64,000 nucleotides of DNA from positions 16,344,501 through 16,408,500 of the forward strand of contig NC_079886.1 in assembly GCF_029227915.1 (NCBI RefSeq), in the 5' to 3' direction. The stretch comes from Hydractinia symbiolongicarpus (taxonomy: Eukaryota > Cnidaria > Hydrozoa > Anthoathecata > Hydractiniidae). The notes under the pieces are model-generated. The model worked only from the letters and a program-made list of their open reading frames with translations. It was not told the DNA's origin and did not search any database. The translations under genes were made by a program, and so were the position numbers. The number at the start of each line of letters is the position of its first letter. Within the stretch, counting starts at the first letter, position 1. Shown here piece by piece: positions 1-64,000 of this stretch.

Positions 1-401
1 ACGCTGGTGTACTTCATAGAAAATTTACTTTGCTAGTTGAGTTTACACGTTTGAAAGGGACAAATTAGGATTCAAAGAGCTAGCCTTGTGCCAGTGAAAA
101 AATAGATGTTACCTAAGGAAATAGGGCAAAAGAAACCCGTTTTTTCATCTAAGACCTTATGCCAAACACAAGCTTATAGACTATTACAGATTTACGCCTC
201 AGATATTTAGTTTAACCGGTTGCTTAACGGTTGCAGCCCTCAGCAAAATGAAACAAGGATCTTTGAGAAAATGTAAAAAGAACAAACTATTTTTGATCTG
301 TACATCATTCTTCACTACAGGACCACTTTGAATCTATATTCAATTTATAAAACCAATATGCATTTTCCCGCTAAAAATAACAGTTACCAATAGCAACTCA
401 C
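1..401. other. Downstream intron of synaptotagmin-like gene B
   Basis: The sequence after the C2A exon donor (CAGAG/GTGAG at 402/401 on the minus strand) is AT-rich and non-coding as far as I can see. The C2B exons expected next on the minus strand are not recognisable here, so they must lie left of the window. Confidence 0.5.
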
Positions 402-3400
402 CTCTGCTCTTTCTATACACAACGTGGCATCAAACGTTTGTTCAGAAAAGTGATCTATCGAATGCAATGCGATTGACACCTCTCCAAGATATTCCGATTT
501 CTTCGGGGAAACCTGATTCTTCATGACAATTTTCAACATATGTTTCAACAGTTCGTCCTTCTTTACTTTGGTAAAGATCATTTTCTTATTAAATACTGGC
601 TCTTTTGTTTCTTGGCAAATTTGCGTTTGTTGTTTTTGTTTTTTACCTGGTCTAAGAGAAGCAACAACGAACGGGTTTATTTCGCATTCATGTCGCTTTG
701 GAGTGAGTTCTGAAGCGTTCAATAGGTTTACAACCAGTTTCTCTTCTCTTTCAATATACTGTGTTGTCAGAGAAATACGACCGGCTTTTTTAAACTTTTT
801 CGGTTGAATATCGCAACCGGCGACTTCGTTTTGTCTTTGCAACCTACGCCCGGCGAGTCTTTTTTTAACGCCAATGGTATTTGATGTACACAATTCTTCT
901 TCAGTCATGCTTGTCGTTCCTGAATTTTCACTGGTGATACTCGCACGTGGAGTGTCTTTAGAAGGTGAACCGTATCGCAAGTCAACTTCAGAAACTAGAG
1001 AAAAAGAACATATGGTACACAAAACATTAGTATTTTTCGTCTTGGTGTTTAAAAAAGCCTCCTCAAATTTGAGTTAAAAACTCAGAAGATAAATCTTTTG
1101 TATTTTCTCGTCGTGGTTTTTTGTACAGAAAATACCACGGCTAAGTTTATATAAAATATCGATTACACATTTGCTAACCTTTACATTTTGATATAGTCTT
1201 TCTCTTAACCCGAATTTCCCCCTTGCTAATTTCATTTACAATTTCAAAGATAATGCAGCCATTATGCATCTTTTGCGTAAGTGGGCAGACTATACTATAC
1301 AGACTATATATGGTTTTACTGCCCATGTTTCTGGGCGAAAAAGTACTGCCCAATTCTCCTTATTGTTTCAGATGAGTTAGCCAATTGGGATTATTTACTG
1401 TAGGAACACTTTTAAAAAGCGTAGCAAGGGTGTTTTGCCTAAAATCGATTTAGGCATTATCATTTTAGGTCACAAAGTTTTATCAGGACTCACAACACTG
1501 GTGTTTGTGGAAATGGCCGTTATTGGATCTTTCACGAAATTTCAAAACGGCATCGTTTCGCCAGTTACTGCTTACCCTTTCTTCCTTGACGTACGAGATG
1601 AGTTATAACTCCTTCGCAGGCTTTATTTTGCTTCTCCTCCACAGGTGATAATGGACTTGCCCAATAATTGTCATTCAATTTCAGGTCGTAACAGTGAAGT
1701 GAATTGGCGCTAAAAGATCGGTCTCTGCCGAGACAATTCTAAAAATGGAAAGAAAAAAGACTTTTAGGGTTTTATCAAAGATTTATGCATAGATGGGTTA
1801 ATAAAAAACTAAAAGAATAAAATTATAGGAACGTGTATTAAACGGACCACTCAAAAGGCCAATGTGCAAGAAATTACACACACTTTAGAACCAAATAGAC
1901 GTCTAGACAAAATAATTAATTTTTTTTCATGAATTTACCACTTTTTAATTTCAAAAAAAAATCCTTTAGTATTCTTTTTGCCGGTAAAGTAAACTTCGAT
2001 TTGTTAATGTATTAAATATCAGTAAATTGAAAGTTTGTTTTGACGAAGGAACAGAGACAACACAAGAAGCTGTATTTATTAAAACATATTGGCTACTTTT
2101 AAGAAGGTAATTATTCCCTCTATAAAGATCTTAAAATCATTGTTGTTGCTTGACTGGCTTTATGTGCAATAAACTTGTATGCTTCTATGCAAAATTTTGA
2201 AGCTAGGTAAGTTGTTGTTTTTGTCTTTAGTGATCATAAACTTTTCCATCACCATTAGCTCGACTTTCGTGTAACTCAATTAAGTCGAAAATCAACAGCT
2301 GTTTTGTAGCCCCTTTAAACAGCTTGGCTGAAGTTCAAGGGGCCAAAAAAGTTCCACTTATTAGGGTACAACTTGTCGAGCGGTTAATCTATAATTTGCA
2401 TGTTTTAACTACGCCCCTGTAATTTTTTAATTACTTTACTCGTTCTGCGGACACTTTTAGAAAAATCTAAAATTTCCATTGTCTTTTGCCAAAAATCTTT
2501 TAACTGTGACTATGCTTTAAGCCACCTGCTACCTCAAAGAAGGTGAACAAAGTCGTTTGGGAGAATTTAATACAACGAATTTCTCCACTAAAATTACCAT
2601 GTGCCGTAAGGAGTTCCGTAGATAAAAAAGCATTCAAATAACTGTCACTCTCAAAGGTCTATACGAGTTTGTGGATTAGAATTTAAGGTTAGTTCCGCCC
2701 TCAAACAAGCAAAATATTTTGGATAATTTATGTTGTGCTAGCTGACACATCTTGTTATTTTAAAATACGTAAACAATAGAAAAAAGTTTTTTCATAGATA
2801 ATGGCCATGGGAAATTTTTCTCTCTAAATCCTTCTCTCTGAAATATAAGTACGTGTAGAAATAATGAAGCGCCCTCCTCAAAAAGAGCTGCCTGCGTTTA
2901 TAATTTTTTTTAGTCATTGATCAACAGGGCGCTCAAGTAATTACGGTACTGCTTCAGGCTAGCAAATTACTGTTGAAAGTTTTACGTGATCCGACTTTTT
3001 AGAGTGAAATTTCCTTTAAACAGAAGTGTTGAAACGTAATACAGATCCTCAGCTAACAAAATAAGCGCTTTGAGAAAAATCTCACACTATCAAAAAACAT
3101 TTTAAGAGTTTCTAAGTATTTAAAGACTTTCATCTTTTATGATACTACGCGTACATGATACCTTGCGTACATGATACCTTGCGTACATGATACCACGCGT
3201 GCATGATACCACGCGTGCATGATACCACGCGTGCATGATACCACGCGTGCATGATACCACGAGTATTTAGGCGGGTAATGAATATAATGCGGTCACAAAA
3301 AAATTTAATAGGAAGGACGATAGGAAGCATAAGTATCTTAAATGTCAATGGAATGTTTTTGTTTTTAATGTTGTTTTTGGTTTTACGCATGTATTTCGTC

Positions 3401-4542
3401 AGTCCTTGCAGTTTTACAGGAGAGGAAAAAATAATTCTTTCAAAGCAATTGAAGTTGCGATAACATGTTATTTTAAGTGAAAATTCTTTGCAATATAAAA
3501 AGGATCTTTATCTTAAGCACAATGAGAAAAATAAAATAATTTTACTGACATTTTAGATGACATTTGAGACATTTACGCCCCCTTGTGTCCTTCCTATGTA
3601 GGTTTTTATAACCACAATCTTGATTACAATTAATAAATAACTACCAAATTGTGTATCATATTGCAGCAGAGTTTTTCCTTTTGGTTGTGTAGACAGACAT
3701 TATTAGCAAGAGGATGGGGTTACTAGGTGGACTTCAGCCTCCCGTTTTTTGCAGATTTCAGGCAACTTGGGTTCTTAAAATGTAGTTTCTGATATGTTTA
3801 GGGCCATGGCAGGTACGAATTTTCTTAGGAGAAGAAAGTCAGCGGGAATTTTGAAAATCTTACTTCTTTGAGCGGATAAATTCGTATTCATTGTACCAGT
3901 TCCTTCTATATCAACTATGATCGCAACAATGTAAGTGGGTGCCCCCCACCCGCCCTCCCTGACCACCCGCCCTCCCTGACCACCCGCCCTCCCTGACCGC
4001 TACGGCCCTGTACGTAGAAGTGTTTTTATTACAAAAACACTTTTTTTCGTTTGTTCTTCTGTCGCTTAACTAGCTGCGTTAGGCTTAGTAAAGACTTATT
4101 ATTACAACTTACAAAATGAGATATTAAAAAGAAAACATAATTTAAGTAGAGCTACTTTAAGCTGCGCCAAAATACCGCCTGAAAATTAGTGGACTTCGAT
4201 CCACAGTACACAGAATGCACAAAACCCCACTAACTACGTCTAAGTGGAGCATAGTTGCGCCATGATAAACCTTTATGTGCAAAACAAATACCTTTTCTTG
4301 CTTTACATCATAATGCGATGTCTGTACTGGGACCGTGCAATAAGAGGCTGGAAAACCACCAAATTCGTCGATTGTTTCATCGTAATCACGGGAAAGAAAC
4401 GCATTACTTCCCTTATGTTTAACGTTCAGCATAGAGTAGCGTGTGTCGCCATTCAACATTTTCAAGCGTCTAACTTTCCACAGTGCAAAAACCGTCGCGA
4501 GAAGAAACAACCATATTAAAATTCCAACCACAATAAGTATGA
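402..4542 (-). CDS. Synaptotagmin-like membrane/C2 protein, gene B (partial, continues left of window)
   Basis: Synaptotagmin-family proteins have one N-terminal membrane helix, a linker and two C2 domains, and act in membrane traffic. Two exons are visible. Exon 4292-4542 starts after TTTGATTTAG and encodes a membrane segment (ILIVVGILIWLFLLATVFAL) with a basic WKVRR cytosolic edge, then a linker, ending at AAG/GTATTT. Exon 402-994 starts after TTTCTCTAG and encodes an acidic/Ser-rich linker and a full C2A domain (AGRISLTTQY to ATLCIERAE). Intron phases match gene A exactly (membrane exon starts in phase 1 and ends in phase 0; C2A exon starts in phase 1 and ends in phase 0). The calcium-ligand positions are not Asp (EINPF in loop 1; NQVSPKKSE in loop 3), so calcium binding is unlikely. 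The start exon, the middle linker exon (expected in 995-4291) and the C2B exons were not found. It is a tandem paralogue of 10505-14653. Confidence 0.75.
3139..3262. repeat. 16-bp minisatellite
   Basis: About 7-8 tandem copies of a 16-bp unit, ATGATACCACGCGTGC, with a sub-variant ATGATACCTTGCGTAC in the first copies. Variant types are clustered rather than scattered, which fits growth from one end by slippage or unequal exchange. It lies in an intron of gene B. The repeated open frame it produces is a by-product. Confidence 0.9.
3946..3997. repeat. 17-bp GC-rich tandem triplicate
   Basis: Three copies of CACCCGCCCTCCCTGAC in tandem, a strongly GC-rich patch in an AT-rich intron. Confidence 0.85.
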
Positions 4543-5591
4543 CTAAATCAAATAAAAGTAGATGCAAGTCCCATCAGGAAATTCACGTTTTTTTACCGTG
4601 ATAAACTGTTAGAACTTTATTAGAGCTGTAACTCGCCCGAGCAATCCTGGGTAGATAGGCAAAAATAGCCTCACATGGAATTCCTGTAAAACATGGCACC
4701 TATGCGCTTGTTACTATATGAAGTATGCGGTAGTTTAAGAAGATGGTTGTTTCATTGAAGTGGTTGTATATCTGCGCTCAATGTGATTCATGCAAATTTC
4801 ATTAGATTATGCTTACCAAGAACGGGAAGTTAGCTAATTTGCGCAATAATATGGACCATTAGAGGAATTAATTCTTTGCGACTCGTTAGAGACTGATAAA
4901 TACATTTATCTAGGTCTAAAAATCAACCAGTTTGCCAGAAACACCATTAAAATAGTGATTTCTACCGACTAGTATCACTTAATGAAACTGCTTTCACATA
5001 TCCAAGAAGCTGTTGACTGTTTACGAAAAAGTATGCGTATCCAACACTAATAGAGAAAAAAGGAAGGGAGAGATGTCAACCGAATTAAAAAGTTTAAAAT
5101 GTCCACCACCGTATTTTAATAGGTTATTAAAAATATTGCAACTAACTAAAAAAAGTCCAATTTCATAAAAAGCCTGCAGTACAATATTGACTCTCTAAAT
5201 GGTCTTTTACGCTTGCAGGGCATCAAACTCATTAATATACGTACATATTGCATACTCTTCCGTGGAACATGATAGTTTATAAAACGTTTTAAAATGAGCT
5301 CACCCAAAGCTGTATGACTTCCATCCATCTTTTAAAAGCTTCCTGCAACCGTATTTATATGTTCATGAAGCTATTTGCGTGTTTTAGTCTCCGAATTAGT
5401 CTTTCAAGTTCGTGTGATACTCGTCTTTCGCATATTCTCACACTGAGTTCGATGTTGATCACATTACATAAATCCAATCTGATACGCACTTCAACGAACT
5501 GTTTGTTTTTTTCCGTCATACGAAGGTACTTGAAAAACTTGTGAATAAAAATAAACTAAATCATTTTGAATTATCGTAAACGAGTTAACAA

Positions 5592-5817
5592 GCGCCCTCT
5601 GTGGAAGCGCCTTGGCTAAATAACCGCCCCGTTAAAAATAACAGTATTAATATGCGCCCTCGCTAATTAAGCGTTCTTTCACGTCTGATGAGAAATTTAT
5701 TTAAACAGAAAGAACGCATTTCAACACTATATTTTATTACTCAAGTATATGCGGCTTGTCGTTACTACTTCATTTCTCCAGATAAATTAATGAGCGTTCC
5801 TGAGGGCGCTTCGTAAT
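5592..5817. mobile_element. Degenerate DNA-transposon remnant with GCGCCCTC / GAGGGCGC inverted motifs
   Basis: GCGCCCTC occurs at 5592 and 5655 and its inverse, GAGGGCGC, near 5801-5809. AAGCGTTC and GAGCGTTC lie just inside. The arrangement resembles the worn ends of the TA-flanked element at 59842-60534, which has repeated GGGGGCGTTTA motifs. No open frame or clear target-site duplication was found, so this is tentative. Confidence 0.3.
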
Positions 5818-6658
5818 TTTCCTATTATTGATGTCTTATCTTATATAAATGGAAGTATTTGACGCTGTTACGACGGGTCACGGAGGGCGAAAATCGGCCA
5901 CAAACCGCCTCACAATTAAGGCACAATAACTCCAGAGAACTTAGCCTGTCATAAAAAGTGTTTTTCGTGATCTAGAAGAAAGATGAGTTGGGCTACGTAG
6001 GTCTCTTCCCTAACTCCTAAAATCGGCTAAAGTTTCGCAAAGTCAATTTTCTTTCGACCAGAAAGAAGGTTCTTTTCAGAAACAGGTGAAAACTTTTTAC
6101 ATTTAGATATGAGAATACAGTACTCGTTTTTGGGTTGTTCCTTTTTTTAATGAAATTTCAAGTACTTTCAGATTTAAGAAACAAGTCGTAAAGAAGAGTC
6201 ACTGCCAGGCCTTTCACAGTAGGAGTAAGGTCTATACCACAGGAGCTAACAGTTCGTGTAAATTGTTGCGAAAGTAACATATACGCAACAAGTTGCTTTC
6301 TGTAATGATCCAGAACTTTATTTGAAGACATTTTCAACGCTCAGTTGAATTATGACCTACTTAACCTTTTAAAAGGATATAAATTCTTCTCACGTGATAA
6401 AGGTAGAGAATTAATTTAAACGGGGATATCAGATATTGTTATTTAAGGTTGAAAGTGTAGATTTCCAAGAATGATGAGGCACAAACAAATAGGGACGGTA
6501 CTTATAAAAAGTGTGTATTCTCGCTTTTTTTAAATTTTTACCAAACTGTCAAAGATGTAAAGAGATTAGTTTAAAACAAGGTTGGCATTCTACGCTTTAG
6601 GTTCAGTGAAAAGAATTATATTTATTGCATGGCGGGTCAACATATCACAAAGTGAAAA

Positions 6659-6880
6659 AGACCCTGGGGACCCAGGTTGTTGTGGAGGTGATCTCAGAAA
6701 AAACATTCCTTCAAAAGGAACTATTAACCACATTCCCAGGATTTCTTACGTTTGTTACACAACTCCTTTCCCAGGGCTTTTCTACACCTATGATATTCTG
6801 ACGGGACAACTCCATAATAGTAATAAAGAAGCCGCCCCGTCAGAATATCATAGGCGTAGAAGAGCCCTGGGGGCGAGGTT
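6659..6880. mobile_element. Fold-back MITE-like element
   Basis: Two 36-bp arms, 6770-6805 and 6836-6871, are near-perfect inverted repeats around a 30-bp loop. The arms begin CCCAGGGCTTTTCTAC and run to TGATATTCTGACGGG. Outside them are further CCCTGGGG / CCCAGG motifs (6661-6679, 6733-6740) and GGGCGAGGTT (6872-6880). The same CCTGGGAACGAGGTT-type end occurs near 7481, 11705-11745, 60421-60441 and 62837-62860, so this is one member of a dispersed family. Confidence 0.65.
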
Positions 6881-8966
6881 AGTTTTTTACACTTAGTTTT
6901 GGATGTCACAACGAAGAGCTGAAAAATACATTTTTTTAACAAGGACCAGGAAACTTATCTGAGAAGGTCTTACTTTTTTTCACATGTTCAGCTTAAAATA
7001 GTTCTTATTTTATTCTTCTATTCTGTTGGTATTATTTGACACTTCATTGCAAGTATTTACGACTTGAAACGAAAATCGCAACAATTGATTCTATTTAAAA
7101 AAAATAGAATATCAGTAAAATTACAGCCTACTGTTTTTATTTTTCAGCTATTCCTAGCCTCATCACATCATACAGCAACTAGGAAATGTAAGAACAGAAC
7201 TATAAATGGGTATTAATTAATACCTTACATGAACGAAAACAAAAACTTTTTCAAAAAGCTGAAACAAAGATCTTATCAGTTCTCTTTCAGTTAAATCAAC
7301 GCTATCTTGGTCTGTTTAAATAAACAAGGCAAAAATTTAACTCGATTAATTACACGTTGCCTAACTCTTCAGCTAAAAACAAAGCTTTTGTAAACCAATA
7401 ACCTAGAAGAATATTCTGCTCTTTCCAAAGACTTCCAAAAGTTTACTTCTCATTAAATAACACATTAAAAAATCCAAAGAACCTGGGAACGAGGTTGAGA
7501 AAAATCTCCATACCTTAACTCTTCACGTTAACAATAATCGCAATAAATCAAACTCGATCTCATGACGAGAACCAGAAGAATAATTTTGTAAATTGAGACT
7601 TTTGCAGTAATTAAAACCCAACTTCGTCACCACGAAACACTGGTAGTGACAACAAAAATCAAAATGTGCAAAATAGTTTTTCGTACTTCTTTTTTCTTTA
7701 TTGTACTTTTTATCTATACGTTAATTATATTTCCATTGAAGTTTTCTGTATTGGCCGTTGTCATGTGAAGTGTTTATCGCTTGCGACTTCCTCGTCTCAA
7801 AGCAATTCGAATTGATGACTTTTGTAATATTGCTCCGAAAAACTCTTTTCCTTATACTTTGCGATTTTATTGACACCATTTAAATAATTTTTGGTTGCGA
7901 TTAGTTAAAAATTTGCTTCTTTCAATGCGCGCTTTTACATGCAGAAATTTTCGTTTAATAAAAATCTTGCTTCCATGGCCCCCTTATCTCTATTACGATC
8001 CCTGTGTCAATAAACCAGTGAACAAAAAAAGTAAAATCTTTTGATATTTTTCACAACATTATTTGTCTTCGTATATACATAGCCAGACAAAAAGTATTTT
8101 CACTAATCTCAACACAACAGGATAAACAAGACAAACAAGACGTAAAAAATATGAAACGTAAAATCCAAGACGCAAATTTTAACTAGCTAAGGCTCAATGT
8201 TGCTTTATATTTTTGCAGGTTCAAATGTTGCTTACTTGTTATTTGTTGGCTATCTACTTCAGGGTAACAAATTTACGTGTTTGCTTGCTTAGTTAGTTAG
8301 GCTGGTGTGTCTCTTCTTATAATTCCTGCTTGTCCTTTTTCTTATCTACTAACTTCAGGCAGGTTGTTGTTATCAGTGGCTAAGTTTTAAAGTATCTCAA
8401 TTTGTTTATCCAAAAGCGTGTAGGTTGATAGTGTACTTCATCATCGATATTACAGAGAGCACAAATAAAAAAAATAAAAAAATATCAATGAAAAAACATG
8501 GTAGCTGTAGTTTAACAGTCAAAATGGCAGATTTGCGAACTTATGTCGGTACTCAGTGACTGACTGTTCTTGCTCGATAAATCAACTTCTTGTAATTCGT
8601 CACAACAAAGTCGACAAAAATACATTTCTTATTTCGTGTGCCTATAGAACGAGTATAGACTTGCTCCCTAAGTAACGAAATATTTGGTTTAGTAAGTGTG
8701 TCCCTCGCATTTTAAATAAATAATATGAACAGCCCACACGGAAGTTTAGTTGTTATCAAACAAACATGTGGTAGTGTGTTTTATACACAAAATAAAAGAC
8801 AAAATAGCTTTCAGTTAAATCAAACTGGGCACACTTATAGTACGTCATTAAAGGAACAAAATAGAAACAATAAATATTTGCTTGCGTCAGCACATTTTCT
8901 GTAACGTCATGAAAAGCTTAACATTTGTCCAAAATATCACCACCAAATATCAACTGGTCTGATTCG

Positions 8967-9389
8967 TTATTTTATCTCAGTACTCGCTATTTTATCTCAG
9001 TACTCGCTATTTTATCTCAGTACTCGCTATTTCATCTCAGTACTCGCTATTTCATCTCAGTACTCGCTATTTCGTCTCAGTACTCGCTATTTTATTTCAG
9101 TACTCGCTATTTTATTTCAGTACTCGCTATTTTATCTCAGTACTCGCTATTTTATCTCAGTACTCGCTATTTTGTCTCAGTACTTTCTATTTCATCTCAG
9201 TACTCGCTATTTTATCTCAGTACTCGCTATTTTGTCTCAGCACTCGCTATTTTATCTCAGTACTCGCTATTTTATCTCAGTACTCGCTATTTTGTCTCAG
9301 TACTTTCTATTTCATCTCAGTACTCGCTATTTTATCTCAGTACTCGCTATTTTATCTCAGCACTCGCTATTTTATCTCAGTACTCGCTT
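8967..9389. repeat. 20-bp minisatellite, about 21 copies
   Basis: A 20-bp unit, TACTCGCTATTTTATCTCAG, is repeated about 21 times with few substitutions: TTT/TTC, ATC/GTC/ATT, TAC/CAC and TCG/TTT variants. A higher-order pattern is visible: a block containing TTTGTCTCAG-TACTTTCTAT recurs about 120 bp apart (9172 and 9292). Because 20 is not a multiple of 3, the open frames across it repeat every 60 bases and are not real genes. Confidence 0.95.
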
Positions 9390-10445
9390 GTTATTTCGGT
9401 ATTTAACGACTGACTGTTTTTGCTCACCAAATTAAGTTCTCGTTTTCCTTCTTTAAAGGTTTTTTTAATTCATTCCTTGTCTCCAAACCTTTATATATTG
9501 TTAAAACCAACGCATTCACCTCATTACTTGATGTGAAAACAGGAGCATGGGTCCTCATTATTTCCATTTAAACTTTAATGTTTCGAAAATTTGTTTTTTT
9601 TTAATAATATTTTTTTTTTATACAGAAACGTTAAATTTTGGTTCAGGCTGGATGTACTTATTTGTTAACAGTTTTTCAGCCTGGGATGTTCATATTTTAT
9701 GTTCTTTCGAAAAATAAGGAATTGTCTGGCTATTAACTCTCAGACACAAGTACTTTTTTAAAAATATGAATATATCCATAATTTTTTGACAACAACTTTT
9801 TGTCACTGAGCACGATTGATGAGCACCTGCTGTCGTGCCGATGACAAAATTGGGCACTGATGCTTGAAACATTATTTCCTTTCGTATGGACCTGCAATAA
9901 TACCTCAAAGTTGAGTGGTCACAAATTATGGCTAATAGACGACGTGTCCGTATTTTTTGTTGCTAAGCCTCTAAGGCGCCGTCATGCCACGCTGTTTGAA
10001 GTTATCATCAGAATTAGAGGCTGGAAGAATCCGTTATATCACATTCGCAAAAGTATTTCATTTCCATCTCCTTTACTAAGAAGTATCGCTTAAAAACAAA
10101 AGAAACAAATGTGTAATTATAAAGATAATTTCCAAGGAAAGTGTGAGAAAAAATTATTACTTAAGTAAAAAAGTATAAATTCCACTTAAGGTTTTTCTGC
10201 TAAACTACATTCCGTGCATTGTTGTTTTGCACAACTGAAATTGTGGCTGCCATCTTGAGTCACAGGAAGACAGAGAAAAATGCAGATAGTATAATATGGT
10301 ACATTTCTTGCCAGTATGAACCTCATAAAATAAAAATGAAACTGATCTATTTTAAACACAGCCCGGAGACAATAATTGGTGACAAAAAATGGGCTTCAAT
10401 AGTTCTAATTTCTTCTGTTAGAATAACAGTAAAACTTGCGTGACG

Positions 10446-10510
10446 TTCCACATGTCAATGGCACATAGTCCTATAAACTTTCCACATGTCAATGGCACAT
10501 AGTCCTATAA
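10446..10510. repeat. 34-bp-period duplication spanning the gene A stop codon
   Basis: A 31-base segment (10446-10476) is repeated at 10480-10510. The second copy contains the last codons and the TAG stop of synaptotagmin-like gene A (10505-10507, minus strand). The copy at 10446-10476 is in the 3' UTR, so the end of the reading frame was duplicated downstream. Confidence 0.85.
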
Positions 10511-13500
10511 TTCATCTGGATCTATCAACGCATGCCACGAGCTGTGATGTTTGTGTGGAGTTTCTTCAACCCTCTTCCAGTGTTCAGCTGCACTCTTTTG
10601 TGGTGAAGTTAAACAAAATATCACATGACCAAGCACCTCGTCTCTTCCAATCATGCTATGGTGATTTAAAGTTGCAACAAGAGAAAACGTACTAAGTGGA
10701 GTTGCAATGTCTGTGAATACTTCAAAAACTAAGGATTCTTTGAAGACAGGATCTCTGGTGCTCCTCTTAGTGCCAGTTTCTTTTTTAACAAAGTTTTGTT
10801 CTTTGTATAACGTAACAGTCGTGTATGGACCTAAATAAATTATATCAACGTGATGTTAAATAAAAAGTACTTTTACTTCTATCGCTACAGTTTTTTTTAC
10901 TCAGCCTCCTAAGTTCCTGTTGATACTGTTATAAATGAGAGGGGTTCTGGTGCACGTAAGATCCTATATGAATTTGCAGGTCGTGCAAGTACACAGCTAC
11001 ACAATCGCATAAAATGATAATCGATAACTTAACTCAACTTAAATTAGCTCCTATTAATACCTATGTTTCAAACAACTATGCTCTATCCTAAATATCAATG
11101 TTTGCTGACCCCCTCTTTTGTATTAACCATCACTGGGCTTAACTATATTTTCATCTACGTAAATTTAGGTTGAATATTTATAGAAACGCGCTTAAGCGCA
11201 CTTATAATTTCTCTGATCTAATAAAGTATTTTATTCCAAGCCTTATTTAGACCTTATCTGACATATCTTAATCATTTTCACCAATCATTGCTTTTAGTGT
11301 TTTCTGCACAGGTACCTTGTCAAAATTATTGTGCTGACAAAACAATTTCTCGACGTCTCAGCAATGGCTCAAATCACGGACTAAGAAATTATGTTTGAAG
11401 CGAGAAGTTTTTTGGCTTCATTTCATCACAACAGTATAAAAACCTATCAAAGAAAGTTTCAAGACAGTTTCAAATTATCGGACTTTTAATTTTAACAAAT
11501 AGTACGGTCTTTTACACCGCCGCCATTGAAAAATAGCCAAGAGACAATTTGGCATTATTTTAGAATATATGGTTATGTGCACCGCCTTGTAATAATAATA
11601 CTGACAGTCCTATCATAACACATCTGTTAATCTGTTTAAAATCTGCAGACATTTAATGTCACTGCGCGCTTGATCACCACATTGCTGCGGTTGCAGTTGT
11701 TCCGTCCAAATATAAAAACAGGAAAGTCCTGCGGACGAGGTTGGGCTAAGGCGTTTAGGGCGGGAAAAACAATGAATTAAACTTAAAGGAGACTTCAATT
11801 ACAGATATTAAGCAACGGAAATTTTAAATAACCAAAAAATTTATAAGAACTTCTATAGGCCTGATAATATTTAACGTGTGGATTCCACTATTAAATGACT
11901 TTTTTATAACTAATTTCAACAACTTACTTGGAAGGCCTGCAATGCTGACTTTGGGTAAATTACGTGCTTCTTGAATAATGACTTCTAGTTCAGAACTCGT
12001 TGCTTTGTGACACAATGATATATTTAGGGATGCCAATGAACTCTAAAAAATGTAGAATATTATAGCAGTGCATATAAAGGACTTTTCAGGATGAATAAAC
12101 CTCCACATAAGCTTCCAACGAGCTGTATCGAGTGAACCGGCAGCTCTATTTTATTCACAAGTTCTGCCATTATTTCAATTATTAATCGAGGTAAAATAAA
12201 TAGCTTACTTCGGAGCGTTGCAAAAACAAGTCAGTATTGAAAGTTTGTTTCGAAGATATATCGATGGAACCCATTGGTATGTCCACCTCGCCCAGCATTT
12301 CATTCTTTTTCAGCTTTCCGTGGTTATAAACTTTTATTTTCAGTCTATATTTACTTAAATCTGTTTTTTCCAAATCTGTGAATACTATTTTTTCATTTAT
12401 GAATGGTTCTTTTGTATGGGTCTGGTATTTTGTGTTTTGTTTCTGCTTTTTCCCTGGAAGAAGGTACAAGCGAACAAACGGATTAATTTCGGATTTATCT
12501 CTTCTAGGTGCCAGATCAAAAGCTCGTAAAACTAAAACTTCAAATTCCCTTGTGCTTTCGTTATATTCTGTGGTAAAGGTTATTTTCCCCGCTTTTTTGT
12601 ATGTCCTTTTCAACGTTCCGGGGCCAGATGCCGAACCTGATCCTAAAATCTTTTGACGTCCTCTTCGTTCACCAATCCTTCTTCTTTCCATGCCAATTAT
12701 AGTTGAGTCGAATATCTCGTCTTTTGCACTCAGATGGCTGGAATCACTTAACGCGTCGTCATTGAGGGAGTGCGATGATCCTTGGAACGAAGGAGCGCCT
12801 TCCACTGACTTCAGAAACATTTCTTCTGTGATGGAGAGTCCTCTCATATCGACTGTTGACACTAAAGATATCGAGATACGCATTGAAAACTTTCCGTTTA
12901 AAACTTGTTAGTTAAAATGGTAGCGAAATAGCGATGCGGGGAATAAGTATGACGGCCAGAAACTTAAGAACCAGCTAACCCGTGGATTCTTCCACGTGAT
13001 AACGACAAGTCTGTAATAATAACCATGCTTTGTCTGTCGACTAAAATCTTGAACGCAGCTGAACTATAATCACATTACTACGAAGGTTCCAGCAATATTC
13101 ATTTTTCCGTCCCCAAGTATGTCCCCATGACCCGTGTTCCCATGACCCAAGCCTGGACGTTAGTTGTAAACAAGACTAATTTAAACACTAAAAAGTATTA
13201 TTTTAAGAACGTAAGGTTTTCTCCAAAATTTACTGACATGTTTTAGCCCATTAAGGACGAACCATTTTTAAAATGATCCTTCTTTTTTTAATCAATAATT
13301 AACTAGTCTTGGAAACTTGAGCCGCGATTGGTGGCCGAGGACAAGACGAAGACGGTTCATATTCAGTACCGTTGAGTAGCCTAATTATTCCTGTTTCTTA
13401 AACATGGAAACTTTTTTATCATGTAAACTAGGAAAATAGAAGCTCCTGCAAAAGCCATGATGGTCAAAAGTTTATTAAGCATATCTAATTTTATTTGCAT

Positions 13501-14653
13501 ACAAACAATAGTAATATGCGTACCTTTTCGACCTTGATTAGCAAGGTGTGCCATCATTCCCATGCTTATCTTCCTTTGGCTTTCATCAAAGGCTGTCACA
13601 TGACCCGCTTCATGGTAAATGTGTTCCGGTAGACTGGCAAGTAATCTGTCCGATTCCGAATCCCCTCCTATGGGAAGTGAATATGCTTTCGGTCTTTTTT
13701 CGTATACGTCATCTACGCTTAATCTTTTCTTGTCTTGATCTGAGCTTCGTCTGGCGTAAACACCCATACTCTAAATAACATACAATCATCTCTGTCTTTA
13801 ACGGACTAGAAGTGACACTGTCAAATCCTTCTAAAAGATTCTCTAAATAACGAACTTTGCGACATTTAAAACGTTCGAAAATCTTACAGTTTAAAATAAA
13901 AATGTTTTTTGAATTGAGCAACTAAACTAAATCGACCATGGGTTATCTAGTTGATGGGCTAATGCTTTTGCAAACCCATTGCCTGTAGAATATAAGCTGG
14001 CAAATGAGATTCTTCACAAACCTCTAATTAGAGCGGACACAAAGTGATTTCACCAAAGGTTAAATGTAAATGTAGACTTAAATGTAACAACAATTGAACT
14101 AAGGAGCACCAAACGCAAATTGATAATGCACATTAATGGTAAAAGTAAAATTCGGAGAATGGTTGATAATGGTAGATCAAGGCGAGTACAAAATAGCGTC
14201 GCCGAGTTTAAATTTTTAACTCGCTATAACCACACACTAACACTTGCTGAAATATTTAGCAGTACCGAAGGACGAGGTAGGCTCGAGAATCGTGCTTTTT
14301 GTATAATCTTCATACTAGTTCTAACAACTGTTGCGCATGCACTATAGATCATGTGAACCAAAAGTGCACAATCTCTAAGTTATAAAAAGTTAGTTTCCAA
14401 CTCCCTACCCCTCCTCCTGAGCAGCCGTCCGGCTCATACATAAACGGTATTTGCGCCTTTACGGTACGATATGATACAGGTACTTGAAACGTATCCACAT
14501 CATCAAACAATGCTTGCTTTCGCCTTCTTTTAGTAACTTTCTTGTCATCTGGAAAAGCTCCTTTTTCCTGTCTTGCTTTTATATATTTCCACAATGTGTA
14601 TACCACGCCCGTTAGCAGAAGTGCGAGAATCAATCCAACCACGATCAAAACAA
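10505..14653 (-). CDS. Synaptotagmin-like membrane/two-C2-domain protein, gene A (first exon not found)
   Basis: The exons join in frame: 14409-14653 (membrane helix VLIVVGLILALLLTGVVYTL, basic edge), 13524-13770 (linker), 12209-12861 (linker plus C2A), 11928-12042 (start of C2B) and 10505-10830 (rest of C2B, TAG stop). Every joint has GT/AG and matching phase (0, 1, 0, 1). C2B ends in SWHALIDPDEL, matching the WHXL motif of synaptotagmins. Acidic calcium ligands of C2A (loop 1 RRDKSEINPF, loop 3 YNHGKLKKNE) and C2B (loop 1 KVSIAGLPSPY, loop 3 LNHHSMIGRD) are replaced, as in calcium-independent synaptotagmins. This suggests a tethering or constitutive trafficking role (inference). The membrane exon begins in phase 1, so a short upstream exon with the start codon is missing. 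About 530 residues are accounted for. Confidence 0.88.
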
Positions 14654-17600
14654 CTAAAATTATTTTTTGATAAAATTAAAAAAATCAACTTTGTCTCTAG
14701 GATCAATTTTCGCTTTTTTCATATTAGGGACATCCCCAATATATATAAAAACGAAAAGGGGTACTGGGTAAAAGTTTTTTAAACTATATATATTTTTCCC
14801 CGCACAAAAAACAATAAGAAAATTCGACAGGGATGCCTGATAGTGGGAAGAAGAGAATCAGGAGAATAGGGTATGTAAAGTTGTCTGTTGAATAGAGGGT
14901 TTTTGCAACGACGGCCTTGTTGTAATTTACTCGGTAAGAATTTGAAAATCAATTTAGTGCCAGTTTTCGCTAAATAGGTTCCGTTTCACTAATCGTGTCA
15001 TTTATTTTCAATCAGGAAATTTAAAATAGTACTAGAAGATATTGAGTTGAAATGCTTCAATAGGTGGCCGGTGTTATTTACATCAAACGTCGTCATAAAA
15101 TCATGACATGTGTGTTTTAGGCAAATTTTTTATTTCTGAATGATGACATAAATGTGCTGACATCTGCAAATCGTTATTGCTACCATTTAGTTAAAATTAT
15201 TTCGTGCTACAATGACTAATGGCGCCAGGTTTTCTTGCGTCTAAGCAACCATATCAAACATTTTATGTGGCAATAACTCTTTTTAATAAAATTTTAAAGG
15301 AAGATTATAATTACGATCGGGAGTTTTTTATGAATTGGGTGACTGAGCGTTATTTCCAATCAACGAGCTACACTTAGTATTAATTTCAAGAAAGCATCAA
15401 GGCTAAACATTTTCTGGCTAAGAACAATACTGAGGGACAGAGTTGTTTTTTTTGAACTTTAATTCAAGCCTTTTGTTATGGTAACAATTCGTATTCCTAT
15501 AAAAAAAAGTCATGCTAAAATTGAATCAAAATCTAAAAGTCATTAAAATATGTATTAAAATGAAAGTTTGAATGACCTGAAGTTTGGTGCTTTTATTTAA
15601 AAGTCTGTACAACAATTTATTTATCAAACAGTTTCTTTTTTAGTTTACACTGGATGTTTAGTTTTGAGTCTAACCCAGACTTATACATGTTTTCCAGCAA
15701 GAGTCGTGATAATTTATACATTTACTTCTTTACTTTATGATATGTCACGAGTTAGCTGTCGAAAGTAGCTACCTAATATCAGCTTTATGTTTCTTAACAT
15801 TTTGTTTCTTATAGAAAACGTCTAAGCCCCGAAACAATGAGAACGTTTTAAGAATAGAGCCTCAACTCAAAGACAACACCACGGGTCAGTAAAATCTTGA
15901 AATAACCATAATACAATACGGTCAAACTTACCAGATAAAGTATTCATGACAGCATAAATTTGTTACTAGCATTTTTAGTGAGTTCGACCATGACTTGAAA
16001 AGAAAAAGAAAATATCGTTCATATATATACGTATAAATATTTTCTTCTATGTCAAGTGTATATAGCAGCTCACTTAATAAACATTCGTTTCAAAAACATA
16101 CCATTGTCTAATTACATAATTGTTGGGTTTCGTATCTTTCAAAAATTAAAAATATTCACCTACATTGTTAGCTAACAATTTTTTTTACCGCTGGCAATTT
16201 ACAGCGCTCCATCGCATGTACTCCAGCTGAACTTTCACTTTCTACTTTAAACATGGTACATTACAATTAACAAGACGTCGGAGAGCGGTTGCAATTTCAT
16301 ATTAGGGTCGTTAGTAAATCTTGAATTAAGATCATTATGGAATTAATCTCCTGACACTACTTTCACGAGGAAGTGGTTTTGATACATTACTTTTAGCAAA
16401 AAATATTCGTGGATTTTTCGTTTTATTTCCGACACATCAGTTCATTCTAAAGAAACCATGGAAATTTCTGAAGAGTTGTTCGTATTAATAGGGTTAAACA
16501 ATTCCACAGAGTTAAAGGTGTCGGTTTAAATATAAATATATTTCTTTTAGCACTTGTGTTTTTCAAAACCTCCTTGTTTTTGAAACAGGGATTTCTGACG
16601 TTGAAGGTGTCATACATAAAATTCGCCCCCCCCCCCCAAGTTTAGATTTGACCCTCCTTCCTTATTTTAGCTTGTCGGCAAGCTGGTGGATATAAAATTA
16701 TTTTCATCACACCTGTGAATGATCTTCTTTCATTATTAAGTACACGTTTATATACAAGCGAAGATATTTCATTTCACATTTTTCGCAACAAAATGACACA
16801 AGAAAAGAAACATTTGTTGGTGAAGCTGGTATTTTGCGAGACTGTGTATAACCAAGGGAGGTATTCCAGATGCTCATCTCCCCTCATCCATAAATACGTA
16901 GTTGACCTTCCCTCTTTACTAACTCTGCACGTCTCTTATATACGAACCCTTACAAGGGCTTAACGTTTAACGCCTTGTCCTTAACGCGTAAGCCCCTGAA
17001 TTAGATAACGTCTTTTTCATCAACTTTAGGTCATCATTATAAACCGCTTGCTCTGAAAAAATTAATTAATAATGTTCTAGGAAGACTTCACGGACGCAAT
17101 GGTTAAAAAAGATTTTTTAAATGATAACGGACAAAAAAAATAATTTCGTAATAACCCTGTCCGCGTCTGAAAGCCTTTTACGTCTCTTGCTTTCTACTTT
17201 CGAGCTCCATTTAATAACTAAACTTTAGGATTTAATCTGACAATTTAATTAATATAAAATTTATATTATACACGCTTGTTTGTTATAGGAAGTTTTATAA
17301 AAAGACGGCCTTCAGGCTAAAAATTTTTTTTTTCAAAACTAAGAACAACCCAAATCGGAATTTTGCTGCAAAAACAAACAAGAATGTCAATTTTCTTGCA
17401 ATCCTCCCGCTTACTGTTTTCACTTGTGATCGTCTGAAAACAACATGCGTATTGAACACAGTTCTACCGTTTTTAATATATAAATATAAATTTGGGAGTA
17501 ACTTGAGAACAAAAATGCAATAAAACAAACGCGGCTGAATTCTAAAGTCGTGTTCTTATTTTTGAAAATAAAATAAAACAAACCAGGTTGAAAAAGAATT

Positions 17601-17848
17601 TAAAAAAAAAGGACAGCCAGCCTCACATTTTACAACTTTAAAAAAACTTACAGTTATATTTTTTCTGCGCGCATATACAAATCAAATTTTGTTTGTTGGA
17701 TGATTTCCGATTATCTAAGCTCCAAAATGTTTTTTATGTGCACAAACAGTTATCAGCACGAATATAAATAATTACTTGAGTTGTATAACTTATCAGAAAA
17801 TAATACAAACAGTTTATACTTTTTATTTCTTCTAATTACTCTTCTTAT
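14654..17848. other. Intergenic/5' region of gene A; no gene recognised
   Basis: The first exon of gene A should lie here, but no candidate with a start codon and a phase-1 donor was convincing. The stretch is AT-rich. It has a run of about 10 C at 16626-16636 and several homopolymer tracts. Confidence 0.4.
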
Positions 17849-17854
17849 TTATTG
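17849..17854 (-). terminator. Candidate poly(A) signal for SELENOO
   Basis: AATAAA on the minus strand, about 450 bases past the SECIS element. It is the first such hexamer I noticed beyond the SECIS. A second AATAAA lies at 17823-17828. The assignment is positional only. Confidence 0.35.
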
Positions 17855-18300
17855 CTAAACTGAATTGATGAGAATTTAGATCATCCGTACTGTTACACAA
17901 AGTTCTGAAGCACCGGCAAGGAGCGTCTCTGGTACTCCTTCTGTGAAGTTAGATCGTAGATGTTGCCGTCTTTTCTTGAATAAACAAAAAAAAATGTTCA
18001 TGAATGAGCGAGTTCGAAATTTAGATGAATGTCAAATCTCAATTAGTGCAAACCACAGACCGCAAAACTGGCATACAACATTTAATTTTTTGTTTTTTTT
18101 GTCTTGTTTTTTACTATTTGTCAAAGTTTAGTTTTCACTCTCCAACCAAAGAAAAGTTAAGAAAGCAATGTAAGTAAGCAAAAATCTTCAACTTATTTAG
18201 GCAGGTACAAGTGTACAGGTAAAAGAAAAATAGAAAAACATTGTTATGTTACTTCATCAAATTTACATGATATTCACATGATAAAATACACGCTTACGCG

Positions 18301-18362
18301 ATACATCAAGTCAATATTTTTATACTTTGATAAGTTAAACATTGACCTTCATATGTGATCAC
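18301..18362 (-). promoter_or_regulatory. SELENOO: Predicted SECIS element of the selenoprotein O 3' UTR
   Basis: On the minus strand an AUGA (18352-18349) is followed 12 bases later by AA in an apical loop, and a UGAU (18308-18305) closes the structure. UGAA opposite UGAU gives the U.U, G.A, A.G non-Watson-Crick quartet that defines SECIS elements. Helix II is GGUCAAUGUUU paired with AAAUAUUGACU (11 pairs, two G.U). The apical loop starts AA and contains an ACUU/AAGU mini-stem, as in type II elements. The lower helix is weak. Distance to the Sec codon is about 3.7 kb as sequenced, but about 330 bases once the inserted transposon is removed, a normal spacing. Seen in sequence; function inferred. 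Confidence 0.82.
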
Positions 18363-18605
18363 CAAAAAAAAATTCACCATATTGGAATTTGTATAACATG
18401 ATCACGTTCACGGGAGCATTGTATGTAAGAAACCTCAGTACAGCAGGCTACAGGCTTGTTACTTGAAATACGGCTTTCAAAGAAGGTTTGAATCCAGTTT
18501 TGTATTCACACAACTGTTAAAGTGTTTTAAAGTAATTCTTATAACAGGCAAACAAGGATACAAAAACATTCCACGGGCAAACGACTTTGGCATTTGGTAC
18601 CTTAA

Positions 18606-18715
18606 GGGAAGAAATTTTCGCGGGAATTTAATTTCGCGGTTGATCAAAACGATTTTTTTCGCGGAATTTAATTTCGCGGTCGAGAAAAAAATATAATTTT
18701 CGCGGTCGAGAAAAA
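18606..18715. repeat. Left subterminal TTTCGCGG array
   Basis: Five or so copies of TTTCGCGG, most in the context AATTTCGCGGTCGA, all in the same orientation, within 110 bases of the left end. In this superfamily, repeated subterminal motifs are often transposase-binding sites; that role is inferred here. Confidence 0.75.
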
Positions 18716-18736
18716 ATAGTCTTTCTAAATTGTTAA

Positions 18737-20514
18737 TTACTCGTTACATTCATCATCGATAATGAAGTCAAATGCGTTTCTATCAAAGTCTTCTTCGAAC
18801 CCCCATTCTGCATCATCATCATTGTCGTCGTCATCTTCATCATTTTCTACGATTTCGTTTACGTATCCTTCCCGTATCTCGTCCGATACTTCGATGAAGC
18901 TGGGCTGGTTAGCAATCTCATCCGGTGACATAGCCAACGGCGCTATCTCATTAAACGGGTCGACGCTTGGTAGATTCAACTTTCCTTTCTTTATCGCATC
19001 ATAAATTCCAGCAATTTTCCAACCTTTAACAATAACATCAACACCAGCTACTGAGGCGATGTGATTGTAGTAGTCCACAATCCAACTTGCATGTAATGGT
19101 TTCATAGTCGTTAGTTTGAACTCAATGTTGATGTTTTCCACTTTTACTCCAGCATCAAGGGCGTTCTGAACCTGTTGTGTGTACCAATCAGAAAACTTGC
19201 TTTTCATGAATTTCTTGCAATGGCCGTTTACTGTTAAATCCAGCGGCTGGAATAGATGGGTCATATTGTTGGGTACCATGATGAAAAATATGTTATTTCG
19301 TGTTAAGTGAGACGTGACTTCGTCGGTGATTTGGCCACGAAACACATCGAATACCAAGAGAGCTGCTTGGTCTGGCTTTCCCAGTGCTTCTCGCTGAGCC
19401 TTGACATATGGTAGAATAACCTCATCGATAACTTTTATTGATTCTGCTGTATTACTGAAGTGTTTTGGGTTAACACTCAAGCTAAATGAATCAGGGAATT
19501 TGAATCTTGGGAGACTTTGGGTAGTCTTTCCGCCGTAAATAAGTTGGATTGGTAGGAAGCTTCCATCCAATGTGACCACAAAGGTAGCTGTTATGCAACG
19601 TTTATCAGATGAGCCTGCGATTCCGATAGACTTTGTGCCTTTTTTGGCCAATGTATGGTTGCCGCTTGGTACGTACTTGAGTGGAGTTTGGTCCAAATTC
19701 ATTACGAGACTGTCTGGAATGTTATGTTCTTCGACAAGGGATACGATATCATGCAAATAGAGTAGTTGTGCTTCTTTTTTCGCTCCTTCGGGTATTTCGA
19801 CCTTTCCTGTTGTTTTCATGCGTTTTACAAACCCCATTCTTTGAAATAAGCTCTTAGCCCAAGATGACGAATCGAGATCGATGTGTGCTAAATTTAACTG
19901 TGGGTTTCGTGCAATTAGAGCTTTGGCAACTGATACCGCAATGGCAGACGTAATTATCCCCCCTCTGTTTCGCACCGCCAGTAGAAATTTTTGGACCATT
20001 TGGTCCAAAGTTCCTAGTAAAAGTGGTCGACCTCTTCTGAGAACTGCCAACTCACGTCCGACAGAACGCTTCTCCTTACTCGCCTTTTTTACCTCGTCTT
20101 GATACAGTTTACACCACCCTCTAACAGTACTTTCGTTCAATGGTTGGCTTCTTGATGAAAATTTCCTCGTAGCAGCAGCGGGGCCGTGGATTGCAGCATA
20201 TTTGCCGATATTAAATCTGTCTTCGTTTGACCATTTTTGGTAGGACTTTCTGTTGGTCTTTCGAGGAGTAGATGCGGCTTGGGCAGCAGCTTGGAAATCT
20301 AACGGTCCTAAACCTGATTCTCTCTGCAAGTTACGCGACGATTCTGAAAAATTAAAGGGATATCTGGGTATTACATTTGTATCAAATAAATATCAACTGC
20401 TTTAGAATTTTAATAATTCTAACAAGGCTTTAAACTCGGAAGATTTTTGCTTAAAAAGTAAGTATTACAATATGAAAGTTAATAATAAAAAGTAGTGTTA
20501 CCTGAACTTGACAT
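18737..20514 (-). CDS. DDE transposase, pogo/Tigger/jerky type, spliced
   Basis: A cut-and-paste transposase. Exon 1 (20502-20514) encodes Met-Ser-Ser-Ser plus one base, with donor G/GTAACA. Exon 2 (18737-20343) follows TTTTTCAG in the matching phase and runs to TAA, giving 539 residues. The ATG in exon 1 is preferred over the TTG at the start of the long exon frame. An N-terminal helix-turn-helix region (about residues 35-90) precedes the catalytic core. Catalytic Asp are visible in NLDQTPL (about D222), VFDVFRG (about D337) and FQPLDLT (about D373). The last two are separated by 35 residues, as in the pogo lineage. The C-terminus is a long acidic tail rich in Asp and Glu. No frameshift or stop was seen, so it may be active. 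It is transcribed in the same direction as SELENOO. Confidence 0.9.
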
Positions 20515-21019
20515 TTTTCTTTCGTCTTGTTTTGTCTTTTTCACATGAACGCGTTTGTTTACATGTGTCAGTTTATCACCCAAACTCAAGAACACGAGTG
20601 AAAGATATTTTGATCGATGAACAATACAAATATACAAAATTTGTGGTTTAATAGACCATTTCTATATATCCAAAACGAGACGAATTTCTATTAAAAACTT
20701 TCAATGGTTTTTTTTTGTTTCGGGAGAGCAAATAAATGAACATTCGAAAAGAAAAATTTTCCAGACAACAATTTTCCCGCGTGTTTATCCTATTGTTTGA
20801 GGGGGAAACCCTTCGATGAGAGCAAATAAATGAACATTCGAAAAGAAAAATTTTCCAGACAACAATTTTCTCGCGTGTTTATCCTATTGTTTGAGGGGGA
20901 AACCCCTTACTCGCTGAAGTAAAGGAGACTGAAGTAAAAGAGAGTCAAACAATGAGGACAAACTTATTGAGACAAGAAGGAAACAAGAAAGTACAGAAGA
21001 AAGTTACTGTCACTGTAAG
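20515..21019. promoter_or_regulatory. Divergent promoter region of the transposon
   Basis: The space between the divergent transposase and HIRAN genes. It must hold both promoters. It contains an 88-bp direct duplication (next entry) and no coding sequence I can recognise. Confidence 0.5.
20724..20905. repeat. 88-bp direct duplication with 94-bp period
   Basis: Copy 1 is 20724-20811 and copy 2 is 20818-20905. They start GAGAGCAAATAAATGAAC and end GAGGGGGAAACCC. One difference was noticed (TTTTCCCGCG versus TTTTCTCGCG). It lies upstream of the HIRAN gene in the shared promoter. Confidence 0.9.
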
Positions 21020-21643
21020 ATGGCGTACAGTAAAGTTTTCGAATTTTCAGCAGCAGTAAGAGGATACCATTATTATAAAAGCTTTTGGAATCCTCAGAGA
21101 GAACAATTTCTAGAATGTCATCACGAGTTTGGAAATCCCTTTGATCGTTTCGCGATCAAGGTTTGCGAAATAGGAGATACAAATGCAGTTGGTCATCTTC
21201 CACGAGAGATCTCGCGTGTTACAAAATTTTTCATGGATAGAGGAGCAATCGTTAATGCCAAGCTTACAAGTGAACATTATAGACGCTCTCCCATCGTTCA
21301 AGGCGGTATGGAGATTCCATGTAAAATCACAGTGAAAATTGCTGGTATTTGTATTAACCTTCTGTTGATGGAAAAATATAAACAACTTATAGAGGAATTG
21401 TACATTGAACCCAAGAATGAGGAAAATCTGGGATCCTTTTTACAACCTAATAATGTGACCGAGGAAAGCATCAATTTACCTTCCACTTCATCCCAATCGA
21501 AGAAGAGCAAGTCCAAAGATGAAGCGAGCAATCAGAAAGATATCCGAAGTTTTTTTAGCAAGACCATTAGCATTAAAACAACTACTAAAAGGCGAGATGG
21601 CAAGAAGAAAACGGAAAAGATTATCACGATTGACTCTGATTGA
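21020..21643 (+). CDS. HIRAN-domain protein with PIP box, transposon passenger gene
   Basis: 207 residues, intronless. Residues about 5-107 match the HIRAN domain: VRGYHYYK, then NPFDRFAIKV, VGHLPREISR and GGMEIPCK. HIRAN domains bind free 3' DNA ends, as in the fork-remodelling helicase HLTF (family knowledge). The low-complexity Ser/Lys-rich tail holds QKDIRSFF at residues 172-179, an exact PCNA-interacting-protein box (Q-x-x-I-x-x-F-F). The protein ends IITIDSD, a hydrophobic core followed by acidic residues, like a SUMO-interaction motif. AATAAA follows at 21764-21769. It is divergent from the transposase and inside the inverted ends, so it moves with the element. A role in steering insertion or repair at replication forks is inference. 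It has no helicase or nuclease domain. Confidence 0.85.
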   Translation: MAYSKVFEFSAAVRGYHYYKSFWNPQREQFLECHHEFGNPFDRFAIKVCEIGDTNAVGHLPREISRVTKFFMDRGAIVNAKLTSEHYRRSPIVQGGMEIPCKITVKIAGICINLLLMEKYKQLIEELYIEPKNEENLGSFLQPNNVTEESINLPSTSSQSKKSKSKDEASNQKDIRSFFSKTISIKTTTKRRDGKKKTEKIITIDSD

Positions 21644-21654
21644 TTAATGAAAGT

Positions 21655-21660
21655 TTTATT
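21655..21660 (-). terminator. AATAAA on the SELENOO strand inside the transposon
   Basis: A minus-strand AATAAA about 290 bases inside the right end of the transposon. It would be met by a SELENOO transcript before the SECIS. Whether it is used cannot be told from sequence. Confidence 0.4.
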
Positions 21661-21775
21661 GATTATTGTAATTCTTAGAGCATCTCTTATGTTAGAAAAG
21701 ATACTTTTATGTATATGCCATTTCTCCATTCTCAGTTTTCACTGAATTTATAATTCCAATGCAAATAAAATCAAA

Positions 21776-21948
21776 AATTTTCGCGAGAATTTAATTTCGC
21801 GGTCAACAAATTTCGAAAAATTTCGCGGGAATTTAATTTCGCGGTCGGTGAATTTTTAAAATTTTCGCGGGAAGAAAATTTCGCGGTTTTTTCCAAAAAC
21901 CGCGAAAACCGCGAAATTTTCTTCCCGCGAAAATTTCTTCCCTTAAGG
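21776..21948. repeat. Right subterminal TTTCGCGG array and terminal hairpin
   Basis: Several TTTCGCGG or TTTCGCGA copies, again many as AATTTCGCGGTC, followed by a palindrome at about 21862-21935. Its arms run TTTTCGCGGGAAGAAAATTT-CGCGG and return. This hairpin makes the right end longer and more structured than the left. Confidence 0.75.
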
Positions 21949-22027
21949 TATTTTTCTTTTTGAATCAGGCTAAAACAGCACTCTCTTTATGGGCTATAAC
22001 AACAAGCTAGCCTGCACACTGAGGTTT

Positions 22028-27926
<5,899 letters not shown>

Positions 27927-29080
27927 GGAGCGGTTTGTTTTATGCCTTCAAATTAACTAGTATGTTCTGAAAAAAAAGCGTTAAAATAATAGAACAGAAT
28001 GTAGGCCGGAAGTAAAGATATTTCCACTAGGACTAATTTGTTGACACTGTGTGATTTCACATAATGGATAATACTTGAAAAAGATATAAAATGTGATACG
28101 TAACAAAAATATTTCAGCTTGGCAAAATCTGCACCCGTGAAACTTAAATTTTCTACATTTCTATCTACCATTAAAAATAAATAATATCGTATTGACAAAG
28201 TTGTACACTCGAAATTATGATTCAGAAATTCTAAAAATTGCATGTTTTTGAACAGAAATAATTGCATTTATTGGATGCGTCTAATAAAGTGTTAAAGGTT
28301 TTATCGACATTGAAGAAAGATACGAAGAAATATAAAAACAAACTAACTCAACGATACAAGATATTTTGTTATCAATGATGGAGACAGAATTACATCATGA
28401 TATTATTTCCAGGTTTGAAAATATGTGTGATGTAGGGCTAACGTTTTATTTTTTTTTTTTTAAATAAGAATACGTGGCGAAGTTCCTGGGATCAAGTCAG
28501 CTTAGTTTAAAAGTAAGTCAAAAAGGCGTATTCCTCGGCTTCAGACAGCATCTTGAAATAAAAAATTCTCCAGTTTTTCTAAGCCTTGGTCTAAAAATAT
28601 GTGCTGATATAATCGTGCAAACGAGATCCACACCGAAATGCAAACTGTAAGAGAACTGATAACACGGGAAAAATCATACTGACAATTGATTCAAGCACAA
28701 ATGACAACTCTGCTGGATGCCACAGAACAAAATTTAAAACGAATTTATAAAACTAAAATTTTCCTAAGTTTTTTAGATCTTGTACTTAATTTCCTGATTC
28801 AAATTTATTAACACCTACACCGTAGAAGAATACTTGTAAGAAATTCAAGTGTTTAACAGTTGGTGTAGCGGTACATTCTCTCAACTTTCAATGATCGATA
28901 CAAGAATAAGAATAAGAAGGAAAGTTTTATATATAAAAAAACATTCTACGCTAATTCACAAATAGAAAAAAATTTATCGGCAAAAAATAAACTAATTTAA
29001 AATTTCTTATTTCACTAGCAGTATTATATACATATATTGAACACTTTGTGAAAGTATTAATCAGCCTGATTTGTAAATAA
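27927..29080. other. Intergenic space between SELENOO start and VPS50 stop
   Basis: About 1.15 kb between two genes in the same orientation. It should contain the VPS50 3' UTR (a minus-strand AATAAA is at 28804-28809) and the SELENOO promoter. No further exon was seen. Confidence 0.5.
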
Positions 29081-32000
29081 CTACGAAGAAGATTTGGATT
29101 TGGATTCCAGTTCTTCCAGGAAACCAGTTAGTTTTTGTCTCATTTTTTTACCGATGTGTGAACCCGTACCGCAGGTGACTAAGTTCTTTAGTTGTTTCGA
29201 CGTGTATTCCTGAAAATAGAACAATTATTTAAATATATTTAAATTCATGCATGTTTGGACATATTTTAAGGTTATCTTGTGGTATATATAAGTTCAAGGA
29301 CACAATAAACAAACGTTGAATTTACAAAGGATTTTTTTCTTTTCCAGAAGTTTGTCAACTGGTGCATATTGGTGATTTCGCGAATATAACACGCATTATA
29401 TACATCCACGATATGTAAATTTGTAGACAACATTCGATTTTTTTTGATTTTAGCAATTTTAACTTATTAAAAACAAACTACCTACCGTCGTTGTGGGCAG
29501 TTCTGTTTAGATAAATTTAGTTCTTTGGAAAAAAATAATTTAGGAGATCGGTTACCTCGTGATCTTTCAACCATTCCTCAAGATGAGCTTCACTCAAGTA
29601 AAAAGCTTTGATGTAATTCTCTACATATTCTCGTTCTGGTATTGGTCTAAAAAACGCACAAAAAGAATTTACACGCAATTATAGAATTCAGATGACAATT
29701 GCAACAAGATGAACATGTGACTTACTTTACTTTTGTTATTTTATCAATCTTCATCAGAAATTGTTGAAAGTCTAACAGCATCAGCGCTCGGCCTTCATTA
29801 CTACATTTTTTCACATTCGAATATCTGAAACGTAGATCAACCAAAAGAAGATTATTTTGTAACAGACACGACAATTGCTCTAAGTTTTACTTCTACGAGT
29901 AAAAAACTACATTGAACAAGCAAGACATGATTCAAATAGTTTAACCAATTTGCTTTTCGGTCTACGAATTTAACCAAATCATGGTGTACAACTTATGATC
30001 ATCTGCGTATAGCCTCTTTAATTTCTATAAATACTGCACTTAATAAGAGCCATGAGAGTGGTGTCAAGGAATATTGCATTTATACTTTCATATCAACGCT
30101 CATAAATGCTCAACCAACTGGTTGCGACATCAGCCCTATTCTCAGTATAAAGCAGAAAGTTTTCAATAGAACTTGATCCAACAAACTCCAGCATTGAAAG
30201 CAAAACTCACTAGTTAAATATTAATTAATATAACCTTCAGGGGGAGAGTGTGTTCCCTCCAAATCCTGAGCAGCCTCTTAGCCATAAAATCTCACTTCGC
30301 GAATTTTGAATGAGATCATACATTGTTATTGGTACATAAACACGAAAATCAATTTCTCACAGATTTCACCGCAAAAAAGTTTTTTTCGCAGCTATGTTAA
30401 ATACCTGCTGCTCCGAGTGATATAGAACTCAATTATGTACGATTTTGTGAAGACAATATGCAAATATATATAAAAAGACATAGATAAGAACCATAATCAT
30501 AAGTAACAAAAAAAACAGGCACGCATACCCATCAACAAACAAACGATTGGATAGTATGATCACATTTCCCCATAATGCTAACATTGAATCATTTGGAACA
30601 GGTACACTTCTGAACAGAACACAAAAATAGTTTTTTAGATTCTTCACATTATAATGTTGGGGTAAAAAAATTTATCAACAATAATACGCACGAACTAATC
30701 GTCTGCAGTTTTCTTTGTAATATTTGGTATTCCTAAAAAAAAATATTTTTGTTATTTTTTTGTGTTTTTTTTCTGTTCAAAAACGGTGTAAAAATCAACT
30801 TTATTCGATAATTTTGTTTCGTAAAATACACAAACTAAACATACAAAATGGCATGAAAACGGGGAAATTCTCAAGTTTCCAGCAAAGTGATGCACATATA
30901 GTGTGCTTTTACCTTCCTTGTTTAAGTTGTGAAGACATGTAGATAAAAATTTATATACTACCCATTGGGTTTATTAAATTTGCTTTTACTGGTTTGGCCA
31001 CAAACATATTGCAGAAACAATAAGTTACCTGCACTAACGAATCAACATACGGACTATGTTGTGACATGATTTCTTTTAAATCCCATTTTACTGATGACAT
31101 CATGTGCAGAATCTAAACAAGGTTTACAACATGATATCATCTATATTGCACCCTTTGCGAGAAAGAAAATCCAGTGCATGATTAAAAAATTTAACATTTA
31201 ACTAAAAGACACAAACGGGTAAACATCTTTCTGTGCAGTGCAGGGTGACTAAATAATACGGAGATAATTTAAGATATATGGTAAGGTGTTACAAAAAACA
31301 AAATCTAAAGAGTAAATTAAAGAATCCAACCACGTAATATAGTAAATAAATCAATGCTCACTTGATCATAATGTATAGTTTTCTCTGCAATTGTTCTAAA
31401 TACAGGCTTTCGCAGATCAACAGCAATGTCAACAGTCTAATACGATAACATAAACGTAAAAACATGGCGCAAGTTTAAAGCCGAAAGAATGGAGGTGAAC
31501 TCAATAGACTATAGATGAACAGAATGGAGATGATAGAAGGAAAAGAAATCGAAAAGAATGGAGATGATAAAAAATATAAAACCAATATTAAAACAAAGTT
31601 AAAATGCATGAAATACAAGACAATAATCTAACAACTTTTTGAGAGCGTAACAGAGAGGATTTCGTTTAATTTAAGGATCGTAAGTACTCTACTGAGAGAG
31701 GCTTAACTAGTTAGTTACATATCTAAAGTTTGAATTAAAAAAAAATACTAAAACTGAAGAAGTTCTTTAAAGTACTTTTTAACTCTTTTTCAAAGAAGGT
31801 TTAAAGTGCAAAAAAATTACGCCACATTCTTCTCGTAAAATTTAATGAGAAAAATGTTCTGAGCATGCGCCTTAATAATTTCTAATATATATTTAAACCG
31901 AATAATTTATAGACGCTTTTATCAAAAAACGTGTTGTTTACTTCAGGCGTGAATAGATAATACAATTTGTTAATTTTGTTGGGAAGAAAACAGACAACTG

Positions 32001-35000
32001 CACACGTGCATTTATAGTCCTTTAGATCTCTTTGTGGGATTTCTTTATGATGATGATAGATTAGAAAAAGGAGCACAGGTTGTCGTGTACTGAAATTCAT
32101 CTTTTTTTTTGTTTTGCTTGTAAATGAAAAAGAGCGCGTTTTTTGTGGAATTTACCTTTTGAATTATTTTCTAGCAAAAAGTTTTCTAGTAGAGATGTTT
32201 TAATCGAAATATTAATCGTGGAATTAGCGATTTCCATAACCAATGACAAACCCTAAATCCCTTAACAACACTTTCAACATTTCGCACCATAAGTAAGTCA
32301 ACATTAAAGTGAAGTAAAAAGTCTAACCTGGCTATAAAATTGTCCAAGAAAAGCTCTTTTGTTAGCAGGTATCAATGCATCCAAATTCTTATACACTGCT
32401 CTTAACTGTTTTGCTAAAAATATGCTAGAGAAAATGTTTAATAATCACAAAAGCTTCACGGTATATATATTACACAATAATTATCTACTCATTACTGATA
32501 AAATATTTTGACTTACAGAGACTCAACTCCAATAAGTTTGTGGGTGAAACCATACAAGCAAGAAGGATCGGTCAAATTCACCATGGGAGACAAGCTAGGA
32601 GCAGGAACCTACATAATAAAACGAATATGTGCGACACATTTGTTAAAGTAATTTCAACTGGTGTATTTAAAACAATTGCGTTGCAAACCTTTAGACTATC
32701 TTCAGCGTCAGAGTCCTATAAAAATAACAATGCCGTTTTAACTTTGAATTCAGGAGACTTAAAAAAACATTTTCCACTATTTTTGGGCAGGTTTTTAAAG
32801 TATTTATAATGATTCGCGACATCAAAAACTCGATACCTATAACAACGCTACGATAAGGACAATAAAAAAAAGTTAAAACAACTGCAACACAGTGACGAGG
32901 GGGGATGACAACGAAACTGACAAAAGACACTAAAAAAAATGTCAACTGTACATAACAGCAAGTATAATGATAATAAAGATAGAGATTTTAACACAAACGA
33001 CGGTGGCAACAATAACAGAACAACAATAGTTTAAAAAACTATTTACCGATTTAAGAATAATATTATTGTTAATTCTTGCGAGACATATTTTCAACTTTTC
33101 ATCAGATACAGAATTTAAGTCCTATGAAGAAATGAAAAGAGCATAAAATACCTTAAAGATTTTACCGTAAAAAATTAACAACGAGATGTTGAAATAATCA
33201 TGCAACGTAGGGAAATAACACACAAATAAATATGGGAGAAAGAAATAATTAACTCGAGTACTCACTAAAACACCGTCTGATTTCCCAGTAAAAAATATAA
33301 ACACCTAAACGAGAATAACTCATGTACATCAATCAATACTGTGTTATATTAAGGTGTTGGAATAATTAGCAGGTACTTGATACAGCGCATGGTTGATGCA
33401 AGTAAAATAGGAGCTCACTAATTATAGTTATTGTAATTCTTTATCCTGTCTTAGAAAGGGTAGGTTTCAAATTTAGTAAAGGGGTCATACATTTTTAAGA
33501 GAGGAGGGATCATCAAGATCAAAATTTATTGTTATAAAAAATTACAGGACAGTACAGAAGGACTTACCGAATACAAGTAGTAATCAAATAGTTGTGACAT
33601 GCAAATTACAACATCGAAAGCAATTGGCTTAAGCACGGTCATCATTTGCATGTATTTACCTGAAGGAAATATAGTTTCGTTGGAAAGTTAATGATAATCA
33701 TACGTTGGTTGCTAAAGTAAATTGCATTCTTTGCATCTCTTACCAAAAGATCGCAAAACATTTAAAGTCGTGTTGGTCACAATTGGAGTGTTTTCAGAAA
33801 TATTTTCACTTTTTCTTCGTTTTCTTGCATTCATACTGAAATAAAATATGGATGTTTTATTCCTTAGTCTTTTTCTTGAATAATCAAGTCAAAAAAACAA
33901 TGGCGTACCGTGGTAACTCCTCACCAGTGTTTTCATCAACAAAATCTTGTTTCAGCTCATCTAAATTTAGAGGTTTATTAAAGTTTCCAATCTGAGTTAC
34001 ACAGGTTATTCTATTACTTGAAAAAGCATCAGTTTTATATTGTTCAATTGATGGGTACAATTGATCCTGAACTCCTGAAATATGCCTCTCTTGATCTTAA
34101 CGTGAGCTTACTAACCATAAGTGCGCCTTAGAAAGCACATTCTTATAATTTAATAGCAGCAGTTGATTTTTTGGATGCAGCATAAGAAGCACCAGGAATT
34201 TTTACACGGCGGCCACAAATATCATAATAAAAATAACACTAACACTAAGGAATGTTTAACTCATGTTTTAAAAAACTCACAGTAACAAACCAAACCCTTA
34301 ATAATAGCCGTATTCCGTCTGTCTGTTTGTGCGCGAAAAAAAATCCTGTCACAGAAACACAAAATGCAGTATATAAAGGACGGGCGACCGTGGATTTTTC
34401 CACGGGTTAACGACTAGTCTATACGTGTTTATTACAAAACGTATGTCTTCACGCAAAACGGTACCGCAAGTAGCGAGACGCACGCAATGCGGTATAAAAA
34501 AGGACCGTGTATTTTGCACGGGCGACAGACTAGTTTTTCAAATTATTCTTCATAAACTTTTAATAAACTGCAACGCAGCCATTAAAACATGAAACAAAAA
34601 CATACCTGGTATGTCGTCATCGTCATCTTCATCATCCTCATCCTCATAATCGTAAACACTATCTCTTTTGGAGACATTCAATGTCTCTTCTTCTTCGTCT
34701 GTTGCATCAAATGGGCTTTTTGCGTGGTTAAAGTCACCATTTTCAAAATAACCTAAAAAAACACATCAAAAACACACACAAACCAAAAACCAAAAAAACA
34801 GACAAAAAAATTTTTTTAAAACAGGAGTTCAATCTTTACGACTTATGTTCAAGACATGCCTGCTGGCAAGAGACTAAAAAAATTTTGATTTAGATTGGCT
34901 GAATTGACCTTAACTGAAAATCTCATTTTAGGTTTGGTTTGGTCTCATCAATTGGGTTTGTTTATTTCGCAATTCCAAACATTTCTTATAGAGTTTACTA

Positions 35001-38000
35001 TCACACAATAAAAATGGGATTGAATATCCTTTTTTGAAGTTCCAATAACAACTAAATAAAAGGTGATATAACATTGTTCATGTTTGAGCTTTAATCGACT
35101 GTTACTCCAGTGGGAAGACGTTAGCTGACAATGCAGCTTATAATTATTGATCCGGAAAATTGCAGCAGGAGAAATTTAGCATTGGTCAAGAACATTGCAG
35201 CAGCTAGCCAATCCTATCTACACTCTACAAGCCATAGAATGGTAATTACCATTTTATGCACAGTAGAAATATTTGCTGTGTGACGCAGTTAAAATTTAAC
35301 GGATAAAAAACTTGGTACGACAAAGGACGGTAAACAATTACGTACGCCATAATTAAACTGATTGTAAGTAGCATGTCTATTGTTAAAAATAATAATAATA
35401 TATCGGGTGCAGCAGTAAAGGGACTTTTCCCCATATCATGTTGTGGTTATTAAGAGTGTTGAAAATTTACCACATCGAACACAAATGTTTCAAATTTAAT
35501 ACTTCAGTTGAGAAGTAAATACACAAGATTGAGAAAATGTACCACCTGGTTTAACTGCAATATCCATGTAGTAATGATAGAGCTTCTTTAAGACCATTTA
35601 TTAAAAAGGATAATGACTAGGAACTTTTACATTTAATAAAATTGCACGCAGCTAATAATTTTACCAATAAAAGATGTTGTAATGTAACATTGATAGAGAT
35701 GGTAAAAGAACAAAACACAAAATTACATTATTACCTTTTTTGGTATCACTTGAAACATCAGGATTACTCGCTGTTCTTGGTAGTAGATGGGACTTCATGA
35801 AATAAAACTCCTACATGATGAAAAAAAAATTTAAAATATGCAACATGTTTACCAGCCATGTAAAAAATAGAATAAAGAAAATTACTTGTAAATCTGGAAG
35901 AGTAAAGTTTTTCTTTACTGGGCACAGTTCCCATGCTTCATTTTCCAAAAACATTTGTAGTTCGTCTAAAGTTGATCTAAGAAACAGAATATAAAAACAA
36001 ATAAAAATAATCGCAATACAATCAACGTTTTTCTCAAACATTCATTACTTCATTGCAATTATTATGAAAATCAGAAAAAAATATCGAAATTAATAAAAAA
36101 AAATTCGATTCCATTGAAGCTGTATTTAACACCAAAATAAATGACAAATCATGTAACCTCACATGGTCAAATAAGCACAATGGCACTTTGCGCAGCTGAC
36201 AACAAAAGAAAGAACAAAACCATCCATCACAAAAGATTTATGGTCGATACATCAACCAATCTCTGAGCAAAATCAAAGATGACTTTAACGTTATTTCACA
36301 AGAAAAAGAAGAGGAAAAAAAGACTTTCACAGAATGAATTAGCAATAAACACTTACACTTAAAGTGGCAGGGCGGATAAACTCGTGTCTTTTAAAGTATA
36401 AGAAAGAAGTACAAATCAGATATTATTTCTGAATACTAGGTTGTACTTACTTGTGGTATGCTTTAAAGTAATTAACTGTCTGCGCACGAATGGGTTCTTG
36501 CAATGCGTGCGATTTGCTGTGGCTAAATTCTTCACCAATGGTAATCAATCTGAAAAACATTTAGTAGACAATATATCCGATCAGTTTTTAAATTTATGGG
36601 ATAGAATTACTTTTAACAATGACATATATTTTTTCCCAATAAAAAAATTATAATGCTGCTTTTCTAAATAACTTCCTTTTTTATGAAAAGTTCTAGCTCT
36701 TTAAAGTCAAAATACTGCGTGGAAGAATTTGTCTTATATGGCGCCTTCAATAGTACAGCTAAAAAACCCACCTATTGATAATATCCAGTACTTTTATGAA
36801 GTCATCATATTTAAAATATGCAAAATTTGTTGATAATACGAAAATTTTGATTTTCTGTTGTATGTCCTAAATAGAGAGGTTTATGCATGCGTTATTACAG
36901 ATCATCATCACAGAACTAAAATGATACAATAATCCCTTTAATATTACTAATTAATGTTAACTAATGTAACCGACATCAACTTTCGTATGTACTGGAGTTC
37001 AGTATACTGGCATTAAGTAACGCCCTATATAGTGAGAATTTGCAAACTGGGACCACATTTCTATATGCCTCGAACTTCCGTATGAAATTAAAACAAAAAA
37101 CTTTGCCTAATTAGGGTGGCATTTGTTTGGCGAGACCTATTTATTTTAGTCTAATTAACCAAAAAATTTGATCGGACTTTAATGCAAGGACTTCTGAAAA
37201 AGGAGACGAAAAAAATTGAATTTTCCGATTTTACTTGTTATTTACTTTCATTTAAAATATCATTGAAGCTCATTACTAATCTTCCTAAGTGTTGTGTCCT
37301 AATTTATCTCTCAATGGGTTTGTACACTGTCACTTTTATGACCACACAAGAAAATTCAGTTAAATGGTTAACTAAAGTAGGCCAATTTCACCAGCTCTTG
37401 CCCCTTGAGAGGCCACTTAACGTGAGCATAGTGTTCTTTCAATTTTTCGATAAAACCCATCCTTACCTGCCATATCCTTGCTTGGCCCTGATCCAATTTG
37501 CTTTTTATGTAATTTGTATCGAAAACTGCACTCATTTCATCTAGTTCCTTATTCTCGTCTGGTAAACTCGCCTTTGCTTCATGCCATTTCATTGTGAGGT
37601 GATAACTATACATAATATTCCAAAAGTTCTAAATACAAATTAAACTCTAAGTGATCAGAATGAAATCATCATTTCTATGTAAAATTCAAAACAAACAAAA
37701 AATGTGTAAAGCAGTACCCAAGCTCACCTGGCATAATAAAATAAGACATGGAGTAAATTCTTCTAAGGTGATACTCTAAACGATGAAGATAATTAAACAT
37801 TAAGAGGGCGGCGACCCAGAAGTTGAATGATGTATCCCAAACATGAAACTGGTGCTACAATTTGCTGCAGTAAAAATGACATCTGCATCGGATGAACTCA
37901 AACAAAGTTTTACCAAGACACTAAGGCATTCTTTTTTATAACAATAAAACACAAATTTATTTTGGTTAAGCACAATTGAAGACTAAAAATAGAATTATCA

Positions 38001-41000
38001 ATAAGTACACACCTTGCAAAGAGATGCAAAAGATAGATCTTCTGGCAACCTGTTATCTTTTTGGAGAATTTGGGAAAGTGTCTTTACTGCTACTTTGTTT
38101 ATTGTGTTGACAAAATGCATTTGAAGTTGATCCATTGCAATCTAAAAAAGTTTAGTGATAAGGTAAGCCAAAATATTTAAGTTTTTAAAATTACTTGAAT
38201 AACGTCATTAACAAAAATAAATTTTTGCAAGATTCAATTTGTTTTCTTATGAATCATATATAAGATGTATGAGCAATTTAAAAATAATATTAATAGAATT
38301 ACAGAAAGAAACAATATTAAATCATGCGTGAGTGGTTATAAAACTTGGCTTGTAAGGTCCATGGTTTAGTCAACAGAGCAGACATGTTTAGCAAGTGCCT
38401 TTACTACAGCTATGGGTCATGAACTCATACCATGTTAGGGAAATTTAGCATTGCCGATGTATACCTAATGTATACATTCAGAACGCAGGATCCACATAAC
38501 AGCACTTCAAACTCTATCCTGAATAAATCCAAAAAAATACATTACTTTCACAAAATTTTCATTGGGGTTTGTTATACAAATGGTGATAATTGTCATTTTT
38601 CATGATGACTTAATACCACAAGTTCTGTGAAAAATCAACAGTAGCCTATTGGTAATCTTTTACAATTAATAATAAGTTTAAAAGGGTTACCTGTGTTTTT
38701 CCAAGAAGCTTATAAGCTCGATGTATTTTACTATATTCCTTCTCACTGAACATGATACAAACATTAGAAAGGGCAACATCTAACTGTTCCTGTAAAACAA
38801 TAATATATTTAATAATACCAGGAAGCAAAGATAAGAAGCGAAAATCTACATCAGAATGTTATTTCCTTAAAAAGTATACCTCAATTTGGTCTAGGATTTC
38901 TTGTAAATTTGAACTCAGTTCACTAAAATAAAAAAAAAATCACAAGGTTGAATAATCGAATACAGGTGTAGTACATGTATAATAAGAGGTAGCCCTTACG
39001 TTAAAAACCTGTATAGACAATTCGTTCATAAACATTTTTTAACTTTAATCCAAAGTAATTGTGTTTAGCTGGTCAATAAAAACTATTGGTAACTTTTTTT
39101 TACAAGTATTAAAGATGATGGCTCCTATTCGTTGCAAAACAGGGTTAAAGTAACATAAAATCAATCGCATATACAGTGTGTACTTTAGAATTTAATTAAG
39201 AAAGATTACAGTCAGTTTCTTCACTTCATGTTAACACTTAGCTCATTTAAACAAAACAACAAGTTGAACCATTCCACAAGTTCACAAGCATTTATCATTA
39301 TAGTTAGTTTGAGTAAAATGCACACCCATGCAAAGATCCCAGGAAGAGTAAGCTCATATGCTCTGTTTTTTCATAAATTTTTCTTTGAGTTTAATGTTTT
39401 GTAAAAACAAACAATTGACCCTTCTTCAGAAGAAAATTCTTCAGGCATTTTAGCATGGTAAAATGGGTGATTTTTTTATAAATGTGCCCTATTTCTCTCC
39501 TGATTTTCTTTCCATCAGTACAGAAATGATGGAGAACACTAAACGTTAAGACTTTTTATTATGCTTATTATGTTTTATATGGATAAATACACGAAAAGAT
39601 GCGCTGTTTACAATATTAGGTGAAAATTTCACACTCAAATGGTTGGTATTGTACATTATTTTATTTTGAAAAGAAAAGATTTTGAAAGAGTAACAACTGT
39701 AACCTGATACAGTTGTATTGATGAAAAGTCACTGCAGCTTGTTGACATTCCAGACAAAGTTGGATTGCACTGGCATAATTACTTTCCTAAATAGAACATC
39801 AAAAAAATAACAAAAATTAAAATTAAAAACCAAAAAAAACTAAAACAGTGCTATTAAATCGTCATTGGCAGTGATTAAAAATACTTTTGCATATCTCAAC
39901 CTTTAATCTCATTTGCAGGCAACCAATCTTTTAAAGCCACTTCCCTACACTGTTTCATTATAGAAGCACAATGTCACTGTCTTCCCATGTGGCTCCACCC
40001 CTTACAACCCCTGTGGTTACCATATGGCCACTGCCACAAAAATCAAGCATAGTTTTAGAATCATATACTTCTTGTTTTTGACTAACCTGTAACAGTTCTT
40101 TCAGTCTAACATCTGTCTCTTGTAATGTTTTGATAAACCGAAGCGACTTTAATAACTTCTGCAAAAGCACTTTTCGGCGATTCTTACTCAGTACTTCCAA
40201 ACCATTAATGGCTATTTCTGTTTTAGCATGGGTGAGACGTCTAAATAGAACATATTGAAAGTTGAAACACAATTTTTTTGGCTGCACTGTAACATTACAC
40301 AATCAACCATTTTTAATACAGGTTGAAATTTAATTAGGGCACGTACATTCGACCATGTGTGCAAACGCTAGTAGCTTTTTGCAGATTTGCCTCTAAATCC
40401 ATCACTCTATCCAGTTCCTAGAAATAACAGTTTTGAAATATTTCAAAACACATTCGCAGGATTTGTAAATTGGTGGTTATTTATTACAGTAACAATGTTA
40501 TTTTTTATCATCCTGATCTACCATCACGTTTATAATAATCTACCTTATTTAAATTTATTTAATAGTATTAAGGTTATTAGGGTTCCCATTCCTTTTTCAC
40601 ATTAAGCAGTCTTATCAATAAAGAAAAGGCTAGGCTTTGAGAAATCACATGCTCAAAATCGTCCAGAAGTGTGATTTTCAATTTCCCAATCAGCTTGACT
40701 ACAGAAAATGAACTTTTGCACATTACACACGCAATTTAGATCGGAAGGCAATACGCATAAATATGTTTCAGGTATGATTGCACACGTAAAAATCACAAGA
40801 AGGTTTAAAATTGTGGAAGATTTGAGGTTTTTCACAGCTTTGTAGGAGATTAAAAAGGCAGAGAGTTTTAAACAATAAAAGTAACATTGTTACAAAAAAA
40901 GACAACCATGGGGGCAAATCAAGTTTGTACACAATAATTTGTGGAATTTTTAATGTTATCATATCATATATATAATTTAATGTTATCATATATATTTTTT

Positions 41001-44000
41001 TGGTGAAATGAGGGAAATTGAGGAAGATTGATACTTTGGGGAGATTATAGAAGTTTTGAGCAAGCACAGGAACCCTGATTACGTGGGAAATGCTTTGTAT
41101 AAAAATTATCATGATGCTTTATATCAGCACATGCCTATTTAAAAGCAACTTAAACAGATAAGAACAAAGTATCACTCTGTACTAAACTGTGAACACAAAA
41201 CCTGTACAAACAATTTGCGTACAAAAAGTATATCTACTTTGTTAAAAACAATATAATATATACGCTTACCCGGACATATGCTCTTTGATTTTCTAGAATC
41301 TTCTGCGACAACTGTCGTGATACCTGCAATAAAGCAAAGTTACACTCATGGCAAGTTATGACAAACTATATTAAGGCCATAGTGACCCTTTCAATCTGTT
41401 CACTTTTTTTTGAAAAATCTTATGACATACATTTTATAACACGTGTGTTTATTTTTTTTTTTAAATATTTGGAGTAAATATTCATTAGTAAAACAGGATA
41501 TCAGATATGAAGAAAACATATTAAAATTTGTCATCATTAAATAGCTTTTACTAAAACGTGCTTATACATGTCAAATTTATGTTCACACTTGTCATATTCT
41601 CTAGTTTTGTCTCAACGGTAAAGGGAAAAATGAAACAAATGACAAGCGTGACGTAAATAGGTTAGGGAAATTTTGAAGTACATAAAAATAGAGCAACATG
41701 TTTCATTCTTCTCAATTGTTTTTTGCATTTATTCATCTCACTTAAGATTTCTAATGTTGATGTGTACCTGTCATATGACAATCTACTTTCCAACAGCTTT
41801 CAGTAAATTATTTCAATGTATAATGTAATGTGGAAATACACTTTCAAATACACCCAATGAAGTTAGATTTGGACTGTGACACAAATATTTTTAGAAATTT
41901 CCCACAGCAATTAAAAATTGTTCACTTTTGAACATATATCTTAAAAAATATATATATATTGTGATTTGAAGATATTTTAGTGTCCTCCTAAATTAGAGAG
42001 ATGCTTAAATTTCATTTTTATGAAAACTTCACTCCTGAATGACATTGTTTCAGCATGTAGGGTATATATAAGGACCACATGTTTATTGTGCCTGGAATCG
42101 TAATTTTAAATTTCTGATCCGATGTTTCCATTTCCAAAATTTCAAGTTTCAATCCAAGTTGAACACACAAATTGAATGTTTTGAATTAGCTATTTTTTAA
42201 AAGAATGACTTGAAAAAAAATGCAAGAATCCATCAAGGCATAAATTAATTTTGCTTTTAACCCTACTGAATGCTCATAAACACATACCGCTTGAAGTTGC
42301 CTTCTTAAATTGTTTCTGTATTTGTCCAAAGATTCCTCAGTTAAGACTTCTGGTAATTTCTAAAATTTAAAATACAGAAAACAAAAGTATAATATAATAA
42401 TAACATGATACTAGGTAAAAAGCATGTGGAAAAATCCACCTAGAAGAACGATGGATCTATCATTTGAATGTCATTTGGAATGACTTGTTGATATAATTAT
42501 TTTTTAGAAAGTTTTTCCATGTTTCTTCTATTGTGTTAAGCCTAAAAAGCTCATCACATGCTTTCAACAAACAGTTGAAGAGATAGGGTTTCTTGACAAT
42601 TTCATCATCTCGTTTGTTTCCAAAGAGAGCGGGTCGACCCAGCTTTTAGGGATTAGCCTAATTTTGATTCCAAGTGGTCCCACGCAGTAGATGGTGTCAG
42701 TTATTTCCACCTATTTCCAAGTTATTTGGCATTAAACTTAAAAGCGCAATGCAATATTTTCTTATGAAGTTTGCATATTTCTAGTGTTATTTATATGCAA
42801 CTTTTATCATTTAGTAGACTTGATTGCTTAAGAAACAGGGCATAGCCTAAACACAACATTTAGGCTCAGACTTACAAGTTTGTACCCAATTTCTGAAGAC
42901 CTGCTACGTTGTAGGTAATACAAATAAGAAAATTAAATTATTAAAAACAGAAGGAGGTACATCTCCGCAGTTTCCATTAAAACCATCTGTTGCTGACTAC
43001 CAGGTTGCTATATTATTATCAAATTCAATTTTGTAAACAAACATGTTGAAATCTAACGCATAAATTATAAAAGTAATCGTTGCTCTTTTATATTTTTGCA
43101 TCAATAAAGATTTTTCTAGCAGCTTGTTTGTTTTGTGATTTGATTGTTTAGAAATTCCACATTTCTGGTGATATATGGAAAAAATAATTAAAATCAGCCG
43201 AATATGATGGGTATTTTTGGGAAATTATGGTGAAATTAAGATAAAATTTATTTTCTTAGAAAATAAACAAAAAGTAAACAATAAAAATTTGAATAGAATT
43301 CAAATGGACATCGCTTAGATATATTTAAACCTACTTGATTATACATTAAATTACAGCCTATGAAAAAATTTATTGCATTAGGCAGAAAAGCATTTTCAAT
43401 AACATAAAAAACAACTGATCCATTCATAGTAAATGTATTTACCCTTACATCCATGATGTAAAGCTAAAAATGCTGATCAAAATTTATGATGACATAGACA
43501 ATATGTTGACAACTTGGTGGTATAATGCTTAATTTTGCATGGGTCAAAATAAATAAATTAGGATTAGAATAGTTTGAATTATATTCAGGGTCACATATTT
43601 CTTAATGATATCATCAAACTACTATAATTCCATTTCACGTGGACAGCAGTGTGAAATTCTACAATCATTATCCACGATAGCGACCTGGTTAGCCACGTTA
43701 CTGACATATGGTTACTTACATCTGCTTTCTAATCAGATGGCTATAAAAAATGAGGACAATGCAATGGCTTCATTAAGCTGGCACAATCACTTTGCCTGTC
43801 ACACACAGACCAGATCTGTTTCTAAATTGGATGGTCCCAAATATAAGGACAATGCAATGACTTTATTAAACTTAGCACAATTCAAGTCAATCACTTTGCC
43901 TGTCATGAACTGACATAAAGTAATGTATTAATATGAGAGACTCCATGTAAATCATGTGGAAAAAAATTCAAAATTTAGCTTGTTGCCTTTACTGTATACA

Positions 44001-47000
44001 GATGTGGCCCAATTATAGTCCCAGGTGCTCCCTAGTTACTCTTGTGAAAGGATTTTTATTCGTTTTCAATTATTAGGCCTCAAACTTATGTACTTCACTG
44101 ATCCAAAAAATAACAATAGAGACAATTTTTTATTCTATGGGGAAAAACGTGCATTTTGACATTGGCCATTGCAAAAACACACAGTTTGTAGCATATAATT
44201 ACAAAAAAACAATTTAAAAAAATGTTTTTTACCTCCAGTTCATGAAGACTAGCATCAAAATTCATATCGCTGAAATACACATCCTGTATGCTTTCGATAA
44301 CCTGAAATATTTTATGGTTTTAATATATTGACCAATTTCGTTGTTTAGTAATTATTTCCATTACCTATTCTGTGCTACTATTACACTTATAATAAGAAAT
44401 AGCTTGTGACAATAATATAAAAGTTTTTTTTATAAGATGCCCATCTGCGAAAGAACATTTTTATGTAAAAATGAGCCTCCAATTGTCAAAATGTTAAGAA
44501 AATGGTAAGAAAATCACATGGCTCAAGAGTTAAAAGTTTATTCTTTTTAACATCAGGTTTCTCTTTCTCTGATCTATTCCAATTTTAGTGCTAGTGGTAA
44601 ACATTGATGATTTAAGAAAAATTGAGGCTCAGGCTTATAAGTGCTTTTACTATTTATATGCATAACATGAGGCGATACCTCAGAGTCAGGAGTTGGATCA
44701 TCTGCAAATTCCCTCACCATTTCCTCTTGCTAAAAAAAAAATTTAGGTATTATAATAGACTTAAATGTGTGCTGGGATGCTTAGTTTAGAAATTCTGAAC
44801 AGCTTTTCTAAGAAAGGTACCCTTTACAACAGAAACTAGTCCAGGATTCCTAGCTCATTTTTACTGGAACATTTAGCTCAGAGACTCTGAAACAGACCAC
44901 CAATCAATAGGAAAATGTTAGATTTAGAATTTTTTAATTTACTAATTAAAAAAGGTCACTTTTAAGATTGCTTTGTTTCTGCTGATTCATTTAATGCCTG
45001 TGTTTCTGAAAATTGAGTTTGAAATTCATTTCAAAAATTATCCTTATTCATAAATGCTGTGACAAATAGTTAAAAAACATCATAACTTTACCTGAAATTG
45101 TAACATTGAAACAGTAATAGTGAACAAGATTCACAAGCTGCATGAACTTGTTCAGTATTAAAAATTTGCAACTATTGACCTTGAATTAAAAGCCTATTTT
45201 AATAACTTGGATTATTTTTACTTAATGAACTTTTTGGACACAAATATTAAATAGCTGTTACAAAAATTTGTATAAAAAATAAATTTCTGGGGGAATAATT
45301 TTTTTCTAATATGGAATAAACTACCCACCAGTGGTAATTCAGGCTAATAAAAAGTTTATATAATTTATTATTTTCAACATGAAACACCTTTATATAAAAA
45401 ATAATAGCATTTCGAGCAGTTAGATCAATTGCAGTTGATTCTTCGTTCATGGTAATTTGTTGTGGTGAAACTAAAATGTACCATGTGCTCATTGTTTATT
45501 ACTAGCCAATAAAGCCTGTGGAGAAATCCACTTAGGCAGAAGGACAAAGGAAAAATAGGTTCTTTTAGATTTCTTGCTGCCGTCAGCAGCGGATATACAG
45601 AGAAAAATTAGCGAAATTTAGTTTATTTGTTGCCTGTAATGTGTATAGGTTAAAACGCTGATCAAAATAATGTATAGGATCATGTGTTTTTAAAGAACAC
45701 ATAAGGAGATATAAGGGTTTAAAAATTTTTTTAAAAATTAGTTTATTTGTTGCCTGTAATAAGAATCATGTGCTTTTGGCAAATGCTTAAGAAGATATAA
45801 GGGTTTAAAAATTTTGCTGACGTCTTTAAAGTCTCGTCCTCGTAGCCTTTATCGTATTGATCTTGGAACACTGATCAAGAAAATGTATAGGATACATGAT
45901 CCTACACGTTTGACAAACGGTTGCAGAGATATTGAGGTTTAAAGATTTTTTATGATGTCATCAACCCATTCCGAAACGGATTCTGGGACCTGGGTTTAAG
46001 AAAGTTATCCAAATTAGTCCCAGGTGGTCCCTAGTTACCCACACGGCGAAAAATGACTTACATCATCACCTTGTTCCAAGTTATTTGGCCTCAAGGTGTT
46101 CAGTGCACTGTAATGGTTTCATTAATTTAACATAAGATATTGACATTAAAGTAGTAATATTGACATCGTGCTGTAACGTCACAAAATTTAACATTTCAGA
46201 CATACCTTTTTCGGCTACATTAAAGGAAAATGAACATATCCACTATGACCAACACATACACTTCGTATTATTATATAGGATTTTTAAAAATTGAAACAAT
46301 TACGTTTTTGTAGTAACATAGTTACGTGGTTAAACAAAACACAAGTTTAATTTTTTATGTGAATAATAAAAATTATAGCTACATTTGCTAAAATAATAAT
46401 TATAATAAAAATTAGCTACTTTTGCTAAAATAGTTATTATTTATACTAGTCGTTACTCCGTGGAAAAATCCACAGGATCGCCCGTCGCAGCTAAGCTACC
46501 ATTTTGCGTGACAGACAGACGGACGGACGGACAGACGTATATGGGCATTATAATATAGATTATAAAATTATTATTATATAAACAAGACAGATTATTGTTG
46601 TCATAAAAACCTTTTTCATAATTATTATGTATGTTTAAAAATAAGGCAGCTAAAATGTAATACTGCAAGACTTTCGCTAAAATAGTCTATACCATTTAGG
46701 AAAATAAAAACAAGCTACAATATATTCTTTTAAAAATATTACCACTTATCTGTTTAGTCATTATCATTGAATAACATAAATATTATCATGTCATGAACAA
46801 GCGAGTTCATTATGGGCTACGTTTCAACAGCTACAACTGTTATCGACAGGCAATGATTGTAATCATTTTTGGCTAATTATTATTTGAAGAGATAATAAGA
46901 GGATCGAAATTAACCAATCAGATCACATCTAATTAAAGTTATTAACTTTTTCACAGACGCAGATGGAAGCAATAGATTGATTAGGATCTTTCCTTTTTCT

Positions 47001-49263
47001 AAAAGTTCGCTTTATGTTATGTTTCTTTTTCTAAAAGTTTGCTTTTTTTTACGAACCATTTTTTGCACTTTTTCCTAAATATTTGCTTTCCGAAGTGCGG
47101 ATAACCATATTTGTTCAAATTGATAGGAAATACTATTGATATGAGTATTTCTGTCTATACTATTTATGGTTTCTTGTACTTTTCTGCCTGTCCAATCAGA
47201 CTCTAGGTCTACGATCTTTTTATCGTCTTAGTCAATTAATCATCTAGACGCATTTCATGAACACATCAATAATTTCCACCCAAAGATTCAATTTAAAATT
47301 AAACACAAGAAAAATGGTACACTTCCTTTCTTAGACACCCTAGTGTCTCGCAACAGTGGTAACTTATCGGTATCAGTATAGCCCAAGCCAACATATACTA
47401 ATCAATATCTCAACTACACATCTGATCACCAAATGTCCCGCAAAGAAAGTGTAGTGTCCTCATTACTGGACAGAGCAGTAGTCAGTGGAGAGAATGACCG
47501 AAAGAAAGAGTTATTTCATATAAACAACACCTTACTTGCAAACGGGTAATCGAGACAGACCATTAAAAAGGTTGAGAGGAAAACCAATGAACCAGTAGCT
47601 ACAGTGTGTATGCCATATATATACCAGTGACAAGTAACATACTTCGTCAGGTATTGAAAGATCATAAAATAAAGCCAGTGTTTCAATCTAAAAACATGCT
47701 ACGTAGTATACTGTCGCATCCAAAAGAAAAAATATGTCTAGAGAGTCTAGAGAGTAATATTGTCTACGAAATCCTGTGTAAGGATTGTGATGCTGTTTAT
47801 GTTGGTGAAACAAAACAAATGTTTAAACAATGTGTGCAAGAGCACAAAAGTGCGGTATATACGCAACGCAGATACAGACAAAAATGAGATTGTGGACCAT
47901 AGCTGAAAAAATGATCATGTTATTGACTGGGACTGGGACAAACTTCTTTTAACTACATATACCCCTTTTGCAAATCATACTTTTTATAAAAATATATTTT
48001 TTTATCTAAAAAAATTAATTTTGTTATTACAAAATAATTTTTTACACCTCACCCCAAACTTTGTTTAGCTATACTAAGGCAAAAATGCCCCCAAAGTACC
48101 AAACCTACTTGAAATCCAGGTGTAGCAGTGGTTGCTTCACTGATATCAACATGTTCAGCTTGAATTGGATCAGTCTAAATAATAAAAGTTTACATTTTAT
48201 CTTAAAGTATGATTAAAATGACAGTAAAATAACAGTAAAATATTTTTTTCAGAAATAAATATTTTAACTGGATTTTATTGTGTGTGCAGTAAAATCAGCC
48301 TTCCCTGGTTATCTCAATAAGGCAGCAGCCACCTCTCTACCAATAGCCACTATTGATTCCCTGAAGCATTTTTACTACAAATGCTGGCTACTTTTTGAAG
48401 CACACAAAAAAATGAGTAAATGCATTAAAACAATAGGCTTTTTCTCACTCTTGTGCTATACTACAGATGGATTTTCAATGTTGATAAACATCATATGGAA
48501 ATCACTTAATCTACTTGCTAGGAACTGATGTATTTGATGTAGTGGAATAGAAACACACTGCTCAAGGTTGCCAATGATGTATAAAATTTGGGCTGTACTA
48601 GTTATAAAAAAGGTTCTTCATAACACATTTGTGGCGCCGTAGATTAGTGGTTATAGCTCTCGTACTCTGTGCGGGAGACCGGGGTTCGATTCCTCTTGAC
48701 GGCGATTCAGCATGGGCGAGTGAATGTTACCATAGCCCCGGGTTAACCCAAGCCATGTGAGGGAAATTGGGAAGATGGCACACTGTGTGGGCCGTTGGAT
48801 GTTGCCGGGAGTTGTCTAGTAGAGCGCGGGCTCTAATTGGGTCTGCGTAGCTCAAATGAGCATTAAATACTCTAGGACTCTCCATCTACACCATGGCCCC
48901 TCCTGGAAATAATAGACAGGGTATATCCCTCGATATTTGTGAGGCTAGCCATGTAAAATATGCACATCTATCTAACCTATTTAAATAGTTTCACAAACCC
49001 TAAAGAGGTATTTCACAAACAAGAATCACATAAATATATTTTACAAAACTTTCTTGTCAACTTGAAAGAAAATCAAAAACAATATAACCCACAATAGTTT
49101 CTGAAGTACATATATTATTTTTAATAAAAAACAGAGAATATAAAAGTGAGACACGTTTCATTTTAACACTCATCTATCTATCTCTCTTGGTCACTAAAAA
49201 TTAGGCAAGGTAAATTTTGTAAATACCAACCTCTCTTCCCAGAAAATTTTTTAATTTGTTCAT
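29081..49263 (-). CDS. VPS50: VPS50 (syndetin), EARP endosomal recycling complex subunit
   Basis: Syndetin joins VPS51-VPS53 in the EARP tether that returns endosomal cargo to the plasma membrane. Exons: 49231-49263, 48110-48174 (tentative), 44679-44729, 44233-44301, 42288-42359, 41270-41323, 40347-40417, 40087-40240, 39704-39786, 38880-38922, 38691-38789, 38013-38141, 37467-37628, 36772-36866, 36451-36549, 35886-35976, 35735-35810, 34606-34752, 33909-33960, 33744-33835, 33568-33659, 33266-33304, 33047-33121, 32689-32715, 32517-32608, 32328-32424, 31362-31436, 31029-31112, 30692-30732, 30529-30609, 29726-29824, 29556-29646, 29081-29209. Signatures: [63 protein letters not shown] and [17 protein letters not shown]. 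Joints close in phase except 48110/44729, and a short exon (about 19 residues) is missing between 38013 and 37628. Confidence 0.93.
34388..34405. repeat. Dispersed hairpin motif CCGTGGATTTTTCCACGG
   Basis: An almost perfect short palindrome inside a repeat that also carries GGGCGACC / GGTTAACGACTAGTC. Relatives occur at 12981-12996, 42425-42439, 45515-45533 and 46458-46476; a GTGTATTTTGCACGGGCGAC variant lies at 34506-34525. It is probably part of one dispersed transposable-element family. Confidence 0.6.
46440..46560. repeat. Dispersed repeat with CGTGGAAAAATCCACAGG hairpin and GACGGACGGACGGACAGACG tail
   Basis: The block ACTAGTCGTTA-CTCCGTGG...GATCGCCCGTCGC...GACAGACAGACGGACGG is the most complete copy of the hairpin family in this window. 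It ends with ATTATAATATAGATTATAA. It lies in a VPS50 intron. No coding potential. Confidence 0.55.
47190..47900 (+). pseudogene. Penelope-like retroelement remnant with GIY-YIG endonuclease
   Basis: Penelope-like elements encode a reverse transcriptase followed by a GIY-YIG endonuclease. Across 47230-47600 broken frames read [20 protein letters not shown] and a [11 protein letters not shown]-like stretch, the end of the reverse-transcriptase region. The frame at 47606-47887 encodes the endonuclease start: HPKEKICLE, then [20 protein letters not shown], in which VYEI and YVGET are the GIY-YIG signature tyrosines. Frameshifts and stops interrupt the element, so it is dead. It inserted in the VPS50 intron opposite to the gene. 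Confidence 0.7.
48110..48174 (-). CDS. VPS50: Tentative second coding exon of VPS50
   Basis: It follows TTATTTAG, starts in phase 0 with [17 protein letters not shown], and ends at CAA/GTAGGT in phase 2. The preceding exon ends in phase 0, which fits; the following exon starts in phase 0, which does not. Either a micro-exon is missing or this exon is not part of the main transcript. Confidence 0.45.
48631..48976 (+). mobile_element. tRNA-derived SINE, complete copy
   Basis: The head has RNA polymerase III A- and B-box sequences (TAGATTAGTGG at 48640-48650; GGGGTTCGATTCC at 48681-48693). CGCCGT (48635-48640) pairs with ACGGCG (48700-48705), a tRNA acceptor-like stem. A unique body follows (GGGAAATTGGGAAGATGGCA region) and the tail is CATCTATCTAACC. 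The anticodon loop is not canonical, so this is a SINE, not a tRNA gene. Confidence 0.75.
49231..49263 (-). CDS. VPS50: VPS50 coding exon 1 (copy in duplication unit 1)
   Basis: The frame [11 protein letters not shown] ends at GAG/GTTGGT in phase 0 and resembles the N-terminus of syndetins. TTTTTTTAG lies 12 bases before the ATG, so an upstream untranslated exon is expected. Confidence 0.65.
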
Positions 49264-50524
49264 TTTAACAAATTTCTAAAAAAACAAAATATATATACAG
49301 CTGCTGTGGTTCAAAAAACATTAAACAGGCATCAAGTTTTAAAGGATTATTGATAGCACATGCAAAATGCTAAATGTTATGGGAAGTCCACTAATGTATA
49401 TACTACATGTAGTACACCAAAACACTTGACACATGCTTTTGCTAAACATAAGCCAAAATCTTCCTGCAAAGACTAGTGATATAGTGTAATAAGAAAAAAA
49501 GCTGTATTATTGATGATAAGGTAACCTTGCATGGGCAAGTACTTCCAGACTCTTGCTTGTGAATTGTATAAGACTATATGTAAATAACTTTGTGGGTAAT
49601 TATAGTTCCAAAGAATCGTTCATTGTGAAATAGTTCCCACTTTCCCAGACATGGTCACCTCTTCTTCTTTTCTTCTTTTTTGGGGGAGGAGGAGAGATTA
49701 TGCATATATAATAAGATGCATCCTCTGCACTCTAGCCTGCTGAAGGGGCTAGAGTGCTAAGCTTTTGTACGCTCCTGCCTCAAATCCTTTGTGAAGTTTT
49801 TATGGCAACAAGACACTTTTTTAACTTATTTATATATATAGCTATAGCTATTTATTATAAAAAGAGACAAAGTTGTTTTCAATCATTTTTTATTAAAGTT
49901 TCTGCAGCCACCATCAGTAAATACAGCATATATTAAAACACAAGTTTATACAATATACAGCAAGTTATAAATAAACTAACCAAATATGGTTAATAAAATG
50001 ATTAGTTTATTTAAACTTACTGTATAAAAAGTCGTATTTTAGAGCTCTTCTTTGGATGGTACTATATACAGGTAGTATTTTGTAGTGTATATTTGTACGC
50101 ACTTTTGCCCACTTTTGCGTATGTATATGTTCATCCACTATTCCTACGTAAAGTGCTTTATGGGTTGGGGTTAGGATTCTTTTTTCCGGCGTAAATATGT
50201 CATATATTACGTATGAATAGCGCTACACACTATTAATACGCACTTTACGTCATATTAAAGTGCATACAAATATACAGTTCCATATTATTTTCACTTTAAT
50301 GGGAGCAATCCCATGAGTTTGTCCCTAATACCAGCTCTCCGCTGCTGGCCTGTCTGACTTTGTAGTAGAAATGCACTAGCTAGCTCCAGGGGACATTAGG
50401 TTTTGTCCTCTATTATGGCAAATTGTTCATTTGTTCGTAAACTAGCTTGCTGATTGTTAAAATAAAAAACGTAGATAAAACTAACTAAAACACTTAGCTA
50501 GCTATAGCCTAGCTAGCTAGCTAA

Positions 50525-50530
50525 CTATAC

Positions 50531-50566
<36 letters not shown>

Positions 50567-52728
50567 TTTAAAGTGGCTAGCCCAGAAAATCACAAAAACC
50601 TATAGTTAGTGAATTGTTTCCACTGGGGGCCACTAGAACAAAAAAGAAACAAAAAATGATAAACCTTAGACTGCCTCAGCTCAATCAAACATAGTAACAT
50701 TTATAATCTGTGAAAATTGAAAAGAAAAAGAATAAAAAACAAAAATTAAAAAATTAAAAAGTGATCTCCATTAGAATTTGCCAAGTACATTAGAGATGGA
50801 AGTCTTAAACGAAAGCAGACTTCCATCACAGGTCACTTGGTCAGGAAGATTATTCCACACTTTTGCAGCTCTAAATGGGAAGGCTTTTTTGCCAAATTCC
50901 GTGTTGACCAAGGGAAGTGTGAACCTGTTTTTTGAAGCTCCTCTTGTTTGATGATTATGACAGTTTTTTGTCAAAAGGAATTTTGAGCGCATGTAATCAG
51001 GAGCAATGTGATTCATGGCTTTGAAAACTAATATGGCATCGTTTTTGATGAGTAAATTATTCATTGAATATTCCCTCTCTTTCCCAAGAAAGGTACGGAC
51101 ACATTTTAATCGTTTTTCTAGTTTTCCCAATCTACCTTGGGTGGCACAAGCCCATGCCGAGGAGCAGTAGTTGAAATATGGCATGACAAGTGCATTAATT
51201 AAAAGGTTTTTTGTGTGAGGTGTTAAACAGGATGCAATGGTTCTAATTTTAGAATATTTAATTAGTATTTTTCTATTTATGTCATTAATGTGCTTTTCCC
51301 ATTGCATTTTTTGATCAAATGTTACCCCAAGATATTTAACTTTTTCGCTCCTCTTCAAAGGAATACCCATATAGTTGATAGTTTTGTTCTCAACTTTTTT
51401 TAACTGGCTGTGGTTGCCGAAAAAGATTGTTTCAGTTTTGTCCGTATTAATAGTCATTTTGTTATTATTCAGCCAGAGGTCGACTTGTGAAAGTTCTAAC
51501 TCGACCTGGGAGACAAGGGTATCCAAGTTTTTATGAGACGAAATAATTATTGTATCATCCGCATATAGATGATGGTAGTTTGAATTGATGACAGATTTTA
51601 AGTCATCAATATACAAAAGAAAGAGCAGGGGCCCCAACACAGATCCCTGTGGCACCCCAAAAGCGTCTTCATGAAGCAGATCTGATCCTGTGTCGTTTAC
51701 AAGAGTCAGCTGCATTCGGTCCGTTAAGTAGGACTCGAACCAGTCAAAGGCAGCATCTCTGATGCCAAAACACCATAGTTTTTTTAACAAAATTTTATGA
51801 TCAACAGTGTCAAAAGCTTTTTTAAGGTCAATGAGCACAGCACAAACAAACTTATGTTGGTCGAGCTCAGTAAGAATAAAATCAGAGACATCGACTACTG
51901 CAGTTTCTGTGGAAAAGAGTTTTCGAAATCCGGACTGTCTGTCATTCAGGAAGTTGTGCTCAGAAATAAAATGAGACATTTGCTCATGCACTAACTTTTC
52001 AAAAATTTTCATAGGAATTGGCAAAATGGAGATAGGCCGATAATTAGTAGGATCTGTTTTATTGCCACTTTTAAAAATAGGCGAGACCCTTTTAGTCTTC
52101 CAACATTTAGGTACATAACCAGTAAATAAAGATTTGTTGAAAAGACTTGATAAATAAATACTTAAAACTGACGAACCTGCTTTTAGCAGTCGTGAACCAA
52201 TTCCGTCCAAGCCTGTAGCTTTATTAAGTTTTAGTGATCTAATTATTTTTTCGACACTTTTGGTCTCAATACGAGCCCACCGAAAATCGTGTCCGCTAAC
52301 AGGTGGATTAACATTAGTAGTGTCAGAAGAAAATTTAGAGGCTAGTTTGGCACCAACACTGACAAAAAATGAATTGAATGTGTTGGAAATTTCTTTTGGA
52401 TGAGAAGTTTCTGTACCATCGTTTTGGACTACTCGTTTTATCGAGGTAGTATTGCCTGACTTATCAGGAACCAGTTTTTTTAGGGTTTTCCAAAGTTGTT
52501 TTGGCCGTTTTTGAAAGTCCTGCAAAACGTCATTATAGTACTCATTTTTGAGTCGATTTTTGAGACCTATAACCTGGTTCCTTTTTTGTTTGAAAGCTTC
52601 CCAGTCTATGATGGATTTTGTTTTTGATGCTTTCCGTTTCAAGAAGTCTCTTTCTTTGATGGCTATTATTAATTCATCAGTGACCCATGCCTCAACACGG
52701 CCAGAAAATCTATGTGTTTTGAAAGGGG
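50525..52728 (-). mobile_element. CR1/L2-type non-LTR retrotransposon, 5'-truncated copy (copy 1)
   Basis: The 3' part of the element seen in full at 54615-58050: reverse transcriptase, 3' UTR and a (TAA)n tail at about 50526-50565, typical of CR1/L2 3' ends. The 5' truncation is not a retrotransposition truncation; it is the breakpoint of the tandem duplication. Confidence 0.92.
50771..52642 (-). CDS. CR1-type reverse transcriptase fragment (open frame)
   Basis: 623 residues open from a Met inside the element. It covers the region before the palm (NATGLDG-like, NYRPISILP), the fingers/palm motif LIDLKKAFDTVDH, PQGSVLGPLLFLLYIDDL, and the catalytic box YADD in HHLYADDTIIIS. The C-terminal CR1 region ends at FKTSISNVLGKF. 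Unlike the second copy it has no frameshift at the FSTETAV region. It lacks the PHD and endonuclease domains, so it cannot be autonomous. Confidence 0.9.
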   Translation of the reverse strand: MKRKASKTKSIIDWEAFKQKRNQVIGLKNRLKNEYYNDVLQDFQKRPKQLWKTLKKLVPDKSGNTTSIKRVVQNDGTETSHPKEISNTFNSFFVSVGAKLASKFSSDTTNVNPPVSGHDFRWARIETKSVEKIIRSLKLNKATGLDGIGSRLLKAGSSVLSIYLSSLFNKSLFTGYVPKCWKTKRVSPIFKSGNKTDPTNYRPISILPIPMKIFEKLVHEQMSHFISEHNFLNDRQSGFRKLFSTETAVVDVSDFILTELDQHKFVCAVLIDLKKAFDTVDHKILLKKLWCFGIRDAAFDWFESYLTDRMQLTLVNDTGSDLLHEDAFGVPQGSVLGPLLFLLYIDDLKSVINSNYHHLYADDTIIISSHKNLDTLVSQVELELSQVDLWLNNNKMTINTDKTETIFFGNHSQLKKVENKTINYMGIPLKRSEKVKYLGVTFDQKMQWEKHINDINRKILIKYSKIRTIASCLTPHTKNLLINALVMPYFNYCSSAWACATQGRLGKLEKRLKCVRTFLGKEREYSMNNLLIKNDAILVFKAMNHIAPDYMRSKFLLTKNCHNHQTRGASKNRFTLPLVNTEFGKKAFPFRAAKVWNNLPDQVTCDGSLLSFKTSISNVLGKF

Positions 52729-52729
52729 T

Positions 52730-53066
52730 TAGATTAGTGGTTATAGCTCTCGTACTCTGTGCGGGAGACCGGGGTTCGATTCCTCTTGACGGCGATTCAG
52801 CATGGGCGAGTGAATGTTACCATAGCCCCGGGTTAACCCAAGCCATGTGAGGGAAATTGGGAAGATGGCACACTGTGTGGGCCGTTGGATGTTGCCGGGA
52901 GTTGTCTAGTAGAGCGCGGGCTCTAATTGGGTCTGCGTAGCTCAAATGAGCATTAAATACTCTAGGACTCTCCATCTACACCATGGCCCCTCCTGGAAAT
53001 AATAGACAGGGTATATCCCTCGATATTTGTGAGGCTAGCCATGTAAAATATGCACATCTATCTAAC
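52730..53066 (+). mobile_element. tRNA-derived SINE, 5'-truncated copy made by the duplication
   Basis: Identical to 48640-48976 but lacking the first nine bases, because the duplication breakpoint falls inside the head. It lacks the 5' strand of the acceptor-like stem. Confidence 0.75.
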
Positions 53067-53320
53067 CTATTTAAATAGTTTCACAAACCCTAAAGAGGTA
53101 TTTCACAAACAAGAATCACATAAATATATTTTACAAAACTTTCTTGTCAACTTGAAAGAAAATCAAAAACAATATAACCCACAATAGTTTCTGAAGTACA
53201 TATATTATTTTTAATAAAAAACAGAGAATATAAAAGTGAGACACGTTTCATTTTAACACTCATCTATCTATCTCTCTTGGTCACTAAAAATTAGGCAAGG
53301 TAAATTTTGTAAATACCAAC

Positions 53321-53353
53321 CTCTCTTCCCAGAAAATTTTTTAATTTGTTCAT
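53321..53353 (-). CDS. VPS50: Duplicated VPS50 coding exon 1 (unit 2)
   Basis: Exact copy of 49231-49263 with the same acceptor and donor, 4090 bases upstream. It could act as an alternative first exon under a duplicated promoter, or be skipped. Confidence 0.6.
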
Positions 53354-54620
53354 TTTAACAAATTTCTAAAAAAACAAAATATATATACAGCTGCTGTGGT
53401 TCAAAAAACATTAAACAGGCATCAAGTTTTAAAGGATTATTGATAGCACATGCAAAATGCTAAATGTTATGGGAAGTCCACTAATGTATATACTACATGT
53501 AGTACACCAAAACACTTGACACATGCTTTTGCTAAACATAAGCCAAAATCTTCCTGCAAAGACTAGTGATATAGTGTAATAAGAAAAAAAGCTGTATTAT
53601 TGATGATAAGGTAACCTTGCATGGGCAAGTACTTCCAGACTCTTGCTTGTGAATTGTATAAGACTATATGTAAATAACTTTGTGGGTAATTATAGTTCCA
53701 AAGAATCGTTCATTGTGAAATAGTTCCCACTTTCCCAGACATGGTCACCTCTTCTTCTTTTCTTCTTTTTTGGGGGAGGAGGAGAGATTATGCATATATA
53801 ATAAGATGCATCCTCTGCACTCTAGCCTGCTGAAGGGGCTAGAGTGCTAAGCTTTTGTACGCTCCTGCCTCAAATCCTTTGTGAAGTTTTTATGGCAACA
53901 AGACACTTTTTTAACTTATTTATATATATAGCTATAGCTATTTATTATAAAAAGAGACAAAGTTGTTTTCAATCATTTTTTATTAAAGTTTCTGCAGCCA
54001 CCATCAGTAAATACAGCATATATTAAAACACAAGTTTATACAATATACAGCAAGTTATAAATAAACTAACCAAATATGGTTAATAAAATGATTAGTTTAT
54101 TTAAACTTACTGTATAAAAAGTCGTATTTTAGAGCTCTTCTTTGGATGGTACTATATACAGGTAGTATTTTGTAGTGTATATTTGTACGCACTTTTGCCC
54201 ACTTTTGCGTATGTATATGTTCATCCACTATTCCTACGTAAAGTGCTTTATGGGTTGGGGTTAGGATTCTTTTTTCCGGCGTAAATATGTCATATATTAC
54301 GTATGAATAGCGCTACACACTATTAATACGCACTTTACGTCATATTAAAGTGCATACAAATATACAGTTCCATATTATTTTCACTTTAATGGGAGCAATC
54401 CCATGAGTTTGTCCCTAATACCAGCTCTCCGCTGCTGGCCTGTCTGACTTTGTAGTAGAAATGCACTAGCTAGCTCCAGGGGACATTAGGTTTTGTCCTC
54501 TATTATGGCAAATTGTTCATTTGTTCGTAAACTAGCTTGCTGATTGTTAAAATAAAAAACGTAGATAAAACTAACTAAAACACTTAGCTAGCTATAGCCT
54601 AGCTAGCTAGCTAACTATAC

Positions 54621-54656
<36 letters not shown>

Positions 54657-54860
54657 TTTAAAGTGGCTAGCCCAGAAAATCACAAAAACCTATAGTTAGT
54701 GAATTGTTTCCACTGGGGGCCACTAGAACAAAAAAGAAACAAAAAATGATAAACCTTAGACTGCCTCAGCTCAATCAAACATAGTAACATTTATAATCTG
54801 TGAAAATTGAAAAGAAAAAGAATAAAAAACAAAAATTAAAAAATTAAAAAGTGATCTCCA

Positions 54861-56036
54861 TTAGAATTTGCCAAGTACATTAGAGATGGAAGTCTTAAAC
54901 GAAAGCAGACTTCCATCACAGGTCACTTGGTCAGGAAGATTATTCCACACTTTTGCAGCTCTAAATGGGAAGGCTTTTTTGCCAAATTCCGTGTTGACCA
55001 AGGGAAGTGTGAACCTGTTTTTTGAAGCTCCTCTTGTTTGATGATTATGACAGTTTTTTGTCAAAAGGAATTTTGAGCGCATGTAATCAGGAGCAATGTG
55101 ATTCATGGCTTTGAAAACTAATATGGCATCGTTTTTGATGAGTAAATTATTCATTGAATATTCCCTCTCTTTCCCAAGAAAGGTACGGACACATTTTAAT
55201 CGTTTTTCTAGTTTTCCCAATCTACCTTGGGTGGCACAAGCCCATGCCGAGGAGCAGTAGTTGAAATATGGCATGACAAGTGCATTAATTAAAAGGTTTT
55301 TTGTGTGAGGTGTTAAACAGGATGCAATGGTTCTAATTTTAGAATATTTAATTAGTATTTTTCTATTTATGTCATTAATGTGCTTTTCCCATTGCATTTT
55401 TTGATCAAATGTTACCCCAAGATATTTAACTTTTTCGCTCCTCTTCAAAGGAATACCCATATAGTTGATAGTTTTGTTCTCAACTTTTTTTAACTGGCTG
55501 TGGTTGCCGAAAAAGATTGTTTCAGTTTTGTCCGTATTAATAGTCATTTTGTTATTATTCAGCCAGAGGTCGACTTGTGAAAGTTCTAACTCGACCTGGG
55601 AGACAAGGGTATCCAAGTTTTTATGAGACGAAATAATTATTGTATCATCCGCATATAGATGATGGTAGTTTGAATTGATGACAGATTTTAAGTCATCAAT
55701 ATACAAAAGAAAGAGCAGGGGCCCCAACACAGATCCCTGTGGCACCCCAAAAGCGTCTTCATGAAGCAGATCTGATCCTGTGTCGTTTACAAGAGTCAGC
55801 TGCATTCGGTCCGTTAAGTAGGACTCGAACCAGTCAAAGGCAGCATCTCTGATGCCAAAACACCATAGTTTTTTTAACAAAATTTTATGATCAACAGTGT
55901 CAAAAGCTTTTTTAAGGTCAATGAGCACAGCACAAACAAACTTATGTTGGTCGAGCTCAGTAAGAATAAAATCAGAGACATCGACTACTGCAGTTTCTGT
56001 GGAAAAGAGTTTTTCGAAATCCGGACTGTCTGTCAT
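54861..56036 (-). pseudogene. CR1 ORF, C-terminal part after the frameshift
   Basis: 391 residues in the frame that continues the reverse transcriptase: FSTETAVVDVSDF, KKAFDTVDH, PQGSVLGPLL, YADDT and the CR1 C-terminus. It starts only because a Met codon happens to lie upstream in the shifted frame. Confidence 0.88.
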
Positions 56037-58029
56037 TCAGGAAGTTGTGCTCAGAAATAAAATGAGACATTTGCTCATGCACTAACTTTTCAAAAATTTT
56101 CATAGGAATTGGCAAAATGGAGATAGGCCGATAATTAGTAGGATCTGTTTTATTGCCACTTTTAAAAATAGGCGAGACCCTTTTAGTCTTCCAACATTTA
56201 GGTACATAACCAGTAAATAAAGATTTGTTGAAAAGACTTGATAAATAAATACTTAAAACTGACGAACCTGCTTTTAGCAGTCGTGAACCAATTCCGTCCA
56301 AGCCTGTAGCTTTATTAAGTTTTAGTGATCTAATTATTTTTTCGACACTTTTGGTCTCAATACGAGCCCACCGAAAATCGTGTCCGCTAACAGGTGGATT
56401 AACATTAGTAGTGTCAGAAGAAAATTTAGAGGCTAGTTTGGCACCAACACTGACAAAAAATGAATTGAATGTGTTGGAAATTTCTTTTGGGTGAGAAGTT
56501 TCTGTACCATCGTTTTGGACTACTCGTTTTATCGAGGTAGTATTGCCTGACTTATCAGGAACCAGTTTTTTTAGGGTTTTCCAAAGTTGTTTTGGCCGTT
56601 TTTGAAAGTCCTGCAAAACGTCATTATAGTACTCGTTTTTGAGTCGATTTTTGAGACCTATAACCTGGTTCCTTTTTTGTTTGAAAGCTTCCCAGTCTAT
56701 GATGGATTTTGTTTTTGATGCTTTCCGTTTCAAGAAGTCTCTTTCTTTGATGGCTATTATTAATTCATCAGTGACCCATGCCTCAACACGGCCAGAAAAT
56801 CTATGTGTTTTGAAAGGGGCATGTTTGTCAGCCACTGTTTTAACATTTTTATTCAGTTTCTCACATGCTTTATCAAGGTCATCATAATTATTAAAATATG
56901 ACCAGTCTAAATTCCTGAGGTCCTTCAGAAAAGCCTCTTCACTGAAGTTCTTGTAGCTACGAACCTTGCATGTTTTAGGTTCAAATTTTGGCCTTTTGAA
57001 TTTTCTAATCACATAAACTAAATTGTGATCACTGATGCCTAAATCCATGACACCAGTTTTAGAAATACAAGAACTGTTAGAAAGTATCAAGTCTATAAGA
57101 GTGCTACTATTTTCAGTAACACGAGTTGGCTCCGTAATATGTTGTTTTAGGAAAAGAGTGGAGCATAATTCCTTTATTTTGGAGGAAAGAGCATATTTTG
57201 AAAGCATGTTACAGTTAAAATCTCCCAAGATAAAAACTTCTTTTTCTTTTGGGAGCTTGTTAAAACACTGTTTAAAATGAGTACACAGGTTTTCGGTACT
57301 CTGCAAATCACTACCTCCAGGTGGCCTGTAAACCCCACACAGATAAATAGGTTTAGTTTTTTTCAGGCACACTTTCACCCATAGTGATTCAACATTTTCG
57401 AAGTAAAGGTGTTTCAAAAGGTGGCTATCCAAGTTTTCATTAACAAAAATTAGAACACCCCCACCTCGTCTATTCCGATCATTCCTATAACAAACATAGC
57501 CATCAATTTTAACATCATTGTCAGTGATGGTGTCATCAATTTTGGTTTCACAGATGGAGAATACATCAAGTTTTGTTTGATGTAGCAGAAGTTTAACATA
57601 GTCTAGTTTGGATGACAGACCATTAATGTTGAGAGGGGCCATTTTTAAGCCCTTCCCATTTCTGATTGCCTCAAAATCAAAGTTTTCATCAATAGTAATA
57701 TTGATGTTGTCCGGAATTTCGTCACCAAATGACTCCTCATTAGCAAAGGGCAAATTACGAGAAAGACAGGGACTGCAAACGAAAAACAGTTTATCTTCAG
57801 GAGTCTTCATAAATTGTTGATATTTTTTATCAGAAATACGCTCACATTTTTTATGAGCCCATAATCCACACTTGTCACAAGAAAGTGCTTTGTGTGTTTT
57901 TGCCACAGGTTTTAAGCATGAAGAACAGGGATACTTAACAGGACCTGGGTTGAGGCAGATGTCCCCTGACAAGAGGATTAAAAAATAGAAATACTTGTGC
58001 CTGCTTGGCTTAAGTTTTGATAAAGCCAT
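55972..58029 (-). pseudogene. CR1 ORF, N-terminal part: 2A-like, PHD finger, APE endonuclease, RT start
   Basis: 685 residues. GDICLNPGP at residues 22-30 is 2A-like. A PHD-type zinc finger follows (CSSC, then CDKCGLWAHKKC and CSPC). The APE endonuclease shows LNINGLSSK, ICETKID, LGDFN, STLIDLIL and SDHNLV. The RT begins with NYRPISILP and stops soon after LNDRQSGFRK, where an extra T shifts the frame; the last few residues are out-of-frame read. It was probably one ORF of about 1,045 codons before the insertion. Confidence 0.9.
57940..57966 (-). other. 2A-like motif GDICLNPGP
   Basis: 2A peptides make the ribosome skip the Gly-Pro bond at NPGP; the consensus is D-V/I-E-x-N-P-G-P. Here Glu is replaced by Cys. 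2A-like sequences at the N-terminus of CR1/L2 ORFs are known from sea urchins and other invertebrates (family knowledge). Activity of this variant is unknown. Confidence 0.7.
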
Positions 58030-58050
58030 TAATTTTAATTGGAGAGTGAG

Positions 58051-59841
58051 CTGGCTTTCAGAAACTCTATTGCAGGCATCAAGTGAAGAGATAGAAAAGA
58101 AACTCCTATCTAAAGAAACTCCTATCTATACTGTACTGAAAAAGGACAAGAAACTGTGATATAACACGTGCAAGAAAAATGTCTAAGAAAATTTTTAAGG
58201 GAAGATTGGAAGGTTTTATACTCTTAGCATAGGGTAAGGATAATTATATCCAAAACAAAAAGGGAAAGAAAAACAAGTGTTGAGCAAAACAAGACAAGCC
58301 AAAAACAAATCAAATCAACAGAAACCAAGACTTCTTCCTCTTCTTCTATGCCCTTTCGAGTTGTAAAAACAGTGTTTTATTTATCTTAGGCGAGGCAAAT
58401 GACTTTAAAGTCATTTTCTTCTGTAGACTAATCCCTTTATGTTAAAATGAACAGGGAGACGGGACGTCAGTCCGCCATTTATTTTAAGGCCTATACTACA
58501 AATTCCATGTAACAATACTCACGAAAAAATCCCCAATGATGGAGATCATAGTTTCATAGTTGTGTACTTTATATCGTTTGGTCATTAAAGCTCGGGTTGT
58601 GCGAACCCAAGCTTTAAATGGCTATAAACGGGTTTCAAGTGATTTAACAATTTGTTCTTACATACTTAACACTGTTGTATGTACGTTTCATAAGTAAAAT
58701 ATCAACAACAACAAAAAATGTTAGGCAAACGGAAGGCCTAAACTTAAAGGGTTACCAGTGGGGAAAACTCGATTGATTAAAAGTATACACGTGTCACATT
58801 TTAATGTTTCCGAACAAGAAAAGAACTATTGCTGGATGTGTGATTATCCTTGGAGAAAAAAAGTTTATCATGGTAAAGTTAAATAACATAGAGCAAAGGC
58901 AAATGTTTGAATAAAACGAAGCAAAATCTTCATTTATTTATTTGATTCTTTTTTAGTGGGTTTATACTAATCATAGTATGACAAAAGCTTTAACGAATAA
59001 GACCGACATTTTGAGCTATGGACTATCGGGCCTTGTATATTGATGCGTTAAAATTTGTTGCAAATTTTGCGGCTCGGGATGTAAAGCTAAAAACAATTTT
59101 TATTTGATCTTTTACTTATTTTGTTTTGTTTTTATTTCATTTTTGTTTTATTTATTTTCTTGGTTTTAAAATGCTGCTCGTTTCTCTTGAAAAGTTTAGA
59201 ACAGTTATAGATATAAATTTTGATAGAAAATATCACCCGTTTAAACTAAAAAGATGAACACGTACATTTTTTAAAATGGCTGATAGGTCAAAACTGAGAG
59301 GTAAGAACGCATCAGTTTAAAAATACCTTCTTCAGTTTAAAATATTGGTGTATTTTAGGCAACATAAATGGTGCGTATCTGCATCTGCTTTATTGAAAAG
59401 CTTTTGGTAATGTGATCATCCTGAACTTGTTTTCACGTAGTTCCATTGCAACCTTATTTACACGGCTTCTTTTTCTATTTCTGATATCGGTTGGGGATGG
59501 GTAAGGGGGGGTCGTCCCGCCGGTCAATATAAAAACTAGATTTTTATAAGAATTTTGTTTATAAGAACAACGATTTGCTAAGACTTATACGACAACACCA
59601 TCAGCCAACTTCATTCCGCCATCTTCAGCCAACTTGTTTGTTTGACTTCCCCGCCCCCCAGAATTAAATCGCTGATCCTGGTTTATAACATGCTTTCCCA
59701 TCCATATTCCATGGAGGTATAAAAGAACTTATACCTCTATGCATATACGTTGCTTTTCTTACACGAGCAACGCCAATCAACCTACCAACGCCCCTATCAA
59801 CCCTAAATTTCGCTTTTAGGGGCGCTTAAAAAAATGAAATA
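58051..59841. other. Intergenic, no gene recognised
   Basis: AT-rich sequence upstream of the CR1 element. I saw no exon similarity. A distant promoter or untranslated first exon of VPS50 could lie here or further right. Confidence 0.4.
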
Positions 59842-59986
59842 TCGCAATGCTTCGAATAAACGGGGGCGTTTATTAAATTTTTTCCACTTCGTCTCTTTTG
59901 GAGTTTTTAAGGATACCTATAATATAAACTTTAAATATATCTAGTTCGTCGTCATCTTCGTCAATAATATTGAAGTCAGACGAAGC

Positions 59987-60046
59987 ATCAGCCACATCTT
60001 CTTCTGTTATCTCGAATTCGCGATAACAGAAGAAGATGTGGCTGAT
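59987..60046. repeat. Perfect 25-bp-arm palindrome
   Basis: Arms 59987-60011 and 60022-60046 are perfect inverted copies (ATCAGCCACATC...TTATC), with a 10-base centre containing GAATTC. The left arm is the coding segment EITEEDVAD of the transposase-tail remnant, so the right arm is an inverted copy of coding sequence. Confidence 0.9.
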
Positions 60047-60047
60047 A

Positions 60048-60220
60048 CAACTAACCACAATCTCCTAATTTGATACATCGGTAAAATAAATGAAAAATCG
60101 AATGTTGAATTGCCCTGATAAGATGAATTTCTCTGATAAGATATCTTATCAGGGAGATTTAACATTTGATTTTTCATTTATTTTACCGATGTATCAAATA
60201 TGGGAGATTGTGTTTAGTTG
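60048..60220. repeat. Imperfect 173-bp palindrome
   Basis: The left arm starts CAACTAACCACAATCTCC and the right arm ends GGGAGATTGTGTTTAGTTG. Both contain TTTGATACATCGGTAAAAT and its inverse. An inner stem pairs CCCTGATAAGAT with ATCTTATCAGGG near 60113-60155. Confidence 0.88.
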
Positions 60221-60536
60221 TATTTATAAAATTTCTATATTATAATAGCCTTATTAAAATTACCCTTTAATAAAAAGAGCAAAACAGTAACAGTTATTGA
60301 TTTTTTCATATACTTTTACTATCGCCTTGAATAAACGCCCCCGAGGGAGGGGCGTCTGTTCGTGGGGAGCGTCTATTAGAAGGACAACCTTGTCTCCAGG
60401 GTCTTGTGGCCCCTAAGCCTTTCCTGGAAACGAGGTTGTTAGAGAGGGGCTTTATTTTTAAAATGACTGATAAGGGGGGCGTATATTTGAGGGGGCGTTT
60501 AATAGAGGGGGGACTTTCATTTGAAGCATTACGGTA

Positions 60537-61112
60537 GTGTACAATCTCTTAATATTTATCTTTACTGAGACTCATACACAAAAAAAAACAGTTGAGGCAC
60601 ACACACACACACAAAAAGGGAAGTGTCCAAAACGGAAGTTGTATTGTGTTCCTTCTGTATTGTTCCAACCCCGTCCTCAGAACTCTTTTTCAATTTTGGT
60701 TGGTATTACACAATCCCAGCACACTGTTTGCGGATGAGGCTAAATACAAATGACCAGTTCATGACTGTCTGCAAGCGTCTGAAAAGATATGACCTTCTTA
60801 GGATTTATAAAGCATTGCCGTCGATGTTGAAAATAAATAGCTGTTTTCACAAGTGTTATCTTTATCTGTGTTTAAATTTCTCAGTTTTCGGCATGATTGA
60901 GTAGTTTAACAAAAATGTGTAAGATCTATAAATAAAACCATACTTCAGAATTTAGTTTTTTGAAGTTAAAATATTCGCTGCTCAATGACTTCGTCAAATA
61001 AATATTTTAAATTCACAACCCAACGTGCGGCGTCACTAAGTCATATTCGCAAAAACTAGAGTTTTCTCAAAAACTAGAGTTTTGCATTGGCGCATTTCTT
61101 GTTTCAAAAACA
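60537..61112. other. 5' flank of the secreted-protein gene
   Basis: A short CA-repeat (60599-60613) and AT-rich sequence. The promoter of the gene starting at 61113 should lie here. No clear element was recognised. Confidence 0.35.
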
Positions 61113-64000
61113 ATGTTGCTTTTTGTAACTTTTTTACTCCTACGTGCGATATCCATTGATTGCAGTAAAGCTCTAACTGGACTTATTTTGTACCATCGCA
61201 GCGTGCCAGCCAGACTACCAGCCGAATCGTGCTTGTATATGCTCTACTTTAGTGAACACGATGGATCCAACATAACATTAAAACAAATTATTACAAATCC
61301 TATAAGAGAGAAGCATACTAGTTACTTGTTTAATCTTCGTGATGAGCCGGTTGATTATCAAGCCATACAGATAAATCTTAACGTTGGTTGGTGCTCTGAT
61401 GACGGAGGAACCAGATTTCTTGATTTTACTTCAGGACCTCTTGAAAAAGGCAGTTTTACGCCATCCCGAACAAGTGGTTCTTCTGATGTATATGGACCAG
61501 CTATTCTTCTACACCCAGGTTACATATTTTACAATTTTTATTCTTACCTGGCATAACCTGTCCATAATAACGCCCTTAGCAACAAATTTTTTTACTTTGA
61601 GCAGAAAATATTTGTCACAACGTACTAGACACGTGACTAAAAATGTCTGTGTGAATGGATTTGGTTAAGAATATAAGCAACATCATGTACAACAGGACGT
61701 ATGTAACAACATAGCAGCACTTATTCTGAAAATTACGAGGACTTAAGGCTTACTAAGGCAAAAATCCTTTAACAAGACTTGCTGTCAGTTTCAAACATGT
61801 GTGCTTGGAACGTTTTCTTGACAAGAAAAGCTTCATAAGAAAACTTTAGTAACCAATAACAAGAAGTATTAGTCGAAAATATTTAACGTTTTGCCATTAG
61901 CCAAAGGAAAAAATATTGTTTTCGCTTTTATAGAGTTTTGTGTGATGTGTATGTGTGGTATGTATCTGTGTTCCAAATCGATCAACCGAAAAGGGGAAAG
62001 AGTTTCAAATCAATTTATTAAATCAGCAAATATTTGATCGACCATTTTTGCCTTGGTTCTTAATGCGTTAGTTTTGCAGCGTTAAATGTCAGTATAACAT
62101 GTTTTGTAAAAATTTGGCTGCGCATGTTTCGGACGTAGCGCTGTAATATAAAGTTTTAGGCAGAATATATAACTTTAAGAGTAAGATGTATATTTTTAGT
62201 GCAAGATTCTATTGATGAAGAAAGAAAAGAAAAACCAAAAGACAAACGAATCGGAGGGCGTATCGTATACGACGACAGCGTGCCTAAATATATTCCACCT
62301 GACTCGTGTTTGTTTTTGGAATACTTTGCAAAACACACCGGAAGAAACACCACTTTAGCGCAGATAATTCACAATCCTTCAAAAGAACATGATGGGAAGT
62401 ATTTTTTCACCGTTCCGAATATGGAAGCAGAGTATGAGGCGATCAGAATTAACTTGAATATCGGTTGGTGTTCTAAGGATGGTTCTACTCACAAAGGCGA
62501 CTTCACATCTGGTTCATTTTACAGAAATAAAATGGAACCAACAAAAAATTTACGAAGATTTGGCCCGACCGTGAACATAGCTCCAGGTATGTATATTTTG
62601 CTTTTTGATTGTTGCATTTTTTCTGTGAATGATAAAGTTATCGTGTTTAAAGTTTTTTCCAAAAGCAGGAGTGCTTACCAGCATTTCTTTCTTTTTCGTC
62701 TCAGAGTGGACTTAATACTAAAAGTGCAAAATTAAAACAATAAAGCGATTTTGAATTCAATGGACAAACTTTTCCGTTGCACAAAATTAAGATGAATAAA
62801 TCTGAAATGTCTATGCATACAAGGATTTACCCGGTTAGCCTCGTCCTCAGGGCTTAAGCATGGGCGGCTTTTATAGAATATATAGGCACCGTTGGTAATT
62901 GTGGTCAACTGTTTAAATTGCATATTCTGTATCTATCATTGATGTACAAGGCACTAGTATTGTCATGCGCATGCGCTTAATTTACTTAAAGAAGATGATT
63001 TTTCTTTTATTGCAGTGACCCGTAAAAGACCTTCAACAGAATCGACATCCTCAGGCGAACCTTCTACTACGGAGTCGACAACAACCGTCGACGAGTCAAA
63101 ATACACGGATGAGGTTTCCACGACGGATTCTACAATGGGTTTTGAAGTTTCCACGACGGACTCAATACCAACTAGCGAAGACCTAACTGACAACTTCTTC
63201 ACAACAAGATCGACAACTACGGAGAAAGATTCTACAACTGAGTCGACATATAATAACGACGCTTCAACAACCGAATCGACATTCAATAACGACGTTTTGA
63301 CAACAGAATCAATACCACTTGACGAAGTTTCCACAACAAAATCGACATTTAATGATAACGTTCCAACAACTGAATCGACATTCAATGACGACGTTTCCAC
63401 AACAGAATCGACATATAATGACGACGTTTCCACAACAGAATCGACATACTTTGACGACGTTTCGACAACGGAATCGACATTCAATGACGACGTTTCCACA
63501 ACAGAATCAACATTCAATGACGACGTTTCCACAACAGAATCAACATTCAGTGACGACGTTTCCACAACAGAATCGACAAACTATGACGACGTTTCGACAA
63601 CGGATTCGACATTCAATGACGACGTTTCCACAACAAAATCAACATTCAATGACAACGGTTCGACAACGAAATCGACATTTAATGATGACGTTTTCACAAC
63701 AGAATCGACATACAATAACGATGTTTCGACAACAGATTCGACATTCAACGACGTTGTTTCCACAACAGAGTCGACATTCAATGACGATGTTTCGACAACG
63801 GAATCGACATTCAATGACGACGTTTCCACAACAGAATCAACATTCAGTGACGACGTTTCGACAACAGATTCGACATTCAATGACGTTGTTTCCACAACAG
63901 AATCAACATTCAGTGACGACGTTTCCACAACAGAATCAACATTCAGTGACGACGTTTCCACAACAGAATCAACATTCAGTGACGACGTTTCTACAACAGA
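61113..64000 (+). CDS. Secreted protein with two YbaY-like domains and a Ser/Thr-rich tandem-repeat stalk (runs off window)
   Basis: Exons: 61113-61518, 62200-62586, 63016 to beyond 64000; all three visible splice edges are phase 1 with GT/AG. MLLFVTFLLLRAISIDCS is a signal peptide. Exon 1 encodes domain copy 1 (SVPARLPAESCLYMLYF, ITLKQIITNP, YQAIQINLNVGWCSDDG, DFTSG) and exon 2 encodes copy 2 (SVPKYIPPDSCLFLEYF, TTLAQIIHNP, YEAIRINLNIGWCSKDG, DFTSG). The 'proline, SCL, small beta domain, I-N-hydrophobic-GWC' layout recalls the YbaY-like lipoprotein domain (uncertain). Exon 3 encodes Thr/Ser/Asp-rich repeats of STTESTFNDDV, a probable O-glycosylated stalk. The symmetrical phase-1 exons fit domain shuffling. 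Large minus-strand frames in exon 3 are mirror artefacts. Confidence 0.8.
61519..62199 (+). other. Intron 1 of the secreted-protein gene
   Basis: Donor CCCAG/GTTACA and acceptor TATTTTTAG/TGCAAG. No other feature recognised. Confidence 0.7.
62587..63015 (+). other. Intron 2 of the secreted-protein gene
   Basis: Donor CTCCAG/GTATGT and acceptor TTTTATTGCAG/TGACCC. It contains a GTTAGCCTCGTCCTCAGGGC scrap (62837-62856), related to the MITE end motif. Confidence 0.7.
63220..64000 (+). repeat. 33-bp coding tandem repeat (STTESTFNDDV)
   Basis: More than 20 copies of a 33-base unit whose translation is STTESTFNDDV with variants (TYNDDV, TFSDDV, STTDSTFNDVV, STTKSTFND). The frame is kept in every copy. 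Copies near the window end (63840-64000) are more uniform than the first ones, suggesting recent growth at that end. The array continues off the window. Confidence 0.92.

What the first reader, a model, noticed from the sequence alone, without database searches (positions are those of the whole stretch)
18301..22039. A transposon has inserted between the selenocysteine codon and the SECIS element of SELENOO
Seen: the Sec TGA at 22037-22039, a 3349-bp TA-flanked transposon at 18600-21948, then a SECIS-like structure at 18301-18362. Removing the insertion restores a normal spacing of about 330 bases. Known: UGA is read as Sec only if a SECIS is in the same mRNA. Inferred: the AATAAA at 21655-21660 inside the transposon could end the SELENOO mRNA before the SECIS, giving a protein that lacks the last three residues. 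Alternatively, the insertion is spliced out or read through. The transposase mRNA has no AATAAA of its own that I saw before the left end, so it could run into the SELENOO 3' UTR and carry the SECIS.
Basis: partly seen in the sequence, partly recalled or inferred. Interest (0 to 1): 0.9.

Follow-up and report, generated by a model that had tools for sequence, protein, structure and literature searches.

The report
Young transposon splits SELENOO from SECIS
In the genome of what is most likely a colonial hydroid, a very recently moved DNA transposon sits in the tail of the only selenoprotein O gene found, between the UGA codon for selenocysteine and the RNA hairpin needed to read it, which makes a natural test of how far apart those two signals can be.

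Summary
SELENOO has 15 exons, 14 GT..AG introns and an open frame up to UGA-Ser-Ser-UAA. A 3,349-bp DDE_1 transposon flanked by TA lies 77 nt after the stop; the one SECIS match lies beyond it. UGA-to-SECIS spacing is 333 nt without the element and 3,684 nt with it. No second SELENOO locus and no second copy of the SECIS flank were found. The window copy is identical over 3,349 bp to two copies elsewhere, against 1.33% heterozygosity: a very young, probably polymorphic insertion (inference).

The effect is open. 3,684 nt is within the published mammalian range, 207-5,207 nt, so distance alone need not block Sec. Premature polyadenylation is possible but unproven: AATAAA occurs 2 times (3.3 expected), ATTAAA 6 times (3.1 expected). 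Clean splicing-out looks unlikely. The transposase stop is UAA, so its capturing the SECIS would recode nothing. Added here: the transposase intron lies on the SELENOO sense strand, so read-through mRNA could become a decay target. No RNA data were available.

The parts
22028..27851 (-). SELENOO coding region, 15 exons, 621 residues with UGA as residue 619
   Evidence: all 14 introns GT..AG; from the ATG at 27851 (an in-frame upstream ATG lies at 27926)
22037..22039 (-). UGA (Sec) codon, followed by Ser-Ser-UAA
   Evidence: three of 120 listed homologues end LRVS-Cys-Ser-Ser
21949..21950 (.). TA target-site copy, SELENOO-proximal
18600..21948 (-). DNA transposon, 3,349 bp, transposase on the SELENOO sense strand
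18598..18599 (.). TA target-site copy, SELENOO-distal
21907..21948 (.). Terminal inverted repeat, right end; also forms a local 32-bp perfect hairpin (21859-21936)
   Evidence: duplex energies
18600..18641 (.). Terminal inverted repeat, left end
18737..20514 (-). Transposase gene: exon 1 20514-20502, intron 20501-20344 (158 nt), exon 2 20343-18737; 539 residues, stop UAA; no stop inside
   Evidence: (DDE_1, 34.1 bits)
21020..21643 (+). HIRAN-domain open frame, 207 residues, opposite strand
   Evidence: 26.4 bits, cut-off 24.7
21655..21660 (-). AATAAA on the SELENOO sense strand, use unknown (another at 19434-19439)
18298..18362 (-). SECIS; core from ATGA at 18352 to GAT at 18305
17822..17853 (-). 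Two AATAAA beyond the SECIS (17853-17848, 17827-17822), candidate native SELENOO end signals
   Evidence: use not tested

Best explanation
A very young TA-inserting DDE_1 transposon landed in the 3'UTR of the only SELENOO gene found in this assembly, 77 nt after the stop codon and before the SECIS (shown). It lengthens UGA-to-SECIS spacing from 333 to 3,684 nt (shown) and is probably still polymorphic (inferred). Most likely this allele is a partial, not a complete, loss of Sec insertion (inferred): some transcripts read through the element, keep the SECIS and can still insert Sec; others end inside it and yield a 618-residue SelO without Sec-Ser-Ser, or are lost through a long, duplex-bearing or spliced 3'UTR.
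For: Gene, UGA and SECIS. Element, TA, inverted ends, transposase. Youth: window copy identical over 3,349 bp to L002 and L003, heterozygosity 1.33% (PMC11067881, passage). Spacing; within the mammalian range of 207-5,207 nt (PMC3316567, passage). Precedents for mRNAs that lack a SECIS beside ones that have it: SelS variant 1, 5-16% of mRNA (PMC3628699, passages); human Sepp1, 10-25% lacking SECIS 2 (PMC5133445, passages). tRNA-Sec genes present.
Against: No RNA or protein data. The SECIS scores below Rfam's gathering cut-off and was not compared with others of the species (search not answered). Long-spacing data are from mammals. AATAAA is not above expectation, so ending inside the element may be rare; ATTAAA is above it, so it may equally be common. 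The other allele was not seen.
Confidence: 0.5

Rival explanations
1. Complete separation: all SELENOO mRNAs from this allele end inside the element, so the SECIS is lost and SelO always lacks Sec-Ser-Ser.
For: Sense-strand AATAAA at 21655-21660 and 19434-19439 and six ATTAAA in the element; ATTAAA 6 against 3.1 expected.
Against: AATAAA 2 against 3.3 expected; no gene on this strand is seen to end at 21655-21660; use not shown.
Confidence: 0.2
2. Silent insertion: transcripts read through and Sec insertion is near normal, because SECIS elements act over several kb.
For: Mammalian UGA-SECIS distances reach 5,207 nt (PMC3316567, passage); occupied distance 3,684 nt.
Against: Candidate poly(A) signals, strong hairpins and a sense-strand intron lie in the path.
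Confidence: 0.2
3. The element is spliced out of SELENOO mRNA, restoring short spacing.
Against: Best donor 3.8 and acceptor 2.8 in the stretches scanned, against minima of 4.9 and 4.0 for 15 real introns (small profile built from the same introns, limited stretches).
Confidence: 0.05
4. Read-through mRNA is spliced at the transposase intron (20501-20344) and removed by nonsense-mediated decay, so the allele mainly lowers SELENOO mRNA.
For: A GT..AG intron of 158 nt lies on the sense strand, about 1.5 kb after the stop.
Against: Splice-junction-dependent decay is general animal knowledge, not tested here; one paper search gave nothing relevant for cnidarians. Splicing of this intron is itself predicted.
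Confidence: 0.1
5. Assembly artefact.
For: Identical copies exist elsewhere.
Against: HiFi reads with N50 13 kb assembled by hifiasm (PMC10411563, passages); clean TA on both sides here and at five other fetched copies; SECIS flank found once in the genome.
Confidence: 0.02

Closest known systems
Human SelS (SELENOS) mRNA variants (PMC3628699, passages)
   Same: Same coding region, two 3'UTR forms; the form without SECIS gives a protein truncated at the UGA near its C-terminus.
   Different: There by alternative splicing in a fixed gene; here by a recent transposon insertion, effect predicted only.
Human Sepp1 alternative poly(A) (PMC5133445, passages)
   Same: A poly(A) site upstream of a SECIS yields mRNA without it.
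   Different: There one of two SECIS elements is lost; here the only one would be.
Mammalian Dio2 long UGA-SECIS spacing (PMC3316567, passages)
   Same: Spacing of several kb (Dio2 has the longest average; range up to 5,207 nt).
   Different: Native long 3'UTR, not a foreign insert.
Tc1/mariner-pogo type DNA transposons with DDE_1 transposase (superfamily name recalled)
   Same: DDE_1 domain, inverted ends, TA target copies, internally deleted copies.
   Different: Carries a second, opposite-strand gene with a HIRAN domain.

Membership tests
Selenoprotein O gene (SELENOO) | SelO domain protein with intact frame | tested here: met
Selenoprotein O gene (SELENOO) | In-frame UGA at the C-terminal Sec position | tested here: met
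   105 of 120 listed homologues end just before it by a simple pattern, 3 have Cys-Ser-Ser, 11 did not fit the pattern, 1 had another tail
Selenoprotein O gene (SELENOO) | SECIS downstream with ATGA, helix II, AA, GA | tested here: met
   (22.8 bits, below gathering 35)
Selenoprotein O gene (SELENOO) | SECIS in the same mRNA as the UGA | not testable with these tools
   no RNA data; this is the question itself
Selenoprotein O gene (SELENOO) | Organism has tRNA-Sec | tested here: met
Tc1/mariner-pogo type DNA transposon | DDE_1 transposase | tested here: met
   34.1 bits against cut-off 22
Tc1/mariner-pogo type DNA transposon | TA target duplication | tested here: met
   TA on both sides printed for six of eight fetched copies; L004 and L005 lack the last 2 and 4 bases of one end
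Tc1/mariner-pogo type DNA transposon | Terminal inverted repeats | tested here: met
Tc1/mariner-pogo type DNA transposon | CENP-B-like HTH DNA-binding domain (recalled as typical of pogo/Tigger) | tested here: inconclusive
   the Pfam scan of exon 2 listed only DDE_1 and one weak match below its cut-off

The most novel reading that the evidence does not exclude
The insertion has made SELENOO a two-output allele run by the transposon: poly(A) choice inside the element sets how much SelO carries Sec, while in read-through mRNA the inverted ends pair (-67.9 kcal/mol), loop out 3.3 kb and bring UGA and SECIS back to about 330 nt, so Sec insertion survives an insertion that looks fatal. Against it: the right end can instead form a local hairpin (-51.1 kcal/mol).
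Probability: 0.08. Interest if true: 0.8.

Novelty: new variant of a known kind. Interest (0 to 1): 0.45.

Why it matters
UGA-SECIS spacing, poly(A) choice and 3'UTR make-up have been studied with constructs and native long 3'UTRs. Here one recent event changed spacing about elevenfold in a gene found once in the assembly, in a laboratory animal, probably with the empty allele still around. A heterozygous colony would let both alleles be compared in the same cells. Six paper searches listed no paper whose title or abstract start describes a transposon between a Sec codon and its SECIS; they listed 20 of 50, 12 of 27, 15 of 24, 15 of 22, 2 of 2 and 11 of 11 papers, in an open-licence library, and most were not opened (PMC9076623, on editing and SELENON, was seen only in the listing).

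Tried and rejected
A separate SECIS upstream of or inside the element: no other SECIS_1 row between 17601 and 22400 and no other zero-mismatch rule hit (one further hit, at 38562, with one mismatch). The first version of the rule placed the 3' core wrongly and missed the candidate; it was changed. Rfam microRNA and other small-RNA rows at 21795-21939 are the long hairpin of the transposon end; none of the 16 rows reached its gathering score. Splicing-out: thought unlikely, small profile. SECIS capture by the transposase mRNA: without consequence, stop UAA. A second SELENOO or an empty-site contig: none found.

A genome-wide SECIS search (RF00031) was asked many times and never answered, so this SECIS could not be compared with others of the species. 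No eukaryote DNA collection was on hand for H. echinata or other colonies. Papers on HIRAN in transposons: one search listed 10 of 711, none on the point by title. My notes say 619 aa + U + SS and 'five copies, 0 differences'; the right figures are 618 + U + SS, and three copies identical over 3,349 bp plus two that lack the last 2 and 4 bases.
Full report
Source. The window lies in a 480,894,487-base genome held as G000 in 76 contigs. Contig C4 (35,952,230 bases) has the length given for the contig of a protein named LOC130640840 of Hydractinia symbiolongicarpus, and contig C7 (33,314,500) equals the scaffold N50 of HSymV2.0, assembled from PacBio HiFi reads and Hi-C of male clone 291-10 (PMC10411563, passages). 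The paper gives 84 sequences and 482,928,323 bp, slightly more than G000, so the held version may be trimmed. The identification is a strong inference.

The gene. I assembled SELENOO by hand on the minus strand from 27851 to 22028: 15 exons, all 14 introns GT..AG, 621 residues with UGA as residue 619, then Ser-Ser-UAA. The region matches solved SelO structures. The closest database protein, P0001, is 96% identical and ends exactly before the UGA. Of the 120 homologues listed (of 8,000 scored), 105 end just before the UGA position by a simple pattern, as expected when UGA is taken as stop; 3 carry a Cys-Ser-Ser tail, 11 did not fit the pattern and 1 had another tail. The three end LRVS-Cys-Ser-Ser, with Cys where this gene has UGA. 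A Pfam SelO search of the genome gave six matches, all in this locus.

The SECIS. Rfam's SECIS_1 model matches 18298-18362 over its full length with 22.8 bits, below the gathering score of 35. The element has ATGA, a 12-pair helix II, AA, a small upper stem and GA. It is the only zero-mismatch hit of a SECIS rule in 64 kb, with none in 60 shuffled windows; the rule was adjusted after seeing the candidate, so this is support and not an independent test. Its fold is moderately better than shuffles (z -1.89 to -2.36). It was not compared with other SECIS elements of the genome, because that search did not complete. tRNA-Sec genes with anticodon TCA are present.

The insertion. 18600-21948 is a DNA transposon with TA on both sides and 44-nt arms, TA included, that are 93% complementary. 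It codes for a DDE_1 transposase with one 158-nt intron and no internal stop, and on the other strand for a 207-residue HIRAN-domain frame. The copy in the window is identical over 3,349 bp to two others (L002, L003); L004 and L005 have no mismatch over 3,347 and 3,345 bp and lack the last 2 and 4 bases of one end. L006 and L007 are full-length but carry three and one instead of two 94-bp units. From the rows I count eight further, internally deleted copies; the tool scored 40 of 257 candidates, so this is a lower bound. TA stands on both sides of L001-L003 and L006-L008.

Age. The window copy shows no private change in 3,349 bp. Heterozygosity in this species is put at 1.33% (PMC11067881, passage), which would be about 45 differences per 3,349 bp between two average alleles (my arithmetic). 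The insertion is therefore probably much younger than the average allele split and most likely still segregating. This is inference: a bottleneck or sweep could fix a young insertion, and reads were not available.

Geometry. The element's TA starts 77 nt after the stop. From the base after UGA to the SECIS ATGA is 333 nt in the joined empty site and 3,684 nt in the occupied site. In mammals such distances run from 207 to 5,207 nt with a mean of 872 (PMC3316567, passage). Distance alone is thus no reason to expect loss. A DNA search with the 1,000-base SECIS flank found this place only, so no empty-site copy is in the assembly.

How it most likely works. RNA polymerase leaving the last exon now crosses 3.3 kb of transposon. 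On the sense strand it meets AATAAA twice and ATTAAA six times in the element, against 3.3 and 3.1 expected from composition; four of the six ATTAAA are in the terminal repeats, and none of the eight is shown to be used. Transcripts that end there lack the SECIS and would give a 618-residue SelO. Transcripts that read through keep the SECIS; they also carry a local hairpin (-51.1 kcal/mol) and two ends that can pair over 3.3 kb (-67.9 kcal/mol, duplex energy without the cost of the loop), and the transposase intron lies in sense. If that intron is spliced, a splice junction lies about 1.5 kb after the stop, which in many animals triggers decay (general knowledge, not tested here; one paper search gave nothing relevant for cnidarians). 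I therefore expect a partial loss of Sec-SelO from this allele. Precedents for mRNAs that drop a SECIS are SelS (PMC3628699, passages) and Sepp1 (PMC5133445, passages).

Meaning for the protein. SelO transfers AMP to proteins, and the activity of the E. coli enzyme requires reduction of an intramolecular disulfide (PMC10298544, passages). Human SelO has a highly conserved Sec at its C-terminus (PMC12409994, passages). Loss of the last three residues may therefore alter regulation more than catalysis (inference).

Verdict. The drama is reduced by three points: the distance is tolerable by mammalian standards, ending inside the element is not shown (AATAAA is not above expectation, though ATTAAA is), and the insertion is probably a recent allele. 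It remains a rare and directly testable natural experiment.

Noticed in passing
G000:C12:19440535-19475820 (L010-L017) and C14:3902976-3903061 (L009): 36 tRNA-Sec hits above the Rfam cut-off in a tandem array with a unit of about 966 bp, plus a single copy on C14 with a different acceptor stem; anticodon TCA in the loci scanned. The Hydractinia genome paper reports tandem tRNA arrays for the 20 amino acids; its section on them (read in full) does not name tRNA-Sec.
   Followed up: partly
window 21020-21643 (+): HIRAN-domain gene inside the transposon. In relatives, transposase and HIRAN hits share contig lengths (26972, 32620, 99137, 646735, 3296, 2774), which suggests a conserved two-gene element; contigs were matched by length only. 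A 99% identical protein (P0241) is in the database. AATAAA at 21764-21769 (+) could be its end signal (read).
   Followed up: partly
window 20724-20905; L006, L007: A 94-bp unit (88 nt, 99% identical copies) occurs twice in the window copy, three times in L006 and once in L007: a unit-number marker for sorting copies.
   Followed up: partly
window 50771-52642 and 54861-58029 (-): Reverse-transcriptase-like open frames in two near-identical copies; the second is split over two overlapping frames (by reading the translations).
   Followed up: no
P0001 and the other 119 rows: No row among the 120 listed SelO relatives is named Hydractinia, although other proteins of H. symbiolongicarpus are in the database. 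The public annotation may lack or mis-model this gene; not checked, and only 120 of 8,000 rows are listed.
   Followed up: no
window 8925-9413 (+) and 62963-63961 (-): Open frames made of short tandem peptide repeats.
   Followed up: no
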